DNA from: Pseudomonadota bacterium
Lineage (GTDB): Bacteria > SZUA-182 > DTGQ01
Reading direction: 5' to 3'
Assembly: GCA_030625085.1 (NCBI GenBank)
Contig: DAOURK010000001.1
Location: 62,001 to 126,000 of the forward strand
DNA length: 64,000 nucleotides
Shown here: one piece after another, positions 1 to 64,000 of the stretch
How positions within the stretch are numbered: position 1 is the stretch's first letter
Layout of the letters: each line of letters begins with the position of its first letter
Made by a program: the position numbers and the translations under genes
The notes under the pieces: generated by a model
The model's database searches: none
The model's input: the letters and a program-made list of their open reading frames with translations, nothing else
What the model was told of the DNA's origin: nothing

Positions 1-1
1 A

Positions 2-247
2 TTTAAAAGGACTCAAAATCGCAGTAAACTTATTGAGAAATTAGAATTATTGGGCCTCGCGCTTTTTGTAGCCGTGCCTTTGCCTATTACCGGAGCGTGG
101 ACAGGAGCAGTAGCTGCTTTCTTATTTCAATTTCGTATCAGGGATGCCTTTTTGGCTATTTGTTTGGGAGTTTTGGTGGCCGGTCTGGTCGTAACCCTGT
201 CATGTTTAGGTGTGTTGCATTTTATGCCTTTGATTGCAGTGAAGTAA
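2..247 (+). CDS. C-terminal part of a small multidrug-export-like membrane protein (COG2426 type), cut by window edge
   Basis: The frame is open to the left edge of the window and stops at 245-247, so about 81 C-terminal residues are visible. They hold two hydrophobic segments, the first with the motif PLPITGAWTG, followed by a short charged turn (FRIRD) and a long Leu/Val/Gly membrane segment. This pattern is that of the COG2426 'small multi-drug export' family of inner-membrane proteins, usually about 150 residues long, so about half the gene lies outside. The transport function of this family is poorly tested. tRNA-Pro follows 52 nt downstream on the same strand. An internal TTG at 50 is not the start. 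Confidence 0.7.
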   Translation, partial: FKRTQNRSKLIEKLELLGLALFVAVPLPITGAWTGAVAAFLFQFRIRDAFLAICLGVLVAGLVVTLSCLGVLHFMPLIAVK

Positions 248-299
248 AAGTTTTCATAAAATATATTCATAAAATTCATAAATTATTTTATAAATTAAT

Positions 300-373
<74 letters not shown>

Positions 374-416
374 TATCATTCCTTATTTGGCTGATCAATA
401 TCCCGGATTTTATCCC

Positions 417-1097
417 ATGCAAAATTACCTAAAAAAACCTTTTGGAATTATTTTTATTCTGCTTATTTTTGTGGGCTGTTTTTCCCATCCTCAACCCTCT
501 GCCTGGGCGAAAAAGAGAAAATTTCGTCATAAAGGGGTTTTTCATATTGTCAAAAAGGGACAAACCTTATGGAGGATTGCCAAGACCTATAATATCCCTA
601 TCCAGAAAATTCGTGCAGCCAACCAATTGAGAAATACTCATCAAATTCAAGCAGGGCAAAAATTATGGATTCCCGGTGCACGGAAAGTGCTTTCAGTGCC
701 TCCTACCTGTCCGCCTCAAGTTTCTCCCCCGCAATTTTTTTGGCCGCTTAAAGGGAAAATTATTCGAGAGTTTGGCCAATATGGGTTACAGCACTCTGAA
801 GGGATTGATATCCATGCTCCCATCAACACTTCTGTTAAAGCAGCGTCTGATGGGCGGGTCATTTATGCCGGCAGTGACTTGAAAGGATACGGCAAGGTGA
901 TTATTATTCAACATAATAGTGGATATTCAACTATTTACGCAAACAATAAAGAAAACCTTGTAAAGGCTTTCATTAAGGTTCAATCCGGGCAAGTTATTGC
1001 CCGAGTTGGGGGAGGTGAGGGGGGAGAAGTCCCTTATTTACATTTTGAAATTCGACATCATCATCAGGCATTAGATCCGATTTCTTTTCTTCGCTAG
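417..1097 (+). CDS. nlpD: NlpD/EnvC-type lipoprotein: LysM plus degenerate M23 (LytM) domain
   Basis: Predicted outer-membrane lipoprotein of 226 residues that would switch on a periplasmic peptidoglycan amidase during cell separation. ATG at 417 is chosen because it opens a lipoprotein signal peptide with Cys21 after IFVG; a TTG at 387 would lie almost in the tRNA. LysM spans about residues 42-86, M23 about 108-223. Three metal or catalytic histidines of active M23 enzymes are replaced: Ser117 in the HxGID motif, Asn166 in the YAH motif and Tyr197 in the HLHFE motif. E. coli NlpD has similar losses at two of these sites. The protein should therefore bind and activate rather than cut. The rpoS-like gene follows 79 nt later, as in many proteobacteria. 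Confidence 0.85.
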   Translation: MQNYLKKPFGIIFILLIFVGCFSHPQPSAWAKKRKFRHKGVFHIVKKGQTLWRIAKTYNIPIQKIRAANQLRNTHQIQAGQKLWIPGARKVLSVPPTCPPQVSPPQFFWPLKGKIIREFGQYGLQHSEGIDIHAPINTSVKAASDGRVIYAGSDLKGYGKVIIIQHNSGYSTIYANNKENLVKAFIKVQSGQVIARVGGGEGGEVPYLHFEIRHHHQALDPISFLR

Positions 1098-1176
1098 TCG
1101 ATAAAACTATTAAAGGCTAATACATTTGACATTTAATATGGGTTGTTTAACCTAAAACAGGGAACAAATAACAAAA

Positions 1177-2166
1177 ATGTCGGATACTATATGTTCGGAA
1201 AATTTATTTGAAGATAACCTGACAGAGACTAATGAAAATAAGTTTTTTCGAACCGAAGAAGAGTCTTTGACTGATATTGGAGAAGATTACGATGAAGAAG
1301 AGGTACTGGAACAAAAGAGGGGGAAGGCTTATGTTGATCTGGTTCAACAATATTTTACTGATGTAAGCCATTTTCATGTTTTAACAGCCAAGGAAGAGTA
1401 TCATTTGGCGAAAAGCGCCTCCTCGGGTCATGTGGAAGCCAGAGCCGGGATGATCAAAGGGAATCTTCGTTTGGTCGTCAGTATTGCCAAAAGGTATGTA
1501 AATCGAGGCTTGCCATTATTGGATTTGATTGAAGAAGGAAATCTGGGATTGATTAAGGCGGTAGAAAGATATGATCCGGACAGAGGGTTTCGTTTCAGTA
1601 CTTACGCCACCTGGTGGATTAAGCAATCTATTATTCGATCTTTAGCTAAGCATTCAGGTTCAATCCGTTTACCGATCAATGTGGCCGAGATGATTAATCG
1701 ATTTGTTCGGGTTTTACGAAATATGAGTCAAAAACTGGGTCGTGATCCCTCTATTACAGAATTGGCTGAAGCTATGGAATTATCTCCCGAAAAGGTTGAG
1801 CAGTTGTATGATTTACTGCAAAAGGATGTTTCTTTAGATAGCTTTATGGAAGTAAGGGATAATGTTCCCATGAAAAATTTTTTGGAAGATACTACTATTC
1901 CTTCTCCCGATGAATCAACAGCCATGTTTCGACAAAAAGAAGCTATTTCTGTATTACTCAGTTTACTGAATGAACATGAGAATGAAATTATGCGATTACG
2001 GTTTGGGATTGATGGTGAGGGGGGAATGACTTTGGAACAAATTGGGCGAATTTTTGGAGTTACTCGAGAAAGGATTCGGCAGATTGAAAGTTCGGCTCTT
2101 TGTAAATTACGAAAATTTTTAACGCGCGAGAAGGAAAAAAACTCAGCTATGGCACATGATTTTTAG
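1177..2166 (+). CDS. rpoS: RNA polymerase sigma factor, RpoS-like (sigma-70 group 2)
   Basis: A 329-residue sigma-70 family protein. It has an acidic N-terminus, a region 1.2 around residues 55-85, region 2 (NLRLVVSIAKRYVNRG, then DLIEEGNLGLIKAVERYDP and FSTYATWWIKQSI) at about 94-155, region 3 at about 165-245 and region 4 with the helix-turn-helix (LEQIGRIFGVTRERIRQIE) near the C-terminus. It lacks the long region 1.1 and non-conserved insert of primary RpoD, and its size matches RpoS. Adjacency to the nlpD-like gene is the classical nlpD-rpoS arrangement. The role as a stationary-phase or general stress sigma factor is inferred from family and context. Confidence 0.88.
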   Translation: MSDTICSENLFEDNLTETNENKFFRTEEESLTDIGEDYDEEEVLEQKRGKAYVDLVQQYFTDVSHFHVLTAKEEYHLAKSASSGHVEARAGMIKGNLRLVVSIAKRYVNRGLPLLDLIEEGNLGLIKAVERYDPDRGFRFSTYATWWIKQSIIRSLAKHSGSIRLPINVAEMINRFVRVLRNMSQKLGRDPSITELAEAMELSPEKVEQLYDLLQKDVSLDSFMEVRDNVPMKNFLEDTTIPSPDESTAMFRQKEAISVLLSLLNEHENEIMRLRFGIDGEGGMTLEQIGRIFGVTRERIRQIESSALCKLRKFLTREKEKNSAMAHDF

Positions 2167-2820
2167 TTGCTGCCATATCAAGGGCTGGCAGGCAATTTGT
2201 AAAAAAATTTTCGCAAACTTTTTAATCATAAGTCATTGACGCTCAATATTTCAAAGATAAAGATGTACGTCAGGGCTGGAAAAAACTTGACAGCAGGAAT
2301 TAATATGATATAGAATAGCTGTATCCACAGGAATAAACACTATTGTTTACCTTCCTAAGAAATCTAATAATTAATAATCTAATTATCAATTAATAGAGAT
2401 ATTATCAAGTTATAGAAATTTGGTTGAGTTGAGTCCCCCCCAATTTTTAAAGTTTATAGCCTGGTAAAAGCATGGGTATGATTTTTTAAGATTGGGCGGT
2501 ATTATTTATTATTTTTTATTAATTTATTTTTCATTAAGTAAGGAGAACCTTTTCACTATCGAGTAATCCTTCCATAAAAATATGAATTTTGAAAGAAGTC
2601 ATAATTAAATTTTTTGCCGATAAGAAATAATACATCAGTTTTAAAAATCATTTTGCCTTCCTACGGACTTTAAAATCGTAGTAGTTATTAAAAATTGTAT
2701 TTTCTCTTCTTCGGGAGGGAAAACGCAAATATCGTAATGCAAGGTTGGATAATTAGAAATTGGCAAGAAGGTGTAAAAGTTATTATTTTAGAGAGTTCAT
2801 TTCTTTGGGGATAATATCTA
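2167..2820. other. Intergenic gap between rpoS-like gene and rho
   Basis: No credible gene was found in this AT-rich stretch. A weak stem (TGCCA/TGGCA, about 2172-2194) follows the rpoS stop and may end that transcript. A good sigma-70 type promoter lies at 2288-2315, leaving a rho leader of about 500 nt. Long untranslated leaders upstream of rho are known to be used for autoregulation in E. coli; the same is only inferred here. Confidence 0.5.
2288..2315 (+). promoter_or_regulatory. Predicted sigma-70 promoter for rho
   Basis: A perfect -35 box TTGACA (2288-2293) is followed after 16 nt by TATAGA (2310-2315). Transcription would start near 2322, about 500 nt before the rho ATG. Confidence 0.6.
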
Positions 2821-4077
2821 ATGAATATTGTTGAGCTTAAACATAAAAGCATAGGTGAATTGAGTGAGGTTGCCAAGACCCTGGATGTGTCTTCTATTAG
2901 TAATTTACGGAAATCTGAATTAATTTTTAAAATTCTTCAAGCACAGACTGAAAAGAATGGGCATATTTATGGTGAAGGGGTTTTAGAAACCTTGCCCGAT
3001 GGGTTTGGATTTTTACGTGCTCCGGATTGCAATTATCTTCCAGGGCCCGATGATATTTACATTTCGCCATCCCAGATTCGGAAATTTGATTTACAGACAG
3101 GGGACACGGTTGCCGGACAAATTCGTCCTCCTAAAGATAATGAAAAGTATTTTGCTCTCTTAAAAGTTGAATCTATAAATAAAGAAGATCCCGAAATGGC
3201 CAAACAAAAAATATTGTTTGACAATTTAACACCCCTTTATCCGAACCAGCGCGTTTGTTTAGAGACCACTCCTGATGCACTTAGTGGGCGGGTCATGGAT
3301 CTGTTAACTCCTATTGGGTTGGGGCAAAGAGGTGTGATCGTGGCCCCTCCCCGGACAGGAAAGACCATGCTTCTTCAATCAATTGCTAATAGTGTTACCG
3401 TGAATCATCCTTCAGTAATTTTGATTGTTCTTTTAATTGATGAACGGCCTGAAGAGGTAACCGACATGCAACGTTCGGTGAAGGGTGAGGTAATCAGTTC
3501 GACTTTTGATGAAGCCCCGGAGCGACATATTCAGGTTGCTCAGATGGTTATTGAAAAGGCTAAAAGGCTGGTAGAATATAAGCATGATGTGATTATTTTA
3601 TTAGATAGTATCACCCGGTTAGCGCGGGCATACAATGCCATTATCCCCTCGAGCGGCAAGATATTATCTGGAGGGATTGATGCCAATGCGCTTCAGTGGC
3701 CCAAGCGGTTTTTTGGTGCGGCCCGAAATATTGAAGAGGGAGGAAGCTTGACCATTATGGCTACTGCCTTGGTGGATACAGGAAGTCGAATGGATGATGT
3801 CATTTTTGAGGAATTTAAAGGCACCGGAAACATGGAAATCAATTTAGATCGAAAATTGGTAGATAAAAGAGTTTTTCCATCTATAGATATTGATCGGTCG
3901 GGGACCAGAAAGGAAGAATTATTATTGAATCAAAATCAATTAAATAGAGTATGGATTTTACGAAAAATTCTGGCTCCTTTAAGTACAGTGGAAAAGATGG
4001 AGTTTTTAAAAGAGAAATTACGAGAAACAAAGGGTAATGAAGAGTTTCTAAATTATATGAATAAAATGGAAGATTAG
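2821..4077 (+). CDS. rho: Transcription termination factor Rho
   Basis: Hexameric RNA-dependent ATPase that ends transcription; 418 residues, the normal length. The N-terminal Rho_N segment (about 1-45) precedes the RNA-binding cold-shock-like domain with [16 protein letters not shown] (about 50-65). The ATPase core has Walker [13 protein letters not shown] (about 179-190), Walker [17 protein letters not shown], the Q-loop [15 protein letters not shown] and the [11 protein letters not shown] segment. One oddity is Trp293 in [16 protein letters not shown], where Rho proteins usually carry Arg or Lys. ATG 2821 matches the family N-terminus. It is separated from rpmE by about 350 nt. Confidence 0.97.
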
Positions 4078-4433
4078 GTATAAAACTATCCCCCAAATTT
4101 TTTCATTATTTCCTCGAACCTTTTCTCTTGCCTAAATTGCGATATTAGATTACAATTTCATAGATTAATGATTCAATAGATTAATGATTCAGTGGTTTTA
4201 AATTATTAGTGACTGTTTAGCTATCCTTGCTTCCCATCGAATATGGAATAAATTTCAGCAGGGATTTAAGGGGTTTAATAGTATAGAGTTTGTATTTTTT
4301 TACTTCGGCTTTCCAGCCATTTTGTGAGCAGACAAGACAGGATTTACAGGGTAATCAGGGTAATCAAAAATGAAAATTCTGTAGATTTTGTTAATCCTGT
4401 CTAACCAGAAGAGGTAGTTAAGGAGGAAGATTT
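4078..4433. other. Intergenic gap between rho and rpmE
   Basis: Apart from an inverted repeat at 4336-4401 nothing gene-like was seen. The rpmE Shine-Dalgarno sequence AAGGAGG sits at 4420-4426, seven bases before the ATG. Confidence 0.5.
4336..4401. repeat. Short inverted repeat (GACAGGATT ... AATCCTGTC)
   Basis: GACAGGATT (4336-4344) and AATCCTGTC (4393-4401) flank about 48 nt that contain the short repeat GGTAATCA twice. It resembles the small non-coding palindromes found elsewhere in this window, but no second copy of this one was seen here. It could also act as an RNA hairpin in the rho-rpmE spacer. Confidence 0.45.
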
Positions 4434-4685
4434 ATGAAGGAGGGAATACATCCCAACTATAAAGAAGCCGTTATTACCTGTGCCTGTGGCAACATTATTC
4501 ACACCCGCTCCACTAAACCCGAAATGCATGTTGAAATTTGTTCCAACTGCCACCCTCTCTATACCGGCGCCGGGCAAAAATTGGTTGATACTGCCGGGCG
4601 GGTTGAAAAGTTCCGGCGGCGATATGCTAATGTGCAAAAGAAGGGAAAAGTAAAACAGGAGAAAGAGGAGAAAAAAGAGGAATAA
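4434..4685 (+). CDS. rpmE: Ribosomal protein bL31, zinc-binding (C+) form
   Basis: A large-subunit ribosomal protein of 83 residues. The four zinc-ligand cysteines are present at 16, 18, 36 and 39 (ITCACG and ICSNCH), as is the family's [18 protein letters not shown] region. The C-terminus carries a Lys/Glu-rich tail (residues about 68-83) longer than in many L31 proteins. A strong Shine-Dalgarno AAGGAGG lies 7 nt before the ATG. The order rho-rpmE-prfA-prmC is widely conserved. The zinc form is often downregulated under zinc shortage in bacteria that have a second L31; no second copy is in view. Confidence 0.96.
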
Positions 4686-4694
4686 GGTTTGCTC

Positions 4695-4859
4695 ATGCAG
4701 GTAGTTCTGCTTCGGTATACCCAGGAACCGGAAGAGGCGATTGTTGCTGCAGCCCGGATGTGTTACTCTTCCGAAGAGGGGATTGGATTACTTAAAACGG
4801 TTCGGAAAAGTGATAGAAAAAGATTTGGTGCGGAGGAGAACCTGGAAAATGTTTCATAA
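4695..4859 (+). pseudogene. thyX: Remnant of thyX (flavin-dependent thymidylate synthase), N-terminal stub
   Basis: Between rpmE and prfA a 54-codon frame begins with residues [20 protein letters not shown] followed by RMCYSSEE. This matches the conserved ThyX N-terminus (M-K-V-x-L-L-x-Y-T-P-x-P-E followed by A-A-A-R-x-C-Y-S). The rest of the enzyme (normally over 200 residues, with the RHRxxSxNxxSxRY motif) is missing, and the frame runs 11 nt into prfA before stopping. thyX lies between rpmE and prfA in some related genomes, so this looks like a deletion that left the first part of the gene. It may still be translated and couple translation into prfA. Confidence 0.6.
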
Positions 4860-5916
4860 ATTGGATGAGGTGGAAAAAAAATTTCATGAATTGAATCGTC
4901 GTTTGAGCGATCCAAAGGTGATTTCGGATCTGACTTTGTTTAGAGAATATTCCAAACAGCATGCGGAGATAACTGAAATTGTTTCAAAATACCAGGAGTA
5001 CGAAAAAATTAGTAAGGATATAGAGGAGGCCAGGGAGATTATTGGGCAAAGCAAGGATGAGGAATTGCGGGAAATGGCCAAAATGGAACTTGAAGAGGCC
5101 CAATCCCGGGAAGAGACTTTAACACAGGAACTTCGGATACTACTGCTTCCCAAAGATCCCAATGATGAGAAGAATATTATCCTGGAGATTCGTGCCGGTA
5201 CCGGGGGAGAGGAGGCGGCCCTTTTTGCCGGAGATCTATTTCGGATGTATATGAAATATGCGGAAATACAAGGTTGGAAGACAGAAATACTGGACAGCCA
5301 TGCAACCGGGGTTGGTGGGTTTAAAGAACTTGTGGTCGGGATTCGTGGTCAAAAGGTATATAGTAAATTAAAGTATGAAAGTGGAGTACATAGAGTTCAG
5401 AGAGTACCTGTTACAGAAGCATCCGGGAGAATACATACGTCTGCAGTGACGGTGGCTGTATTACCCGAGGCTGAGGAGATCGATATGGTTATTGATCCCA
5501 ATGATATTCGGATAGATATTTATCGATCTTCCGGTCCTGGAGGGCAAAGCGTAAATACTACAGATTCCGCTGTCCGGATCAACCACCTTCCCAGCGGTCT
5601 GGTTGTCTCTATCCAGGATGAAAAATCTCAGCATAAAAACAAGGCCAAGGCTATGAGGGTGCTTCGTTCACGGTTGTTTGATAAGTTACAGCAAGAGCAA
5701 CAGAGCGAAATTTCAGAGGCCAGACGTTCGCAAATAGGCTCTGGTGATAGGAGTGAAAAGATCCGTACCTATAATTTTCCCCAAAATCGGATCACCGACC
5801 ATCGAATCGGGTTAACTTTATATAAATTAGAGTATGTTCTGGCGGGTAATATTCAGCAAATTATTGACCCTCTTATTACCTCTTTTCAATCTGAAGAATT
5901 AAAGCGGGTTGCTTAA
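4849..5916 (+). CDS. prfA: Peptide chain release factor 1 (RF1)
   Basis: Recognises UAA and UAG and releases the finished protein; 355 residues, the normal length. The start is ATG 4849 ([19 protein letters not shown]), with GGAGGA about 10 nt upstream; longer frames from a TTG at 4741 only read through the thyX remnant. The PCRF domain covers about residues 1-200. The catalytic GGQ lies in [18 protein letters not shown] near residue 230, and the codon-recognition region in [20 protein letters not shown]. The prmC gene that methylates the GGQ glutamine follows, so substrate and modifying enzyme are neighbours. Confidence 0.96.
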
Positions 5917-5984
5917 AATACTCGTCCTTGTCTTCCTTATCCTCTGAACCTCTTCCCAGAGAGGGTTGGGATAAAATCATAAAT

Positions 5985-6857
5985 ATGTTTATGTCTGATC
6001 AAAAAGAAAAAGCAGCCCCCATCTCAATTAAGGCGTTTTTGAAAAAAACTATTCATCAGCTTAAGATGGCCGGAATTGAACACCCCCGGCTTGAGGCGGA
6101 GGTCTTATTAGCCCATTTTTTTAACATTGATCGCCTTCAACTTTATACACTGTGGGAGAAAGAGCTTGGAGAATCAGAAATTAAAAAATTTCAAGCTCTT
6201 GTGTCCCGCCGGATTGGCCATGAGCCATTAGCTTATATCCTTGGTAAACGTGAATTTTGGTCCCTGGATTTTCTCGTTACACCACAGGTACTTATCCCCA
6301 GGCCGGAGACCGAATTTGTGGTGGAGGCTGTCTTAGCCCATGTTTCCGATGGAGCCCTCATTATTGATGTAGGCACAGGATGCGGCATTATTGCTGTTTG
6401 TCTGGCCAGGGAGAGGCCTAAATCCCGTATCTATGCCGTTGATCTTTGTGAAGGTGCTCTTCAGATAGCCCGCTTCAATGCCATCCGCTATAAGGTAAAC
6501 AATCAGATTACTTTCCTGAGGGCTGATTTGCTTTCTTGCTTTTCCCCTCATTCCGTTGATTGTCTTGCCGCCAACCCTCCTTATATTCCTACCCGTGAAA
6601 TTTTTACTCTGGCCCCGGAAATTTATAATTTTGAACCTCACTCAGCCTTGGACGGCGGGGAGAATGGGCTTGAATGCATAAAAAATTTAATCGGGGAAGC
6701 CGGGAGAACATTGAAACCGGGTGGGTGGTTAATTATGGAAGTGGGATATGGTCAGAAAGATTTGCTGGTTGAGGAGATTCAGAAACAAAAAATGTACGTT
6801 CGGAAACTAATTTCTGACTATTCCGGGATTGACCGGGTGATTGTGTCCCAAAAATGA
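5985..6857 (+). CDS. prmC: Release factor glutamine N5-methyltransferase PrmC
   Basis: Methylates the glutamine of the GGQ motif of RF1 and RF2 using S-adenosylmethionine. The frame starts at a TTG (5928), but the in-frame ATGs at 5985 and 5991 fit the family better and give about 290 residues. A helical N-terminal substrate domain (about residues 15-90) is followed by the Rossmann methyltransferase fold with IIDVGTGCGIIAV (motif I) and the diagnostic AANPPYIP motif. It is 68 nt from prfA and almost certainly cotranscribed. In many relatives murA and hisG stand between prmC and hisD; here they are absent. Confidence 0.93.
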   Translation: MFMSDQKEKAAPISIKAFLKKTIHQLKMAGIEHPRLEAEVLLAHFFNIDRLQLYTLWEKELGESEIKKFQALVSRRIGHEPLAYILGKREFWSLDFLVTPQVLIPRPETEFVVEAVLAHVSDGALIIDVGTGCGIIAVCLARERPKSRIYAVDLCEGALQIARFNAIRYKVNNQITFLRADLLSCFSPHSVDCLAANPPYIPTREIFTLAPEIYNFEPHSALDGGENGLECIKNLIGEAGRTLKPGGWLIMEVGYGQKDLLVEEIQKQKMYVRKLISDYSGIDRVIVSQK

Positions 6858-6959
6858 TTTGCGGACTTTGCTCTTGTTTCTTTTTAACGAGCAACTATAA
6901 CCACGCAAGTATCAAGAAAGGATAAGGACAAAGGATAACACAGAAATAAAGGATAATCG

Positions 6960-8258
6960 ATGAAAATTATAGCAAGTACCCACCAGAAGGATTTTTCCAA
7001 GCAAATCAAGCCCTTGCTCAACCGCTTCTCTTTTATGAACGAAGAGTTAGAAGAGAAGGTTGAGAGCATTATCAAAAGAGTACAACAGGAAGGTGACCGG
7101 GCTCTTTTAGATTATTGCCGGCAATTTGATGGGGTTTCGTTGAATCGGGAGGACCTTTTAGTAAGCCGGAAGGAAATTAATGAGGCTTATAAACAGGTTC
7201 GGCCGGAAGAAATTGCTGCTTTGAAAATTAGCACCGTAAGGATTCGCGACTTTCACCGCCGTCAAAAAAGAGAGTCATGGTTTTTTTCTGAAGAAAACGG
7301 CGTTGTTTTGGGACAATTAATTACCCCCCTGGAAAAGGTGGGGATTTATGTGCCTGGGGGAAAAGCCTCATATCCTTCCTCCGTAATTATGGGGGCAGTG
7401 CCTGCGCAGATCGCCGGAGTCAAGGACATTATTATGGTTTCACCCCCAGGGAAGGGTAAAAGATTATCTCCCTATACACTGGTAGCTGCTGACATGGTAG
7501 GAATTGAAAAAATTTATAAAGTTGGCGGCGCTCAAGCCATTGCAGCCTTGGCTTATGGAACAGAGACTATCCCTTGTGTGCAAAAAATTGTCGGACCGGG
7601 AAATATTTTTGTGACTTTGGCAAAAAAACTGGTTTTTGGGTTTGTTGACATTGATATGCTGGCAGGCCCCAGCGAAGTATTGATCCTGGCCGATAAATCC
7701 GCCAATCCCGAGTATATTGCTGCGGACCTTTTGTCCCAGGCAGAACATGATGAGCGGGCGGTTACTATGCTGGTAACCCCGGAAGCCTCACTTATAAAAA
7801 AAGTTGAACACGAGGTTTTGCTTCAAGTGAAAGAATTATCCAGAAAAGAAATTGCCGAGCGGTCCTTACAAGACTATGGTTATTTAATCCAAACGAAAAA
7901 TATGGAAGAGGCCATTCATTTGACTAATAATCTTGCTGCAGAGCATTTAATTTTGGCTGTGGAAGACCCCTTTAGTATTTTGACCCGAATAAAAAACGCC
8001 GGCTCTGTTTTTTTGGGCCATTTTACACCGGAGACTATAGGAGATTATCTGGCCGGCCCAAATCATGTGTTGCCTACTTCCGGGACGGCCAGGTTTTTTT
8101 CCGCCCTGGGCGTTGATGATTTCAGTAAACGATCCGGCTTTACTCATTGGACCCAAGCTGCTTTGGAAAAATTGGGACCAAGCGCTGTAACCTTGGCTGA
8201 GATTGAGGGGTTAACTGCTCATGCAGCCGCTATTCGTCGGAGGTTATCCAAAAAGTAG
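6960..8258 (+). CDS. hisD: Histidinol dehydrogenase
   Basis: Zinc- and NAD-dependent enzyme of the last two steps of histidine synthesis (L-histidinol to L-histidine). The 432 residues match the family length. Conserved blocks are [52 protein letters not shown] (zinc ligands Gln and His), NLAAEHLIL (catalytic Glu-His pair), [12 protein letters not shown] and LTAHAAAI (last zinc ligand). ATG 6960 has AAGGA seven bases upstream. No other his gene is in the window, so the pathway must be completed elsewhere on the chromosome. Confidence 0.96.
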
Positions 8259-8869
8259 CTTTTAATACAAAAAAGTTCTAACTTAGCTGGCTAAATGTAT
8301 AAAATATATTACATTTTTTTATTATTTAATTAATTATTCATTATATTAATTTGACTATACTAATTTAAAATGGTATAATAATAATTTATGTATATGGGAA
8401 TTTTTATTGTATTTATAAGGCCTGCGGCTGATCAATTTGTGATCTCTGCCCCTCAATTGAATATGGGATAAAATCCAGTAGAGATCGACATATTTCCACC
8501 AAGTTGAAAAATATTTTTATCGGGGTATTAAAAAATTAAGCAAATCTTGTGTAACAATTTGCATAATATGAACAGATATACATATTCGTTTAGATTTTTT
8601 TTGGCGGAAGAATGGATCGAGTACCATCATGTTAAAAAACAAAAGAGCAATTAGAATAGAATAAGAGCTGGAATATCTTAGTTATTAAGTGCATTTTTTT
8701 GTTTATGGGCAGCATGGCATCTAATTTGCTTATAATTTCCTCTGTGTATAAGAATATTTATGAGGCGAGATAAAGTAAAAAATTGCCAAGTAAGGTTTTT
8801 GAATGGACAAAATTTTAAAAGATTACGCTAACCCACACACTACTATTTTTGTCGAAAAGGGGGTCCAAT
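8259..8869. other. Intergenic gap before the secreted-protein pair
   Basis: Very AT-rich, with no convincing gene. It holds a near-consensus promoter at 8351-8379, about 490 nt upstream of the next start codon, and the Shine-Dalgarno sequence AAGGGGG at about 8856-8862. Confidence 0.5.
8351..8379 (+). promoter_or_regulatory. Predicted sigma-70 promoter
   Basis: TTGACT (8351-8356) and TATAAT (8374-8379) are separated by exactly 17 nt. It would drive the two secreted proteins downstream through a leader of nearly 490 nt. Confidence 0.6.
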
Positions 8870-10363
8870 ATGGATTTATTAAATAGCCGTGATAAAATAA
8901 GTATCTTTTTTATTCTTTCATTGGTAAGTATTATTTTTTATGGAACATCAGGGTGGGCTTTAGACCCAACTGTTACTGATGTAACCACCAGATCATTTAG
9001 TGTGGTATGGACGGAAGGTGCTGTCATTAATCCTGATAGCCATAGTTGTTCCCTTACTGTCAAAATGGGAGGCGTGGAGATAGACAGTAATCAGATTATT
9101 GAACCGGAATTAGATGCAGAGGGCCAGCCAAATGAAGAAGGTCGGCTTGGACTAGAGCGGGGAATTGTAAAGTATGAAGTTATAATGTTGAACCCCAACA
9201 GCACCTATACGGTCAATGGGGAAAAGAGTAATGGTACGACATCATTATTTGGCATTGGTAGCGACCAAACGGTGGTTACCGAAAAATTTAAGGGTTTGGC
9301 TCCGGAAGCGGATGCTAACGATCATGATATTGTCACCAACGATATTTTTCATTGGCCAGTATATGATGATGATGGCAAAACACCAGCCTTGGGTGCGATG
9401 GTGATGGCTGAAATTTTTAAGGATGCCGATTGTACGGATCCGAACAAGCAGAGCCATTACGCCATTACAGCTTGGGTAGGAGCCAACATGCCGGGGGATT
9501 CAAGTACTAATGATTATTTAAATGGTAAATTTGATCCGAATAATGTTACCTATAAAGAGTTTGCCGCTTTAAATTTCAACAATTTATTTGCCTTGGACAG
9601 CTATCCTTTGCAATTAAAGGGGGATGATGCCACTACTCCCCAAGTAGAGGGTGAGTATATAAAGATTACGGTTATTCCGGGGCAAACATCTGTGGCTGGG
9701 GATCTGACATATAAAGTGCCGGTTCCCGAAATCACTACCGTAGGGGAGGCGGGAGAAAAACAAAGGATTAGTTCGGCTAAAGCGGGTCAAAAGATCTCTT
9801 TTCAGCCTGGAATGAATCTTTTTACTTATCCCTTTGATATGCCTGCCCAATTAACATTACAACAATTTGTCGAAATAATTTACGCTGCCGGCGGAACAAT
9901 AAATAAGCTAATGATCAATGAGGGAGGATGGCCGACTATGACTGTGGAGTGCGATCCTGACCCGCTCATTGATCCGGCTCCCAGAAGGGGACAATTGTTG
10001 GAACCTGGAAGAGGATATTTGATAGTTTTCCAGAATGCTCCTCAGGATTTCACTATATGTAATGCTCCAACTCCGACTAAGCTTACCCTTTCTCTGGGAA
10101 TGAATGTCGCAAATTTTAATGAGGTCCCCAACTTTTATACTATGCAGGATCTTGTTGAAGCAATTTACGCTGCCGGCGGAACAATAAATAAGTTAATGAT
10201 TTATGAGGGAGGATGGCCGACTATGACTGTGGAGTGCGATCCTGACCCGCTCATTGACCCGGCTCCCAGAAGAAATCAGCTTGTTGAAAGGGGTAAGGCT
10301 TATTTAATAGTTATGGGGTCGGTTTCTCAAGATCCAATGATAGTGAATCCATTACAAAAATAA
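8870..10363 (+). CDS. Secreted protein with FN3-like N-terminus and two tandem C-terminal surface-type domains
   Basis: No specific function is recognised. ATG 8870 is chosen over a TTG at 8849 because AAGGGGG precedes it at good distance. Residues 1-37 form a signal peptide ending near GWALDP. Residues about 38-110 (VTDVTTRSFSVVWTEG) resemble a fibronectin-III strand pattern, and the next gene opens with a similar block (YDVMHDKFYSVWQADG). The C-terminal third has two copies, 95 residues apart, of a domain starting GMN and containing YAAGGTINKLMI, EGGWPTMTVECDPDPLID and GRGYLIV or GKAYLIV. The copies are nearly identical in DNA. The protein is probably exported and surface-attached or extracellular. 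The next gene, 49 nt on, is likely in the same transcript. Confidence 0.8.
   Translation: MDLLNSRDKISIFFILSLVSIIFYGTSGWALDPTVTDVTTRSFSVVWTEGAVINPDSHSCSLTVKMGGVEIDSNQIIEPELDAEGQPNEEGRLGLERGIVKYEVIMLNPNSTYTVNGEKSNGTTSLFGIGSDQTVVTEKFKGLAPEADANDHDIVTNDIFHWPVYDDDGKTPALGAMVMAEIFKDADCTDPNKQSHYAITAWVGANMPGDSSTNDYLNGKFDPNNVTYKEFAALNFNNLFALDSYPLQLKGDDATTPQVEGEYIKITVIPGQTSVAGDLTYKVPVPEITTVGEAGEKQRISSAKAGQKISFQPGMNLFTYPFDMPAQLTLQQFVEIIYAAGGTINKLMINEGGWPTMTVECDPDPLIDPAPRRGQLLEPGRGYLIVFQNAPQDFTICNAPTPTKLTLSLGMNVANFNEVPNFYTMQDLVEAIYAAGGTINKLMIYEGGWPTMTVECDPDPLIDPAPRRNQLVERGKAYLIVMGSVSQDPMIVNPLQK
9877..10272 (+). repeat. Near-identical 111-bp direct repeats inside the secreted-protein gene
   Basis: Bases 9877-9987 and 10162-10272 align with no gap at a distance of 285 bp and, by eye, 4 mismatches. 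The sequence around the repeats is much more diverged although it encodes the same domain, so the tract looks like recent gene conversion or purifying duplication rather than an old whole-domain duplication. Confidence 0.85.
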
Positions 10364-10412
10364 AAATAACAAACAATTTTATTAAAGATATTGAATAAAG
10401 GAGGAAAATTAA

Positions 10413-13400
10413 ATGCCCAAGTTTTTGAAAAATTTTTTATTGATCTCTCTTTTGATTGGGGTTTTTACTGTTTTTTTGTTGACCAAACCCAAAAGTACCA
10501 TCGCTTTTTCGGTGGTAGGAAATGTGATTACCTATGATGTAATGCACGATAAATTTTATTCGGTTTGGCAGGCTGACGGTCTTTCCGGAACCATAGTAGA
10601 TGTTAATGTTTCAGTTTATACTAGTTCAGATGGGACCGGTTTAGTGAGCGGCATCACCACGACGAATAATATTTGGAAAGATTCAGGATCTTATAATTAT
10701 GTGAATACTATGGGCTGGAGATTTGATAATACCGGTCTTATGGGGGTGAAGGTAAGTGGTCTGGATCAAGTAAACACACAATATTATTACAAAATTACCG
10801 TTCATGAAAATATTGGCGGCACAATTTCTTATCATGATATTCCATCCGGCGCGAATGATTTTATACCTGTTCATACTATGTTCGATGAATCCAGCAATAC
10901 TGGAGCATCGGGTAATCCTGTCAGACAATTTAAGGTATATGATGAGAGTGGAAACCCTCTTGATGGAGCTATAGTCCTTATTCAAGTTACAGGAGATTAT
11001 TGGGATCCAACAAGCGCCAACCCATCTAAATATTCACCTTATTCGGTTGCCGGCGATTCGATGTCCGGCTGGACTTTTGATGGTGGTAAATCGAATGTGT
11101 CTTTTAGTGGCGGTACACTTTTTAAAGAAAGCCCCGTTTATCGTCTCATGGTAATCCAGGGGGATGAAATGATGAGGGTTACCTGCTTGGGTGGATATAT
11201 GGGAAATGCAACTATAGATATTGCACAACATGATAATTATAACAATCATCAGGCTGAGTTTGGTTGTCCCAGCTATCCGAATGATCCCTCCTCATGCTCC
11301 GCAAACAGCGACAGGAATATAATTAATCTAGCCCCCAACCAAGCGCCCGATATTTCGATCACAGACGATCATAGCATGAGATTCCTTAATAACCAATACG
11401 TCCTTTTGGATACTGAAAATTTTGAACTCGATGTAAGAGCTTCAGATGCAGAAGGGGAGGCCATTAGTAATTGGGCTTTGACAAGCGAACCGGGTGGTAT
11501 GACCATCACGGAACAATCCGATGCGAATTATTCCAAAATAGAGTGGGATCCGGGTAGTGGCGATGTTAGATCAACACCCTATTCTGTTTCAGTCACTGTT
11601 CAGGATATTAACGAAAACACCGGGAGTCTGCCCTTTACCATTTTAATCACTGATGGGAAGCCCTCTGATCCGGCCGTTTCAGTTACGCCGGCTGTTCCCC
11701 GAACCGGTGACCCCCTGGTGTGTGGAATTACAACAGGGAGCACTGATCCTTTAGGCCTTTCCATTACTTATGAGTATGCTTGGTACGAGGATACGGGTTT
11801 ACGTGCCGATATTACGGGAAATACAGTACCATCCGGGGAAACCGAAAAGGGAGAGGATTGGTATTGTTCGGTAAAGGCTGTGAATTCAAATTCTGATGAA
11901 AGTGGCGCTGTTAACTCGAATACAGTAACAGTTGTGAATACTCCTCCTACCGCAGATATTACCGTAACCATTAATCAATCCAACCCGGATACGGACACTG
12001 ATTTGACTGCCAACATTGTCTTGACGAATTGTTATGATGCGGATGGGGATTCTTGTAATACCCAGATTAAATGGTATGAAAGTGGCGACCCCGGCACATC
12101 TTATTCAACTACCGACTCTCTTGCCCACAGTAATACCAGCAAAAACCAGACATGGTATTGTGAGGCTACTGTGTGGGATAGCGAAGAGGGAACGGGTACC
12201 GGTTCGGATTCTGTCACTATTATCAATTTACCGCCCTCTGACCCTGCGGGTATAGGTATTGAGAGGGGCGCCGGCGGGAGCGGGATAAGATGTTATATAA
12301 ATACCTCAAGCACCGACCCTGACACAGGCGACAATCCGGTAACCTACCTTTATAATTGGACATGTACGGGGCCAGGAGCGAATACGGGTCAGACCTCGTC
12401 AACCAATACGGAGTATACTCTGTCCGATACCGGCAATCCGATCGCGGATGTAGCCAAAAACCAGGTCTGGACCTGCAGTGTGCAAGCCTCCGATATGGAC
12501 ACAGGGAACCCAGGGCTGAGCGCCATCGTTCCTTGTGCTGGAAGTCTTACCATTTTAAATACTAAGCCTATTTGGGATATTTCCGATCCACTAACCCTCA
12601 CGCCTGATCCGGCCTATAATGATACAGAGATCATCTGTACCATGGCCGCGAATGCAGCAAGTGATGCTGATGCTGATACGGTTGTTTATACCTATCAATG
12701 GTATAAAGATAATGGTTCAATGGCTTCCTATAGGGATGCCAATACTTCCTCTTTGACTTCAACTCTCCCCGTTTCTGCAGGTTTAGAGCAGGCTGCAACC
12801 TATAAATGTGAGGTTTCGCTGTGGGATGGTCAGGAAGCGGGTAATGATATTAAGAGTGCTTCGGTGACCATTGGAAACAGGCCCCCGACCATTACTGTTC
12901 GGAAGGGAAGTGTTGTAATAGGTGATGGAGAAATGGTGCAAGTCACGGAAACCGAGGAACTCGTATTGACTATTGTCAGTGACGATGCGGACAACAATGC
13001 GCTTAGTTCCTTAGATGCAGATGCGAATATACCTACTGTTGCTGTGAATGGTGGGGCAGTGATTCAAATTGTCGGTGATCCAAATGAAGCCGAGTTTACA
13101 TGGACCCCTGCTCAGGGAGATGCCGGAACCTATGAGGTTGTTTTTAAGGTTCAGGAAACAGACGGCCCTGATTCACTAGAGACTACCCATTCAGTGCAAA
13201 TTAAGGTAATTTATCCATCGAAGGTAATTGATAATTTTGAATTTCAGAGCGAACCCGATCCCGATTGGTATCTTCCCGCTAACGACGCCGAGAAAGACTT
13301 GGAAGAACGGTCCGATCATGGCTGGTCCGTATTGACCGGGAGTGGTGATATATATAGAGAATCATATGAAAATGATCCTAATGACCATTATTTGAATATG

Positions 13401-15767
13401 GTTTCGAATGAAAGTGATCCCTTAAAGTATATAACCACCTTGTGGCTTGCCGATCCTAATGAGACAAAAGATTTCTATGAAGTGAGATGTGATATTGATA
13501 CCAATAGCCCCTATACTGTTGAGGCTTATGTACACGTTGTGGATACTGTGTCTGGGGTTGAGAAAGATTATTTCTTGCGTTACATTCCTGAGGATCCAAG
13601 CCAACATGATGGGAATAAATTTGAGGTTGATGCGATGCGTATCAATTACTATATTGGAAGTGAGTTTATTGATCCAAATGGGTGTTCATTAGAGCGCAAT
13701 ATGGAGAATGATATACACAATGCTATTGCTGCCAAAGGAAAGCAATATCAATCCCATTATGATTTTGTGTGGGGCTTCATTCTTCGTGGAGGTATAGATA
13801 AGTTTGATAATTTGGAAGTGGTTTATGGGGAAAGAGATACTGTTTCTCCTAAACCTCCACAAACCGGGAGTGCCGTTGGAATTAATGAAGCGGTAGTTTT
13901 AACTTGGGAGGATGACCCAAATCAGGATGCTGATGTGATTGGCTATGAAATCGCATGGCAAAAAGATGAGGGGCAAACCTATACACCTCAAAAGGTCTAT
14001 GTATGGGAGGAGGGAATAAGCGGAGAGGTGAAAAGTTGCACAATTCCTTTTGCGGAGAACTACCCTGGTGGGCATTATTTATTCACCATCAAGGCCTTTG
14101 ACGATGCAAAAGAAGCTAATTACAGTAGTGCACTTGAGCTTCAAGCGACACCCCATATAGATTCAAATCCTCCGGATATGGAGGAGTGTGATTTAACAGC
14201 CCAAGCGCCGGAAACACAAGGAGAGACCATAAACCTTGCGTGGACTGATCCCGGTGCGGCTAATTTATCTTATTTTATACTTTATATGGATGGCACTGAG
14301 ATCGCTACCCTGGATAAAAGTGTTTTTACCTATCAGAAGACCGGTCTGGTGAACGATACACAATACGAGTTTAAGCTAAAGGGCTATAATGGGGATGGCT
14401 ATGGCAGTGGCGTGGATTCCCCTGAGGCGACAGGAATTCCAATGGCACCGAAGGTGCTTGTCTTTGATGACTTTGAGTATGTTGCTCAAAGTCAGACCCC
14501 TATGCAACATGGGTGGAAGGTTCTGCAAGGTAGCGGAAACATGTATGCGGTTGAGGAAGATGGCAATTCTTGTATGCATATGACCGCAAATTACACTACA
14601 ACCGCTAAGACGAATTTTATCATAACCAAATTCGTAGATGATCCTGAGGATTATACCAATACCAAATTGTATTTTAATCTCAAAGGCTTAGTAGGCGAGT
14701 TTAAAATTGATCTTTTTATAAGCGACACTAATGGGAATAGATACTTCCTGAGATATAGCCCGAATGCGACGTATAATGAACCAAAGCCCGACCCTTGTAA
14801 AGTTGGGATGTATATTACCCATTATCTTGACTGGCGGAATAATAACGGCACCGTTTGGCATCCTGTAGTGAGAGATCTACAAAAAGACCTTCAGGATGGC
14901 GTACCTGGGGCTACCTTTGGTTCTTTTCTGGGAATGGTCATCCGAGGAGAGGTATTTATTGGACACATTATCTTTATGAGGGCTCTGCCCGAGGTCGGCA
15001 GTTTAGTTGCCATATCAGGTAATACGCTGGTAGATTTGTTCTGGACCAGGACTGATCCCAATGTCGATGATTTTTACCTCTCTGTTGACGGAGCAGCGGA
15101 TGTACTTATTGATAGCGCAACCCATTCTTTGCTCATTGACGGGAACCAGTGCTCCTGCACAGCAGACGGTTTGACCAATGATACGGCATATTCATTCACA
15201 GTTAAGCAGGGAAATAGTAGTGGTGTTACGGTTTCAGCTACACCCCATGACTTCGTGTTCGTGGAGGATTGTGATAGTTTAGGTGACTGGACGGATCAGG
15301 GATCAACGCTTGGAAGTTATAGCATTGTTGTGGATCCTGAGACTCACGATGATGTGCTGGTAATTGATCCTGACGACACTGCGGCCAGCGGATACCTTAT
15401 TCGCTATTTTGTTGAGCTTGTGCCTAATATTACCACAGGGAAATCTAAGGTGATGGTAAACATTAAATCCGGTCAGGATTTTGTGTTGTGGTTTACAGTA
15501 AAGGATACTATCGGAGTAGAGTACAATCTTTTATATGCATCCGGTCAAGGAACCGATTCGGCCTTCGGTACATGGTCCTTTAGTTATCTGCCCTCTTGTG
15601 CTGATGGCAATTGGATTGATGGTAGCTGGCATACGGTAGATTTAGAATTAAATGATAATCTGTTATTATCGGGGGTACAGGGGTACGGTGTTCAAGTAGA
15701 TGAGATTACAAATGTTTCCATTGGTGGGTGCGATGATGTTAGCGTTGATAATTTAAGCGTTTACTAA
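10413..15767 (+). CDS. Giant secreted multidomain protein (FN3/Ig-like repeats and three large beta-sandwich-like modules)
   Basis: A 1784-residue protein with signal peptide (about 1-32) and no obvious anchor. By eye the order is: FN3-like block 35-135; a second beta domain 155-270; a cadherin-like domain 310-415; five Ig/PKD-like domains (about 418-510, 511-605, 606-715, 716-822, 823-933), several with a WYC or YKC motif; module A 938-1139; FN3 1140-1247 and 1250-1342; module A 1348-1525; FN3 1525-1612; module A 1614-1784. The first two A modules share an opening DNFEF/DDFEY, then HGW(S/K)VL(T/Q)GSG and YFLRY; the third is more diverged. Module A looks like a carbohydrate-binding-type jelly roll, which is an inference. 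AAGGAGG precedes the ATG. Likely an adhesin, matrix protein or sugar-binding scaffold. Confidence 0.85.
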   Translation: MPKFLKNFLLISLLIGVFTVFLLTKPKSTIAFSVVGNVITYDVMHDKFYSVWQADGLSGTIVDVNVSVYTSSDGTGLVSGITTTNNIWKDSGSYNYVNTMGWRFDNTGLMGVKVSGLDQVNTQYYYKITVHENIGGTISYHDIPSGANDFIPVHTMFDESSNTGASGNPVRQFKVYDESGNPLDGAIVLIQVTGDYWDPTSANPSKYSPYSVAGDSMSGWTFDGGKSNVSFSGGTLFKESPVYRLMVIQGDEMMRVTCLGGYMGNATIDIAQHDNYNNHQAEFGCPSYPNDPSSCSANSDRNIINLAPNQAPDISITDDHSMRFLNNQYVLLDTENFELDVRASDAEGEAISNWALTSEPGGMTITEQSDANYSKIEWDPGSGDVRSTPYSVSVTVQDINENTGSLPFTILITDGKPSDPAVSVTPAVPRTGDPLVCGITTGSTDPLGLSITYEYAWYEDTGLRADITGNTVPSGETEKGEDWYCSVKAVNSNSDESGAVNSNTVTVVNTPPTADITVTINQSNPDTDTDLTANIVLTNCYDADGDSCNTQIKWYESGDPGTSYSTTDSLAHSNTSKNQTWYCEATVWDSEEGTGTGSDSVTIINLPPSDPAGIGIERGAGGSGIRCYINTSSTDPDTGDNPVTYLYNWTCTGPGANTGQTSSTNTEYTLSDTGNPIADVAKNQVWTCSVQASDMDTGNPGLSAIVPCAGSLTILNTKPIWDISDPLTLTPDPAYNDTEIICTMAANAASDADADTVVYTYQWYKDNGSMASYRDANTSSLTSTLPVSAGLEQAATYKCEVSLWDGQEAGNDIKSASVTIGNRPPTITVRKGSVVIGDGEMVQVTETEELVLTIVSDDADNNALSSLDADANIPTVAVNGGAVIQIVGDPNEAEFTWTPAQGDAGTYEVVFKVQETDGPDSLETTHSVQIKVIYPSKVIDNFEFQSEPDPDWYLPANDAEKDLEERSDHGWSVLTGSGDIYRESYENDPNDHYLNMVSNESDPLKYITTLWLADPNETKDFYEVRCDIDTNSPYTVEAYVHVVDTVSGVEKDYFLRYIPEDPSQHDGNKFEVDAMRINYYIGSEFIDPNGCSLERNMENDIHNAIAAKGKQYQSHYDFVWGFILRGGIDKFDNLEVVYGERDTVSPKPPQTGSAVGINEAVVLTWEDDPNQDADVIGYEIAWQKDEGQTYTPQKVYVWEEGISGEVKSCTIPFAENYPGGHYLFTIKAFDDAKEANYSSALELQATPHIDSNPPDMEECDLTAQAPETQGETINLAWTDPGAANLSYFILYMDGTEIATLDKSVFTYQKTGLVNDTQYEFKLKGYNGDGYGSGVDSPEATGIPMAPKVLVFDDFEYVAQSQTPMQHGWKVLQGSGNMYAVEEDGNSCMHMTANYTTTAKTNFIITKFVDDPEDYTNTKLYFNLKGLVGEFKIDLFISDTNGNRYFLRYSPNATYNEPKPDPCKVGMYITHYLDWRNNNGTVWHPVVRDLQKDLQDGVPGATFGSFLGMVIRGEVFIGHIIFMRALPEVGSLVAISGNTLVDLFWTRTDPNVDDFYLSVDGAADVLIDSATHSLLIDGNQCSCTADGLTNDTAYSFTVKQGNSSGVTVSATPHDFVFVEDCDSLGDWTDQGSTLGSYSIVVDPETHDDVLVIDPDDTAASGYLIRYFVELVPNITTGKSKVMVNIKSGQDFVLWFTVKDTIGVEYNLLYASGQGTDSAFGTWSFSYLPSCADGNWIDGSWHTVDLELNDNLLLSGVQGYGVQVDEITNVSIGGCDDVSVDNLSVY

Positions 15768-16144
15768 CCCTTACTTTTTGATAGGTTCAAAAGTTTTTTT
15801 TGGGGGTAGTCAGAGACGGTATGTCCCGGCTGCCCCCTTTTTTTATAAAATTTATAACGGAAGTAGTGCGAAAAGCCAAAAGATCTCATACCAGGTGCCT
15901 TCCAACAATGGCCATGGATTTTCATTCCGATAAATACCCTTCCCTATTTATTTTCTATTTTAGACATATTTTTCTTAACCACCGATTTTTACAGGTATTA
16001 TAAGCGCCATAATAAGGCCTAATTCAGGCAGTCCAAACAATTTCAACGGGCATATTATTTAGCCAAGGCACGGGAAAGGGGGATTATAACTTTTCAACCC
16101 CTTTACCCCTTTTTCGAAGTGTAATAATATGGTTTAATTACCTC
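15768..16144. other. Intergenic gap after the giant secreted protein
   Basis: It holds the terminator at 15802-15844 and then about 300 nt in which no gene was seen. The right end runs into the transposase remnant. Confidence 0.5.
15802..15844 (+). terminator. Rho-independent terminator
   Basis: GGGGGTAGTC (15802-15811) pairs, with G-U pairs, with GGCTGCCCCC (15828-15837), followed by a run of seven T. It ends the transcript of the two secreted proteins 35 nt after the stop codon. Confidence 0.8.
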
Positions 16145-16429
16145 TTGATTAAGATAGCCAAAACCTTTGCAGCTTATTCATCCGGGCTATTGAGCTGCTA
16201 TGATCATAAAATCACAAGTGGTGCTGTGAATTGGTTGGTTAATAAAATCAAAACTCTCAAAAGGCAAGCCTATGGTTTTCGGGATATGGAATATTTTAAA
16301 CTCCGGCTTTACCATTTACATACAAAGGTATTCATTAACCTGGTGAATTTTATGAAATACCGAAGGAATAAACACATACACTTAAGGGCGGCTATTTTAG
16401 GAGGTTTTAGGGAAGGCCCCCTTGCTTAG
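16145..16429 (+). pseudogene. C-terminal remnant of an ISL3/IS204-type transposase
   Basis: The frame encodes IAKTFAAYSSGLLSCYDHK, ITSGAVNWLVNKIKTLKR and QAYGFRDMEYFKLRLYHLHT. This is the typical C-terminus of the ISL3-family (DDE_Tnp_ISL3) transposases, where the block normally reads ITSGPVEGLVNKIKTLKR and includes the last acidic catalytic residue. Here PVEG has become AVNW, so the glutamate is lost, and everything upstream of the frame is gone. After residue 63 the sequence no longer looks like transposase. Only a dead fragment is left; terminal inverted repeats were not found. Confidence 0.7.
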
Positions 16430-16554
16430 AGTGTGTTAACATGCCGTGCTTGTTGCCGCTAATTTTGGGTACAATTATGAGGCTTTACAAAGGTGTGAAA
16501 ATCGGTGTGTAAGGAAAATTGTGAAAAAAGAAATTATTCAGATGAACAAAATTC

Positions 16555-16583
16555 TTTACAAATAAAAAGACAAAGTGTATAAT
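16555..16583 (+). promoter_or_regulatory. Predicted promoter of tRNA-Glu
   Basis: TTTACA (16555-16560) and TATAAT (16578-16583) are spaced by 17 nt, placing the start site about 10 nt before the tRNA. Confidence 0.7.
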
Positions 16584-16601
16584 CTGCCACACTAATAAAA
16601 T

Positions 16602-16676
16602 GTCCCCATCGTCTAGGCCGGTCAAGGACACCGCCCTTTCACGGCGGTAACGGGGGTTCGAATCCCCCTGGGGACG
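16602..16676 (+). tRNA. tRNA-Glu (anticodon TTC)
   Basis: Acceptor stem GTCCCCA (16602-16608) pairs with TGGGGAC (16669-16675), discriminator G676 (position 16676). The anticodon stem CCGCC/GGCGG closes the loop CTTTCAC, giving anticodon TTC. The T arm GGGGG/CCCCC encloses TTCGAAT. CCA is not encoded. The transposase remnant lies about 170 nt upstream. Confidence 0.96.
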
Positions 16677-16912
16677 CTTTATTTTTTTCAATCTTTTCAA
16701 TATGTTAAAAGTTTTTCTTGCTGATTTCAAAATTTGAGTTTCTCAGGTTCAATTAATTTATCCATATCCCCCACTTATATCAAGTTACATTTAATGATAG
16801 TTTAATATTTTTGTGGCCATAGCGCAGCAATATATGATTAGGATTGTCACGTCGCCTTAATCCTTACATTGGCTTTTTCATCTTTTGATTGCACGTCGGT
16901 ATAAATTAAAGA

Positions 16913-16940
16913 GCCCACCAGCCTCAAGAGGCTGATGGGC
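16913..16940 (+). ncRNA. Hairpin, possible terminator or small structured RNA
   Basis: GCCCACCAGCCT pairs with AGGCTGATGGGC around a CAAG tetraloop, with one C-A mismatch in a 12-bp stem. No T run follows directly, so it is not a standard terminator. Its 3' arm CTGATGGGC resembles the 3' arm CTGATGGCC of the hairpin at 17152. Confidence 0.4.
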
Positions 16941-17151
16941 AGAGATATATATTACCATATCTATCTATTACCGCTTCTTTTCAATTTCTCTGCTCATATT
17001 AAAACTTTATTAAAAATTATACAACAATTCATCTACCAATATTAATCAAATTTAAAATCATCAAATCTAGAAAAGGCAGCCAGTTTGAGGACTATATTAA
17101 AAAAATAGTTGAAGCTAATAATTAAATGATAGTGAAAATAAATAAAAAAAA

Positions 17152-17178
17152 GGCCATCAGGGAGGTGACCTGATGGCC
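17152..17178 (+). promoter_or_regulatory. Perfect hairpin with a Shine-Dalgarno sequence in the loop and an ATG in the stem
   Basis: GGCCATCAGG (17152-17161) and CCTGATGGCC (17169-17178) form a perfect 10-bp stem around the 7-nt loop GAGGTGA. The top of the hairpin reads GGGAGGTGACC, a perfect match to the anti-Shine-Dalgarno region of 16S rRNA. The ATG of a 13-codon frame lies within the 3' arm. The arrangement suggests control of ribosome access, but no large gene begins here. Confidence 0.5.
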
Positions 17179-17214
17179 CAAAACAATAGAGGCGATCAAA
17201 CAATAATTAAATAA
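17173..17214 (+). CDS. Possible 13-residue leader-type peptide
   Basis: The frame MAQNNRGDQTIIK starts 7 nt after a perfect GGAGG and stops at 17212-17214. It is hydrophilic and matches nothing I know. The main evidence is the strength of the ribosome-binding site and the hairpin that encloses it. It may equally be chance. Confidence 0.25.
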   Translation: MAQNNRGDQTIIK

Positions 17215-17224
17215 GGTGATTAGA

Positions 17225-17296
17225 ATGGTGATTATTACTATTATACAAAATGATCAAGTAGTAGTGCAAGAAGAAAATGCCGAGCTATTTTTTTGA
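17225..17296 (+). CDS. Possible 23-residue peptide
   Basis: The frame begins MVIITIIQNDQVVVQ and ends in ELFF. AAGGTGA lies 6 nt before its ATG and it starts 10 nt after the stop of the previous tiny frame. No function is recognised and it could be chance. Confidence 0.2.
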   Translation: MVIITIIQNDQVVVQEENAELFF

Positions 17297-17661
17297 AAGA
17301 TGTTCGAATACTATTTTTTTGAATAAATTTTTCAATTTATCTGAGTCTGAAACTTTACTTATGTAATGTTATTCGCTATTATATGAATCTGGGGGATTTT
17401 ATTTAGATTGAGAAGAAAATCAGCAAAAGCAAGGGTTTAATTCATAAATTGAGCACCTAAATTTTTTGGATTGCTTATTACAAGGCAAGAGAAAATAGCA
17501 ATTTAGGAATTGTTCAGTTATCGAGTTTCACTAAGAATGAGCCGAAGAGATGATAAGGCCGGAAGTTTGACCAAAATGGCAGGTAGTGGAAAAGCATGAG
17601 CTTAGGCTTAAAAAATTAAGGGTAAAAGAGACTAACGGGTTTATTAATTTTGGAGAGAGAA

Positions 17662-20340
17662 ATGGTTAAAGATGAAAATGTAAATACCCAACCAATGGAG
17701 CGAGACGAAAATGGTGAAGATAAAGAAGCTATGATAACTGAAAATATGGCTCTCTTTGGTCATATGTTGGAAGAATCCAGAAAAGAGCGAGAAGGACTCA
17801 ATGAGTTACTCAATCAGATGCGCGCTCAGATTGCCGGTCTTTGTGAAAATAGCGAAATGATCATGCGGGTTGAAAAACGGGTTGAGACTTTGCAATTTTT
17901 ATCTGAGGCCACGGAGAAAAAAATTTCAGAGATCCTTCAATTTCGGGAGCATATCGATGATGTAAATCGAAAATTAGACGCTTTTACTGCCCTTGATCAA
18001 CAATTACATAAAAAGTATGAAGATTTATCAGCTCAAAAAAAGATTTTTGATGGAATGAAGACAGAGGTTGAGCAATTTCAGGGGACTGTTGGACAGATCG
18101 ATGAACATATTCATACCCTCCAGGAAGAAACCGGGCAGTTAGGACAAAAGATGGATCAGATAGCTGATCGAAAGGTTGATATTGATTTGGCGGTGGAGGA
18201 GGCTGAAAAATTTTCTGCTCTTATGGAGAAACTGCATATAGAGTTCAAAGAAATAGAACAGGAGCGGGGGGCTGTTTTTTCGCAGATGGCAGCTTTTACT
18301 GATCGCGCGGCTAAATATGAAGATTTGATCGGGAATGTTCAAAAAAAGGTTGAGGAGGTGGAAAGGGATCGAAAGCAATATGAAATGACCAAACAGAAGT
18401 TGGACAACCTGAATTCATTGTATGAATATATTAAAACCAAAATGAATACCTTATCCCAGCAGCGTTTGATTGTGGAAAAGGCCAATGAAGAAGCAGGGAG
18501 GCTTAATGTCTTATTTTGGGACATGGAAGCGAAAGTAAATAAATTGACTGAAGAAAATAAATTAATTAAAAAGACTGAAAAAAATGTTTTGCGTTTAGAA
18601 TCGATGTTTAATGATGTAAATTCTAAGATTAAAGAGGTTAATGAAGCAAAGGTCTTTTTAAGTAATGTCAGTGAACAAATGGATGGCTTACAATATGTAA
18701 TGCAGGAAGTTAATGAAAAGAGTAAGACATTGGATGAAAGGCAACAGAATATAGATAATTTGGGAGAGCGGATTGATTATTTGCGTTCACGGATAGAGGA
18801 TGTGGAGCAGAAAGGGGACGATATTTTATCCTTACAAACTGATGTTCAAAAATCCAGGGAGCAGCTTTATAATGTGAATCAGGAATTGCAGGAAGTAAGA
18901 AAAGAATGTGATGAAGTGCTGGATCAAAAAGGGTTGATCAAAGAAGTAAAATCTCAATTGCTGGAAATAGATGTATTAACGCAAAATATGCAATCAGAGG
19001 CGGAACGAATTGAAGGGAAAGGAAAATTGATTGAGCGAATAGAGGGGAAAGTGGGAAATCTTACTTCTAGTCTTCTGGATATTGAAGAGCGAATGATGGG
19101 TATAGAGTCTAAGAGATCTGAACTGAATGAACTGGAATCTCAAATTAGTGAAATAAAAAAAATGGGTGAAACGGTTACCAAAACAGAAGAGGAAATGCTC
19201 GAGAGGTCCGGCCATATTCATAAGATTCAGCAGCAGACGGAAAGCTTGACTCGCCTTTCCGGTGAGCTGAATGGGAAAATGGATTTGTTGGATCAACGTC
19301 AATCCTTTATTGAAAGCCTGGAAACCCGGGTTTCTCGTTTGAATCAGGTGAGTAATGAGCTTGAAGGCCGGATTGAGATGGTTTTGGAGAATAAATCAGA
19401 GGTCGAGAAGACGGAGGAAAAATTAAGCGCCTTAAAGGTTACCCTGAATGATGTCCAAGGTAAAAGCGCTGAGTTTTTGCACGAGAAAGCAAAAATTCAG
19501 CAAATGTACGAACAAATTGAGGAGTTGCATGTTCAGACCAATGAAGTGAAGCAAATGGTTGGTCAGATTAATGAAAATAAGGAAGCAGTTCAGAAAATTC
19601 ATGCTACATTGAGTGAAAATGAAACCAAAATTTTAAATCTTTTTGGTTCAATAGATCATAAAATCCACGATGTTGAGCATTGGCGTACAGAAGTTCAAGA
19701 GATTATGGAAAGTCAAATGGCCCAATTTCGAGATATGCTTCAACAGATGGATGAGGGTGCAGCCAAGGCTTCCGATAGGATGGTAGATGTTGAAAAGATG
19801 GAGCATAAGTTGAAGAACCTTTCTCAATTGGATAGAGAAATTGAGAAGAAAATTGATGTCCTTGCCACCCGAAAGAGTGCTTTGTCTGAGTTGGAGAAGA
19901 AAATTGACACCCTGGAGGATTTATCTCGGGGGATTAATGATATTATGGGGAAGATATCCGGGGGGAAAGATGCGATTGAGAATACCAATAGGGATATTCA
20001 GGAAGTAAATTTGTTGGCCCAGGACCTCCGAGGTCGAATGCAAAGCCTGCTTTCGGAAAAGGAAAAGGTAGATGAAGTTGATAGCAGGTTAAAAAGTTTA
20101 CACAGTTTAATGACCGATACTCATAAGAAGATGGGGACTATTTTGAAAAATGTTCAACTGATTGATGAGGCGGATTACCGAATGAAGAAACTGGACCTTA
20201 TGGCTGAAGATCTTAAGGTGAAGTTAGAGACTTTGGCTCAACAGGAATCAGTAGTTGAAGAAGCGAATAAGCAGGCGGGTCAGTTGCAATTTTTATTGGG
20301 AGAAGCTGACGTAAAAATTAAAAAATTACAAAATTCATAG
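17662..20340 (+). CDS. Long cytoplasmic coiled-coil protein with an exact 31-residue repeat
   Basis: An 892-residue protein with no signal peptide, membrane segment or ATPase motif; almost the whole length is Glu/Lys/Gln-rich coiled coil. ATG 17662 is preferred over TTG 17650 because GGAGAGAG precedes it. A repeat of the form R/K-x-x-x-L-x-x-L-x-x-D/E-hydrophobic-x-x-K-hydrophobic recurs every 31 residues. Counting from the TTG, the anchor hydrophobics fall at 223-254-285-316-347-378, 533-564-595-626 and 724-755-786-817-848-879. A period of 31 is 4 heptads plus 3, so the coil must shift register in every repeat. It may form a filament or scaffold; automated labels such as SMC would be misleading because no SMC ATPase heads exist. 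The deacetylase gene follows 27 nt later. Confidence 0.85.
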   Translation: MVKDENVNTQPMERDENGEDKEAMITENMALFGHMLEESRKEREGLNELLNQMRAQIAGLCENSEMIMRVEKRVETLQFLSEATEKKISEILQFREHIDDVNRKLDAFTALDQQLHKKYEDLSAQKKIFDGMKTEVEQFQGTVGQIDEHIHTLQEETGQLGQKMDQIADRKVDIDLAVEEAEKFSALMEKLHIEFKEIEQERGAVFSQMAAFTDRAAKYEDLIGNVQKKVEEVERDRKQYEMTKQKLDNLNSLYEYIKTKMNTLSQQRLIVEKANEEAGRLNVLFWDMEAKVNKLTEENKLIKKTEKNVLRLESMFNDVNSKIKEVNEAKVFLSNVSEQMDGLQYVMQEVNEKSKTLDERQQNIDNLGERIDYLRSRIEDVEQKGDDILSLQTDVQKSREQLYNVNQELQEVRKECDEVLDQKGLIKEVKSQLLEIDVLTQNMQSEAERIEGKGKLIERIEGKVGNLTSSLLDIEERMMGIESKRSELNELESQISEIKKMGETVTKTEEEMLERSGHIHKIQQQTESLTRLSGELNGKMDLLDQRQSFIESLETRVSRLNQVSNELEGRIEMVLENKSEVEKTEEKLSALKVTLNDVQGKSAEFLHEKAKIQQMYEQIEELHVQTNEVKQMVGQINENKEAVQKIHATLSENETKILNLFGSIDHKIHDVEHWRTEVQEIMESQMAQFRDMLQQMDEGAAKASDRMVDVEKMEHKLKNLSQLDREIEKKIDVLATRKSALSELEKKIDTLEDLSRGINDIMGKISGGKDAIENTNRDIQEVNLLAQDLRGRMQSLLSEKEKVDEVDSRLKSLHSLMTDTHKKMGTILKNVQLIDEADYRMKKLDLMAEDLKVKLETLAQQESVVEEANKQAGQLQFLLGEADVKIKKLQNS

Positions 20341-20367
20341 AAAAGTCATAGGTTATTTAGGTTAGTA

Positions 20368-21918
20368 ATGTATTGTGAAAATCATCCGGAAAAACAGGTA
20401 AATACTCGATGTAAATATTGTTGGAAACCGATTTGTTCGGATTGCATCATCATGGTCGGCCAGGAATCTTTTTGCAGCCTGCGTTGTTATGCCATGTTTC
20501 TGTTGAATGAAATTCGGTGGCAATGTCGCCGGATTTTTTTTAGACAAGATCTTTATTTACGTTCCAAAATTGTTCATATAAATAAATATTCAACCCTCGC
20601 TTTAATTTTGATCTTTTTCAGTATGGGCTTGATTTTTTTCTATTCAAAAACTACCGAAGAAAGGTATGTCTATCCGCCTGAGCCGCCGCCGGTCACGGCT
20701 AATACCCCATTTGTATCTTCCCTTGGAAAGGGCGATGTTAAAGAGCAAAACCTGAAAGAGCGGAATTTGTTAAAAGAAAAGGGGAAAAAGGGTCTCTCGG
20801 AAGATTTTCAAAACAATTTATCCAATGGGGATGCTTCTCTTCCCACTTTGGCCCTGGAAGGAGAAAATAGTGCTTTTAATATCAGCCTTGCTACTGATTA
20901 TCCCAAACCGCCTCCTTATATTGTTGCTATTTGTGGCGAAGCTCCAAGCAATAGTATCGTTGCTCTTTATAATAATGGCCGATTAGGCGATACTGTGCCA
21001 TGCAGGAAAGGCAGATTTATTTTTCCGCGAATCAGACTAAAAAGGAATAAAAATTTATTACAAGCAAAATTGATTACTCCTGATGGAGATTTTCGGTTCT
21101 CTAATAGACTGGAGTTGGATGTAGACATAGCTACATCTAAAATTCAGGAAAAAGGGATTGATATTCGGCGCGGTAATCTTCAATATCCCGGGATATGTTT
21201 AAGTTTTGATGCAGGAACAAACGAAGATGCATCCTCTTACATACTGAAAGCCCTTAAGAAAAAGGGGGTGCAAACGACAATTTTTTTAACTGGGGCATTC
21301 ATACGAAGGAACCCGAAAATTGTCATGCAGATGGTTAATGACGGCCATGAGATCGGAAATCATACGGACACTCATCCTCATTTGGCTAAATTTGAAAACC
21401 GTCGGTTTAAATGCTTGCCATGGGTTAATCGCGAATTTGTTCATCGAGAATTAAAAAAAGTGGAAGAGGCTTTTTACCATTTGACCGGTAAAAATTTAAG
21501 CCCTTATTGGCGTTCTCCTTATGGGGAATCTAATTTAAAAATTCGTAAATGGGCCGAGGAGTTAGGCTACGTCCATGTTTCCTGGACTTGTGGCCGGGCC
21601 TGGGAGGATGGGCTGGACAGTCTTGATTGGGTGACAGATACGTCTTCGATTAAATATCACTCTGCTGATGAGATTCAGGACCAAATAATAAATTTTGGCA
21701 AGGGCACAAGATACGCCGCCAATGGAGGGGTTGTATTGATGCACTTGAGCACCTCCAGGTCGTTTAAAGATGCAGTCTATACCAGGCTGCCGGAAATTAT
21801 TGACGGATTGCGCGACAGAGGCTGTGAAATAGTGAAAATTTCCCAGGTACTTTCCGAAATTCCTGAGAAGGGGGGTGGGGAAGGTCAAATTAAGAGCGCT
21901 GGGACTAATAATCCATGA
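20368..21918 (+). CDS. B-box-like zinc finger, membrane anchor and NodB polysaccharide deacetylase fusion
   Basis: A 516-residue protein. Residues 1-40 carry a zinc-finger pattern (Cys3, His6, Cys15, Cys18, Cys23, Cys26, Cys36, Cys40) of the B-box type often fused to bacterial membrane proteins. One membrane helix follows at about 75-92, then a linker, an Ig-like domain (about 180-255) and a NodB/CE4 domain (about 270-505). The CE4 motifs are SFDAG, with Ala in place of the usual second Asp of TFDDG, HTDTHPH (metal His) and RSPYGES. The finger would face the cytoplasm and the deacetylase the periplasm. Substrate unknown: peptidoglycan, exopolysaccharide or another N-acetylated glycan. Confidence 0.85.
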   Translation: MYCENHPEKQVNTRCKYCWKPICSDCIIMVGQESFCSLRCYAMFLLNEIRWQCRRIFFRQDLYLRSKIVHINKYSTLALILIFFSMGLIFFYSKTTEERYVYPPEPPPVTANTPFVSSLGKGDVKEQNLKERNLLKEKGKKGLSEDFQNNLSNGDASLPTLALEGENSAFNISLATDYPKPPPYIVAICGEAPSNSIVALYNNGRLGDTVPCRKGRFIFPRIRLKRNKNLLQAKLITPDGDFRFSNRLELDVDIATSKIQEKGIDIRRGNLQYPGICLSFDAGTNEDASSYILKALKKKGVQTTIFLTGAFIRRNPKIVMQMVNDGHEIGNHTDTHPHLAKFENRRFKCLPWVNREFVHRELKKVEEAFYHLTGKNLSPYWRSPYGESNLKIRKWAEELGYVHVSWTCGRAWEDGLDSLDWVTDTSSIKYHSADEIQDQIINFGKGTRYAANGGVVLMHLSTSRSFKDAVYTRLPEIIDGLRDRGCEIVKISQVLSEIPEKGGGEGQIKSAGTNNP

Positions 21919-21951
21919 GCAAGCTGAAAGAAGAAATCCTGGTAACGAGTA

Positions 21952-22383
21952 ATGGCTATTGAAGAGGGAGTTGTAACTGGGATTGAAGAATCATTTGCAT
22001 TGGTAAAGGTGGTTCGAAAGACCGCCTGCGCACATTGTCCTTCCGCCGGCTCTTGCCACATTGAATCCGATCGTGATATGCTCGTAAAGGCTCAGAATGA
22101 AGCCGGCGCAAGAATTGGTCAGAGAGTAAAACTTTTTATTTCTCCAGGCTCGATCTTGGCAGCTTCATTTTTATTATATCTTGTTCCTCTTTTTGGTTTA
22201 GTGATGGGAGCAGCCATAGGTAAATTAGTGGTGGCTCCTTTTTTTGCTAATCTATCTTCAGAGCTTTTGGCCGCCGGGATTGGTTTGATAACCATGGCTG
22301 GCGTTTTTTTAGGAATTCGGTTTTATGATCAACACCGTAGACAAAAAGAGAAATATATCCCCAAAATCATTCAAATACTTTGA
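21952..22383 (+). CDS. RseC/MucC-family membrane protein
   Basis: A 143-residue inner-membrane protein of the RseC/MucC family, linked in E. coli to sigma-E control and to reduction of SoxR through the Rsx complex. The N-terminal domain has a cysteine cluster CAHCPSAGSC (about residues 26-35) that could bind metal or an Fe-S cluster, followed by two membrane helices (about 63-85 and 95-120) and a basic tail. It is 33 nt downstream of the deacetylase, so the coiled-coil, deacetylase and RseC genes may form one operon. No rnf/rsx genes are in view. Confidence 0.85.
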   Translation: MAIEEGVVTGIEESFALVKVVRKTACAHCPSAGSCHIESDRDMLVKAQNEAGARIGQRVKLFISPGSILAASFLLYLVPLFGLVMGAAIGKLVVAPFFANLSSELLAAGIGLITMAGVFLGIRFYDQHRRQKEKYIPKIIQIL

Positions 22384-22447
22384 AATATAGATTCTCAAAA
22401 AAATAATTTCGTAATTTCACGGCAATTCTCATTATGATAAGTAGTGG

Positions 22448-22516
22448 AAAGTTAGCAAAATGTTCGCTTTACAAAAAGCCTCCCTATGTCGCTTCAGCGA
22501 ACATTTTGCCAACTTT
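22448..22516. repeat. 69-bp palindromic element (family AAAGTTGGCAAAATGTTCGC)
   Basis: 21-bp terminal inverted repeats (22448-22468 and 22496-22516) with one mismatch flank a 27-bp centre. A related, more decayed copy lies at 34680-34779. The element occupies the spacer before the phosphofructokinase gene. Confidence 0.7.
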
Positions 22517-22595
22517 TATACGTTATAAATTTGTTTGGCGGGAATTTTAAAAATAGTGTTAAGAACGAATATGAAAGTCTGAAAGGAGGGAAAGT

Positions 22596-23810
22596 ATGGG
22601 TGAAGTTAAAAAAATCGGCCTTATAACCAGTGGTGGCGATTGCGGTGGGTTGAATGCAGTAGTCAAAGGGGCCGCTCAGATGGCTAATTCTCTGGGCATT
22701 GAGCCTGTTGTTATTCCTAATGGCTATGCCGGGTTATATAATTTAATACATTTTGAAAGCTTAACTACCTTAACCCCAAGCCGTTTGAGTCAATTTGAAG
22801 CAAATCCGGCGGGATCTGAAGCAGGCCATTCTCGAGTAAAGATAAGAAAGATTAATGACCCTGGAAAATATGACAGAATTAAACAAGGGTTACAACGTTT
22901 TTCAATAGACGGTTTACTTATCAGCGGAGGTGATGACACGGGCAGCGTTTTGGTAGATCTTTCCGATCAGGGAATCCCTTGCATCCATGCCCCCAAAACC
23001 ATGGACCTGGATTTGCAATCCTACTCTGTGGGCGGGGATTCTACTATTAATCGCATTACCCAATTTATTCAAGACTTAAAAACCACCGGCCGAACTCATA
23101 ATCGTATTATTGTAATTGAGGTTTTTGGAAGATATGCCGGCCACACGGCTCTTCGCGGCGGGGTGGCGGCTGAGGCAGACGCAATTTTAATTCCGGAAAT
23201 TCCGGTGGATTTTAATATTTTATATCATCATATGGTTACAACCTTCACCCAACGAATTCGAGAAAGCGATGTCAAGGCTGGGACTTATACTATCGTTGTA
23301 TCAGAGGGATTGGCTGATGCTTCAGGCAGAGAAATTATCGATGAAAGCGCCGGGATTGATGCTTTCGGGCATAAGAAATTGGCTGGCGCTGGGAAATATG
23401 TTTGTCAGGAATTGGAAAAACGCTTAAAGGCTGATCCAGGAATTAAACAATTTATGCAAGACACTGGGCAATTTGTCCAGGGCTTGTATGAATTCCCAGA
23501 GATTCGAAGTGTTCGTCCCGGACATTTAGTGCGATGTGGCGCATCTTCCTCTTATGATGTTAATTTTGGGAAAGAAGCAGGGGCCGGTGCAGTGCTATTG
23601 CTGAGAAGGGGGATTACCGGTGTAACCATCTGTGGAATAAAAGGTAACAAGATTTTTTATCAAAAAACCAGTGAGGTTATTAAACAACGTTATGTTGACT
23701 TAGATTTGGTGGCCTTGTATGAAGATATGGGGTTTTGTTTTGGTCGGGAATCCGGGACATATAAAGGTGAAGCAACCGAGATAATTGGGCCGATTGATCG
23801 AATATATTAA
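22596..23810 (+). CDS. Phosphofructokinase, predicted pyrophosphate-dependent
   Basis: Phosphorylates fructose 6-phosphate. The 404-residue protein has the PFK fold with the nucleotide loop LITSGGDCGGLN at the N-terminus. Two sites separate ATP from PPi enzymes: GGDD (Asp114, where ATP enzymes have Gly) and PKTMD (Lys134, where ATP enzymes have Gly in PGTID). Both are of the PPi type, so it should use pyrophosphate and run reversibly. The catalytic Asp137 is kept, but the usual TIDND reads TMDLD. The substrate motif EVFGRYAGHTAL is present. GGAGGG lies 8 nt before the ATG. It stands alone. Confidence 0.88.
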   Translation: MGEVKKIGLITSGGDCGGLNAVVKGAAQMANSLGIEPVVIPNGYAGLYNLIHFESLTTLTPSRLSQFEANPAGSEAGHSRVKIRKINDPGKYDRIKQGLQRFSIDGLLISGGDDTGSVLVDLSDQGIPCIHAPKTMDLDLQSYSVGGDSTINRITQFIQDLKTTGRTHNRIIVIEVFGRYAGHTALRGGVAAEADAILIPEIPVDFNILYHHMVTTFTQRIRESDVKAGTYTIVVSEGLADASGREIIDESAGIDAFGHKKLAGAGKYVCQELEKRLKADPGIKQFMQDTGQFVQGLYEFPEIRSVRPGHLVRCGASSSYDVNFGKEAGAGAVLLLRRGITGVTICGIKGNKIFYQKTSEVIKQRYVDLDLVALYEDMGFCFGRESGTYKGEATEIIGPIDRIY

Positions 23811-23912
23811 CACCTTTACTTTTTTTGAATCTATATACATTTATTTCGAAAGCCTAGTCTTTGGCCCCGGCTTTTTACAGGGGAGATTGATTTCTTATAA
23901 TAAATAGTAGGT

Positions 23913-24290
23913 TTAAATCCAGGAAATAAGGGTGATGCCCAGGACAACTAGAATTAACCCCCAAAGACGAATTGATTGATCCGATGCCTTAGTAAACCAC
24001 CATTCTAAAATTTTATGGGTTTGTTTGGTTGGCAAAAAGAGCAAGAGAAGTGCTTTAAGACACACCAGGAGACCGAGGATAAAAATAAACCATTTGGCTT
24101 GACTTCCAAAAGCTGCTACACAAAGTAAAATTCCTATAGGCAAGGGGATAACTGCGAATATTTTAGGATTGCTTTCAGAGATGATATGATGCAACATTTT
24201 TTGAAATTTTTCAGCGTATAAAACATGAATCGTCCCTAATATAATCCATAACAAACCGATAATATACGGAATCCATTTAATCCATTTCAT
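23913..24290 (-). CDS. Small four-helix membrane protein of unknown function
   Basis: A 125-residue protein with four hydrophobic helices (about 8-26, 44-60, 65-86 and 106-124) separated by short charged loops. The family was not recognised. The hydrophobic pattern and the coherent start (MKWIKWIPY) support a real gene. It is the only minus-strand gene between 1 and 26.9 kb. Confidence 0.7.
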   Translation of the reverse strand: MKWIKWIPYIIGLLWIILGTIHVLYAEKFQKMLHHIISESNPKIFAVIPLPIGILLCVAAFGSQAKWFIFILGLLVCLKALLLLFLPTKQTHKILEWWFTKASDQSIRLWGLILVVLGITLISWI

Positions 24291-24463
24291 GACGTATCTC
24301 CCTGGTCTATGGTTAGTTTATTTTTTTTCAATAAGCCTTTTTTCAATACGGTGAATTAAAAACAGTCTAGTTTTTTTTTACTATTATGTCAATATCCCTA
24401 AAAAATTTTTTTGTGTATTAAGGGCGAATTTTCAATACCCATGCCTTCAACCTTAAAAATAGG

Positions 24464-24491
24464 TTGACAACAGGGATAATAATATGATAAT
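24464..24491 (+). promoter_or_regulatory. Predicted sigma-70 promoter
   Basis: A perfect TTGACA (24464-24469) and GATAAT (24486-24491) are spaced by 16 nt, about 90 nt upstream of the STN/TPR gene. Confidence 0.6.
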
Positions 24492-24582
24492 TTTGCCGAA
24501 AGATTAAATTTTTAGAACAAATCCGATCTCTTTTTTTATTTAAAAAATATCTTATTATTTTTTAAAAGTGAGGTTATTACCA

Positions 24583-25575
24583 ATGTCCAAAAGAATTATT
24601 TTTCGGTGTTTATTACTGGTTTGTTTGATTAATTTCGGTATATATATGATTTTTCTTCCATCAATTTCATTTTCTCAAGATCCCTTAATGAACACTCGCG
24701 AGGTTATGGAAATTAAGGTGAAAGATAATTTTTTGTCTGTAAAATTGGAAAACGCTTCTATGCGGGAAGTTTTACGAGAGATAGCTCACCAAACGGGTTT
24801 AACTTTTGAAGGACTGGAGAACGCTGAAGGGAGAGTGACGCAAGAATTTGAAAATATTCCTCTTGATCAAGGATTAAGAAAAATTAGCCAAAGCTTTATC
24901 ATGATTTTCAAAAAGACAGGAGAGAAGGGGGATGCCCTTCGCGTTGAGAAAGTTATTATTATTGCCAAAAAAAGTATGCCTGAGGACTCTCTTACTCCCC
25001 CACCGCGGGAGCCTTCCTCAATTACCAAATCCGAAACTATAAAACCAGAAAAGATCACTCCGAAACATGAAGTAGAGCAAAAGAAAAGGGCGCAAGCAGA
25101 AGCACAGAAGAAGTTAGAGGCGGAGAGGAAGGCAAGGGCAGAGAAGAGGGCAAAGGCAAAAGCAGAAGAGAGAATGAAGGCGATAGAAAAAGCAAAGGAA
25201 AAGAGGAAAGCGCGGGCAGCCAAAAAAACAACACCTGTTGCCATAACCAAACCAAAACCTCGGCCTTCTTCAACTTCTTCGGATTTGTCTCGGGGAGAGA
25301 AGTATTTTAAAGAAAAGAGATGGGATCGCGCTATGAAATATTTTAAAAAATATTTAGAGCAGAATCCCTCGGATGAACAAATGCGAGAAAAGTATAGTAT
25401 TGCCAAAGAGAATGCAGACCGGGGAATTAGTTTATATAAACAAGCAAAAAAAATGGAGAGAGAGGAAGAATTTAAAGATGCCTATCAGTACTATAAGAAA
25501 TCTTATAAAATTTATCCTCTTTTATACGATACATGGGAAAGAATGCGGGCAATAAAGAAAAAGATTAATAGATAG
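24583..25575 (+). CDS. Exported protein with STN-like domain, charged linker and TPR-like C-terminus
   Basis: A 330-residue protein (ATG 24583; GTG 24568 is possible). A signal peptide covers about residues 1-32. Residues about 45-120 (VKLENASMREVLREIAHQTG, then VTQEFENIPLDQGLRKI) match the STN domain found at the N-terminus of secretins and TonB receptors. A long Lys/Glu/Ala-rich stretch (about 165-225), probably one helix, leads to TPR-like helices (about 235-330) with GEKYFKEKRWDRAMKYFKKY. This suggests a periplasmic partner of a secretin or pilus machine, but none is nearby. The regulator gene follows 29 nt later. Confidence 0.8.
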   Translation: MSKRIIFRCLLLVCLINFGIYMIFLPSISFSQDPLMNTREVMEIKVKDNFLSVKLENASMREVLREIAHQTGLTFEGLENAEGRVTQEFENIPLDQGLRKISQSFIMIFKKTGEKGDALRVEKVIIIAKKSMPEDSLTPPPREPSSITKSETIKPEKITPKHEVEQKKRAQAEAQKKLEAERKARAEKRAKAKAEERMKAIEKAKEKRKARAAKKTTPVAITKPKPRPSSTSSDLSRGEKYFKEKRWDRAMKYFKKYLEQNPSDEQMREKYSIAKENADRGISLYKQAKKMEREEEFKDAYQYYKKSYKIYPLLYDTWERMRAIKKKINR

Positions 25576-25604
25576 TGAACGTTCCGAGTTAATAAGGGTT
25601 ATAT

Positions 25605-26504
25605 ATGGGCGAAGGAAGAATTTTAATTATTGATGATGATGAACATACTCGGAATGCTTATAGAGAGTTGTTTTCCAGTTATGGTTTTGTGACCGAGACC
25701 GCTGAAAGTGAAAATGAAGCCTATAAGTTGCTGAAAAGAGATAGTTATCAAGCAGTATTATTGGACCTGAGAGTATCGAATGATGCTCTGTTTTCTATTG
25801 CTGAGAAAATAAAGAAAACATATCCTAAGGCTTTTGTTTCTATGATGATTGTTGACCTGACTCCCGGGATGATAAAAAGGGCGACGGAGGTGCAAATTGA
25901 TGAGTGCATGGTTAAACCGGTATTGCCGGTAAAGTTGATTGCCACTATTAAAAAAGGAATACTTCGTTATCGATTAGAGGAGGAGAACCGTTGCCTGATG
26001 GAAAAACTTGAGCAGATTGAAGAACAAAACCGGCGTTGGATTGTGCATGATATTCAAACCGGGGCATACAACAGGCAATATTTAAATGAGCGTTTAGATA
26101 CGGAGATTAAAAGAGCTAAACGTCATGAACGTCGTCTCTCTGTATTACTATGTGAGTTGATTAGATCGGCTTCGGAGGGCGATGAACAAGAAGCTGATAA
26201 TTCTTCACCTGATGGACACAGAAAATTGATGAAAATTTTATCTGATAGCATTCGTGATATTGATATTATTGCTCGCTATAAAAATGGTTTTGCAGTTATT
26301 CTGCCGGAAACCAATTCAGAGGGATCTTCTACTCTATGTGGCCGCTTGAAGGAAAGCCTTTCTGATTTTTTTGAATTTGATGAAAAAATATCTGATTTAG
26401 ATTTTGAGCAAAAACCGGCTGTGCGCTTGGGGACAGCTACCTATCCCTTAGACGCCAATGTCACCAATGGTTTGCTTGAGATCGCCGAAAAACGGCTGCA
26501 ATAA
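25605..26504 (+). CDS. Response regulator with receiver domain and degenerate GGDEF domain
   Basis: A 299-residue cytoplasmic protein. The receiver domain (about 5-118) keeps the acidic pocket Asp10-Asp11-Asp12, phospho-acceptor Asp54 and Lys104, so it should be phosphorylated. The second domain opens like a GGDEF domain (DIQTGAYNRQYLNERL at about 149-164), but the active-site motif RYGGDEF reads RYKNGF (224-229), and the first metal-site Asp is Glu184. It cannot make cyclic di-GMP in the usual way and probably works by protein contact or nucleotide sensing. No kinase is adjacent. Pairing with the STN/TPR gene suggests one output module. Confidence 0.85.
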   Translation: MGEGRILIIDDDEHTRNAYRELFSSYGFVTETAESENEAYKLLKRDSYQAVLLDLRVSNDALFSIAEKIKKTYPKAFVSMMIVDLTPGMIKRATEVQIDECMVKPVLPVKLIATIKKGILRYRLEEENRCLMEKLEQIEEQNRRWIVHDIQTGAYNRQYLNERLDTEIKRAKRHERRLSVLLCELIRSASEGDEQEADNSSPDGHRKLMKILSDSIRDIDIIARYKNGFAVILPETNSEGSSTLCGRLKESLSDFFEFDEKISDLDFEQKPAVRLGTATYPLDANVTNGLLEIAEKRLQ

Positions 26505-26952
26505 AATTTTCCCCTTTTCACTCAGCCATCCTCATTTTGAACTTCCACCTTTTACCACGCTCCTTTTACCAGAATAATATAAAAGGCCCGAAAAGCTTAC
26601 TGTAGCGCAGGGCTTTAGCCCTGCCGGCTTTTTGAAAAATTTTATTGCAGGGCTAAAGCCCTGCGCTACTTTTTTTGTTTCTCCAAGGCTAGAGCCCTGG
26701 TGGACTTCAGAGTATTTTTTTTCGATTATTGAGTTTGATCTTTCGATCAGAGTTGATAATTTTATTACCCACCTGAGAATTTTGTTCTCATCCAGGTGCG
26801 TAAATTCTCGATTTTTTATGAGCATATGGTCGTCTACCATGGGGGGAGTGGTATAAGCTGAATGGCAAAAGATGGCCGGCCTGATTCGTTTCGATATCTA
26901 TATTTTATGCCTGTGCCTGTGCCTGTATGTGTATGTGTATCTGTATTTGTAT
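26505..26952. other. Convergent gap with two repeat elements
   Basis: Genes converge here. It contains the perfect palindrome at 26602-26669 and a hexamer tract at 26909-26960. Short frames over the palindrome encode the phrase 'GLKPCAT', a common artefact of this repeat, and are not genes. Confidence 0.6.
26602..26669. repeat. Perfect 23-bp inverted repeat (GTAGCGCAGGGC family)
   Basis: Bases 26602-26624 are the exact reverse complement of 26647-26669, with a 22-nt centre. Each arm is itself partly palindromic (CAGGGCTTTAGCCCTG). Single arms recur at 27955-27978 and 53792-53815. It could also act as a bidirectional terminator between the convergent genes. Confidence 0.8.
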
Positions 26953-26960
26953 CTATATCT
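26909..26960. repeat. Degenerate hexamer repeat tract
   Basis: About eight units of a 6-bp pattern drift from CTGTGC through TGTATG to TGTATC, strictly alternating in purine and pyrimidine over much of its length. It abuts and slightly overlaps the 3' end of the PNP gene. Confidence 0.6.
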
Positions 26961-27783
26961 TGGCAACTATTTTTTGAATCAAATGAATAAGCGAAGATTC
27001 CGCTTTATTGGCCACGGAAACAACTTCCTCTTGATTAATCGGGGTGAAGGCATCAGGAAGGTTGACATTACCTATGATTGAAAAACCAAGTATACGCATG
27101 TTCGCATGAACACCTACAATAACTTCGGGCACTGTTGACATTCCTACCGCATCGGCGCCTGTTGAACGAAGGAATCTGGTTTCGGCGGGAGTTTCAAGAT
27201 TCGGGCCCAACACTGCCGCATAAACGCCCTTATGGAGGGGCATTTTTTCTTCAAGGGCAATTTGTTCAGCCAGGGTGATTAAGTGTGGATTATATGCATC
27301 CTTCATATCGGGAAAACGCTGTCCAAATGTATCCAGATTGGGGCCCATCAAGGGGCTGGTACCCATAAAATTGATATGGTCTATGATAATCATCAGTTCA
27401 CCCGGCTTAAATAAAGGGTTCAATCCACCGGCACAATTACAGATAATCATAGTCTGTATACCAAGGCATTTTAGGGTCCGGATAGGAAAGGAGATTTGCT
27501 GAGAGGTGTATCCCTCATAATAATGGAACCTTTTGCTCATAATGAGAACAGGTTTTTGAGCCAGTTTTCCAATAACCATTTCCCCTTCTTGTGCTTCTTT
27601 ATTTTTTCCCATTACCTGTGGGAATCCGGGTATATGGGAATAGGGTATAGTAACAGGATCTGATAGATGGTTTATCAGTTGTCCCATACCTGTTCCGAGA
27701 ATAATGCCGATTTTCGGGGTTAAGGCAGTCTGTTTTCGAATATAAGTCGAGGTATGTTCGATTTGTTCCTCTCTGTTTCCCAT
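26953..27783 (-). CDS. Purine-nucleoside phosphorylase (inosine/guanosine type)
   Basis: Splits inosine or guanosine with phosphate to free base and ribose 1-phosphate. The 276-residue protein shows GIILGTGMGQL (phosphate loop), KRFHYYEGY (the family's GRxHxYEGY), CNCAGGLNP, GPNLETPAETR, AVGMSTVPE and the base-binding Asn in IGNVNL. The third motif is usually CNAAGG and the last usually ITNxAAG, so the base pocket may differ a little. AGGAG lies 8 nt before the ATG. Together with the MTA phosphorylase and Apt genes 3-4 kb away it belongs to purine salvage. Confidence 0.92.
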   Translation of the reverse strand: MGNREEQIEHTSTYIRKQTALTPKIGIILGTGMGQLINHLSDPVTIPYSHIPGFPQVMGKNKEAQEGEMVIGKLAQKPVLIMSKRFHYYEGYTSQQISFPIRTLKCLGIQTMIICNCAGGLNPLFKPGELMIIIDHINFMGTSPLMGPNLDTFGQRFPDMKDAYNPHLITLAEQIALEEKMPLHKGVYAAVLGPNLETPAETRFLRSTGADAVGMSTVPEVIVGVHANMRILGFSIIGNVNLPDAFTPINQEEVVSVANKAESSLIHLIQKIVAKI

Positions 27784-27954
27784 ATTATTTTTCTCCTGTT
27801 GCTATAAATTCCCAGATAGTAAATTTGATACATTCGTAAAAAGTCCTTTTCAGAAGATTTGGTTTGCATAAATTCAATAAGTTATGTTGTACATATGTTC
27901 CCATTTTATACTTTTTGCGAGGCCATCAAATTTTATTCATTAATTTTTTTAACT

Positions 27955-27978
27955 GTAGCGCAGGGCTTTATCCCTGCC
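27955..27978 (+). repeat. Single arm of the GTAGCGCAGGGC repeat
   Basis: The arm reads GTAGCGCAGGGCTTTATCCC then TGCC, one base different from the copy at 26602. It lies between thiL and the PNP gene. The partner arm is degraded (CCTGCGCTCCCG, about 27995-28006). Confidence 0.6.
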
Positions 27979-28035
27979 AAACATCTGGCGGCAACCTGCG
28001 CTCCCGATGCCTGAATATACATTGTAAAATTATTT

Positions 28036-29136
28036 TTAAGCGTTATCGCTTTGAAAATGATCGAATCCTGATTCCGGGGCAAGAATGCTATGGCCTTGGA
28101 AATCAATAAGCCGGACCCCTTTTTCCTTTTGGGTGATTTCCCCAATAATACTCATCGGGGTGCCTGTACCTTGTTTAATGAGGCTCTTTGCCTCATCAAT
28201 CCGATCAGGTGGACAGGTAAAGAGCAGTTCATAATCCTCGCCACCAGAGAGGCCATAGGAAAGAGGTGGCTTATGAAATAGCCGGGCAATATCTTGAACC
28301 GCCTTTGAGATGGGAATATGCTCACACCAGAGGACAGCTCCTACTTCACTTTGTTGGCAGATGTGCCGCAAATCGCCGGCCACCCCGTCGCTGACATCTA
28401 TCATGGCTGTAGCCAGGTGATTTTGGCTGATAATCTGTGATTCGGCAAGACGAATAATAGGGACTTGATGCCGCTTGATGGCCTGTTGGTAAATGTTTTT
28501 TTTAAAATCAACCGTGCTTTTATTGGCTGATGAATTTTTTATAAAGTTGAGAAGATCCAGCCCCGCGGCTGAGTCGCCTACATGGCCGGTGAGTATAATC
28601 AAATCTCCTTGACAGGCGCTCCGACGGGTGATTATATTTTTGGGCTGAATTTCTCCAAGGAGGGTAATATTAATTACCAACCCCGAATACTGTCCTTTTA
28701 AGGGTTCGTCTTTGCTTGAAGAATTTAAATAGTCAGGCCCGGCGTTGGTGTCCCCACCCACAATAGAAATAGAATATTTTTCGGCTATTTCAGTGATTCC
28801 TTGAGAAAGCTCGTCAAAATCTTCAAGGGATAGGGAGGGTGGTAAGGCTAGTGAAATAAAGGCAAATTTCGGTTTCCCGCCCATGGCCGCAATGTCGCTT
28901 ATATTAACGATAAGTGCTTTTTGCCCTATTTGTTGAAAAGAGGAATATAGACGACTGAAGTGAACATCCTCAATCAGCATATCAGTAGTAACAAGTAAAT
29001 AATTGCCCTGTGTTCCTTGCAGGACGGCACAATCATCTCCAATACCGATAATAGATTCTTTTTCTTTCGGTTGAATTAATTTTGCCTGAAGACGGTTTAT
29101 TAAAAAAAATTCTCCTGGTATTTTCGTTGCTGACAT
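28036..29136 (-). CDS. thiL: Thiamine-monophosphate kinase ThiL
   Basis: Phosphorylates thiamine monophosphate to thiamine diphosphate, the active cofactor. It belongs to the PurM-like ATP-binding superfamily. The 366 residues show ESIIGIGDDCAVL, VTTDMLIEDVHF, NISDIAAMGGKP, SIVGGDTNAG, VGDSAAGLDLL, MIDVSDGVAGDL and GLSGGEDYELLFT, all ThiL signatures. It is slightly longer than most (about 330), with an insert near residue 140 (SSSKDEPLKGQYSG). It may share a transcript with PNP, but the 250-nt gap with repeats argues for separate control. Confidence 0.94.
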   Translation of the reverse strand: MSATKIPGEFFLINRLQAKLIQPKEKESIIGIGDDCAVLQGTQGNYLLVTTDMLIEDVHFSRLYSSFQQIGQKALIVNISDIAAMGGKPKFAFISLALPPSLSLEDFDELSQGITEIAEKYSISIVGGDTNAGPDYLNSSSKDEPLKGQYSGLVINITLLGEIQPKNIITRRSACQGDLIILTGHVGDSAAGLDLLNFIKNSSANKSTVDFKKNIYQQAIKRHQVPIIRLAESQIISQNHLATAMIDVSDGVAGDLRHICQQSEVGAVLWCEHIPISKAVQDIARLFHKPPLSYGLSGGEDYELLFTCPPDRIDEAKSLIKQGTGTPMSIIGEITQKEKGVRLIDFQGHSILAPESGFDHFQSDNA

Positions 29137-29549
29137 GGTAAATTATTTATCCTTAGTGAAACAGTTGGTTGGTAATTGTTTGCTTTTTCCGGTCTCCCTA
29201 ACCACGTTGCCTCATAGTAATATAGTTTCTAATGATTTTCAAGGGAGATCAGTATTAGACAATTCTCACTTTGCTATTTTTTAGAATGTAAAGCTATCTT
29301 TGGTAAAGCCCAAAAAGTAGTTTAAATATATTTTTTTATAATCTTGCACAAAGACACAAAGACACAAAGACACAAAGCCACAAAGAAAGAGGGAAAAAAG
29401 ATATTGAATAGAAAGCATAATGAACTCGTAAAAAGACGTTTTCACCAAAGCATAATATTATGTGATTTTTGTAGCTTTTTGTGAGGATAAAAACTGTCAT
29501 TGAGGACTTTATATTATAGAAAAAGTTGTATTTCACCAAGGGGAAAAAT
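29137..29549. other. Divergent gap between thiL and the lipoprotein gene
   Basis: Both promoters should lie here; no clear pair of boxes was found. Most of it is taken up by a CACAAAG-type repeat element at 29315-29500. Confidence 0.5.
29315..29500. repeat. CACAAAG palindromic element (copy 1)
   Basis: It starts AAGTAGTTTA, then has five tandem (A)CACAAAG units (about 29344-29385), a centre, and ends with GTAGCTTTTTGTGAGGATAA. The same ends and order occur at 38786-38958 and 39005-39130, in part also at 34548-34625. The tandem units here are expanded relative to the other copies. Confidence 0.65.
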
Positions 29550-30509
29550 ATGAATCATAAGCATAATTGCCTGGTAAAGTGGATTATCCTGTTACTGATA
29601 GCGCCATTGTGTATATCATGTCATCGGGGGAAATCCTCGGATTTAAGAAAAGATCGTATCAAAGAATCAATCAACAAGGCAGTTTTCTGGGTCAATGAAC
29701 ATCCGGCTGATTTTAATGATGGTAAGTTCATAGAAATAGCAGAAGAGATAATAACCTTTTATATTATTTATAGTCACACTGAAGATCCGGCCAAAAAAAA
29801 TGATTGTATCAGGGAAATTGAAAAAAGGTTGAATTTGATAAAATCAAAAGAAGACTTTACAGTACAATCTGTTGAATATACAATGTTTTTGTGCATTACG
29901 TATATATGCGAAAAACTGAATTTAAAGGGTATTGATTTTCGGAAAATAATAGAGAATCAGATACTTTTAGACCCCAGTCTCTACCCTGCCCATGAAACCA
30001 CCAAAGTATGGAATACCGCCTATCTGGAAAGGTTAGGCTACGATCCTCCCCGGACTTTGGAAGAAGTTTTATCTCAGAGCACCATCTCCAAGGAGGTCCA
30101 ACAGGAGTTGCTTTTTCAAAGTACCCGAGCCCAATTCGATCCCAGGTATGTAGATGTGCTTGCTATCACCACATATGATTTGACACATGAAATCTTTTCT
30201 TTAACTTCTTTTGGCGAATTTCCACCCCCCGGTATTATTCTTGATAATCAGATATTTTTTTCTGAATTGTTTGAGCGTGTAATCGACTGGGCTATTACCG
30301 CCGAGCATGTTGATGTATTGGCTGAGGCCATAATGTGTGTAAAAATTCTTGATTTTAAGGATGTTTTATCACTGCAAAGTGGCCTTGACTACATAATCTC
30401 AAGACAAGAAAAGGACGGCTCTTTTGGGGTAACCAATCCAGGCAGGTCCAATGTATATCGACACGGCATCCTCGTATCTATAATGGCCCTTACTTTGGCA
30501 CAGGAGTAA
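29550..30509 (+). CDS. Lipoprotein of unknown function with toroid-like C-terminal motif
   Basis: A 319-residue predicted lipoprotein; ATG 29550 is preferred to TTG 29526 because AAGGGGA precedes it. The signal peptide ends with the lipobox LCISC. The body is alpha-helical. Near the C-terminus LDYIISRQEKDGSFGV followed by a helix resembles the Q-x-x-D-G-S-F/W-G repeat of alpha/alpha-toroid proteins (terpene cyclases, prenyltransferase-like and pectate-lyase-like folds), but only one clear repeat is seen. No family was recognised. It stands alone, flanked by repeat elements. Confidence 0.75.
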   Translation: MNHKHNCLVKWIILLLIAPLCISCHRGKSSDLRKDRIKESINKAVFWVNEHPADFNDGKFIEIAEEIITFYIIYSHTEDPAKKNDCIREIEKRLNLIKSKEDFTVQSVEYTMFLCITYICEKLNLKGIDFRKIIENQILLDPSLYPAHETTKVWNTAYLERLGYDPPRTLEEVLSQSTISKEVQQELLFQSTRAQFDPRYVDVLAITTYDLTHEIFSLTSFGEFPPPGIILDNQIFFSELFERVIDWAITAEHVDVLAEAIMCVKILDFKDVLSLQSGLDYIISRQEKDGSFGVTNPGRSNVYRHGILVSIMALTLAQE

Positions 30510-30879
30510 AAACAATTGGGAAAGTATCCGGGTGGTATCATTAGATGTTAAGATAATTTTTCACTTTCATGCCTTGACTACCTATAGATTTTCAGATAAA
30601 TAATTTTACAACAGACATTATAAAGAGATTAGTGCATGAAATTTAATATCTGAAATACTATAAGTTCCTTTCAAACCATATTTCCTGAATAAAAGGGAAT
30701 TTGATCATAAATTTTGGTGCGTTTTGGTGCGCATAATTATGTCTCCTATGTGGTTAAAAGAAATGAATAAGGCTATAGTGGGCGGCTTTTGGTCTTGCCA
30801 TGATAAATAAAGCGTGATATATAAATTGAATTAAATAAAATAAAATACTGGATGAGGAAATTTAGATAAGGAGACTTAT
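30510..30879. other. Intergenic gap with a CTATAG repeat element
   Basis: It contains the element at 30582-30662 and otherwise nothing recognised. AAGGAG lies 8 nt before the mtnP ATG. Confidence 0.5.
30582..30662. repeat. CTATAGATTTTCAGATA palindromic element
   Basis: CTATAGATTTTCAGATA (30582-30598) is matched at the other end by TATCTGAAATACTATA (30647-30662). The interior reads AATAATTTTA and ATGAAATTTAA just inside the arms, as in the copies at 46779, 53745 and the half copies near 22390, 39240, 57770 and 62615. Confidence 0.7.
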
Positions 30880-31629
30880 ATGGTAAAAATTGGGATTATT
30901 GGCGGTTCCGGATTAGATGACCCTGAAATAATAAAAGATCCAAAAAAGGTTGAGATGCAAACTCCCTATGGGAAACCTTCATCTCTGATAAAAGAGGGGA
31001 AAATAGAGGGTGTAGATGTTGCACTTATGGCCAGGCATGGAAGGAAACATATCATACCTCCGACCCAGGTTAATTTCAGGGCTAACATATACGCTCTTAA
31101 ACAAATAGGCTGCACTCATATTTTGGCCACCACTGCCTGCGGTTCATTAAGAGAGGAAATACAACGAGGGGATTTGGTTATTCTTGACCAATTTATTGAT
31201 TTTACCCGGCACAGAAAAGTCACCTTTCATGAAGAATTTGAGCCGGAAAAAGCAACCCATACCCCAATGGCGGAGCCTTTTTCAGAAGAATTACGCAAGA
31301 TACTGATTGATGTTTGTCGGGAACTTAAGCTTGCACATCATGAAAGGGGAACGGTAATAACAATTGAAGGGCCCAGATTTTCAACAAAAGCTGAAAGCAA
31401 GATGTTTCGAATTTGGGGCGCAGATGTAATTAATATGAGTGTTGCCCCTGAAGCTATTCTTGCCAATGAAATGGGTATACCCTATGCTGCCATAGCTATG
31501 AGCACCGACTATGATTGTTGGAAAGAGGATGAAGAGCCGGTGTCATGGGATGAAATATTGAAGATATTTTCCCAAAACGTAGAAAAGGTTACCAACCTAT
31601 TAACCCATGCCATAAAGAAGGTGAAATAA
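30880..31629 (+). CDS. mtnP: S-methyl-5'-thioadenosine phosphorylase
   Basis: Splits methylthioadenosine, the by-product of polyamine and homoserine-lactone synthesis, into adenine and methylthioribose 1-phosphate. The 249 residues show GIIGGSGLDD at the N-terminus, LMARHGRKHIIPP, TTACGSLREE, TIEGPRFSTKAESKMFR, DVINMSVAPEA and AMSTDYDCWK. The MSVAPEA motif, where PNPs have MSTVPE, and DYDCW support MTA rather than inosine as substrate. The apt gene starts 2 nt after the stop, so both products of the operon act one after the other. Confidence 0.93.
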   Translation: MVKIGIIGGSGLDDPEIIKDPKKVEMQTPYGKPSSLIKEGKIEGVDVALMARHGRKHIIPPTQVNFRANIYALKQIGCTHILATTACGSLREEIQRGDLVILDQFIDFTRHRKVTFHEEFEPEKATHTPMAEPFSEELRKILIDVCRELKLAHHERGTVITIEGPRFSTKAESKMFRIWGADVINMSVAPEAILANEMGIPYAAIAMSTDYDCWKEDEEPVSWDEILKIFSQNVEKVTNLLTHAIKKVK

Positions 31630-31630
31630 A

Positions 31631-32164
31631 ATGTCAAATATAATCAAGCAAAAAATACGAACAGTGCCTCATTGGCCGAAACAAGGAATTATGTTTAGAG
31701 ACATTACTACTTTGCTTAAAGACAGTGAAGGCTTTAATCATACAGTAGATTTACTTATTGAACGCTATAAAGATATGAAAATAGACATTGTTGCGGGGAT
31801 TGAAAGCCGGGGGTTTATTACCGGAGCAGTGCTGGCTCACAGATTAGGCCTTGGTTTTGTGCCCATACGAAAACCTGGTAAGCTTCCGGCAGAGACTGTT
31901 TCTGAAGAATATGAGCTTGAATACGGCACGGATAAAATTGAAGTGCACACTGATGCTATCCAGAAAGGAGCGCAGGTTTTACTGGTTGATGATTTAATCG
32001 CCACCGGGGGCACTGCCTTAGCTGCCTGTAATCTTATTACTAAATTAGGCGGACATGTAGTTGAGTGCAGTTTTATTATTGATTTAATTGATATAGGCGG
32101 CAAGAAGAAATTAATGGATGCCGGATTTAAAGTATTTAGTTTGGTTGTTTTTGAAGGTGAATAG
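31631..32164 (+). CDS. apt: Adenine phosphoribosyltransferase
   Basis: Converts adenine and PRPP to AMP. The 177 residues carry the family pattern IRTVPHWPKQGIMFRDITTL at the N-terminus, GIESRGFITGAVLA, and the PRPP-binding loop VLLVDDLIATGGT. It is coupled to mtnP (1-nt gap) and would recycle the adenine made by it. Confidence 0.96.
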   Translation: MSNIIKQKIRTVPHWPKQGIMFRDITTLLKDSEGFNHTVDLLIERYKDMKIDIVAGIESRGFITGAVLAHRLGLGFVPIRKPGKLPAETVSEEYELEYGTDKIEVHTDAIQKGAQVLLVDDLIATGGTALAACNLITKLGGHVVECSFIIDLIDIGGKKKLMDAGFKVFSLVVFEGE

Positions 32165-32298
32165 GAGGGTGGGGCAGGTTGAAAAATTGAAGAGAAAAGT
32201 GTATATTAGGCACTTAGTTTTGAAGTGCATTTTGTTTTTAGGTACAAAACAACCTAACCTTATATAATCTCAGCTTGTTGGAGATAGGAGTAAAAAAA

Positions 32299-34221
32299 TT
32301 GAAACAGTTTACCATCACTGTTTATCCTGAAAAGAAAAAGGTCGCGGCATCGGAAGGAGATGTGCTGTTACACGCGCTCAAAGAGGCCGGTATTCGCCTC
32401 CCTTCTCCCTGCGGTGGTCAGGGTACCTGCGGTAAGTGTCGAGTGATTGTGAAAGGCGGCAGATGCCATGCTTCTGCCTCATCACACCTAAGGAAGGAGG
32501 AAATTGCCCAAGGGTATTGTTTGGCCTGTTTAACCTTGGTTGAAGGGGATATGGAAATTGAGATTCCGCCTGAATCTCGTGCTGCTGCAGGAGCTAAAAT
32601 CTTATTGGAAGAAAAATCAGTGGTTCAGGATAAGCTGGTTTTGGGCAAATGGGAAATTGAAACCAGGACCCATCGTGTGCATGTGCAATTGCATCCGCCC
32701 AGGCTGGATGATCCTCGCAGCGATATAGAAAGGCTGCGGGCGGATTTATTGACCAAGGGTTTTTCGGGAGATCGGCTGCATTGCTCCTTGTCTGTTTTAA
32801 GGAAACTTTCAAAAGTTTTACGGGATGGGGATTGGCAGCTCACCGTTACTTTGATGGACCTGATGGATGGGGTGGAAATTCTGGATGTTCAACCTGGAGA
32901 TCAGACGCAGTATCATTTGGGTTTGGCTATTGATGTGGGAACTACCTCGGTGGTTATCTATTTGATTGATTTATTGACCGGGCTGGTTATTGAATCTGCA
33001 GCCGACTACAATGCTCAGATTGAATGCGGTGAGGATGTTATTACCAGAATTATTTATGCTCGCACTTCCACTGGCCTTAAAAAATTACAACAATTAGTCA
33101 TTGGAACGATTAATAAATTAATTAAAGGGATTTTGCACAGAGCCGGTATGTCAGCCGAACATATCGATTGTGCAGTAGCTGCAGGCAATACAACCATGAT
33201 TCATTTGCTTTTGGGGATTGATCCGCGTTATATAAGGCAGGAGCCTTACATTCCTACTATTTCATCTGTTCCGCCTGTTAAGGTGGCTGAATTGGGATTC
33301 GAGGTAAATAATCATGCGTACCTTTATTGTCTGCCCGCTGTGGCCAGTTATGTGGGAGGTGATATTACTGCCGGTATTTTGACTACAGGCATGCATAAAG
33401 AAAATTTTTTAACCCTGTTTATAGATATTGGAACCAATGGCGAGATAGTGCTTGGAAATTCAGATTGGTTAGTCTCTGCCTCTTGCTCTGCCGGACCTGC
33501 TTTTGAGGGAGCAGGGGTCCTTCATGGTATGCGGGCTGCTCCCGGGGCTATTGAAAGTGTTGTTATAGATCAAAATACCTTGGAGCCTCACTTTTCGGTT
33601 ATTTGTAATTTGCCTCCGGTGGGTATTTGCGGTTCAGGAATTATTGATGCAATGGCGGAAATGTTTTTAACCGGTTTGCTTGATAGGAAGGGGAAGATAA
33701 GGGGGGATATAAAAATTCCTCGTATTAGAGAAAGTGAATTTGGGCGAGAATATATTTTAGCATGGGCTAAAGATACTGATACGAAAAAAGATATTGTTAT
33801 TACTGAAATTGATATTAACAATATTTTGAGGGCCAAGGGAGCCGTATACGCAGGATGTTCCACCTTGCTTAAGGAAATGGGCCTGAGCATCAAGGATATC
33901 GAAAAATTTTTAATCGCCGGAGGATTTGGCCACTACTTAAATATTAGGAATGCCGTTGTGATCGGACTTTTGCCTGATATTCCCTACGATAGATTTCGTT
34001 ATTTGGGCAACAGTTCGATAACAGGCGGACACCTGGCCTTGCTTTCTCAAAAACTGTGGAGGGAGGCAGAACATATTGCCCGTTCTACCACGTATTTTGA
34101 ATTGAGTACCTCCACGGCTTTTATGAACGAGTACGTTGCTGCTCTTTTTTTGCCTCACACCAATACTTCATTGTTCCCTAATGTAGAAGCTACGTTACGA
34201 GAAACCATGGTCACTGATTGA
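32299..34221 (+). CDS. 2Fe-2S ferredoxin plus ASKHA ATPase protein (RamA/RACo-like corrinoid activator)
   Basis: A 640-residue protein. Start at TTG 32299 is supported by AGGAG 7 nt upstream; a TTG at 32275 is also in frame. The plant-type ferredoxin domain (about 1-95) has cluster cysteines 38, 44, 47 and 77 (CGGQGTCGKC and LAC). The rest is the DUF4445/ASKHA domain, with AIDVGTTSVVIYLIDL, AAGNTTMIHLLLGIDP, DIGTNGEIVLG and FLIAGGFGHYLN. In methanogens and acetogens such proteins use ATP to reduce Co(II) corrinoid proteins back to Co(I). No corrinoid protein or methyltransferase is in view, so the partner is unknown. Confidence 0.88.
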   Translation: MKQFTITVYPEKKKVAASEGDVLLHALKEAGIRLPSPCGGQGTCGKCRVIVKGGRCHASASSHLRKEEIAQGYCLACLTLVEGDMEIEIPPESRAAAGAKILLEEKSVVQDKLVLGKWEIETRTHRVHVQLHPPRLDDPRSDIERLRADLLTKGFSGDRLHCSLSVLRKLSKVLRDGDWQLTVTLMDLMDGVEILDVQPGDQTQYHLGLAIDVGTTSVVIYLIDLLTGLVIESAADYNAQIECGEDVITRIIYARTSTGLKKLQQLVIGTINKLIKGILHRAGMSAEHIDCAVAAGNTTMIHLLLGIDPRYIRQEPYIPTISSVPPVKVAELGFEVNNHAYLYCLPAVASYVGGDITAGILTTGMHKENFLTLFIDIGTNGEIVLGNSDWLVSASCSAGPAFEGAGVLHGMRAAPGAIESVVIDQNTLEPHFSVICNLPPVGICGSGIIDAMAEMFLTGLLDRKGKIRGDIKIPRIRESEFGREYILAWAKDTDTKKDIVITEIDINNILRAKGAVYAGCSTLLKEMGLSIKDIEKFLIAGGFGHYLNIRNAVVIGLLPDIPYDRFRYLGNSSITGGHLALLSQKLWREAEHIARSTTYFELSTSTAFMNEYVAALFLPHTNTSLFPNVEATLRETMVTD

Positions 34222-34253
34222 AGCTAGGAGGCTGTCCGAGAGCTGACCAAAGT

Positions 34254-34290
34254 TGTCATTTCGAGCGTAGCGAGAAATCTTAGCAGAATT
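34254..34290. repeat. Partial TGTCATTTCGAGC repeat
   Basis: The half-element TGTCATTTCGAGCGTAGCGA followed by GAAATCTTAGCAGAAT is a fragment of the palindromic family found complete at 54714-54856. Confidence 0.55.
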
Positions 34291-34325
34291 ACTTCATGGT
34301 ATTGGTGCTGGGGCCAAAGGAGGAA

Positions 34326-34526
34326 TTATTTTTGATTGTGCCGGATGAAATTTTTAATGCTTCGATCATAGGTTTTTTCTACCTCCGCAGTGAAATAGCA
34401 AGCCGGCAGTTCCTGTGCGCGACGATGATAAGCAATGCATTCACAACAAATGCCTTTTCTTGAGCATGGTTCGTAAGTACAATTACAATTACAATTAATT
34501 TTATTTTGATCTTGATGACATTCCAT
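34326..34526 (-). CDS. Small cysteine-rich protein, DUF6485-like
   Basis: A 66-residue soluble protein with eight or more cysteines, including [20 protein letters not shown], then [13 protein letters not shown] and the tail [13 protein letters not shown] recognise the block as that of a small, widely distributed DUF6485-type family of unknown function; the pattern suggests metal binding. Start ATG 34526 has AAGGAG 7 nt upstream; a longer frame to 34568 has no such site. Confidence 0.75.
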
Positions 34527-34841
34527 ACATTTTCTCCTTATAATTTTGGCATCTTTCATAAAGCACAATAAGTAGTTTACACTTTTTTAATCTTTTCCAC
34601 AAAGACACAGAGCCAAAAAGTAAATAAATTATCAAAATTATAACGAGTCCCTATTTTGGTGTCAAGAAAGGGATTCGTTAAAGTTGGCAAAATGTTCGCT
34701 GAAGCGATATAGGGTGGCTTTTGCAAGCTTAGGAGCTTAAAAAAGCCGGCCGTCTAGCGTAGCGAATATTGGCCAATTAAGTGCATAATTATTATAATAA
34801 GGATTACTGTTAATTGAAAACTTTCAACATTCAGGAAAATT
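34527..34841. other. Gap filled by two decayed repeat elements
   Basis: 34548-34625 is a left half of the CACAAAG element (GGCATCTTTCATAAAGCACA identical to 38787-38806). 34680-34779 is a decayed copy of the AAAGTTGGCAAAATGTTCGC element. No gene was seen. Confidence 0.55.
34680..34779. repeat. Second copy of the AAAGTTGGCAAAATGTTCGC element
   Basis: The left end matches the 22448 element (in reverse) over about 40 nt, continuing through GAAGCGATATAGGGTGGCTTT; the centre has an extra AAGCTTAGGAGCTT hairpin and the right end (AGCGAATATTGGCCAA) has several substitutions. Confidence 0.6.
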
Positions 34842-35714
34842 ATGGACCCATTAATTTATGTGAATGGAAAATTTTACAAAAAATCTGAAGCAGTGGTTTC
34901 GGTTTTTGATCACGGTCTTCTCTATGGAGATGGGATATTTGAGACCTTGCGCTCTTATAGGGGCCAAATCCTTTTTTTATCCCGTCACCTTGACCGTCTT
35001 TTATCCTCAGCCGCATCCATTTCTCTAAAAATAGACCTCACTCCTGAACAAATTGGGCAAATTCTTTATCAGACCCTTGAGCAAAATCGGCTTCAAGATG
35101 CATATATCCGTATTTCTGTTACCAGGGGGAAAGGGGAAATTGGCCTTGATCCCGCCCTTTGCCCTAAGCCTACACTCATTGTTATGGCCAAAACATTTCG
35201 CGGCCATCCAAAAGAACTTTACCAAAATGGCATTCATGCCAGTCTGGTTAAGGTTCGCAGAAATGCTTCCCAGTCTATAGACCCTTCTATCAAATCAATG
35301 AATTTCTTGAATAATATCCTGGCTATGCAGGAGGCCATGAAATCCGGGGCACGTGAGGCCTTGATGTTGAATCCGGAAGGGTGGGTATGCGAGGGGAGTG
35401 TGAGCAATATTTTCTGGGTCCAAGATGAAGTTGTAAAAACCCCGGATATCGGCTGTGGTCTTTTGGCCGGCATAACCAGAGAAGCGGTCATCAAGACAGC
35501 CAATTTGTCAGGGGTTTTGGTGGAGGAGGGATATTTTCCTCCGGAGGACCTTTTAATGGCCAAAGAGGTCTTTGTTACCAATACTTCCTATGAAGTGATG
35601 CCCGTGACCTTGATAGATCAAAACCGCGTCATGAGTGGAAAGGTAGGCAAGATAACCAGGTTATTATTGTTGGAATATCGAAAAAAAATCCCCGAATTTT
35701 TAGCCGAAGGCTAA
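34842..35714 (+). CDS. PLP fold-type IV aminotransferase (IlvE / PabC / D-alanine aminotransferase family)
   Basis: A 290-residue PLP enzyme. Visible motifs are [49 protein letters not shown], the PLP lysine in [34 protein letters not shown] and [12 protein letters not shown]. The family covers branched-chain aminotransferase, aminodeoxychorismate lyase and D-amino-acid aminotransferase; the size and the [13 protein letters not shown] block fit IlvE-like or PabC-like proteins, but I cannot choose between them. It converges with the dnaJ-like gene and overlaps it by 4 nt. Confidence 0.88.
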
Positions 35715-36682
35715 AGGTTTTGTTTTTTCAGCTCTTCAAATAAGCGTTTTTGTTCGGCGGTTAAATGGGTTGGACTTTTGATAATTATTTTAACATAAAG
35801 AACTCCGGCGGATTTTTCTTTAAGGCTGGATAGACCATATCCCTTAAGCCTCAGACAGGTTTGATTTTGTATGCCGGCTGGAATACACAATATTTTTTCC
35901 CCCTCCAGGAGAGTTGGCACCGACATACTGTCTCCAAGGGCAGCCTGTGAAAAAGTGATTTCCTTTTCTACATAAAGATCATTCCCTTTGCGGGTAAAGA
36001 TAGGATGGGGGGCTAATTTGATTTTTAAATATATGTCCTCAGATGTATCGCCAGCCTTATTTTGTCCAGGCAATCGAATTTTTTGGCCCTCATTAATGCC
36101 AGGGGGGATTTTAATGGACACTTTTCGGGTTTGGTTTCCCTTTTGAATGGAGATTTCTTTTTCCGTGCCTTTGACTGCTTCCTCTAAGGTTATGGTTAAT
36201 TCATGCTCGGGATTTTTTCTCCTGAAAGATGTTTTAGAATGTGGGGGAGCGCTTTGTCTGCCAAATATGTCTTCATAAGGGAAAGGGCCTCCTTGTTGGG
36301 ATCTCGGATCAAAAGGACCAGTGTATACTCCTTGAAAGGGATTTCTCCGGCGAGCGCCCTTGCCGAATATCTGGCTTAAAATATCTTCTGTCCCAAAACC
36401 GGAATCTTTGAATAAATCGCCCAAATCAAAGTTGCGGAAAATATCTTCTCGAGAGAATCGTTGATGAAACCCGGTGGAGCCGAACTGATCGTATTGTTGT
36501 CGTTTTTCCTTATCACTTAAAACCGCATAGGCTTCATTGATTTTTTTAAATTTTTCTTCTGCAGATTTATTCCCTTTGTTTTTATCCGGATGATACTGCA
36601 AAGCCAGCTTCCGGTACGCCTTTTTAATTTCTTCTTGCGAAGCGTTTTTAGACACACCTAATATTTTATAGTAATCAGTCAT
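35711..36682 (-). CDS. CbpA-type DnaJ co-chaperone (no zinc finger)
   Basis: A 323-residue J-domain protein. The J domain (residues 1-70) begins [20 protein letters not shown] and has the HPD motif in [10 protein letters not shown] that stimulates DnaK. A Gly/Phe-rich region (about 75-165) follows, then two beta-barrel substrate domains ([18 protein letters not shown] and [19 protein letters not shown]). The four CxxCxGxG repeats of classical DnaJ are missing, so it is CbpA-like. ATG 36682 matches the J-domain start; the frame extends to 36724 without a match. dnaK lies 13 kb away. The next gene upstream, 65 nt away, is a ClpX-like unfoldase, hinting at a protein-quality-control pair. Confidence 0.92.
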
Positions 36683-36747
36683 CTTTCGTTGATATCTCCA
36701 AGAAATCCTCCCCCTCACCGCCAATCAGGGGGAAAGATAGAAGAGAG

Positions 36748-38505
36748 TTAAGAATCTTGCCGAAAAGATTTTTCAATCAAATCATTTAAGAATTTTTCGC
36801 TATCCAGAATAGCCTCCTTATCAATAAGAAATCTTTTTTTACCTGTTTTTTCTTCTATTAAGCGAAGTCCATGTTCATAGTTTCGGAAGATTTGCTCACA
36901 TAAAGTTTTAGGTGAGATTTCTTTACGAAGCACCTCTGCGGTGATGTAATTAACAGCGCTTTGATCCAGATCAATTTCTATTCCCCATTTGAGAAAAAAT
37001 TCTTTTTCATAACTTTTGAGTACGTTATGAACTTCAATAATTTTTTCTATAACTCGATCAACAGTATACCCCCGGGTAACCACAACGTCAACAATAATAC
37101 TTATTGTTTCATCATCGAGTAATTCATGGTAAATCTCTTGTAATTCCGCCCTTCTTTTTATAATTGTTTGGTGAATTGATTGTTTTTCTTTGGAAAGGAG
37201 TCGGTTATAACGCCCCATGAGGTCCACATTGTAAGGATCCTCCAGGAGCTTGTTTAATTCAGTTTCCGGATTTTTAATCAAGTCTGAAGTAACCACCAAA
37301 CGCTCGATATTCGTTGAGGGAAGTAACTGTTCAAATTTGATAAGGGCTTTTTCAATGACACTGACAAGGCCTCGGGCCCCGGTTTTTTCACTATAAGCTT
37401 GTTTGGCTAATTTTTGTAAAGCAGAGTCTTCAAATTGAATGTCAATGCCGTAAACTTTGAAATCAAATTTTTTGCTGAGAATAATGGGACAATTTTTATT
37501 TTTAAGAATTTGAAATAAATCTTTTTCATTCAGGTCCTCAAGAACTGATACAATGGGGAGTCTTCCAATAAATTCCGATTCAAATCCATATTCAATAAAA
37601 TCTTCAGCTTTAGCTTTTTTGAGCAATCCTATTTTTGATTTGTCCTGGGGAGGGGGCGAGGCCCCAAAGCCGATTTGCTGTTTATGTAAGCGCTTCCGAA
37701 TAATTTTTTCCAGCCCAGTAAAAGCCCCGCTGACAATAAAGAGAATATGTTTAGTGTTGATGGTTTGGGGCTCTGTTTTACCTGTTTTCCGGTAATGTTC
37801 AAGGGCCTGAAGCTGGGATAAGGGATCATGGGGGACCTTTAAATTAATTTCGGTTTCTTCCATAGGTTTTAATAAAGTACGTTGCACTCCTGTTCTGGAA
37901 ACATCCAGTCCATAATGGGTGCCGTGGGAGGCAATTTTATCAATTTCATCAATATAGATAATACCGTACTGGGCCAATTGGATATCTCCGTCAGCTTCAT
38001 GAACTAAATTGCGGACCAGATCTTCCACATCTCCTCCAACATACCCTGTCTCACTGAATTTAGTGGCATCTCCCTTCACAAAGGGCACACCGATTTTACT
38101 GGTGATGAGTTTAATGAGATAGGTCTTGCCAACACCGGTAGAACCTAACATGATAATGTTATTTTTAATATTACCTATATCCTGGAATTTGTGATATCGG
38201 TTAGGGTTCTGCAATAATTTGATGCGTTGATAATGGGTACATATTTTTGTTGAGAGAATTTCTTTAGCCTCATCTTGCTTGATGACGTATTGATCAAGAA
38301 ACTCTTTTAATTCTTGAGGAAGAAGATCAAAGTTAATTTTCGAAGAAGATTGAAAGCCCGATGAAACGTTTTGGTTTACTCTGGCTATATCCGGTTCTCT
38401 TGGGAAGACCGGTACGCCGAGAATCCTTCCCCCATATTTTTTTTGTAAAAAATCGTTCAGGTCTTTTTCCAGCTCTTTTTTACTAGGGATTTTTTCATCC
38501 TTCAT
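36748..38505 (-). CDS. ClpX-like AAA+ unfoldase without zinc domain and with a C-terminal extension
   Basis: A 585-residue AAA+ protein. Core motifs are Walker A GSTGVGKT (121-128), pore loop GYVG (144-147), Walker B IIYIDEID (about 182-189), the ClpP-docking loop IGFG (288-291), FIGRLPIV and the sensor-2 block KTGARGLVSVIEKAL. The N-terminal C4 zinc domain of ClpX is replaced by a 60-residue lysine-rich segment, and the GGRKH substrate loop is missing. After the ClpX-like C-domain comes about 150 extra residues; the last part (IDLDQSAVNYITAEVLRKE then SPKTLCEQIFRNYE) looks like a second AAA+ small domain. It probably feeds ClpP or acts alone; no clpP is near. Confidence 0.85.
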   Translation of the reverse strand: MKDEKIPSKKELEKDLNDFLQKKYGGRILGVPVFPREPDIARVNQNVSSGFQSSSKINFDLLPQELKEFLDQYVIKQDEAKEILSTKICTHYQRIKLLQNPNRYHKFQDIGNIKNNIIMLGSTGVGKTYLIKLITSKIGVPFVKGDATKFSETGYVGGDVEDLVRNLVHEADGDIQLAQYGIIYIDEIDKIASHGTHYGLDVSRTGVQRTLLKPMEETEINLKVPHDPLSQLQALEHYRKTGKTEPQTINTKHILFIVSGAFTGLEKIIRKRLHKQQIGFGASPPPQDKSKIGLLKKAKAEDFIEYGFESEFIGRLPIVSVLEDLNEKDLFQILKNKNCPIILSKKFDFKVYGIDIQFEDSALQKLAKQAYSEKTGARGLVSVIEKALIKFEQLLPSTNIERLVVTSDLIKNPETELNKLLEDPYNVDLMGRYNRLLSKEKQSIHQTIIKRRAELQEIYHELLDDETISIIVDVVVTRGYTVDRVIEKIIEVHNVLKSYEKEFFLKWGIEIDLDQSAVNYITAEVLRKEISPKTLCEQIFRNYEHGLRLIEEKTGKKRFLIDKEAILDSEKFLNDLIEKSFRQDS

Positions 38506-38785
38506 TGACGTTCCCCAATGCTATTCTCGATAGCCTTAATATCTTTCTATGGTTTATTCGCCTCTAAATATATATAATATCATAATAACTGTCTTAAATC
38601 AACACCATTGACTGGTCTTACCATCCCTCCCTGTGTATTTTTTTATTTTTGACTAACTGCTAATATCTTGTTCGGTTTTTACGTATATTATCCGTAATAA
38701 ATAAGTAAAAAAGTTGTTATAAATAAATTTTACAAATTTTTATTGGTTAAAAACCCCGCAATACTATTACCTATTTCCTGTTTAT

Positions 38786-38958
38786 TGGCATCTTTCATAA
38801 AGCACAATAAGTAGTTTATACTTTCTTAAAATTTCACACAAAGACAAAGAGCCACAAAGAAAAAGTAAAAGAGAAAAATCATGAGCATAAAGTATAATAC
38901 TTTGTGTGCTTTGTGTCTTTGTGTGAGGATAAAAATAAATTGATAAATAAAGGATACC
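38786..38958. repeat. CACAAAG palindromic element (copy 2)
   Basis: It begins TGGCATCTTTCATAAAGCAC and AAGTAGTTTA, has CACACAAAGACAAAG, a centre with AGCATAAAGTATAATAC, then TTTGTGTCTTTGTGTGAGGA and ends AATAAAGGATACC, the approximate reverse complement of its start. Confidence 0.7.
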
Positions 38959-39004
38959 GTGTGATTAGGAAAATGGTTATGGTGCAACCGTTGGCGAACA
39001 CAAA

Positions 39005-39130
39005 AACTTTCTTTAGTATCACACAAAGACACGGAGTTCACTAAGAAAAGCATAATACTTTGTGTGCTTTGTGGCTTTGTGTGAGGATATACTTTTTTTA
39101 AAAAGTGTAAACTGATAAATGAAGGATGCC
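39005..39130. repeat. CACAAAG palindromic element (copy 3)
   Basis: CACACAAAGACAC near 39020 pairs with the GTGGCTTTGTGTGAGG block near 39071-39086; the right end AAGTGTAAACTGATAAATGA followed by AGGATGCC is the inverse of the left end of copy 2. Confidence 0.7.
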
Positions 39131-39272
39131 TGTTTATTGTGAAATTATTTTTTTGAAAACCTATAGCATAAATATGATTTTATGATATAATAGACGCGTG
39201 TTTACTAAAAGATCGAAAAAAATATTTTAGTGAGATTTACTATCTGAAAATCTATAGTGTAATTAATGAGCT

Positions 39273-39554
39273 ATGATTGTCGGTGTCTGTAAAATAGAGT
39301 TGTATATTCCGGAAACTAATTCGCTGAAAGCGAAACGAAAGGTTATTAAAAGCCTGAAGGATCGGGTGAGGAAAAAATTTAATGTTTCCATTGCCGAAGT
39401 GGAATTACAGAATCTTTGGCAGAGGGCGGTTTTGGGAGTTGCTACGGTTAGCAATGATAAAAAACAAGTAGACGCCACCTTTAGCAAGGTAATTTCTTTT
39501 ATGGAAAATACTGATTTGGCAATTATTGGGCAGTATAAAATCGAAATATGGTGA
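39273..39554 (+). CDS. DUF503 (YlxP-like) protein
   Basis: A 93-residue protein of the DUF503 family: IVGVCKIELYIPETNSLKAK, then SLKDRVRKKFNVSIAEVE, then LQNLWQRAVLGVATVSND. DUF503 proteins are usually encoded between infB and rbfA, and a role in ribosome or translation-factor function is suspected. Here rbfA follows directly while infB is not upstream. Confidence 0.92.
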   Translation: MIVGVCKIELYIPETNSLKAKRKVIKSLKDRVRKKFNVSIAEVELQNLWQRAVLGVATVSNDKKQVDATFSKVISFMENTDLAIIGQYKIEIW

Positions 39555-39570
39555 GCCGGGAGATAAGGCA

Positions 39571-39945
39571 ATGTTAGAATATAAACGATCGGATAGAATA
39601 GCAGAGACCATCCGAGAGGTGATTTCTTCCATCCTTCTTCGGGAAATTAATGATCCGCGTATTCAATTTGTGAGTGTTATGCGGGTGGAAGTAAGCTCTG
39701 ATCTGCAACATGCTAAAATTTTTGTGAGTATCATAGGCTCTGATGACAAAAAACAAGAGGCCTTTGAGGGGCTAAAAAGTGCCCGAGGGTTTATTCAAAG
39801 AAAACTGGGAAAGAGAATTCGTTTACGCTGTACCCCCGAGATTAGTTTTAAAATGGATACTTCTGTTGATGAGGGAATGCATATTTATGACTTGTTACAG
39901 GAAATTAAAAATGAAGGCGGATTGAAGGATGATGATGAAAAATGA
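39571..39945 (+). CDS. rbfA: Ribosome-binding factor A
   Basis: Helps 16S rRNA processing and maturation of the 30S subunit. The 124-residue protein starts at ATG 39571 (MLEYKRSDRIAETIREVISS) with GGGAGA upstream; the frame itself runs further back over the end of the DUF503 gene. KH-type features are INDPRIQFVSVMRVEVSSDL, AKIFVSIIG and the tail RLRCTPEISFKMDTSVDEG. It overlaps nrnA by 4 nt (ATGA), so translation is coupled. Confidence 0.94.
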   Translation: MLEYKRSDRIAETIREVISSILLREINDPRIQFVSVMRVEVSSDLQHAKIFVSIIGSDDKKQEAFEGLKSARGFIQRKLGKRIRLRCTPEISFKMDTSVDEGMHIYDLLQEIKNEGGLKDDDEK

Positions 39946-40904
39946 GCGATATTATTAAACAAATCGCCGAATGGATAAAAAAATATCAGCATTTTTTGAT
40001 TATCTCTCATGAGGGAGGTGATGGTGATTCCATTGGATCTCAATTAGCTTTGGCTTTTATTTTGAATAAATTGCAAAAGGAATTTTTCATTCTGAATAAA
40101 GATCCCATCCCGAATATATACAACTTTCTCCCAGGGGCTGAATGGATCAAAACTCAGATCGATAAGAATTTGGAAGAATATGAAGTTGTTTTCTTTTTGG
40201 ACTGCGGTTCAATGGAAAGAACAGGCTTGAGCCTTCCTCAAGGGGTTCAATACATTAACATTGATCATCATCTGAATAATGATCAATTTGGGCATTTAAA
40301 TTGGGTGAATCCGCGAATGTCTTCCACATCCGAGATGATTTATCATTTGTGGCATACTTTGTCTATTCCCATGGATGTATCTATAGGGGAAAATCTTTAT
40401 ACCGGACTTTTAACTGACACTGGATGCTTTCGGTATAGTAATACTTCCTCTCAATGTTTACATATAGCCGGCAATTTAATAGAGGCAGGAGTTGATCCCT
40501 CCAGAGTTGCCAGCCAGGTATATGAAAGGAAAAGCTCCTCTCAACTTTTATTTTTGGCATCTGCACTTTCAAATCTAAAATTAACTGAGGATCAGAAGAT
40601 TGCCTATATTTATTTGGGTAAAGATGTTTTTCAAAGATATGGGGCCACTAGGGAAGATACTGAGGGTTTTGTTAATTATCCCTTGGCTATTGATTCAGTC
40701 GAGGTGGCGCTTTTATTCAAGGAGGTTTCAAAAGATTTTTTTAAAATCAGCTTTCGATCCAAAGGTCGGGTTAATGTAGCTGCAATAGCCGGAGTATTTA
40801 ATGGTGGAGGACATTATAATGCTGCCGGCGCAAAGATAAAGGGAAGTTTTATTTCCGTTTGGAATCGAGTGTCCAAAGTAATTTATGAACAATCATCTTT
40901 TTAA
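39942..40904 (+). CDS. nrnA: NrnA-type DHH phosphoesterase (oligoribonuclease / pAp phosphatase)
   Basis: Degrades very short RNA and may remove 3'-phosphoadenosine 5'-phosphate. The 320 residues contain the DHH-domain motifs SHEGGDGDSIGSQLAL (normally HxxPDGDAIGS, Pro changed to Gly), FFLDCGS, NIDHHLNN and LLTDTGCFRYSNTS, and the DHHA1 motif GGGHYNAAGAK. It overlaps rbfA by 4 nt. In many bacteria truB follows; here it does not. Confidence 0.9.
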   Translation: MSDIIKQIAEWIKKYQHFLIISHEGGDGDSIGSQLALAFILNKLQKEFFILNKDPIPNIYNFLPGAEWIKTQIDKNLEEYEVVFFLDCGSMERTGLSLPQGVQYINIDHHLNNDQFGHLNWVNPRMSSTSEMIYHLWHTLSIPMDVSIGENLYTGLLTDTGCFRYSNTSSQCLHIAGNLIEAGVDPSRVASQVYERKSSSQLLFLASALSNLKLTEDQKIAYIYLGKDVFQRYGATREDTEGFVNYPLAIDSVEVALLFKEVSKDFFKISFRSKGRVNVAAIAGVFNGGGHYNAAGAKIKGSFISVWNRVSKVIYEQSSF

Positions 40905-40910
40905 TTATTT

Positions 40911-41040
40911 AGAGGTTTTGCAAAATAATCTTAAACTGTCTAATAGAGGAATTTGATCGACGAGAAATCCTATTGCAAATATATAGTTAAAGGTCTCTCG
41001 GTTTACTCGATATGACAAACTATTTTATTTTGCAGAATTT
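40911..41040. repeat. Probable decayed TGTCATTTCGAGC-type element
   Basis: It starts TTTTGCAAAATAATC and ends TATTTTGCAGAATTTT, the same outer ends as the complete copy at 54714-54856, with GATCGACGAGAAATCC and TACTCGATATGACAAA inside. Confidence 0.45.
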
Positions 41041-41069
41041 TTAATTATTCCGGAAAGGGGGAGAACATC

Positions 41070-41546
41070 ATAAAAAAAGAAATCACGGTAGGTATGGAAA
41101 TTGACGCTTATTGTACAAAGTGTAAAATAATCTTAACCCACGTAGTGGCAGCCATGGTAGGGAAACGTCCCAAAAAAGTAGAATGTCTTACTTGCCATGG
41201 GCAGCACGTATATAGGGCGAGTGAACCGGGTAGTCGGGCCAAAGCAAAGGCAGAAAAAGATTCCGATGGATCAAAGGAGAAGGCCCCAAAGAAGACGCCG
41301 GCAAAGAAACGAACCAAAACGAAAAGAGGTGTGGAAAAAGAGAAAGAATTATGGAGGGCAACTCTCGATAAGAAAGATTTGGCTTCGGCCAAGCCTTACA
41401 ATATGGCTGATTCTTATGAAGTTGACGATATAATCAACCATAATAAGTTCGGCATGGGGATTGTCACCAAAGTTATTACTGCCAAAAAAATGGAGGTCCA
41501 TTTTGAGGCCGGTCGCAAATGTATGGTTTATAATTTTTCACAATAA
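41070..41546 (+). CDS. Zinc-ribbon protein with basic linker and small C-terminal beta domain
   Basis: A protein of about 158 residues. The N-terminus has two CxxC pairs (CTKC and CLTC) forming a likely zinc ribbon; the middle is Lys/Ala/Pro-rich (about residues 52-95); the C-terminus (YEVDDIINHNKFGMGIVTKV and EVHFEAGRKCMVYN) resembles the small Tudor/SH3-like 'HxxFGxGxV' domain seen in UvrD-type tails. The role may be nucleic-acid or protein binding; not known. The first ATG (41094) has no ribosome site. An in-frame ATA at 41070 lies 6 nt after AAGGGGGAG and would add KKEITVG, which fits the VG-x-E-hydrophobic-D start I recall for relatives. ATA start is therefore suggested, not proven. Confidence 0.7.
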   Translation: MKKEITVGMEIDAYCTKCKIILTHVVAAMVGKRPKKVECLTCHGQHVYRASEPGSRAKAKAEKDSDGSKEKAPKKTPAKKRTKTKRGVEKEKELWRATLDKKDLASAKPYNMADSYEVDDIINHNKFGMGIVTKVITAKKMEVHFEAGRKCMVYNFSQ

Positions 41547-41563
41547 TATGAGAAATTTTTTCC

Positions 41564-42874
41564 TTAATGCACAAAAAACCTCATAATATCATTGTAGAAG
41601 ACATAAACCATGAGAAGTATCAGGATGCTGAATCCTATTTGTTGAGCGATTTCTCTCTTTCTAATACTCATAGGTTTTCCTGCGATCATTTCAATAATGA
41701 AAAAGAGCAGATGTCCCCCGTCGAGCACCGGAATGGGGAAAAGGTTGAGAATTCCCAGTTGAAGACTTAAGAAGGCCATGAAGTAAAGAAAATCAGTCAA
41801 GCCGGATTTAGCGGAGGCCCCGGCAATTTGAGCAATCATAATGGGGCCGCCAAGGGATTTGGGTGAGGTTTTGCCCTGAATGAGTTTAAATAAAAATTCA
41901 AAGGTAAGCTTGGTCAGTTTAATAGTCTCGGCAAAGCCCTTTTGCGTAGCTGCCAGAAGGCCGTATTTCATGACGATGGTTTCTCCCACAGGTTGGGTAA
42001 TGCCGATAAGCCCTTTTTTGGTTTCCGGGTCTAGGGCAGGAACAATTTCTATGGGAAATTGATCTTCCCCTCGTTGAATGGTCAAGGTAATTTGTTTCTC
42101 AGGGTGTTCCTGAATTAATTGAGCCATATCGAACCAATGGTGTACAGGAATGCCATTAATGCTGACGATGAGATCTCCGGCTTCCAACCCCGCCTTTTTT
42201 GCCGGATTCCCGGTTATACTTCCAATACTTGGGGGAATAGGATGCTGAATACCCAGTGATCCTAAGCCCATAGCCCCTACTTCATTAGGGGTGGCAGTGA
42301 GAGTAATGATTTTTTTATTTCGTTCGACATTAATTTGAAGCTCTGCTCCGGCATTGGAGGCAATTTGTGTCTGAAGTTCTTCCCAGTCAGCAATTTTTTG
42401 ATTATTGATACTGATGATTTTATCTCCAATCTGAAACCCGGCTTCTTCTGCAGGGGATTCCTGCTCAATCCATTCGATTGTTGGCGGCATAGTAAGGTAA
42501 AGAGGGATTTTTTTTCCCAAAAAAAAGACAGTGCTCATCAAGACGGCTGCCAATATTAAATTCATCATCGGTCCACTGAAGACCACTTGCATTCGTTCCC
42601 AAGGAGTTCGAGAATAAAATTCGAAAGGTTTCCCCTCCAATTCCTCATCAGGATTTTCCCCGGCCATCTTGACATAACCTCCAAGAGGGAGGGCGGAAAC
42701 CATATATTCAGTGTCTCCCTTTTTGAATCCTAGTCCCGGGATTTTGGGGCCAAACCCCAGAGAAAATTTTTCAACCTTAATCCCAATGGCCTTAGCTACA
42801 ATGAAATGGCCAAATTCATGAATAAAGATTAAGATCCCTAAACAAACGAGAAAAGCAACAATTATGGTAATCAT
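41564..42874 (-). CDS. rseP: RseP-type site-2 intramembrane metalloprotease
   Basis: Cuts membrane-bound anti-sigma factors and signal peptides within the inner membrane. The 436 residues have the zinc motif HEFGH at about 20-24 in the first membrane helix, the second active-site block NLFPIPVLDGGHLLFFIIE near the C-terminus, and two PDZ domains between (GFQIGDKIISINNQKI and GLEAGDLIVSINGIPV). It is the last gene of the minus-strand run uppS-cdsA-dxr-rseP and overlaps dxr by 4 nt. In E. coli it acts in the sigma-E response; no sigma-E genes are in this window. Confidence 0.95.
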   Translation of the reverse strand: MITIIVAFLVCLGILIFIHEFGHFIVAKAIGIKVEKFSLGFGPKIPGLGFKKGDTEYMVSALPLGGYVKMAGENPDEELEGKPFEFYSRTPWERMQVVFSGPMMNLILAAVLMSTVFFLGKKIPLYLTMPPTIEWIEQESPAEEAGFQIGDKIISINNQKIADWEELQTQIASNAGAELQINVERNKKIITLTATPNEVGAMGLGSLGIQHPIPPSIGSITGNPAKKAGLEAGDLIVSINGIPVHHWFDMAQLIQEHPEKQITLTIQRGEDQFPIEIVPALDPETKKGLIGITQPVGETIVMKYGLLAATQKGFAETIKLTKLTFEFLFKLIQGKTSPKSLGGPIMIAQIAGASAKSGLTDFLYFMAFLSLQLGILNLFPIPVLDGGHLLFFIIEMIAGKPMSIRKREIAQQIGFSILILLMVYVFYNDIMRFFVH

Positions 42875-44037
42875 ACAAATCTCCCTATAATGTCCCGGGT
42901 CTGCTTCCTAGCCCAACGGTCAGCCCAGAGGGCATCTTCAATTTCTCGAAGAGGCGCAGGTTGATGACAGTTTAATGTTTTTTCTATAATTATTGGAATA
43001 TCGGAAAAGCCAATCAAGCCTTGTTTGAAGGCTTTCAGGGCAACTTCATTAGCAGCGTTTAAAACAGCAGGCATAGTTTCTCCCTGTCGGATTGCCTGAT
43101 AGCCCAATTGAAGACAAGGAAATTTTTTTGTGTCTGAAGCGTAAAAATTAAGTGATTTCATCCGAGGCAGATCCAGAGAAGGAAGATCAAGAGGGATCCT
43201 TGTAGGATAGGAAAGGGCATAGAGAATCGGCAGACGCATATCGGGCACAGAGAGGAGGGCCAGTATATTTCCGTCACAGAATTCGACCATTGAGTGGACA
43301 ATACTTTCCGGATGAATGATCACCTCAATTTTTTCTATGGGAAGGTCAAAGAGCCATTTGGCTTCGATAACCTCCAGAGCTTTATTCATTAATGTAGCAG
43401 AATCCAGGCTTACTTTTTCCCCCATGCTCCATGTTGGATGTTCAAGGGCTTTCTGATAACTTATATTACAGAATTCTTCCCGGCGAGTAAAGAAAAATGG
43501 CCCACCCGATGCAGTTAACAAGAGCCGTTTGATTTCCTGATGGTCATTCCCCATAAGGCATTGAAATATAGCTGAATGCTCACTGTCTATGGGCAGAATT
43601 TGTACCCCTTTCTCTTGGGCTTTTTGTTTAATAATTTTGCCGGCCATAACCAGTGTCTCTTTATTGGCCAAAGCAATGTCTTTACCAGAAACAACGGCTT
43701 CATACGTAGGGATTAATCCACTCGCCCCGGAAATAGCCGAGACTACAAGGTCCGCCTCCGGATATTTAGCTGCTTGGAGTAACCCCTCTTGACCGGTTAC
43801 CAGTTCACAATTACATGATTGTATCTCCTGCCGGAAGGTTGCTTTATCTATTGGCCCCTGGACTGAAACGATTTTTGGCCGGAATTGTTTCACCTGTTTC
43901 AGCAAGAGAGTTATGTTCGATCCTGCAGCAAGAGCTACTACCTCATATAATTCTTTATATCGGCTGATAATATCCAACGTATTGATGCCAATTGAACCCG
44001 TTGATCCAAGAAGGACAATTTTTTTCTTTTTATTAAT
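42871..44037 (-). CDS. dxr: 1-deoxy-D-xylulose 5-phosphate reductoisomerase, apparent ATT start
   Basis: Second enzyme of the MEP isoprenoid pathway, supplying undecaprenyl and quinone precursors. The first conventional start (TTG 43977) would cut off the NADPH loop. Reading upstream gives KKKKIVLLGSTGSIGINT, the conserved N-terminus. Between an in-frame TAA (44049-44051) and this motif there is no ATG, GTG, TTG or CTG. ATT at 44037-44035 lies 8 nt after AAGGAG, so it is the likely start, giving 388 residues. Other motifs: LANKETLVMAG, LPIDSEHSAIFQCL, LLTASGGPF, ATLMNKALEVIEA and HPESIVHSMVE. A sequence error in the third base of ATG is the alternative. Confidence 0.93.
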   Translation of the reverse strand: MNKKKKIVLLGSTGSIGINTLDIISRYKELYEVVALAAGSNITLLLKQVKQFRPKIVSVQGPIDKATFRQEIQSCNCELVTGQEGLLQAAKYPEADLVVSAISGASGLIPTYEAVVSGKDIALANKETLVMAGKIIKQKAQEKGVQILPIDSEHSAIFQCLMGNDHQEIKRLLLTASGGPFFFTRREEFCNISYQKALEHPTWSMGEKVSLDSATLMNKALEVIEAKWLFDLPIEKIEVIIHPESIVHSMVEFCDGNILALLSVPDMRLPILYALSYPTRIPLDLPSLDLPRMKSLNFYASDTKKFPCLQLGYQAIRQGETMPAVLNAANEVALKAFKQGLIGFSDIPIIIEKTLNCHQPAPLREIEDALWADRWARKQTRDIIGRFV

Positions 44038-44052
44038 AGTTGAGTCTCCTTA
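44035..44052 (-). promoter_or_regulatory. Ribosome-binding site and ATT start codon of dxr
   Basis: On the minus strand AAGGAG (44052-44047 approx.), an 8-nt spacer ACTCAACT and ATT (44037-44035) form an otherwise ideal initiation site. ATT starts are very rare; the known E. coli cases, infC and pcnB, use it to limit translation, infC through feedback by IF3. Confidence 0.6.
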
Positions 44053-44089
44053 TTACTTTGATATTATAAGGGTTATTTTTTTAAAATCT

Positions 44090-44947
44090 TTATCTATGTA
44101 AATACAAGATTACATAATAATAAAGTGCGGGCCCGGCAAAGAGAATACTATCGATTCGATCAAGAATTCCCCCATGCCCCGGTATTAAAGTACCGCTATC
44201 CTTAACCCGGAATCCACGTTTAAGCAAGGATTCAGTTAGATCACCCAATTGTCCGAATACATTTAACAAAAAACCGAGAAAAATACTATTGGCCAGATTT
44301 ATTTGTTTTAAAAAGGTAAAATGGGCAATGGCTGAAACGATAATACTACCAAAGGTTCCACCCAACGCACCTTCAATAGTTTTTTTTGGGCTGATCCTCA
44401 GGGACAATTTGTGTTTTCCGAAAATTTTTCCCGTGTAAAAGGCCGCAGTATCACCCGTCCATACCACCAGAAGAAGGAAAAAAATCATGCTTTTCCCATG
44501 GGGCAATACACGAATCAGCAAGAGGTGACTGAGAAGCCACGCCACGTAGAAGACCCCAACTATGGTACCGAAAAGTTTCAGTATTACTATGGAAAAATCT
44601 TGGGCCTGGGTAAGAGAGATAAAAAAAGGCAGAATCACCACTAGAGAAATAACCAGTGATGATGGTACTGAAGCTATGCTCCCTTTGAAAAAAGTTATGC
44701 TTACCAAAATCCCCAGTCCTAATCCTGTCAAAGTAAGGCAATCAGTAGTATTTTTGGTCAAAAGATGATAAAACTCCATTAATCCAAGGAGGATACAGCC
44801 GGCTAATAACAGCCAAAAATAAAAGGGAGTCGTGTAAATAATAAAGATGATCAGGATCGGTAATCCAAAGGCAGCCGTGGCGATTCGTTTTAAATGCCCC
44901 CCCCCCCATTTTTTTTCAGGTATAACTATTTTTTCAATTTTATCCAT
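44090..44947 (-). CDS. cdsA: Phosphatidate cytidylyltransferase CdsA
   Basis: Makes CDP-diacylglycerol, the precursor of the main phospholipids, in the inner membrane. The 285 residues contain about eight membrane helices and the complete CTP-transferase signature SLLKRGFRVKDSGTLIPGHG then GILDRID near the C-terminus. A run of 11 G (44897-44907 read on the plus strand as C) near codon 14 encodes part of WGGGH and is followed by eight A upstream, a place prone to slippage. It overlaps the uppS stop by 1 nt and is 52 nt from dxr. Confidence 0.95.
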   Translation of the reverse strand: MDKIEKIVIPEKKWGGGHLKRIATAAFGLPILIIFIIYTTPFYFWLLLAGCILLGLMEFYHLLTKNTTDCLTLTGLGLGILVSITFFKGSIASVPSSLVISLVVILPFFISLTQAQDFSIVILKLFGTIVGVFYVAWLLSHLLLIRVLPHGKSMIFFLLLVVWTGDTAAFYTGKIFGKHKLSLRISPKKTIEGALGGTFGSIIVSAIAHFTFLKQINLANSIFLGFLLNVFGQLGDLTESLLKRGFRVKDSGTLIPGHGGILDRIDSILFAGPALYYYVILYLHR

Positions 44948-45714
44948 TATTCTTCAATAACCCTGCCGAATCTTCGTTGCCGGGTTTGGTAACTGAGAAT
45001 GGCCTGATAAAATTCTTTCCGGCTGAAATCAGGCCACAGGATCGGCGTTATCCAGAATTCAGCATAGGCTAGTTGCCAGAGTAAAAAATTACTGAGTCGC
45101 ATTTCACCACTCGTTCTGATTAAAAGGTCGGGATCTGGAAGACCGTGTGTAAACAGGTACTGAGAGAAAAGTTCTTCGTTTATGTCCTTTTCCTGTATTT
45201 TTCCTTTTTTAAAATCAATGGCAATTTTTTTTGTCGCCTCCAGGATTTCCTGGTGGCCACTATAATTGAGGGCCAAATTAAGAATCATTCCCTTATTTTG
45301 GCCTGTTTGGCCAATAGTATAGTGCAATTCGTCTCTGACCGGATCAGGCAATTTGCTATCGTCTCCAATAGACATAAGACGAATATTGTGGTTCATCATT
45401 TTTGCCAATTCTTTCCGGAGATATTCTACCAGGAGCTTCATCAAGGTATTTACCTCCCATTTAGGGCGGGACCAATTCTCGACTGAAAAGGCATAGAGAG
45501 TCAATACCGGAATTTTTACTTCTACTGAAGCCTCGACAATAGCTCTCACTGATTTTATTCCCTCTCTGTGGCCCATTACTCTGGTCAGAAGGCGCTTTTT
45601 GGCCCATCGACCATTCCCATCCATAATAATAGCCACATGTTGAGGCAGCTTTTCCTGATTAATGGCTTGTTTAAGTTCCTCTTCTGTTTTTAATGATACA
45701 TTTTTTGAAGGCAT
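44947..45714 (-). CDS. uppS: Undecaprenyl diphosphate synthase (isoprenyl transferase)
   Basis: Builds the C55 lipid carrier for peptidoglycan and O-antigen. The 255 residues show VAIIMDGNGRWAKKR (catalytic Asp), GHREGIKSVRAIVEA, LTLYAFSVENWSRP, LALNYSGHQEIL and PDLLIRTSGEMRLSNFLLWQ. Together with cdsA, dxr and rseP it makes the conserved envelope-biogenesis run. It lacks a clear Shine-Dalgarno sequence. Confidence 0.96.
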   Translation of the reverse strand: MPSKNVSLKTEEELKQAINQEKLPQHVAIIMDGNGRWAKKRLLTRVMGHREGIKSVRAIVEASVEVKIPVLTLYAFSVENWSRPKWEVNTLMKLLVEYLRKELAKMMNHNIRLMSIGDDSKLPDPVRDELHYTIGQTGQNKGMILNLALNYSGHQEILEATKKIAIDFKKGKIQEKDINEELFSQYLFTHGLPDPDLLIRTSGEMRLSNFLLWQLAYAEFWITPILWPDFSRKEFYQAILSYQTRQRRFGRVIEE

Positions 45715-45764
45715 TTTTTTATTTCTTTTTACCCGAAAATATTAGACCCGCCAAGTCTCTATTC

Positions 45765-46724
45765 CTATGATACTTTGTGCTGATTGTCCGGCATTTTGGT
45801 TTCATTGGCAAAAATTTTTTCGGCATCTTTAACATCTTGTTTAATTTGTTGAATCAGGCACCCATGATTAGGGAATGAAATTTCATTTCGAATTCGTTTA
45901 ATTAATTCGATTTTCAGAAATTGCTGGTAAAGATTCGATTGAAAATTAAAGATATAAGCCTCTATGCCTGGGGGTGAATCCCCAAATGTTGGTTTATGGC
46001 CAATATTTGCCAGCCCGTTATAATTTTTTTCACCAATGTAAATTCGAGCCGGATAGACGCCAAATTTGGGAATAAGTTTGCTGCCTGCATCGATGTTGGC
46101 TGTAGGAAATCCCAATGATTTTCCTCGACCACTTCCGGTTATGACCTTTCCACTCAGGGTATAGGGCCTTCCTGAAAAGAGGTTGGCTTTTTCCAGATTG
46201 CCTTGAGATATATAATTTCGAATGGCGGTGCTGCTCACTTTTTCTCCTTTGATTTTAACCTCTTCTACCACCCGGACTCGATATGGATATTGATGAGAGG
46301 ATTTTTCAAGCATATCAATCCCCCCCTTTTTACCCCGGCCAAAGGCAAAATTATATCCCACAAAGATTTCCTTGACTCGAAGTTTTTCCCAAAGAATATT
46401 TTTGATAAAATCAGCCGGATGCTGGCCGGCAAATTCTTCTGTAAAATGGGCGCACATGACAATATCCACATTGAGTTCTTGAAACAATTTCATTCTCTCA
46501 TGAAAGGTAGTAAGAAGAGGGGGACATCGGTCAGGAGCAATGATTCTCAGAGGGTGAGGCTCAAAGGTAAAGACCATACTTTGGATTTTTAGCTCTTTGG
46601 CCCGTTCTGTGAGCATACTTAAAATTTTTTGATGGCCCAGATGCAATCCATCGAAGTTGCCCAGTGTCAGAGTGATGTTTTGCGTGTCAGGAGTAATATT
46701 ATTTAGGCCCCGGATAATTTTCAT
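45765..46724 (-). CDS. ribF: Bifunctional riboflavin kinase / FMN adenylyltransferase
   Basis: Makes FMN and FAD from riboflavin. The 319 residues have the adenylyltransferase domain first (LTLGNFDGLHLGHQKIL, FTFEPHPLRI, VGYNFAFGRGKKG, VSSTAIRNYI) and the flavokinase domain after about residue 185 (GSGRGKSLGFPTANID, FGVYPARI, ANIGHKPTFG and the tail around RNEISFPN). It lies 50 nt upstream of uppS and may start that operon. In many genomes ribF sits beside rbfA/truB, which is not so here. Confidence 0.95.
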   Translation of the reverse strand: MKIIRGLNNITPDTQNITLTLGNFDGLHLGHQKILSMLTERAKELKIQSMVFTFEPHPLRIIAPDRCPPLLTTFHERMKLFQELNVDIVMCAHFTEEFAGQHPADFIKNILWEKLRVKEIFVGYNFAFGRGKKGGIDMLEKSSHQYPYRVRVVEEVKIKGEKVSSTAIRNYISQGNLEKANLFSGRPYTLSGKVITGSGRGKSLGFPTANIDAGSKLIPKFGVYPARIYIGEKNYNGLANIGHKPTFGDSPPGIEAYIFNFQSNLYQQFLKIELIKRIRNEISFPNHGCLIQQIKQDVKDAEKIFANETKMPDNQHKVS

Positions 46725-47143
46725 AGCAGATTTTCGATTACCAATCCTATATCCTATACTATAACCGGTTACTAAAAACTATAAATTTTCAGAAAAATAA
46801 TTTCATAAAATTTACTATCTAAAAATTTCTATGAATCATTCATAATGAACTTTGTTTGCAGAATTCTTAATCTAATCAGATAATCAATTATATTTTACAG
46901 GCACTTTATTGTCAACCTGTAACCTTCTGTAATTGACGACTCTTACAAGGATTTCATCAGATCCTACCATACATAAAAACCTTACATATATACCTTTTTG
47001 GTTCCTCCTTGTCCGGGTTAGGTATTATAAGATTTAAAGGTAGGCTTTTTCAAAAATCAGGGTGTAGAAAGCGGAAATATAATGCATGAAAAATGTTTTT
47101 ACTTGACAGTATGTGTTTATTCAAAAGACGAAAATTGGTAGAT
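46725..47143. other. Gap between the HEPN gene and ribF
   Basis: It holds a CTATAG-type repeat at 46779-46833 and nothing else recognised. A promoter for ribF on the minus strand should be here, but none was convincing. Confidence 0.5.
46779..46833. repeat. CTATAG palindromic element (short copy)
   Basis: CTATAAATTTTCAGAAAAAT begins the element and ACTATCTAAAAATTTCTATG ends it. It is the shortest copy seen, the two ends almost touching. Confidence 0.6.
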
Positions 47144-47575
47144 TCAATTTATTTTTATTTTTTCTAAATAATCCAAAATAGCCTCGGCAAATTTATAGAA
47201 ATCAGATAATCTGTTCTGAAGGATATCGTAGACTTTTTCAATCAAAATATCTCTATACTCGTGAATAAGTATGTTTCTAAAACCTGCCATCCTTAGGAGC
47301 TTATTTGCCTGTCCATCATTAATAACTCCTTTTTTCGCCAATATGAGAAATATCTCTCCATAATCGGAAGGACTCCCCATATTTTCACTGGCTATAATAT
47401 GATTCCCTATATCAATACAAGATTGAATAGCCGTTTCTAATCTTCGCTCGACAATCGCTTGTATGTCCCTATCTTTTTTATATTTTTCAAGCGATACATG
47501 CTGTTTAGATTTAAGGTGTTCCAAACCATCGTTTAAAAAATTTAATATCCTGCGCACTACCGGCACATCAACCAT
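47144..47575 (-). CDS. HepT-like HEPN toxin (RNase) of a toxin-antitoxin pair
   Basis: A 143-residue HEPN protein of the DUF86/HepT family. The active motif R-x4-H-x-Y is complete: Arg100, His105 and Tyr107 in GFRNILIHEYRDI. In the studied HepT-MntA systems the toxin is an RNase and the antitoxin silences it by attaching AMP to that tyrosine. The start overlaps the end of the antitoxin gene by 8 nt, so the two are translated together. Chromosomal position between repeats and a broken permease fits an accessory module. Confidence 0.88.
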   Translation of the reverse strand: MVDVPVVRRILNFLNDGLEHLKSKQHVSLEKYKKDRDIQAIVERRLETAIQSCIDIGNHIIASENMGSPSDYGEIFLILAKKGVINDGQANKLLRMAGFRNILIHEYRDILIEKVYDILQNRLSDFYKFAEAILDYLEKIKIN

Positions 47576-48017
47576 ATCCCCCCCCCCTTAAATTGATCTC
47601 TGCCGCTTTATCATATAAATCATACATTTGCCTGATATCTTGATACCTGCCTAAAGCGGCTGCTTTAAATTTATAAAACACTCTCACATCTTCAGCATAA
47701 ATCAGGCGGCCGTATTTGATAACCTGAAAGCCAAGAAAAGGATTCGCCAAATTGAGAACCACCACATCTACCTTGCTAAATTTACAAATTCTCATCAAAG
47801 CGCATGTACAATCTATCTGCCTTTCTCCTAATCTTAAAGCCTCTTTTTTTTCTTTAAAATATACTGCAATATCAATATCACTGATGGGGGTATCCCTCCC
47901 CGTGGCAACAGAACCAAACAACAAGGCAAAGGCAACATCATCCTGTTGAACAAAAAAATTTTTCACCTTTTTTACCTGTTCCTCGTTAAAGCAGATTTTC
48001 CTATTGCGGCTACACAT
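47568..48017 (-). CDS. MntA-like nucleotidyltransferase antitoxin
   Basis: A 149-residue minimal nucleotidyltransferase; start M at 48017 has GAAGGG 6 nt upstream (a TTG at 48044 is also in frame). The catalytic motif GSx10DxD is exact: Gly35-Ser36 and Asp47-x-Asp49 in FGSVATGRDTPISDIDIAV. It is the antitoxin partner of the HEPN gene that follows. A run of 10 G (47578-47587) encodes the last glycines just before the stop and the toxin start, so slippage there would alter the overlap. Confidence 0.87.
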   Translation of the reverse strand: MCSRNRKICFNEEQVKKVKNFFVQQDDVAFALLFGSVATGRDTPISDIDIAVYFKEKKEALRLGERQIDCTCALMRICKFSKVDVVVLNLANPFLGFQVIKYGRLIYAEDVRVFYKFKAAALGRYQDIRQMYDLYDKAAEINLRGGGYG

Positions 48018-48273
48018 TACTTTCCCTTCGCTTTTTTTTACCAAGGTAAGAGTCTGCGTAGGATCGAATCAATCATAAAGAAACCATATCATCTTGAAAA
48101 GATTACCATCTCTTACAAGGCAAAGCATAACTTTAGCTAATATACAAGAGTTAGTTCAAAAAATCAATTGGTTCCATGTTTATCTTACCATAAAGTGATA
48201 AGAAATAACTAAATGCTTCCTATTGAACTTGTCGTTGATGCGCCAGTATAAGCATAAGAAGAGGCGGAAATAT

Positions 48274-48573
48274 TTAACAAACCCAAGGCCAAAAGGATAA
48301 TAATGAGATTTTTTTTTCTAAACGATCGGCCAATTTCATTAAGGGAAAGGTAAAGACAAAAAACATCAGGCAAACAATTAAATAATACTTCATAGGGTTA
48401 AAGGTCACACTGATTATAGATTGAGCCTCCCGGACTACTTCACTTACTGAAATAATAGAAATGAGCGCCGTGTCCTTCAACAGAGCGACAATAGAATTCA
48501 TTAGAGGGGGAATGGCAATTCGGAAAGCCTGAGGCCAGATAATGAATCGAAAGAGGCAGCATCCCCTTGCCAA
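48274..48573 (-). pseudogene. C-terminal fragment of an amino-acid ABC transporter permease
   Basis: The frame encodes FIIWPQAFRIAIPPLMNSIV, then LLKDTALISIISVSEVVREA and a last membrane helix. This is the C-terminal third of a HisM/GlnP-type permease, including the EAA-like loop that docks the ATPase. Upstream of about codon 9 the sequence changes to a GC-rich patch with no similarity, and no binding protein or ATPase gene is near. It is a deletion remnant. Confidence 0.75.
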
Positions 48574-48861
48574 GGTGGTGGTTTAAAGCCACCATCGCGG
48601 AGTCGACCCCCCCCGCAAGCGATAGGGCCGTGCGGGTGGTGAGTTTACTAATTATACAGTCCCGCCAATAAAAAAATTCAGTCGCCTTTTGAATATCTTC
48701 TTGAAAGGAATAAAAAGGGAAGTTTCTGGGCCCAGTTTTTCTTCAATTCTCATTGGATAATGCTCAGATAGATTCCTTCATACAAAAGACTGAAAAGCAA
48801 TCAACACATTGCCCATCACATTTATTTGATTGATATGAAGAAGGATATATTTGTTTATTTT

Positions 48862-48960
48862 TCATATTTGATTCAGTTTTTTTTCTATTGAGCTTTCAGG
48901 AGGGCCATACATATTTAGAGCCTCTAAAAATTTATACATTTTGCTGGGGTCTTGATTCAT
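48862..48960 (-). CDS. Possible 32-residue small protein
   Basis: The frame starts MNQDPSKMYKFLEALNMYGP and stops at 48862-48864. AAGGG lies about 9 nt upstream. An in-frame ATG at 49008 would give 48 residues. No family was recognised; it may be chance or a remnant. Confidence 0.2.
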   Translation of the reverse strand: MNQDPSKMYKFLEALNMYGPPESSIEKKLNQI

Positions 48961-49140
48961 TTGTCTATTTCCCTTCTTTAAGTTTTTGAGTTTAATACAT
49001 ATACTCATCCCTTCTAAGATTTAATAAAAAGACAATTGAATATTTTTTTAATAATGAAATATTCTTTGATTTTAGTCAAGTATAAAAGTACCATTATTCA
49101 TAGTTTTGTAATATTTTTATTTTTTTGGGTAGAATAAAGA

Positions 49141-49245
49141 TTGATGGCCTCGTAAAAAGTCCAAAATTGAGGGCTTCGCAGAACATAACTTATTGAATTT
49201 ATGTAACCCAAATTTTGTAAAAAAGACTTTTTACGAATTCATCAA
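49141..49245. repeat. Inverted repeat element (TGATGAATTCGTAAAAAGTC family), copy 1
   Basis: The 21-bp arms 49141-49161 and 49225-49245 pair with three mismatches around a 63-nt centre. A second copy is at 54356-54460 and a half copy (ATTCGTAAAAAGTCC) near 27833. Confidence 0.7.
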
Positions 49246-49289
49246 GATTTATTAATATCGTTGTTATCGAGAAGAAAGAGTTGAGTTTA

Positions 49290-49305
49290 ACGTCGCATGC
49301 GACGT
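49290..49305. promoter_or_regulatory. 16-bp perfect palindrome upstream of dnaK
   Basis: ACGTCGCATGCGACGT is its own reverse complement and is GC-rich within AT-rich surroundings, about 205 nt before the dnaK start. It could be an operator for a dimeric repressor; it is not the CIRCE sequence. Confidence 0.35.
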
Positions 49306-49509
49306 CACAGTAAGATTATTTTTCATAATCACTCGCCTGTTTATTTGTAACCTATTGATATTAAAATATAAAAATGTTATGCTAAAGGTGGCATTAATTA
49401 TGCATATCCCGACACTGTTTAGGTTTGTAAAAGGCTGAAAAAACACCGCACAAATCAAGATCATATAATTTTATCGTGTATCTTTTATTAATTAGAGGAG
49501 GTATAAAGA

Positions 49510-51447
49510 ATGGCTAAAGCAGTTGGAATCGATTTAGGTACTACTAATTCTTGTGTCGCTGTAATGGAAGGCGGCAAGCCTGTGGTAATAGCCAATGCCG
49601 AAGGGGCCAGAACTACCCCTTCAGTGGTGGCTTTTACTGATGACGGCCAACGCTTAGTGGGACAGGTAGCCAAACGGCAGGCGGTCATGAATTCACAATC
49701 CACTATTTATTCGACGAAACGTTTTATCGGTCGAAATTATGCGGAAGTGGGCTCAGAAATGAAAATTGTTCCCTATAAAGTGGAACCAGGTCCCAATGAC
49801 GCGGTTCGTTTTGATATAAAAGAGAAAAAATATGCCCCGGAAGAAATTTCGGCTCAAGTGCTTCGCAAATTAGTAGACGACGCCTCAAGTTATCTGGGGG
49901 AGAAAGTAAAACAGGCGGTTATTACTGTACCGGCTTATTTTAATGATGCTCAGCGGCACGCGACCAAGGATGCGGGCAAAATTGCCGGTCTGGAAGTGCT
50001 TCGTGTAGTTAACGAGCCTACAGCGGCTGCCCTGGCCTATGGTATGGAGAAAAAGAAGAATGAAACCATTATGGTTTTTGACCTTGGAGGTGGAACTTTT
50101 GACGTCTCTATTCTGGAAGTAGGTGAGGGCGTTTGCGAAGTTCGCTCCACTTCAGGTGATACGCACCTGGGAGGAGATGATTTTGATAAGTGTGTAGTGG
50201 ACTGGTTGGCTGATGAATTTAAACGGGAGCAGGGGATTGATTTGCGCAATGATCGACAGGCCTTACAGAGGCTTTATGAGTCTGCGGAAAAGGCAAAATG
50301 TGAATTGTCGAGTATGGCTCAAACAAGTGTCAATCTTCCCTTTATTACCGCTGATGCAGCCGGTCCCAAGCATCTTAATATGACCTTGACCAGGGCCAAG
50401 TTTGAGCAATTGACTCATCATCTGGTGGACAGTTGTATGCAGCCGGTCAAACAGGCTTTGAGCGATGCTAAACTGGCGGAAAAAGACATTGATGAAGTAA
50501 TTCTGGTGGGAGGTTCAACTCGTATGCCGGCGGTGCAGGAACTGGTGCGCAAATTAACCGGCGGCAAACAGGCCAATATGTCGGTGAACCCTGATGAAGT
50601 GGTGGCCGTTGGAGCAGCTATTCAAGCCGGTATTATTCAAGGAGATGTAAAAGATATTTTGCTTCTTGATGTAACTCCTCTTTCTCTTGGTGTGGAAACT
50701 TTGGGGGGAGTTATGACCAAGCTAATAGATCGTAACACAACCATCCCGGCCCGCAGATCAGAAGTCTTCTCTACAGCCGAAGACAGCCAGCCGGCCGTAG
50801 ATATTGTAGTTTTACAAGGCGAGAGACCAATGGCCAAGGATAATCGTCAACTTGGCCGATTCAAATTGGAAGGGATACGCCCAGCACCTCGGGGTGTCCC
50901 TCAGGTTGAGGTTACCTTTGATATAGATGCTAATGGGATCTTGAATGTTTCCGCCAAGGATAAAGACACTGCTAAAGAGCAAAAAATTACCATCAGTGGG
51001 TCTACCAATTTGGACAAAGAAGAAAGCGAACGTATGGTCAGGGAAGCAGAGGCCCATGCAGAGGAAGATAAGACGAGGAAAGAAACCATTGAAGAGCGCA
51101 ACCAGGCGGATTCCTTGGCCTATCAGGTAGAGAGGACCTTAAAAGAATTGGGTGATAAGGTGCCGGTTCATGAAAAGGGTCGCTGTGAGCAATTGATCGC
51201 TGATATTCGTCAGGCCATTAAAGAGGATGCTCCGGTTGATAAAATTCGACAACTTAAAAGTGATTTACAACAGGCTGCTTATGCCCTTTCCTCGGCTGCT
51301 GCACAGCAAGGGCAACCGGGCCCTGGAGCAGGGCCGCAGGCAGGTGGGGGCCCAGAGGCAGGTGCCGGACCGGAAGGGGAGGCTGCACCTTCGGGAGGTT
51401 CGGGAAGTAATGAGGATGTAATTGACGCAGAGTTTACTGAGAAGTAA
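49510..51447 (+). CDS. dnaK: Chaperone protein DnaK (Hsp70)
   Basis: ATP-driven chaperone of 645 residues. The ATPase domain shows [10 protein letters not shown]-type start ([18 protein letters not shown]), [26 protein letters not shown] and [13 protein letters not shown]; the substrate domain shows [20 protein letters not shown] and the tail ends [11 protein letters not shown] Gly/Pro/Ala-rich linker (about 600-635) precedes the tail. GAGGAGG precedes the ATG. It stands without grpE or dnaJ; a CbpA-type co-chaperone is 13 kb away. Codon use is visibly more GC-rich than the neighbourhood, as expected for a highly expressed gene. Confidence 0.98.
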
Positions 51448-51483
51448 TTCATTTTGTATCCATATCAGTCCCCCTCCTTGTGT

Positions 51484-51592
51484 CCATTCAGTTCCCCTCC
51501 CTTGGTGGGAGGGGTTAGGGGAGGGCGATGCTTTATTTCACCCCCCACCCGGCTTCCCCAATCAAGGGGAAGTACCTGAGGGGACTGAATGG
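51484..51592. repeat. Nested GC-rich inverted repeat
   Basis: CCATTCAGTTCCCCTC (51484-51499) and GAGGGGACTGAATGG (51578-51592) form the outer arms; CCCTCCCTTGGTGGGAGGGG makes an inner hairpin. It may also terminate dnaK transcripts. Confidence 0.6.
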
Positions 51593-51670
51593 TTACTTCA
51601 TGTTATCTATCTCTTTCATTGCATAAGGGATAAACTTCAATAAAGATTAAGAATAAATAGGATTAGGTGT

Positions 51671-51783
51671 TTTGTTATTTCGAGTACATTCACTAGGTTC
51701 ATTGCAAACACTGCGATTTTTTTTAGAAAGATTTCTCGTTGCTAAAGTTTCTCGAAATGACAGATGAGTGCTCTTTTGCAGAA
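51671..51783. repeat. TGTCATTTCGAGC-type palindromic element
   Basis: TTGTTATTTCGAGTACATTC begins it and TTTCTCGAAATGACA followed by CTCTTTTGCAGAA ends it, closely like 54714-54856. Confidence 0.6.
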
Positions 51784-51844
51784 GGCTTGATTAAGAATAC
51801 ATTAAGGTTTGATTAAGAATTAATTATAGAGGAGGTTACTATTT

Positions 51845-53740
51845 ATGCCAGCAGATACTAAGGCCAATGCCGTTGAAACACATCAATTCCAGGCAGAGGT
51901 AAAACAGGTCTTGGATATAGTTATCCATTCCCTTTATAGGGAGCGTGAAATTTTTGTTCGGGAATTAATTTCCAACGCCGCCGATGCTCTGGAAAAATTT
52001 CGCCACGAAAGCCTTGTTCATAAACAGATTTTTGATGAACATCTATCTTTAGAAATTTCGATTACTATGGATGAGAAAGAGCATACTCTTACTATTGCCG
52101 ATGTCGGCATAGGTATGACACATGATGAATTAATTGCCAATTTGGGCTCCATAGCGCATTCAGGGGCGCACAGTTTTATAAGCCAATTGGCTGAAACTGC
52201 CCGCAAAGATGTGAATTTAATCGGCCAGTTTGGCGTAGGATTTTATTCTGCTTTTATGGCTGCTGACAAGGTAAGGGTCCAAACCAGGGGTTTTAGGCTG
52301 GATGATCAGGGTTGGGAGTGGACCAGTGACGGTATAGGCAGTTACACTATACAGCCGGCTGATGGTTTACGCCGGGGTACAAAAATAATTTTGGAACTTA
52401 AGGAAGATGCCCATGATTTTGCCAAGCTGGAAACCATCAAGCGAATTATCACCCAATATTCCAACTTCGTTCCCTTCCCTATTTTAGTGAAGGGAGAGAA
52501 AGTAAACACTGTTAAAGCCATCTGGACTCGTAATAAAAATGAGATTAAGGAGGAGGAATATACTGAATTTTATAAGTTTGTAGCCAATGCCTTTGACGAA
52601 CCCATGTACCGATTACATTTTAACGTAGATGCTCCCCTGACTATAAACTCTCTTCTTTTTGTTCCCAAAGAAAATTTTGAGCGATTCGGTTTCGGGAAGA
52701 TGGAAAGGGGTGTGGATTTACATTGCCGCAAAATACTCATTGCCAAGCACCCTGAGGGCTTATTGCCGGAATGGATGAGGTTTTTACGCGGAGTAATTGA
52801 CAGTGAAGATTTGCCTTTAAATATTTCCCGGGAGACCTTGCAAGACAATACCTTAGTCAGGAAGCTCAGTCAGGTAATAAGCAATCGTATGCTTAAATTT
52901 TTAGAAGAGCAAGCCTCATCGGATCCTGAGAAATATGCCCAGTTTTGGAATACCTTTGGACAGTTCCTGAAAGAGGGAGTGGCTAATGATTTCAGCCGTC
53001 AGAAAGAAATCGCCAAGCTTTTGCGATTTGAATCCTCTAAAACCGAAAAAGGAAAGTTGACTTCCTTAAGTGAGTATATAACGCGAATGAAAAAGGGGCA
53101 GAAAGCCATTTATTATTTTAACGGCCCTTCAAGGGAAGTTATTGAGGCAGGTCCTTATCTTGAGGCTTTTCGAAGCAGCGATATAGAGGTGCTGTATACC
53201 CATGAGCCCATTGATGATTTTGTTATGACGAATCTCCAGGAATTTGAGGACAAAAAGCTTTTATCAGCAGATCAGGGTAATCTTGAGCTGCCCGAATCAG
53301 CGAAAAAAGAAGCGAAAGAAGAAAAGGAAGAAGGGGCAAAGTCCCAAGAGCCCTTGAGTGAAAAAGAACTTAAATCTTTAACCAAGTGGTTAAAGGAGGT
53401 TTTGGGCGATAGGGTAAAAGAGGTAGTAGAGTCTCATAGATTAGTAGGAAGCCCCGCCATTGTGGTCAATCCCGATAGTTCTATGAGTAGCGCCATGCAG
53501 CGGGTTATGAAGGCGGTAAATCAGGATGTTAAGGACAACCTTTCGCAATTGACCCTGGAAATTAATCCCGGGCATGCATTGATAAAGCATTTGGCCGAAC
53601 TTCGGGAGAAGGATGCGGATTTTGCTAAAATTGTTGGCGAGCAACTTTATGATAATGCTTTGATTGCCGCTGATCTTCTTATGGAGCCCCGCAATATGGT
53701 GGATCGGATGTATAAAATTTTAGAGCGAGCTACAAAATAA
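51845..53740 (+). CDS. htpG: Chaperone protein HtpG (Hsp90)
   Basis: A 631-residue bacterial Hsp90. The ATP domain shows HSLYREREIFVRELISNAAD, ADVGIGMTHDELIANLGSIA, GQFGVGFYSAFMAADKV and GTKIILELKED; the middle domain has DLPLNISRETLQ, and the C-terminal dimerisation domain has NPDSSMSSAMQRVMKA. A charged linker near residues 480-505 is Lys/Glu-rich. With dnaK it makes a chaperone block, though a 400-nt gap with repeats separates them. A strong terminator follows. Confidence 0.98.
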   Translation: MPADTKANAVETHQFQAEVKQVLDIVIHSLYREREIFVRELISNAADALEKFRHESLVHKQIFDEHLSLEISITMDEKEHTLTIADVGIGMTHDELIANLGSIAHSGAHSFISQLAETARKDVNLIGQFGVGFYSAFMAADKVRVQTRGFRLDDQGWEWTSDGIGSYTIQPADGLRRGTKIILELKEDAHDFAKLETIKRIITQYSNFVPFPILVKGEKVNTVKAIWTRNKNEIKEEEYTEFYKFVANAFDEPMYRLHFNVDAPLTINSLLFVPKENFERFGFGKMERGVDLHCRKILIAKHPEGLLPEWMRFLRGVIDSEDLPLNISRETLQDNTLVRKLSQVISNRMLKFLEEQASSDPEKYAQFWNTFGQFLKEGVANDFSRQKEIAKLLRFESSKTEKGKLTSLSEYITRMKKGQKAIYYFNGPSREVIEAGPYLEAFRSSDIEVLYTHEPIDDFVMTNLQEFEDKKLLSADQGNLELPESAKKEAKEEKEEGAKSQEPLSEKELKSLTKWLKEVLGDRVKEVVESHRLVGSPAIVVNPDSSMSSAMQRVMKAVNQDVKDNLSQLTLEINPGHALIKHLAELREKDADFAKIVGEQLYDNALIAADLLMEPRNMVDRMYKILERATK

Positions 53741-53744
53741 TTAC

Positions 53745-53873
53745 CTATAAATTTTTAGGAAAATAATTTCGTAATCGATATTCAGACGAAAGTAGCGCAG
53801 GGCTTTAGCCCTGCCAAAATGAAGAGCCAAAACCTTGCGCGACAGTATGAAATTTAATACCTGAAAATCTATA
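53745..53873. repeat. CTATAG element with nested GTAGCGCAGGGC arm
   Basis: CTATAAATTTTTAGGAAAAT starts and TACCTGAAAATCTATA ends the outer element. The nested arm at 53792-53815 matches 26602-26624. One repeat family appears to have inserted into another. Confidence 0.65.
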
Positions 53874-53882
53874 AATGAGTAT

Positions 53883-53917
53883 AAAGGCGACTTGTTTTTT
53901 TCAAGTCGCCTTTTTTT
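53883..53917 (+). terminator. Rho-independent terminator after htpG
   Basis: GGCGACTTG (53886-53894) pairs perfectly with CAAGTCGCC (53902-53910) and seven T follow; flanking AAA/TTT extend the stem and make it usable in both directions. Confidence 0.85.
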
Positions 53918-54355
53918 ATAGATTTTTAATAAAGATTTTAAAACCAGGCATTTTATTTCCGAATGGTGTCTGAATACCAGCCGATAACTTTAATTGAGAG
54001 CAAAAAAAATGGGGGAAGTAAGGTAAATGCAGAGGCTGTTTCCCTATACTCATGAATTGCCCTTTTTACACTGACATTTTCGGCTGATAGTTCGCTTAGT
54101 TGACTTAATGATCTCATGTGAAAATTTTAGACTTAATTAGATCATCACACTTTCCTGTAGCAAACAGAACAACTGAAAAGAAAATTCCACGCTCATTTTA
54201 TAAAATTTGCAGACGACTGTACCTATACTTTTCTTTTGAGCCCTTCTTAATCCCTTACTCCTATATTTGTGCTTATTATTGATGTTCCCTTACTTTCCCC
54301 GATTTTTTTATTTTTCTATTTCTCTGTAAACCCTTCTTATTCCTTAAACCTCATC

Positions 54356-54460
54356 TGATGAATTCGTAAAAAGTCCTAAATTAACATGGTTAGGCATTAT
54401 AACTATTTGATTCTATTAGATACTATTTTTATAAGTTTAACTTTTTACGAAACCATCTCA
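54356..54460. repeat. TGATGAATTCGTAAAAAGTC element, copy 2
   Basis: The left arm TGATGAATTCGTAAAAAGTC (54356-54375) is matched by ACTTTTTACGAAACCATCTC near 54440-54459. Centre and length are like copy 1. Confidence 0.65.
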
Positions 54461-54713
54461 TCTAATTTTGGAGTATTTCTTAGATCATTGTACCAATAAA
54501 TATTTATTTGACAATTAACCCAAAATAGTGTATTTTTTAAAAGAATAAATTTTAATCTTCTTAGCTTAGAGCTTAGATTTCAACCTCCCTTAGAGAGTAA
54601 TGAATTTATTTCAGCTTGGTTTCGGATCTATTTACTCTTACTCATCATTTCCTAATCATCGAATAATTATTTAGTGTATGAGCGGAAATCTCTTTTTGTC
54701 ATTTTAATAGATT

Positions 54714-54856
54714 GTGCAAAATAAGCTATTTTGTCATTTCGAGCACATTCACTACGTTCAGTGTAAACTCCGCGAGGAATCTTTAATGATTTGTTTTTAA
54801 TAAGATTTTTCATCGCTAAAGCTCTTCAAAATGACAGTTTAGAGTTATTTTGCAGA
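54714..54856. repeat. TGTCATTTCGAGC palindromic element, most complete copy
   Basis: GTGCAAAATAAGC and TGTCATTTCGAGCACATTC open it; CTCTTCAAAATGACAG and GTTATTTTGCAGAAC close it. Confidence 0.65.
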
Positions 54857-54884
54857 ACTCTTTCATTTCCATTGAAAGGAGAAA

Positions 54885-56912
54885 ATGGGGCAAGGATTTA
54901 TGAACAGGGGCTTCGTTTTACCTATATCTTTGATTTTTGGGGCAGCGATTCTATTAATGGCTATAACAACTTATCTTCCATTAGTTACTGCTGTGGAGAT
55001 AGATGTTTATCCTGGAAACAGTATTCAAGAAGTGATTAATAATCCTAATATTACTATGGGAGATGTGATTATTGTACATGAAGGGATTTATTATGAGAAC
55101 ATTACTTTTTTAGGTAAGGCGATAACTGTAAGGAGTATAGACCCCAACAATTTTGATATGGTAGCCAATACTATTATTGACGGCAATCAAGCAGGGATAG
55201 TGGTTACTTTTAGTGATGGGGAAGGAAGCGATTCACTATTAAGTGGCCTTAAAGTTCGAAACGGCCATGATAATTTTGGTGGCGGAATTTATTGTAACTC
55301 CTCTTCCCCTACCATAGCCAAGTGCATAATTACTGAGAATTTCAGTAACTGGGGCGCCGGCATCTGTTGTGAATATTCCTCTTCACCTCTTATTGCCAAT
55401 TGCACTATTACGAAAAATTCATCCGACAATGGCGGAGGAGTTTATTATTTTAATTCTTCTTTGTCGAGGCTTATTGATTGTACTATCATCGATAATTCAG
55501 GCAGTTGGGGCGCTGGCATTTGTTGTGAGCACTCCTCACCTATAATCAGCAATTGTATAATTGCCGAAAATACCTCATCAGTAGATGGCGGTGGAATTTA
55601 TTGCTACGCCTCCTCACCCAGCATAACTAATTGCAGCATTACCGGGAATTCAGTTGATGAATTTGGTGGCGGAATCTGTTGCGACTCTTCCTCAATAACT
55701 CTAAGCAATTGCCTGATTTCTAACAATTCAGCCTCTGAGGATGGTGGTGGAATCTATTGTGATTCTTCCTCACCCAGCATAACTAATTGCAGCATTACCG
55801 GAAATTCAGGTGCCTGGGGCGGTGGAATTTGTTGTGACTACTTATCCTCACCCAGCATCAAAAATTGTAACATTATTGATAATTCAGCCGACTGTGGGGC
55901 CGGGATTGAATGTTATGACTTCTCTTCTCCCACTATTGTCAATTGCCTGATTTCTGGAAATGAGGCCTCCGAAGATGGTGGTGGAATTTACTGCGATTCT
56001 TCCTCACCAAATATTATAAATTGTATTATTACGAAAAATTCAGCCGACTGCGGTGGTGGAATTAGTTGCTACGAGTTTTCATTTCCCACTATTAGCAATT
56101 CTATTCTTTGGGGCGACACACCGGATGAAATGCATATATTTGATAGCGCCTCTACAATCACTCACTCCAATATCCAAAATGGGTATATTAATGGCACGGG
56201 TATTATCGATGTCAATCCCCTATTTGTTGATCCCAATGCAGGTGACTACCATCTGAAATCCGATTCTCCCTGTATTGATAAAGGTGATCCCAACATACCA
56301 AATTTGCCTTCAACTGATAGAGATGGTAATCCTAGAATTATTAATAACAAACCGGACATAGGGGCTTATGAATATTTTGAAGAATTGCTTACTCTTTGTT
56401 ATGGGTTAAATTTTGTAACTTTTCCCCAGGGGCTGGAATGGAATTCCCTGATGGATCAAAATATTCCTTTTTTAAAAATACAGACTTACCAATCTGAGAC
56501 ATCAACGTGGCTGACCTTGGGACCATCCTATGATGGGAATTTTTCTTTCTCATTTGGCAGGGGATGGTTGGTATATATAAATCAGCAAAAGCCCGGGTGT
56601 ATATATTATTCCTTCCCCGAAGCAGAGGATAGCCCTTTAATATTTAATCCATTTACTGATCTTTTTTCTGGAATGAATCTCCTCAACTTTTATTCTTTAT
56701 CTAAAATAATCAATAATGATAAAGACCCGCCAGTGATCCGGCCGGAGAATTTTTTTCAAAAAGTCAGCCAGGAAACAGGCAAAGAATCAACATCTGTTGT
56801 CAGATATGACCCCCTGAAAGGAAAATGGCAAGCCGATTATCAATTTTTTGATCGTCCGGCCGGACTCAGATCTGAATTGAAGAAAGAAGGATATGCGCTT
56901 TATTTGCAATAA
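54885..56912 (+). CDS. Secreted right-handed parallel beta-helix protein with cysteine ladder and paired C-terminal domains
   Basis: A 675-residue exported protein; start at ATG 54885 (AAGGAG 3 nt upstream) or ATG 54900. The signal peptide ends near residue 36. Residues about 40-110 start the helix; about 115-430 hold some eleven coils, mostly of the form GGGIYCDSSSPSITNCSITG, with Cys at the same two places in nearly every coil. The helix ends with the LSSTDRDGNPRI-type block (here LPSTDRDGNPRI then DIGAYEY) typical of such bacterial beta-helix proteins. The last 170 residues contain two domains, each starting GLN/GMN and ending GRGWLVYI or KEGYALYL, like the tail of the protein at 8870. Adhesin or polysaccharide-binding role is inferred. 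Confidence 0.87.
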   Translation: MGQGFMNRGFVLPISLIFGAAILLMAITTYLPLVTAVEIDVYPGNSIQEVINNPNITMGDVIIVHEGIYYENITFLGKAITVRSIDPNNFDMVANTIIDGNQAGIVVTFSDGEGSDSLLSGLKVRNGHDNFGGGIYCNSSSPTIAKCIITENFSNWGAGICCEYSSSPLIANCTITKNSSDNGGGVYYFNSSLSRLIDCTIIDNSGSWGAGICCEHSSPIISNCIIAENTSSVDGGGIYCYASSPSITNCSITGNSVDEFGGGICCDSSSITLSNCLISNNSASEDGGGIYCDSSSPSITNCSITGNSGAWGGGICCDYLSSPSIKNCNIIDNSADCGAGIECYDFSSPTIVNCLISGNEASEDGGGIYCDSSSPNIINCIITKNSADCGGGISCYEFSFPTISNSILWGDTPDEMHIFDSASTITHSNIQNGYINGTGIIDVNPLFVDPNAGDYHLKSDSPCIDKGDPNIPNLPSTDRDGNPRIINNKPDIGAYEYFEELLTLCYGLNFVTFPQGLEWNSLMDQNIPFLKIQTYQSETSTWLTLGPSYDGNFSFSFGRGWLVYINQQKPGCIYYSFPEAEDSPLIFNPFTDLFSGMNLLNFYSLSKIINNDKDPPVIRPENFFQKVSQETGKESTSVVRYDPLKGKWQADYQFFDRPAGLRSELKKEGYALYLQ

Positions 56913-57005
56913 TACATTCCCAGGGCCATCAATCATAATATTCCCGTGCCCATCATAAGAATTTTTTCCCAAATAATCCCCTATCAAAACATATTGGAAT
57001 AAGAA

Positions 57006-57071
57006 ACTCTGTGTTCTCTGTGTCCTCTGTGGTGAAATTTAAAAAGCGTAATTTATGCACTCGCCGAGTAT
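57006..57071. repeat. CTCTGTG repeat element, half copy
   Basis: It matches 62508-62573 over about 66 nt with only a few differences, including the shared tail AAAAGCGTAATTT then TGC and CTCGC then GAGTAT. The left arm present at 62461 is missing here. Confidence 0.7.
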
Positions 57072-57204
57072 TACAAAAAAAGATTTCGTTTTTATGCTAT
57101 TTTATGGAACGATTTTTGCTTCATTTATTTGCTTATTTATCCAACCGCTATATGGAGTGTAATATAAATTGGATATATTAAACTGAATCGGTTACTTTAT
57201 AAAT

Positions 57205-57708
57205 ATGACAATATACAATTTGACGTGTGCTTCAAGCCATATAAAAAAGGATCGATGTGATTTTCGTGATCGTCGTTCAAAAAAGGATCGGCGGGCTCGG
57301 CCGACCTTTGCCTTGAGTAGATATATGGTAATGGGAAAGAGAGGTCAGAGACGAAGGAAGGCCGATAAGCGACAAATGTATGTTGATCAATATAGCCATG
57401 GCCTTTTGGTCCTGTTGTGCGCCATTTTATGTTTATGCATTATGGATGGATATTTTACTGTTATTAATGTTTTTTTTATGGGGGCATCAGAAATGAATCC
57501 AATTATGGCTTATTTTCTGAATAAAAATATTACCTCCTTTTTTCTTATAAAGTATGGACTTACCAGTATAGGATTAATTTTTTTATGTATACGAATTCAT
57601 TTTAAATATGTCCGCACTACCCTGGTGGCTATATTTATTCTCTACGTATTTATACTTTGTTCTCATCTTTATATTTTGTTTTGTTCCTCCTTGCCTGCAG
57701 GCGGCTAA
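57205..57708 (+). CDS. DUF5658-type membrane protein with basic N-terminus
   Basis: A 167-residue protein. The N-terminal 60 residues are very basic, with RDRRSKKDRRARP and KRGQRRRKADKR. Three to four membrane helices follow (about 66-90, 107-128 and 135-160); the first contains the DGYFTVINVFFMGASEMNPI block, which fits the D-x-x-x-T...G-x-x-E-x-N-P pattern of DUF5658. Function unknown. The arginine-rich start may bind RNA, DNA or phospholipid. It stands alone. Confidence 0.78.
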   Translation: MTIYNLTCASSHIKKDRCDFRDRRSKKDRRARPTFALSRYMVMGKRGQRRRKADKRQMYVDQYSHGLLVLLCAILCLCIMDGYFTVINVFFMGASEMNPIMAYFLNKNITSFFLIKYGLTSIGLIFLCIRIHFKYVRTTLVAIFILYVFILCSHLYILFCSSLPAGG

Positions 57709-57799
57709 CACCTTTTGCTTTGACACTTCCTCTCGTTTTTTTCACTGTCTTATATTTTTGCAAAATTAGTGCATAAAATTTAATATCTGAAATACTATA

Positions 57800-58069
57800 T
57801 CAGCAGATTTGAAGGTAGGGTTTTACACTTTCGAGAAAATGCTCTGCCTTTCGGAGTATTTCTTCAGCTCTGTCGCTCGTCACTGGTTTGATGACCTTAT
57901 AATCAGATCGTTGGCGAAGTTCAAATGCCTTATGAAAATTTTTGGACAGTTCTTTCGGAAATATCCCTTTTATGACAAACTCTGTATCAAAAAGGCTAAT
58001 TACGCCGGTATGTTTTGAAGGAGCCTTTGAAATTTTCTGGTAAAATTGGGGACGGACCCCAATTTCCAT
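57800..58069 (-). pseudogene. C-terminal fragment of a HEPN (UPF0332-like) protein
   Basis: The fragment begins in a small palindrome (AATTGGGGACGGACCCCAAT, 58044-58063) and encodes SKHTGVISLFDTEFVIKG, then FPKELSKNFHKAFELRQRSDY and AEEILRKAEHFLE. This is the C-terminal half of the UPF0332 HEPN family. The N-terminal half, with the first helix pair, is missing. An MNT gene lies just upstream on the same strand, the usual partner order. Confidence 0.65.
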
Positions 58070-58239
58070 TAAACGATTTAATAAGGCTGGGATATGGGAT
58101 AATAAGATTTTAATTGGAAGCCGGAGTATTTATTTTTACACAAAATATTCCAATTTTTGCCGTAGCCTACTATGTGAATTAATACACCGATGGAAGTGAT
58201 GATCACTATTGCTTAAGATATGCAGAAGAAGTTGCTTCT
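58070..58239. other. Spacer between MNT gene and HEPN fragment
   Basis: About 170 nt where the missing N-terminal half of the HEPN gene would be expected. No similarity to HEPN could be read in any frame. Confidence 0.4.
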
Positions 58240-58596
58240 TTATTTTTTTTCAAAGAGTACCTTCCCATCCTTGAAAATATGGTGTAGATAAAAAGGATTT
58301 TTAGCTCTAAAATTCCATTCTACTTCCTCTGGTTTCCTCACAATTAAATCCACCGGAAACCGCCGACCGCACAGTAATGCATCTACTTTGCGCCTAACTA
58401 TACGACTTGATTCTTTCCCCTCTTTAATTATAAATAGATCAAGGTCACTCTGACGGTTAAAATCACCCCTTGCATAGGAACCAAAAAGGATAATTTTTTT
58501 CGGTTTAATTTCTCTAACAATCTTCTCAACTATATAATCTATTAAATGAGGAGTTATTTTTTCTGTATTTAATTTTTTATCTATGGACATTTTCAT
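58240..58596 (-). CDS. MNT-type nucleotidyltransferase, probable antitoxin without intact toxin
   Basis: A 118-residue minimal nucleotidyltransferase with an exact GSx10DxD motif in FGSYARGDFNRQSDLDLFI. The tail (FRAKNPFYLHHIFKDGKVLF) is that of the MNT proteins paired with HEPN genes. GAGGGG lies a little upstream of the ATG. Its HEPN partner at 57800 is truncated, so this may be a leftover antitoxin that still neutralises related toxins. Confidence 0.85.
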   Translation of the reverse strand: MKMSIDKKLNTEKITPHLIDYIVEKIVREIKPKKIILFGSYARGDFNRQSDLDLFIIKEGKESSRIVRRKVDALLCGRRFPVDLIVRKPEEVEWNFRAKNPFYLHHIFKDGKVLFEKK

Positions 58597-59116
58597 TTTT
58601 TCATCCCCTCAATCCTTTTAAGATTGCCATTGTATTGCAGTTTTTGCTAATCGTCAATGGTAAAAAATGTCCGCCTAAGCATACATTATTTTTCTATCCT
58701 TTTGTATAATCCTTGCTAAAACCTATTTTTTGCAGCAGCGCTAAAGCCCGGGTTTGCATAAAAATAGTAAAATGAGCATTGCCGCCATTATACTCTTTAT
58801 TCTTTCAGGGAAGATTGATATAGTATTAATATTACTATAATAGAGAAATATCCATTATGTTTAAAAAATCAAAGCAGCGCTGGCTGGAAAATCAAAAAGA
58901 GCAGGTACTCAATGCACAGAAGCGGGCAGAGAAATTAAAAATTAACATTTTTTAATGGGCCTATTTTTCCATTTACCGAAAATGCCAGTCTTAGCATTTT
59001 CGGTAAATGGGAGTATTCTATAATTTTTCAGAAAAACAGTTCAATAACATAGGGATTATCATTTTTTTCTGCGGCTTCCCAGCCATTTTTTGATTTTAAG
59101 ACAGTGAACGTATACG
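58597..59116. other. Gap before recC
   Basis: Contains the inverted repeat at 58969-59010 and a 32-codon frame from 58857 (MFKKSKQRWLENQKEQVLNA) without a ribosome-binding site, which I do not call. Otherwise nothing recognised. Confidence 0.5.
58969..59010. repeat. Perfect 17-bp inverted repeat before recC
   Basis: CCATTTACCGAAAATGC (58969-58985) and GCATTTTCGGTAAATGG (58994-59010) surround an 8-nt loop. No T run follows, so it is not a standard terminator. It could be an operator, a cruciform site or another small repeat; no second copy was seen. Confidence 0.6.
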
Positions 59117-62100
59117 ATGGCAGGTTTTCGTCTTTTTACCAGTAACCGGCTGGAAATTTTATTTGAATACCTGGCTCAAGTTCTTGAGGGGCCTCTCCCA
59201 TCTCCTTTGGACCAGGAGATTATCGTGGTTCAGAGCAAGGGGATGGAGCGGTGGATCTCCATGAAGCTTGCCCAAAAATTCGGCATCTGGGGCAACGGCC
59301 GCTATCCTTTCCCCAAGGCAGTTATCCGCGAGCTGTTCAAAATGGTGACGCCAGACATCCCTGATGATGATCCCTTCGACCCAAAGGCACTTACCTGGCG
59401 GATTATGAAAAGCCTTTCCTTCTGCACTGGAAAAGCAGGTTTTGAGGTCCTGCGCAAATATCTTGGTGATGAAGCTAACAACCTGAAACGGCTTCAGTTG
59501 GCCGAGCAACTGGCTAAGATTTTTGACCGCTATATGGTATTCCGGCCCGAGTGGATATTTGCTTGGGAGGAAGGAAAAGAGGACCATTGGCAGGCTCGGC
59601 TCTGGCGGGACTTAGTGGGTAGTGCTGCGGCCGGGCATATAGCCGCTCTTCGAAAGGTATTTCTCGAAAGGGTTGGCCAAACAACCATCGACCCGGAAAA
59701 ATTTCCTGCGCGAGTATCTATCTTTGGCATCTCTAATCTTGCTCCCATGTATATGGATGTTTTCGCCTCCGTGGCCCGGCACCTTGAGGTAAATCTTTTT
59801 CTTATGAGTCCCTGCCGGGAGTTTTGGTTTGATATTGTCTCGGAGAAGGAGGCCGCCAAGATACAGAAAAAAATCGGAAGGAAAAAAATCAATGGCAAGG
59901 CCCTTTCCTCTGATGAACTCCATTTAGATACAGGGCATCCTCTTCTGGCTTCCATGGGCAAACAGGGAGCACATTTTTTCCAAAAGGTCTTCGATCTTTT
60001 TGAGCAAATTCCGGAAAATCTTCCTCATGCTGAAGAAACGCGATTTGAAGACCCGGACCGGGGGGGGCTTCTTTCCTGTCTTCAATCCGATATCCTTAAT
60101 TTGAGGGACCGGGGGAGTGGGGAATGGGAGAAAAAAACAATCACCATAAACGATAACTCCATACAGGTTCATGCCTGCCACAGTCCTATGCGTGAGATCG
60201 AGGTGCTCTATGACCATCTTTTAGATTTTTTTGAAACTAATCCCGATCTTGAGCCGGGGGACATTCTGGTCATGACGCCTGACATCAGCAAATACGCTCC
60301 ATACATTTTTTCCGTGTTTGAGGGGAGACGAGAGGGAGAAAAAAAAATTCCCTATAGTGTTGCCGATCGCAGTGCCCGAAGGGAAGGGCAGGTTGTAGAG
60401 GTGTTTTTGGAAATACTTGGTTTATATGGAAGCCGTTTCGGTCAAACACAGATTCTGGATGTTTTGGAGTCGCCGGCAGTAAGAAAGCGATTTGGTCTGC
60501 AAGAGCAAGATTTGGAACCTATTCGGCGTTGGGTGGAGAGCACCCGCATTCGTTGGGGGGTGGACGGAAAAGATCGAGGCCGCATGGGGGTGCCCGAGTT
60601 TGAGGAAAACACCTGGAAAGCAGGACTGGAAAGGCTTCTTTTGGGGTATGCCTTGCCTGGCAAGGGCGAGCGAATGTTTGAAGGGATTCTCCCCTATGAT
60701 GATATTGAGGGCACTGAAGCGCAGGTCCTGGGACATTTTCTTGATTTTATTCAGCATCTTTTCGACCAGATGACCTCCCTGGAGCAGCGCCGATCTATGT
60801 CCGACTGGGCCGTGGCCTTGCAGGGACTTTTAGAGCGATTTTTTACATCCAATGAATCCACAGAGGCCGAGCTTCACGTGCTGCAAAAACTTCTGGGGGA
60901 ATTCAAGGACATAGAGGAGAAGGCCGGCTTTGAGGAAAAGATTGAAATTGAGGTAGTACGCTCCTATCTGGCGGATCGTCTTGATCATCAGGTGGATACA
61001 CTGAGAGCGGGGTTTCTTACCGGCGGGGTTACCTTCTGCACTATGTTGCCCATGCGCAGCATTCCCTTCCGGGTGGTGGCCCTAGTGGGAATGAATGAAG
61101 AAGACTTCCCTAGGATGGTCAGTGCCGTGGGCTTTGATCTTATGGCCCAGGCCCCGCGAGTGGGTGATCCCTCAAAGAGGCATGAGGATCGCTACCTTTT
61201 TCTGGAAGCGCTTCTTTCCGCCAGAGAAAAACTCTATATCAGCTATGTTGGGCAGAGCATCAGAGATAACAGCCCTATCCCTCCTTCGGTATTGGTAAGT
61301 GAGCTGCTCGATGCCATTGATCGAGGATTCGAGCACCCTACTAAAAAAACCCTTGATTATGTGGTTACCTATCATCGCCTGCAAGCCTTCAGCCCAGCCT
61401 ATTTTAATCCACGCGGGTCGCTTTTCAGTTACTCAGAGGAAAATTGCCGGGCCCTTTGCGCACGCCTGAAGGAGCCTGTCCAGCAGAAGCCTTTTATCAC
61501 CGAGCCTTTGCCCGAGCAGTCTGATGAGTGGAAGACCCTTAACCTAACCCAACTGATTCAATTCCTGGCCAATCCGGCCAGGTTTTTTCTCTCTCATCAA
61601 TTGGGAATCAGGCTCGAAGCCCCTTCCTCTCATTTGGAGGAGAGGGAGCCCTTTGATGTGTTGGGGCTGGAAAAATATCAGCTTGAGCAGGAATTGGTAC
61701 AAAAAAAACTCCAGGAGGTGAAGCTGGAGGATTATTATCCCCTCCTCAAGGCACAAGGGGTCCTGCCTCCGGGGACCAGTGGGGAAGTTACCTACCAGGA
61801 TCTTTGCACTGATGTTGAAGATTTTGCGGCCAAGGTTCAGCAACACACCGCTATGGAAAAATTGGCCCCTCCGGATGTAGATATTGATATTGATGAATTC
61901 AGGCTTATGGGGAGAATAGAGGGTATTTGGTCTGGCGGACTGCTTCGCTATCGGTGCGCCAGCATTAAAGCTAAAGATTATTTAGCCGTCTGGGTTGAAC
62001 ACCTGGCGCTCAACTGCCTTGCACAAGAGGGTTATCCGGCAATGAGTCTTTTGATTGGCAGCGATTATCAGTATCGCTTTCATCCGGTGCCGGACAGCCG

Positions 62101-62440
62101 CAAAATTCTTAAAAAACTTCTTCAAATCTATTGGCGGGGAATGCAGATTCCTCTTCCATTTTTCCCGAAAACCTCCTTAGCCTATGCGGAAAAATTTTTG
62201 GATACAGGGGATGTATTAAAGGCCTTGTACTCAGCCGGAAAGTCCTGGGAAGGAAATGATTTCAGCATGGGTGAGGCTGAGGACCCCTATCTTCAGCTAT
62301 GCTTTGGCAAGGTTGAAAATCTTTTGGGTGAAGATTTCCAGGCCCTGGCCCTGGAAATCTTTGAACCCCTTTTGAGTTATCGCGAAAAGGTCCTCACGCT
62401 CAACAAGGGGAATTATACTTGGCAAGGCCATAAATTGTGA
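59117..62440 (+). CDS. recC: Exodeoxyribonuclease V gamma subunit RecC
   Basis: Subunit of the RecBCD helicase-nuclease that processes double-strand breaks and, in E. coli, reads the Chi site. The 1107 residues match full-length RecC. Family blocks include IIVVQSKGMERWISMKLAQ, NLAPMYMDVFASVARHLEV, HACHSPMREIEVLYDHLLD, DILVMTPDISKYAPYI, YSVADRS, VTFCTMLPMRSIPFRVVALV and DEDRYLF-like HEDRYLFLEALLSARE. The gene is GC-richer than its surroundings and looks intact. Its partner recB starts 243 nt downstream but is cut short, so RecC may have lost its function. Confidence 0.93.
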   Translation: MAGFRLFTSNRLEILFEYLAQVLEGPLPSPLDQEIIVVQSKGMERWISMKLAQKFGIWGNGRYPFPKAVIRELFKMVTPDIPDDDPFDPKALTWRIMKSLSFCTGKAGFEVLRKYLGDEANNLKRLQLAEQLAKIFDRYMVFRPEWIFAWEEGKEDHWQARLWRDLVGSAAAGHIAALRKVFLERVGQTTIDPEKFPARVSIFGISNLAPMYMDVFASVARHLEVNLFLMSPCREFWFDIVSEKEAAKIQKKIGRKKINGKALSSDELHLDTGHPLLASMGKQGAHFFQKVFDLFEQIPENLPHAEETRFEDPDRGGLLSCLQSDILNLRDRGSGEWEKKTITINDNSIQVHACHSPMREIEVLYDHLLDFFETNPDLEPGDILVMTPDISKYAPYIFSVFEGRREGEKKIPYSVADRSARREGQVVEVFLEILGLYGSRFGQTQILDVLESPAVRKRFGLQEQDLEPIRRWVESTRIRWGVDGKDRGRMGVPEFEENTWKAGLERLLLGYALPGKGERMFEGILPYDDIEGTEAQVLGHFLDFIQHLFDQMTSLEQRRSMSDWAVALQGLLERFFTSNESTEAELHVLQKLLGEFKDIEEKAGFEEKIEIEVVRSYLADRLDHQVDTLRAGFLTGGVTFCTMLPMRSIPFRVVALVGMNEEDFPRMVSAVGFDLMAQAPRVGDPSKRHEDRYLFLEALLSAREKLYISYVGQSIRDNSPIPPSVLVSELLDAIDRGFEHPTKKTLDYVVTYHRLQAFSPAYFNPRGSLFSYSEENCRALCARLKEPVQQKPFITEPLPEQSDEWKTLNLTQLIQFLANPARFFLSHQLGIRLEAPSSHLEEREPFDVLGLEKYQLEQELVQKKLQEVKLEDYYPLLKAQGVLPPGTSGEVTYQDLCTDVEDFAAKVQQHTAMEKLAPPDVDIDIDEFRLMGRIEGIWSGGLLRYRCASIKAKDYLAVWVEHLALNCLAQEGYPAMSLLIGSDYQYRFHPVPDSRKILKKLLQIYWRGMQIPLPFFPKTSLAYAEKFLDTGDVLKALYSAGKSWEGNDFSMGEAEDPYLQLCFGKVENLLGEDFQALALEIFEPLLSYREKVLTLNKGNYTWQGHKL

Positions 62441-62460
62441 TTATGAAAAAATGCTAGATA

Positions 62461-62573
62461 AACCACAGAGCACACAGAGGACACAGAGGGCAGTAATAAG
62501 ATTTAAAACTCTGTGCTCTCTGTGTTCTCTGTGGTGAGATTTGAAAAGCGTAATTTGTGCTCTCGCTGAGTAT
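62461..62573. repeat. CTCTGTG palindromic element, complete copy
   Basis: AACCACAGAGCACACAGAGG (62461-62480) is inverted in CTCTGTGTTCTCTGTGGTGA (about 62517-62536). It lies between recC and the recB stub. A CTATAG half element (ATCTGAAAATCTATAG) follows at about 62626-62641. Confidence 0.7.
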
Positions 62574-62683
62574 AGGTAGGGGAAAATGCCGGCCTAAAGT
62601 CCTGCGCCACGGGATGAAATTTACTATCTGAAAATCTATAGAGCATAAAGAAAATATGATTGTTGTTGGGAGTAAGCTAAAGA

Positions 62684-62824
62684 ATGAATGAGTTTGACTT
62701 GCTCAACAGCCCCTTAGAGGGGCGCAATCTGATCGAGGCAGGTGCCGGCACAGGCAAGACTTACACCATCGCCGGATTGTATATCCGACTGCTTTTGGAG
62801 AAGTGCTTGTCTGTTGACCTGTAA
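62684..62824 (+). pseudogene. recB: recB stub: N-terminal 46 codons ending at an insertion junction
   Basis: The frame starts MNEFDLLNSPLEGRNLIEAG and carries the RecB Walker A motif EAGAGTGKTYTIAGLY, then LLLEKCLSVDL and a stop. In RecB the text normally continues LSVDxILVVTFTEAA, so the break is within a few bases of 62818. The sequence after it is abruptly AT-rich and leads into a DNA methyltransferase gene. The rest of recB is not in the window; it may lie beyond the insertion or be lost. Confidence 0.85.
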
Positions 62825-63042
62825 AATAAATTAAGTATAAAGAATAAAATAATTTAATCTCTATTATGTTTTCAAGCAGCCTGACAATTATTTATTGTTG
62901 GGAAGGGAATATTGTGTCTTCTGTTAGATTAGTTTGTCTCCAGAAATCGACTTTTGCGATAAAAAATTCCTTTAGATTTTAAAAAAAATTAGGTATTATA
63001 AAGTATAAAAATGAATAATGGAGAAAATGAACTTAAATTAAA

Positions 63043-63987
63043 ATGGCTTTTAAAATAGGTGATCGAGATATGATTATTCCTCATCCTTTCCCATATCAGG
63101 GAAGTAAGAGAAACATCGCAAAATCAATACTTCGGTTTTTTCCAGATAGCTCTGAGGGACTTATTGAACCTTTTGCCGGATCATGTGCTGTATCTATTGC
63201 CGCTGCTTTTTTTAGTAAAGCGAAAACATTCATCTTAAATGATTCAAATATAGCTTTAATGTCTCTCTGGGACATGATAATTAAAAAACCAAGAGAATTG
63301 GCGACTCAATATAGAATACTTTGGATTGAACAACAAGGAAATGAAAGAAGTTATTATGATGCAATAAGGAAAGATTTTAATAAAAGTCATAACCCGGCTT
63401 TTTTATTGTATCTACTCGCTAGATGTGTCAAAGGATCTATAAGATACAATTCAAACGGTGAATTTAATCAAAGCCCGGATAATAGGCGTAAAGGAATGCA
63501 TCCAGATAAAATGGAAGCAAATATCTATAATGTCTCTGAACTTTTTACAGGTAAAATAAAACTTTTAAATTCTGATTATAAAGAAGCACTTAAATTAGCA
63601 TCATCAGAAGATATAGTATATATGGACCCGCCATACCAAGGGGTTTGTAATAAACGCGATCCTCGTTATATCAGTGGACTTACTTTTAGTAATTTTGTTA
63701 ATACCTTAAACGAACTTAATAATAGAAATATCTCCTTTATCTTAAGTTATGATGGGCGTACTGGGAACAAAACCTATGGGAAGCCGATGCCTAAATCTTT
63801 ATCTCTTCATAAAATAGAAATAAATGCAGGGCCCTCAACACAAGCAACACTTTTAGGAAAAAGAAGCTTAACTCATGAGGCACTATATCTGTCACCAGCA
63901 TTAATAGAACGGCTAAAGGATATTGAACCTCGTAAACTTATACATCAGCCAAGACAATTATCTCTTTTTGAATATGCTCAAGTATGA
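63043..63987 (+). CDS. N6-adenine DNA methyltransferase, D12 class (probable restriction-modification)
   Basis: A 314-residue (or 304 from ATG 63073) S-adenosylmethionine-dependent adenine methylase. Motif X PFPYQGSKRNIAKSIL, motif I LIEPFAGSCAVSIAA and catalytic motif IV YMDPPYQG are in the order of the alpha (Dam/D12) class. The C-terminal block (GPSTQATLLGKRSLTHEALYL-type) is longer than Dam and suggests a type II modification enzyme. The gene is AT-rich compared with recC. The stop overlaps the ATG of another gene by 4 nt, the usual coupling of methylase and endonuclease. Its recognition site cannot be read from the sequence. Confidence 0.9.
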   Translation: MAFKIGDRDMIIPHPFPYQGSKRNIAKSILRFFPDSSEGLIEPFAGSCAVSIAAAFFSKAKTFILNDSNIALMSLWDMIIKKPRELATQYRILWIEQQGNERSYYDAIRKDFNKSHNPAFLLYLLARCVKGSIRYNSNGEFNQSPDNRRKGMHPDKMEANIYNVSELFTGKIKLLNSDYKEALKLASSEDIVYMDPPYQGVCNKRDPRYISGLTFSNFVNTLNELNNRNISFILSYDGRTGNKTYGKPMPKSLSLHKIEINAGPSTQATLLGKRSLTHEALYLSPALIERLKDIEPRKLIHQPRQLSLFEYAQV

Positions 63988-64000
63988 CGACTCGACAAGA
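63984..64000 (+). CDS. First codons of a gene coupled to the methyltransferase (possible endonuclease), cut by window edge
   Basis: ATG at 63984 overlaps the methyltransferase TGA (ATGA) and the frame reads MTTRQ to the window edge. Too short to identify; a restriction endonuclease is expected from context only. Confidence 0.4.

What the first reader, a model, noticed from the sequence alone, without database searches (positions are those of the whole stretch)
17662..20340. 892-residue coiled-coil protein with about twenty copies of a strict 31-residue repeat
Anchor hydrophobic residues recur at exactly 31-residue steps in three long runs (six, four and six repeats by hand count). Thirty-one is 4 heptads plus 3, so the coiled coil shifts by a stammer in each unit. 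Such strict long-period repeats are a mark of structural filaments rather than of SMC-like proteins. The protein lacks signal, membrane and ATPase segments and heads a likely operon with a membrane glycan deacetylase and RseC.
Basis: partly seen in the sequence, partly recalled or inferred. Interest (0 to 1): 0.65.

Follow-up and report, generated by a model that had tools for sequence, protein, structure and literature searches.

The report
Fixed-length bacterial coiled-coil rod protein
This gene encodes a long, rod-shaped helical protein built from about 26 near-regular 31-residue units, whose length has stayed fixed in distantly related bacteria and which tends to be present in genomes that also carry flagella, suggesting an undescribed internal scaffold, possibly for motility.

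Summary
The 892-residue protein (17662-20340) has a dominant 31-residue hydrophobic period (autocorrelation 0.49 at lag 31; none of 10,000 block shuffles reached it). One run of 14 units (residues 218-651) has no phase slip; a second of about 6.6 units closes the protein. Each unit has nine core layers in 31 residues (3.44 per turn), one of them polar, which fits three heptads plus a decad: one stammer per unit. Homologues at 21-62% identity occur in the window's small phylum, Nitrospinota (18 of 24 genomes), Tectomicrobia and further groups. In all 20 homologues with both anchors, two conserved motifs lie exactly 588 residues apart. The deacetylase-RseC-PFK order is kept only in the window's own order; elsewhere neighbours are mostly metabolic genes. 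NCBI's SpiroCoCo_C model matches, but the protein lacks the membrane segment, 3.63-period rod and helix-turn-helix tail of SpiroCoCo proteins; only the period class is shared. In Nitrospinota the gene goes with flagellin (18 both, 0 gene only, 1 flagellin only, 5 neither), while MreB is universal. Best reading: a cytoplasmic, fixed-length, overwound coiled-coil scaffold rod, possibly linked to flagella. Polymerisation and function are untested.

The parts
17662..20340 (+). 892-aa coiled-coil rod protein with about 26 31-residue units
17652..17659 (+). GGAGAGAG, likely ribosome-binding site of the ATG at 17662
   Evidence: direct reading
17764..18276 (+). N-terminal repeat runs (residues 35-205, two phases, about 5.5 units); much of this segment is an extension present in the window's order and absent from the shorter Nitrospinota forms
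18313..19614 (+). main run: 14 consecutive 31-residue units (residues 218-651) without phase slip
18409..18606 (+). most conserved segment (residues 250-315): LSQQRxxVEKANEEAGxLNVLxWDMExKxxKLxEENKLxKK
   Evidence: alignments
19615..19707 (+). the one large phase break of the C-terminal half (residues 652-682), shift of -5; low model confidence there
19708..20325 (+). last run, about 6.6 units (residues 683-888), ending in the second conserved motif (residues 840-881)
20368..21918 (+). adjacent gene: B-box-like cysteine-rich N-terminus, probable transmembrane segment, polysaccharide deacetylase; adjacency kept in the window's order only
21952..22383 (+). RseC/MucC family protein, third gene of the conserved local order
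22596..23810 (+). phosphofructokinase family, fourth gene of the conserved local order

Best explanation
A cytoplasmic, all-helical rod protein that forms a long coiled coil (dimer most likely, inferred). Each 31-residue unit gives nine core layers and fits three heptads plus one decad (a stammer), with one polar layer per unit, so the rod is uniformly overwound (about 3.44 residues per turn, calculated pitch about 10 nm against about 15 nm for heptads). Its length is held fixed by selection: about 110-130 nm if fully extended. It most likely works as a scaffold or cytoskeletal rod of set length that presents its two conserved motifs, 588 residues (about 87 nm) apart, to partners or to neighbouring rods. 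In Nitrospinota at least its service seems tied to flagellated cells, e.g. placing or anchoring flagella. Shown: repeat, register, spacing, conservation, co-occurrence. Inferred: dimerisation, self-assembly, partner binding, link to flagella.
For: Period 31 with constant phase over 14 units. Nine core positions per unit, with only 0.19 hydrophobic at the layer at unit position 19. Helix over nearly the whole chain in the AlphaFold model, low confidence. Few prolines inside the rod across the family. No catalytic, membrane or signal domain. Exact 588-residue motif spacing in all 20 homologues with both anchors, at 21-62% identity to the window protein. Single copy in the window's genome. Flagellin tracks the gene in Nitrospinota: 18 both, 0 gene only, 1 flagellin only, 5 neither (Fisher p 1.4e-4, not corrected for ancestry), with absence in two separate families (G347; G355-358), while MreB is in 24/24. 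FlhA gives the same picture. A flagellin gene lies 3-6 kb from it in four Nitrospinota genomes. The window's own genome has two flagellin genes.
Against: G004 and G162 carry the protein without detected flagellin or FlhA; G002 and G338 have flagella genes without it. FlhA was not found in the window's own genome, which is 95.6% complete. Neighbours are not flagellar genes in most genomes. No evidence here for self-assembly or a partner. The AlphaFold model is single-chain with mean pLDDT 61, so it shows helix only. There is almost no non-helical C-terminal tail, unlike classical intermediate-filament-like proteins.
Confidence: 0.55

Rival explanations
1. General envelope or cell-shape scaffold: a bacterial coiled-coil-rich protein that organises cell-wall work, in the window's lineage together with the neighbouring membrane deacetylase whose zinc-finger end is probably cytosolic.
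For: Deacetylase adjacency in 4 of 4 carriers of the order; a class A penicillin-binding protein is next to it in G223. Known coiled-coil-rich filament proteins act in shape, motility and division (PMC7002697).
Against: The wall-gene neighbours are not kept in Nitrospinota; presence tracks flagellin there while MreB does not discriminate.
Confidence: 0.25
2. A branch of the SpiroCoCo family: the window protein would be a version reduced to the C-terminal SpiroCoCo domain.
For: NF047515 SpiroCoCo_C 174 bits, above its cut-off of 125, hits in all 18 members; profile comparison probability 94%, E 9e-8; the C-terminal 270 residues of three SpiroCoCo proteins have the same 3.457 period.
Against: The score is summed over several stretches; single stretches give at most 52 bits. 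SpiroCoCo proteins have an N-terminal hydrophobic membrane-type segment, about 970-1350 residues of 3.636 period, a DUF6115/helix-turn-helix end and no WDM motif. Surface residues of SpiroCoCo_C fit the 31-residue profile no better than its own N-terminal rod does.
Confidence: 0.15
3. Generic coiled coil (SMC- or Rad50-like arm) with no special length or period.
For: Weak matches to SMC and Rad50 models.
Against: No ATPase head or hinge; fixed 31-residue phase and 588-residue spacing; unrelated coiled coils in the fetched loci have periods 3.63 or 3.75.
Confidence: 0.03

Closest known systems
Bacterial coiled-coil-rich, intermediate-filament-like proteins (crescentin, FilP, Scy, Scc, HmpF group)
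   Same: Long cytoplasmic coiled coil, no enzyme domain, likely scaffold
   Different: Sustained 31/9 overwound period, fixed length, almost no C-terminal tail; no sequence relation shown to crescentin; filament formation untested
SpiroCoCo family (NCBIfam NF047514, NF047515)
   Same: C-terminal domain has the 31-residue period class and a significant profile match
   Different: No membrane segment, no 3.63-period rod, no DUF6115/HTH end; carries a WDM motif that SpiroCoCo lacks
Stammer-containing coiled coils such as the Actinobacillus OMP100 stalk (PMC4786415)
   Same: Three-residue insertion giving local overwinding
   Different: There a stammer is a local discontinuity; here one appears in every unit over hundreds of residues
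SMC/Rad50 coiled-coil arms
   Same: Long coiled coil, weak profile matches
   Different: No ATPase head or hinge; regular 31-residue register

Membership tests
Intermediate-filament-like coiled-coil-rich protein (criteria as used in PMC7002697) | At least 80 residues of coiled coil | tested here: met
   About 850 residues of coiled-coil periodicity; the COILS program itself was not run
[quoted passage not shown]
   Short head of about 20 residues, helix predicted to residue 891, so no tail (low confidence)
Intermediate-filament-like coiled-coil-rich protein (criteria as used in PMC7002697) | Self-assembly into filaments without cofactor | not testable with these tools
   Needs purified protein
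SpiroCoCo | SpiroCoCo_C profile above its curated cut-off | tested here: inconclusive
   174 bits for the whole protein against 125, but at most 52 bits per stretch in the genome search, marked below cut-off
SpiroCoCo | N-terminal membrane segment followed by a long rod of about 3.63 period | tested here: not met
   Seen in G312, G025, G173; absent here
SpiroCoCo | C-terminal DUF6115/helix-turn-helix end | tested here: not met
   Found in the SpiroCoCo proteins; no Pfam match of this kind in the window protein
SMC/Rad50 | ATPase head with Walker motifs | tested here: not met
   No such domain; SMC and Rad50 models match only through coiled coil, far below their cut-offs
Crescentin | Sequence relationship to crescentin | not tested
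   No crescentin sequence was compared directly; a search of PDB chains with the family profile listed no molecule of that name at E 0.001

The most novel reading that the evidence does not exclude
An undescribed class of bacterial cytoskeletal rod built on a sustained 31/9 overwound coiled coil, kept at a fixed length as a molecular ruler in flagellar placement, with a related module at the end of spirochaete SpiroCoCo proteins.
Probability: 0.2. Interest if true: 0.78.

Novelty: new variant of a known kind. Interest (0 to 1): 0.52.

Why it matters
[quoted passage not shown] stammers are described as local strains (PMC4786415). A natural coiled coil that carries one stammer per unit over hundreds of residues, with zero net insertions or deletions over 588 residues between distant phyla, would be a ready test system for overwound coiled coils. 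If the flagellar link holds, it would also name a missing scaffold part in Nitrospinota, an ecologically important and hard-to-culture group.

Tried and rejected
Generic coiled coil or SMC arm: rejected by block shuffles and absent ATPase head. SpiroCoCo as plain orthologue: first rejected on whole-protein period, then revised after per-domain analysis showed a shared period in the C-terminal domain; the surface-residue test was inconclusive. MreB partnership by co-occurrence: uninformative, MreB is in all 24 genomes. Phage origin: a scan of viral contigs found no relative. Recent tandem duplication of units: neighbouring units are not clearly more alike than distant ones (p 0.066). Single-protein scan of genome contigs: no relatives; the alignment scan worked. 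AlphaFold single chain: helix only, mean pLDDT 61, so no fold search was made. PDB sequence search: only weak matches to unrelated coiled coils. Literature search for SpiroCoCo or a 31-residue coiled-coil repeat: nothing relevant in the held open-access library.

Full report
Observation. The ORF at 17662-20340 encodes 892 residues. The ATG at 17662 has a good ribosome-binding site. Hydrophobic autocorrelation has its three highest peaks at lags 31, 62 and 93 (0.49, 0.44, 0.38), and the same three lags top the residue-identity and BLOSUM self-similarity lists. Against shuffles that keep blocks of 1 to 28 residues intact, the lag-31 value was never reached in 2000 trials per block size. Mapping the phase along the protein shows one uninterrupted run from residue 218 to 651, exactly 14 units; a break at about 652-682; and a final run from 683 to about 888. 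Two shorter runs lie before residue 206. The total is about 26 units.

Unit anatomy. The best nine core positions per unit are 1, 4 or 5, 8, 12, 15, 19 (or 18), 22, 25 and 29. The choice between positions 4 and 5 and between 18 and 19 cannot be settled from sequence. The core layer at 18/19 is mostly polar, position 11 is 70% Lys/Arg, and position 25 is often Ala, Val or Thr. A period of 31/9 = 3.44 is well below 3.5; the calculated supercoil pitch is about 10 nm against about 15 nm for heptads. The eLife paper on alpha/beta coiled coils states that the vast majority of known departures from the heptad are above 3.5 and that stammers strain the helix (PMC4786415).

Family. In the window's small phylum (9 genomes held), G001 and G003 have 61-62% identical full-length homologues and G004 one of 26%. 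Named relatives are MAGs filed as Nitrospinota, Nitrospirae and Tectomicrobia, and two filed only as 'bacterium'. The Nitrospirae-labelled contigs whose lengths match those of G351, G352 and G354 fall in the same phylum as G213, i.e. with Nitrospinota. In that phylum 18 of 24 genomes have the protein. Strong members also occur outside it in G039, G146, G162, G223 and G301. More distant ones with the same 31-residue period occur in G069, G267 and G334, and weaker matches in 12 of 47 genomes of the phylum of G334, most of those examined again with period 3.44-3.47. The 18-sequence alignment is almost gap-free over about 650 columns. In all 20 distinct homologues where both anchors were recognised, the WDM motif and the C-terminal LxFLL-type motif are exactly 588 residues apart. 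One compensated pair of one-residue shifts separates the window's clade from the others. The surface residues of repeats 471-651 fit a profile made from other phyla and other repeats best in the expected phase.

Surroundings. The gene order coiled-coil, B-box/deacetylase, RseC, phosphofructokinase is kept in G000, G001, G003 and G004. Outside the order it is replaced: leuB-like and asd upstream, and a phosphorylase (mtnP-like) and a class III aminotransferase (hemL-like) downstream, in many Nitrospinota and in G301/G162; a yjeF-type gene downstream in others; a class A penicillin-binding protein in G223 (the names leuB, mtnP and hemL rest on my reading of the sequences). So the neighbours do not define the function.

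Co-occurrence. In Nitrospinota, flagellin and the rod protein are both present in 18 genomes, both absent in 5, and one genome has flagellin alone (Fisher p 1.4e-4, not corrected for shared ancestry). FlhA gives the same picture apart from one incomplete genome, G344. MreB is in all 24. In the window's phylum three carriers have flagellin (G000, G001, G003), four non-carriers lack it, G002 has flagellin only and G004 the rod only. The own genome has two flagellin genes on one contig although FlhA was not found. G039 lacks flagellin but has FlhA. The exceptions G004 and G162 show that the link is not absolute. I treat it as the best functional lead, not as proof.

SpiroCoCo. The NCBIfam SpiroCoCo_C model scores above its cut-off on the whole protein and hits all 18 members, so automatic annotation may give this family that name. 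Three genomes with proteins over that cut-off in one stretch were inspected. Those proteins begin with a hydrophobic membrane-type segment, have a 970-1350-residue rod of 3.636 period, and end with a DUF6115/helix-turn-helix region. Their C-terminal 270 residues do have the 3.457 period, and a profile comparison gives 94% probability. A test on surface residues does not separate this from ordinary coiled-coil charge patterns. I conclude same period class, homology unresolved, and not a SpiroCoCo protein by architecture.

Mechanism and confidence. A long fixed-length rod scaffold is the best reading (0.55). Fixed length with two specially conserved motifs near the ends of the conserved part suggests that the distance itself, or lateral register between rods, matters. 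Filament formation, oligomer state and partners are inferred and untested. The AlphaFold model only confirms helix.

Noticed in passing
L024:9042-12005 (-), L031:3-2996 (+), L087 from 9042 (-): A second coiled-coil protein type (up to about 990 aa) in Nitrospinota loci has a period of about 3.745, i.e. 15/4 pentadecads over at least 200 residues, a right-handed type.
   Followed up: no
window 17662-20337: NCBIfam SpiroCoCo_C passes its cut-off only by summing several weaker stretches, so annotation pipelines may label this family as SpiroCoCo.
   Followed up: partly
L046:4280-9358 (-), L047:239-4228 (+), L048:4734-8660 (+): SpiroCoCo proteins are composite: a 3.636-period rod of about 970-1350 residues followed by a 270-residue domain of 3.457 period and a DUF6115/HTH end.
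   Followed up: partly
L012:4333-4935 and L049:10402-10989: A family of about 200 aa without Pfam match (EEYxxKYxPKKxDRFxYN) lies near the rod gene in two genomes of different families.
   Followed up: no
window 10413-15767: 1784-aa protein with a signal-like N-terminus, a fibronectin type III domain and a weak Ig-like match, a probable surface protein.
   Followed up: no
window 16602-16677: tRNA-Glu (ttc) between the surface protein and the rod gene; a second tRNA (Pro, cgg) lies at 299-374.
   Followed up: no
window 20368-20460: The deacetylase begins with a cysteine-rich B-box-like zinc finger ahead of its probable transmembrane segment, so the finger is probably cytosolic.
   Followed up: partly
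G013:C26:8341-8556, G013:C24 and G013:C5 (L065 holds the first): G013 has only a short remnant match to the rod protein, and its flagellin and FlhA matches each contain an in-frame stop, as if both were decaying together.
   Followed up: no

Follow-up and report, generated by a model that had tools for sequence, protein, structure and literature searches.

Some integrative elements enter the end of a gene and restore that gene with a copy of their own. Restriction-modification (R-M) genes, in turn, are described as inserting with long and variable target duplications in comparisons of Helicobacter pylori genomes (Nobusato et al. 2000, as described in PMC3031569 and PMC1643837). Such genes have also been linked to the repair nuclease RecBCD, in that the loss of an EcoRI or PaeR7 plasmid is reported to be more harmful to cells mutant in recBCD (PMC11324026).

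Here we describe a bacterial genome in which a type II R-M operon lies between recC and recB. The H. pylori type of insertion is the closest known kind: in both cases a long direct repeat made of host sequence brackets an R-M operon (here 180 bp, 173 of them identical, on both sides of the insert) and the site is intact in relatives. The present locus differs in that the 5' end of recB serves as target, the gene is rebuilt, the insert also holds radical-SAM and glycosyltransferase remnants, and the intact site is seen in family members and more distant relatives rather than within the species. Like the elements that integrate at gene ends, this one leaves its target gene with a complete end; unlike them, it lacks an integrase as far as the insert is assembled, and its repeat is far longer than the usual attachment core. 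The R-M pair itself has counterparts that lie on small plasmids. Hymenobacter plasmid pHsw3 carries a Dam-family methylase (52% identical) beside an endonuclease of the same HNH family (49%) in the same gene order, and Aeromonas plasmid pWP2-W18-CRE-05_9 carries both (44% and 46%, respectively) as convergent genes.

Results

A complete recB and recD lie on a second contig

The window, that is the whole stretch of 64,000 nucleotides analysed, corresponds to positions 62001-126000 of contig C98 in a genome of 247 contigs; its features are listed in Table 1. The first-pass annotation had described a recB start next to an intact recC, followed by a drop in GC content and an adenine methylase, and all of these features are real. 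The recC in the window is 58% and 52% identical to the recB-adjacent recC of two genomes of the same family. From the arrangement it had been concluded that recB is interrupted and RecBCD disabled.

Table 1. Features at the recC-recB junction (window coordinates unless a contig is named)
Feature	Position	Strand	Evidence and remarks
recC, complete, 1107 aa	59117..62440	+	TIGR01450 991.6 bits vs cut-off 582.9
Dispersed palindromic repeat over last recC codons, CACAGAG-rich (ACCACAGAGCACACAGAG...CTCTGTGTTCTCTGTGGT)	62413..62574	.	About ten copies elsewhere in genome, 80-91% identity over most of length
Right half of ~140-bp MITE-like repeat, abutting left edge of recB duplication	62583..62640	.	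About 40 genome copies, all with same end point
Direct repeat copy 1: 44 bp recB leader, codons 1-45 and one base of codon 46	62640..62819	+	173/180 bases identical to C100:940-1119
Orphaned recB 5' fragment, 46-aa ORF	62684..62824	+	UvrD-helicase match, E 2.1e-7
Left part of insert	62820..64000	.	Continues on C98 to IS at C98:127562 (2742 bp); ends on C100:141-939 (799 bp)
Type II adenine-N6 DNA methyltransferase (Dam/D12 family), DPPY motif, 314 aa	63043..63987	+	Pfam MethyltransfD12 2.7e-36; PADLOC MTase_II PDLC03341 1.8e-77; TIGR00571 126.7 bits vs cut-off 114.85
HNH restriction endonuclease, gene start (full gene C98:125984-126730, 248 aa)	63984..64000	+	PADLOC REase_II PDLC03566 1.5e-58; Pfam HNH 7.8e-7

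A RecB family search of the genome returned, besides the 46-codon piece in the window, a second recB on contig C100 (C100:984-4643). It is full length (1219 aa), has no internal stop and scores 992 bits against TIGR00609 (cut-off 696.05). The next gene is a complete recD (TIGR01447, 563.1 bits, cut-off 310.15), so that looking beyond the 64-kb window, as the first-pass annotation had proposed, recovers both missing genes. The 5' end of recB is thus present twice in this genome, cut off beside recC and whole on C100. All three subunits of RecBCD (exodeoxyribonuclease V) are encoded at full length and above their family cut-offs. The genes do not form a contiguous recC-recB-recD operon, as the insert parts recC from recB and recD; this is no bar to RecBCD, since contiguity is not required by the enzyme and recC sits elsewhere in another genome (L069). 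RecBCD is probably made and intact rather than knocked out, and the claim that recB is knocked out in this genome is, as far as its sequence tells, wrong. Because complete recB and recD genes lie beyond the insert, the suggested selective advantage from disabling RecBCD has no basis here.

The C100 recB carries no stop codon, though the orphaned 5' copy had time to drift. On the assumption that recB had drifted freely at the rate of the orphaned copy since the insertion, between 2.0 and 6.5 stops would be expected against the zero seen (P 0.13-0.0015, depending on that assumption), which lends modest support to continued selection on recB.

The 5' end of recB is duplicated on both sides of the insert

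In a DNA search of the genome, the first repeat copy matched its counterpart on C100 at 96% identity (E 2.5e-79). Seven of the 180 bases differ, no two neighbouring differences being more than 64 bp apart, and unbroken identity extends over 63 bp at most. Five codons differ in the shared frame; only the change at codon 41, where the window copy has C for R, alters the residue. Judged against two family members, it is the window copy and not the C100 copy that has the derived base at codons 39, 41 and 42; at codon 20 both copies encode glycine where both family members have serine, and the shared glycine places the two copies in the same lineage. Small as these numbers are, the pattern fits a duplication after which the orphaned copy drifted. 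The window piece is, on this comparison, a duplicated and decaying 5' fragment of recB, while the downstream copy supplies the C100 recB with a complete 5' end, including the 44-bp leader.

The true length of the duplication lies somewhere between 180 and about 240 bp. The upper bound follows from the glycosyltransferase frame of the insert, which beyond its internal stop reaches to about C100:880. The left edge is hidden because a truncated MITE abuts it, and a search of the upstream flank for a longer duplication gave nothing above shuffled controls. Full copies of the MITE-like repeat, about 140 bp long and palindromic, run from CTATAGATTTTCA to TGAAAATCTATAG (CTATAGATTTTCA...TGAAAATCTATAG, for example in L084 and L086), and the target of insertion of this family is probably TA. 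The MITE and the neighbouring dispersed repeat appear to have replaced the original recC-recB spacer, and the duplication may therefore have been slightly longer than what is left of it. The exact meeting of the MITE end with the repeat edge was considered as a meaningful feature and rejected in favour of the simpler view that a truncated MITE and its neighbouring repeat replaced the sequence to the left.

The insert carries a type II R-M operon

GC content is 49% in recC and drops abruptly after position 62819, to 34% for the C98 part of the insert (33% for the C100 part); without the IS described below, the insert measures about 3.5 kb. The proposed translationally coupled partner of the methylase is the gene starting at 63984, which overlaps the methylase stop (ATGA) and encodes an HNH endonuclease that PADLOC assigns to one of its type II restriction enzyme families. 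A methyltransferase and an endonuclease of type II families (PDLC03341 and PDLC03566) thus lie side by side as a putatively active pair. The endonuclease family is rare, occurring in 5 of 193 genomes including this one. Wherever its neighbours can be read (in G095 and on the small Hymenobacter and Aeromonas plasmids) it adjoins the same methylase family; in G001 the contig begins just upstream of the endonuclease. This recurrence of the methylase-HNH pairing in unrelated genomes and on small plasmids supports a genuine mobile R-M unit. A search of phages and viral contigs found no member of the endonuclease family, and a search of solved structures with the endonuclease gave no match.

As to the boundaries of the element, for which the first-pass annotation had suggested looking for ends and a target duplication, a direct repeat of at least 180 bp is present, and the insert ends carry no inverted repeat above shuffled controls. 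Nor is there a pair of IS copies at the two ends of the R-M segment, as in a composite transposon, the sole IS found sitting inside the glycosyltransferase. No integrase of the kind that drives genomic islands occurs among the ORFs of the assembled insert, the interior of the IS being unassembled.

Downstream of the R-M pair, an N-terminal radical-SAM fragment (L021:4738-5259) runs into the start of a glycosyltransferase (L021:5175-5561) in overlapping frames (LANTLRSRGG / ISKYPPIQGG), a junction that looks as if it had been joined by deletion. On C100 the glycosyltransferase has an internal stop near its end.

A multicopy IS bridges the two contigs

C98 stops 1.7 kb past the window, inside an IS, and the second copy of the recB 5' end lies 0.94 kb into C100. 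The end of C98 is the left end of the IS (CAAAACTCAGTAAAT..) and the start of C100 is its right end, both with the same 6-bp target, GGGGGC; the inverted repeats of the IS are CAAAACTCAGTAAAT. The left end occurs on nine contig ends and the right end on eight, nearly all of which break 136-141 bp in, and this uniform depth of breakage marks a collapsed multicopy repeat. Other pairs of contig ends in the genome share flanks as well (GATAAAC, GCCTC). The IS ends at this locus are at L021:5562-5702 and L022:1-139, with 15 further contig ends carrying the same sequence; on C212 at least 734 bp are assembled from the left end of the IS, and an ORF cut by the end of that contig has a weak helix-turn-helix match.

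The IS splits the glycosyltransferase into an N-terminal half on C98 (Glyco_transf_4) and a C-terminal half on C100 (Glyco_trans_1_4). The halves join in frame at RHGG|SDL, and a single uninterrupted gene in another genome matches both (58% and 50%). The order recC, first repeat copy, methylase, endonuclease, radical-SAM fragment, glycosyltransferase with the IS, second repeat copy, recB and recD can be considered established to a good standard from the assembled sequence. No read or contig spans the IS, and we infer the adjacency of C98 and C100 in the cell from these shared ends and frames.

Relatives have an uninterrupted locus

In two genomes of the same family recC and recB are adjacent, with gaps of about 290 and 140 bp, and in one of them recD comes next; the recC-recB-recD order is also found in many named relatives. 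No R-M pair was present at the recBCD locus in 30 named relatives and three family members. A single recB without an insert is what the family members show, at only 55-59% identity. As the locus is contiguous in relatives and free of methylase and endonuclease, the segment between the repeats is an insert. The rest of recB, whose absence from all relatives would have spoken for old decay, occurs both here and in the relatives. In a Desulfobacterales chromosome (CP070694.1; L055:7570-10001), recC and recB are separated by about 2.4 kb holding several ORFs, one of them FHA-like.

Discussion

Taken together, these data very probably describe a single recCBD locus with an R-M insert flanked by a direct duplication of the recB 5' end, in which recB and recD are whole and a later IS split the assembly. 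An AT-rich segment, comprising the type II R-M operon, the radical-SAM fragment and the decayed glycosyltransferase, would have entered between recC and recB, leaving behind a direct repeat, at least 180 bp long, of the recB leader and the first 45 codons. The upstream copy beside recC would then have been cut off and left to drift, while the downstream copy would have given recB its complete 5' end, so that recC, recB and recD stayed full length. Later, a multicopy IS would have entered the glycosyltransferase, and, being a repeat, it split the assembly at that point. An origin of the duplication in the insertion itself (an insertion with long target duplication) would be the likelier course; the repeats differ by 4%, and the insert-free loci available for comparison are those of family members and more distant relatives.

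The reading in which the R-M insertion truly disrupted recB and RecBCD was lost is very unlikely, although the frame beside recC does stop after 46 codons and its logic is not absurd, given the greater harm that loss of EcoRI or PaeR7 plasmids does to recBCD mutants (PMC11324026). Against it stand, in the same genome and in the order of the relatives, full recB and recD genes, the former with its 5' end intact; three things speak against an origin of C100 in another organism, namely the match at 96%, the bridging IS and the frame of the glycosyltransferase. What stood of the original interpretation is the insertion itself, just inside the recB frame beside recC and carrying a type II R-M operon; the disabling of RecBCD did not. 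Nothing points to an assembly join at position 62818, which the first-pass annotation had named as a possible artefact. There is a small chance that the assembly, or a mixture of strains, misleads in another way, recC-recB being uninterrupted and the R-M segment forming a separate circle or locus with its own recB 5' piece, the assembler having crossed from one path to the other inside the 180-bp repeat. Such a pair of molecules is exactly what recombination between the two repeats, whose longest identical stretch is 63 bp, would yield; yet the seven differences are spaced closely enough (at most 64 bp) for ordinary reads to separate the copies, and the derived bases are found in the copy joined to the R-M segment, the ancestral ones in the copy joined to recB.

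A more substantial alternative, which we regard as possible though the less probable course, is that a circular R-M element already carrying a recB 5' fragment integrated by a single crossover of the Campbell type, with no target duplication. The resulting anatomy would be identical, the endonuclease family does occur beside Dam-type methylases on plasmids of 5.1 and 7.0 kb, and the 4% difference between the repeat copies could mean that one recB start is foreign. The assembled insert, however, holds no replication gene or integrase, the glycine that both copies share at codon 20 against the serine of both family members points to one lineage, and at the informative differences it is the orphaned copy that has the derived base, as decay after a duplication would produce.

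The finding is ordinary in kind and neat in place: an R-M insertion after which recB remained whole. It is conceivable, if improbable, that R-M modules may settle by recBCD in a way that keeps repair working, as RecBCD limits the damage done by their endonuclease, in which case the rebuilt recB start would have been selected rather than a matter of luck. The result corrects the tempting story of a selfish R-M module knocking out RecBCD, and illustrates how a fragmented assembly can make a gene-preserving insertion look like a gene disruption. The orphaned gene start dates the event relative to the intact copy, and the locus provides a probable further example, in a DNA-repair operon and outside Helicobacter, of R-M insertion with long target duplication.
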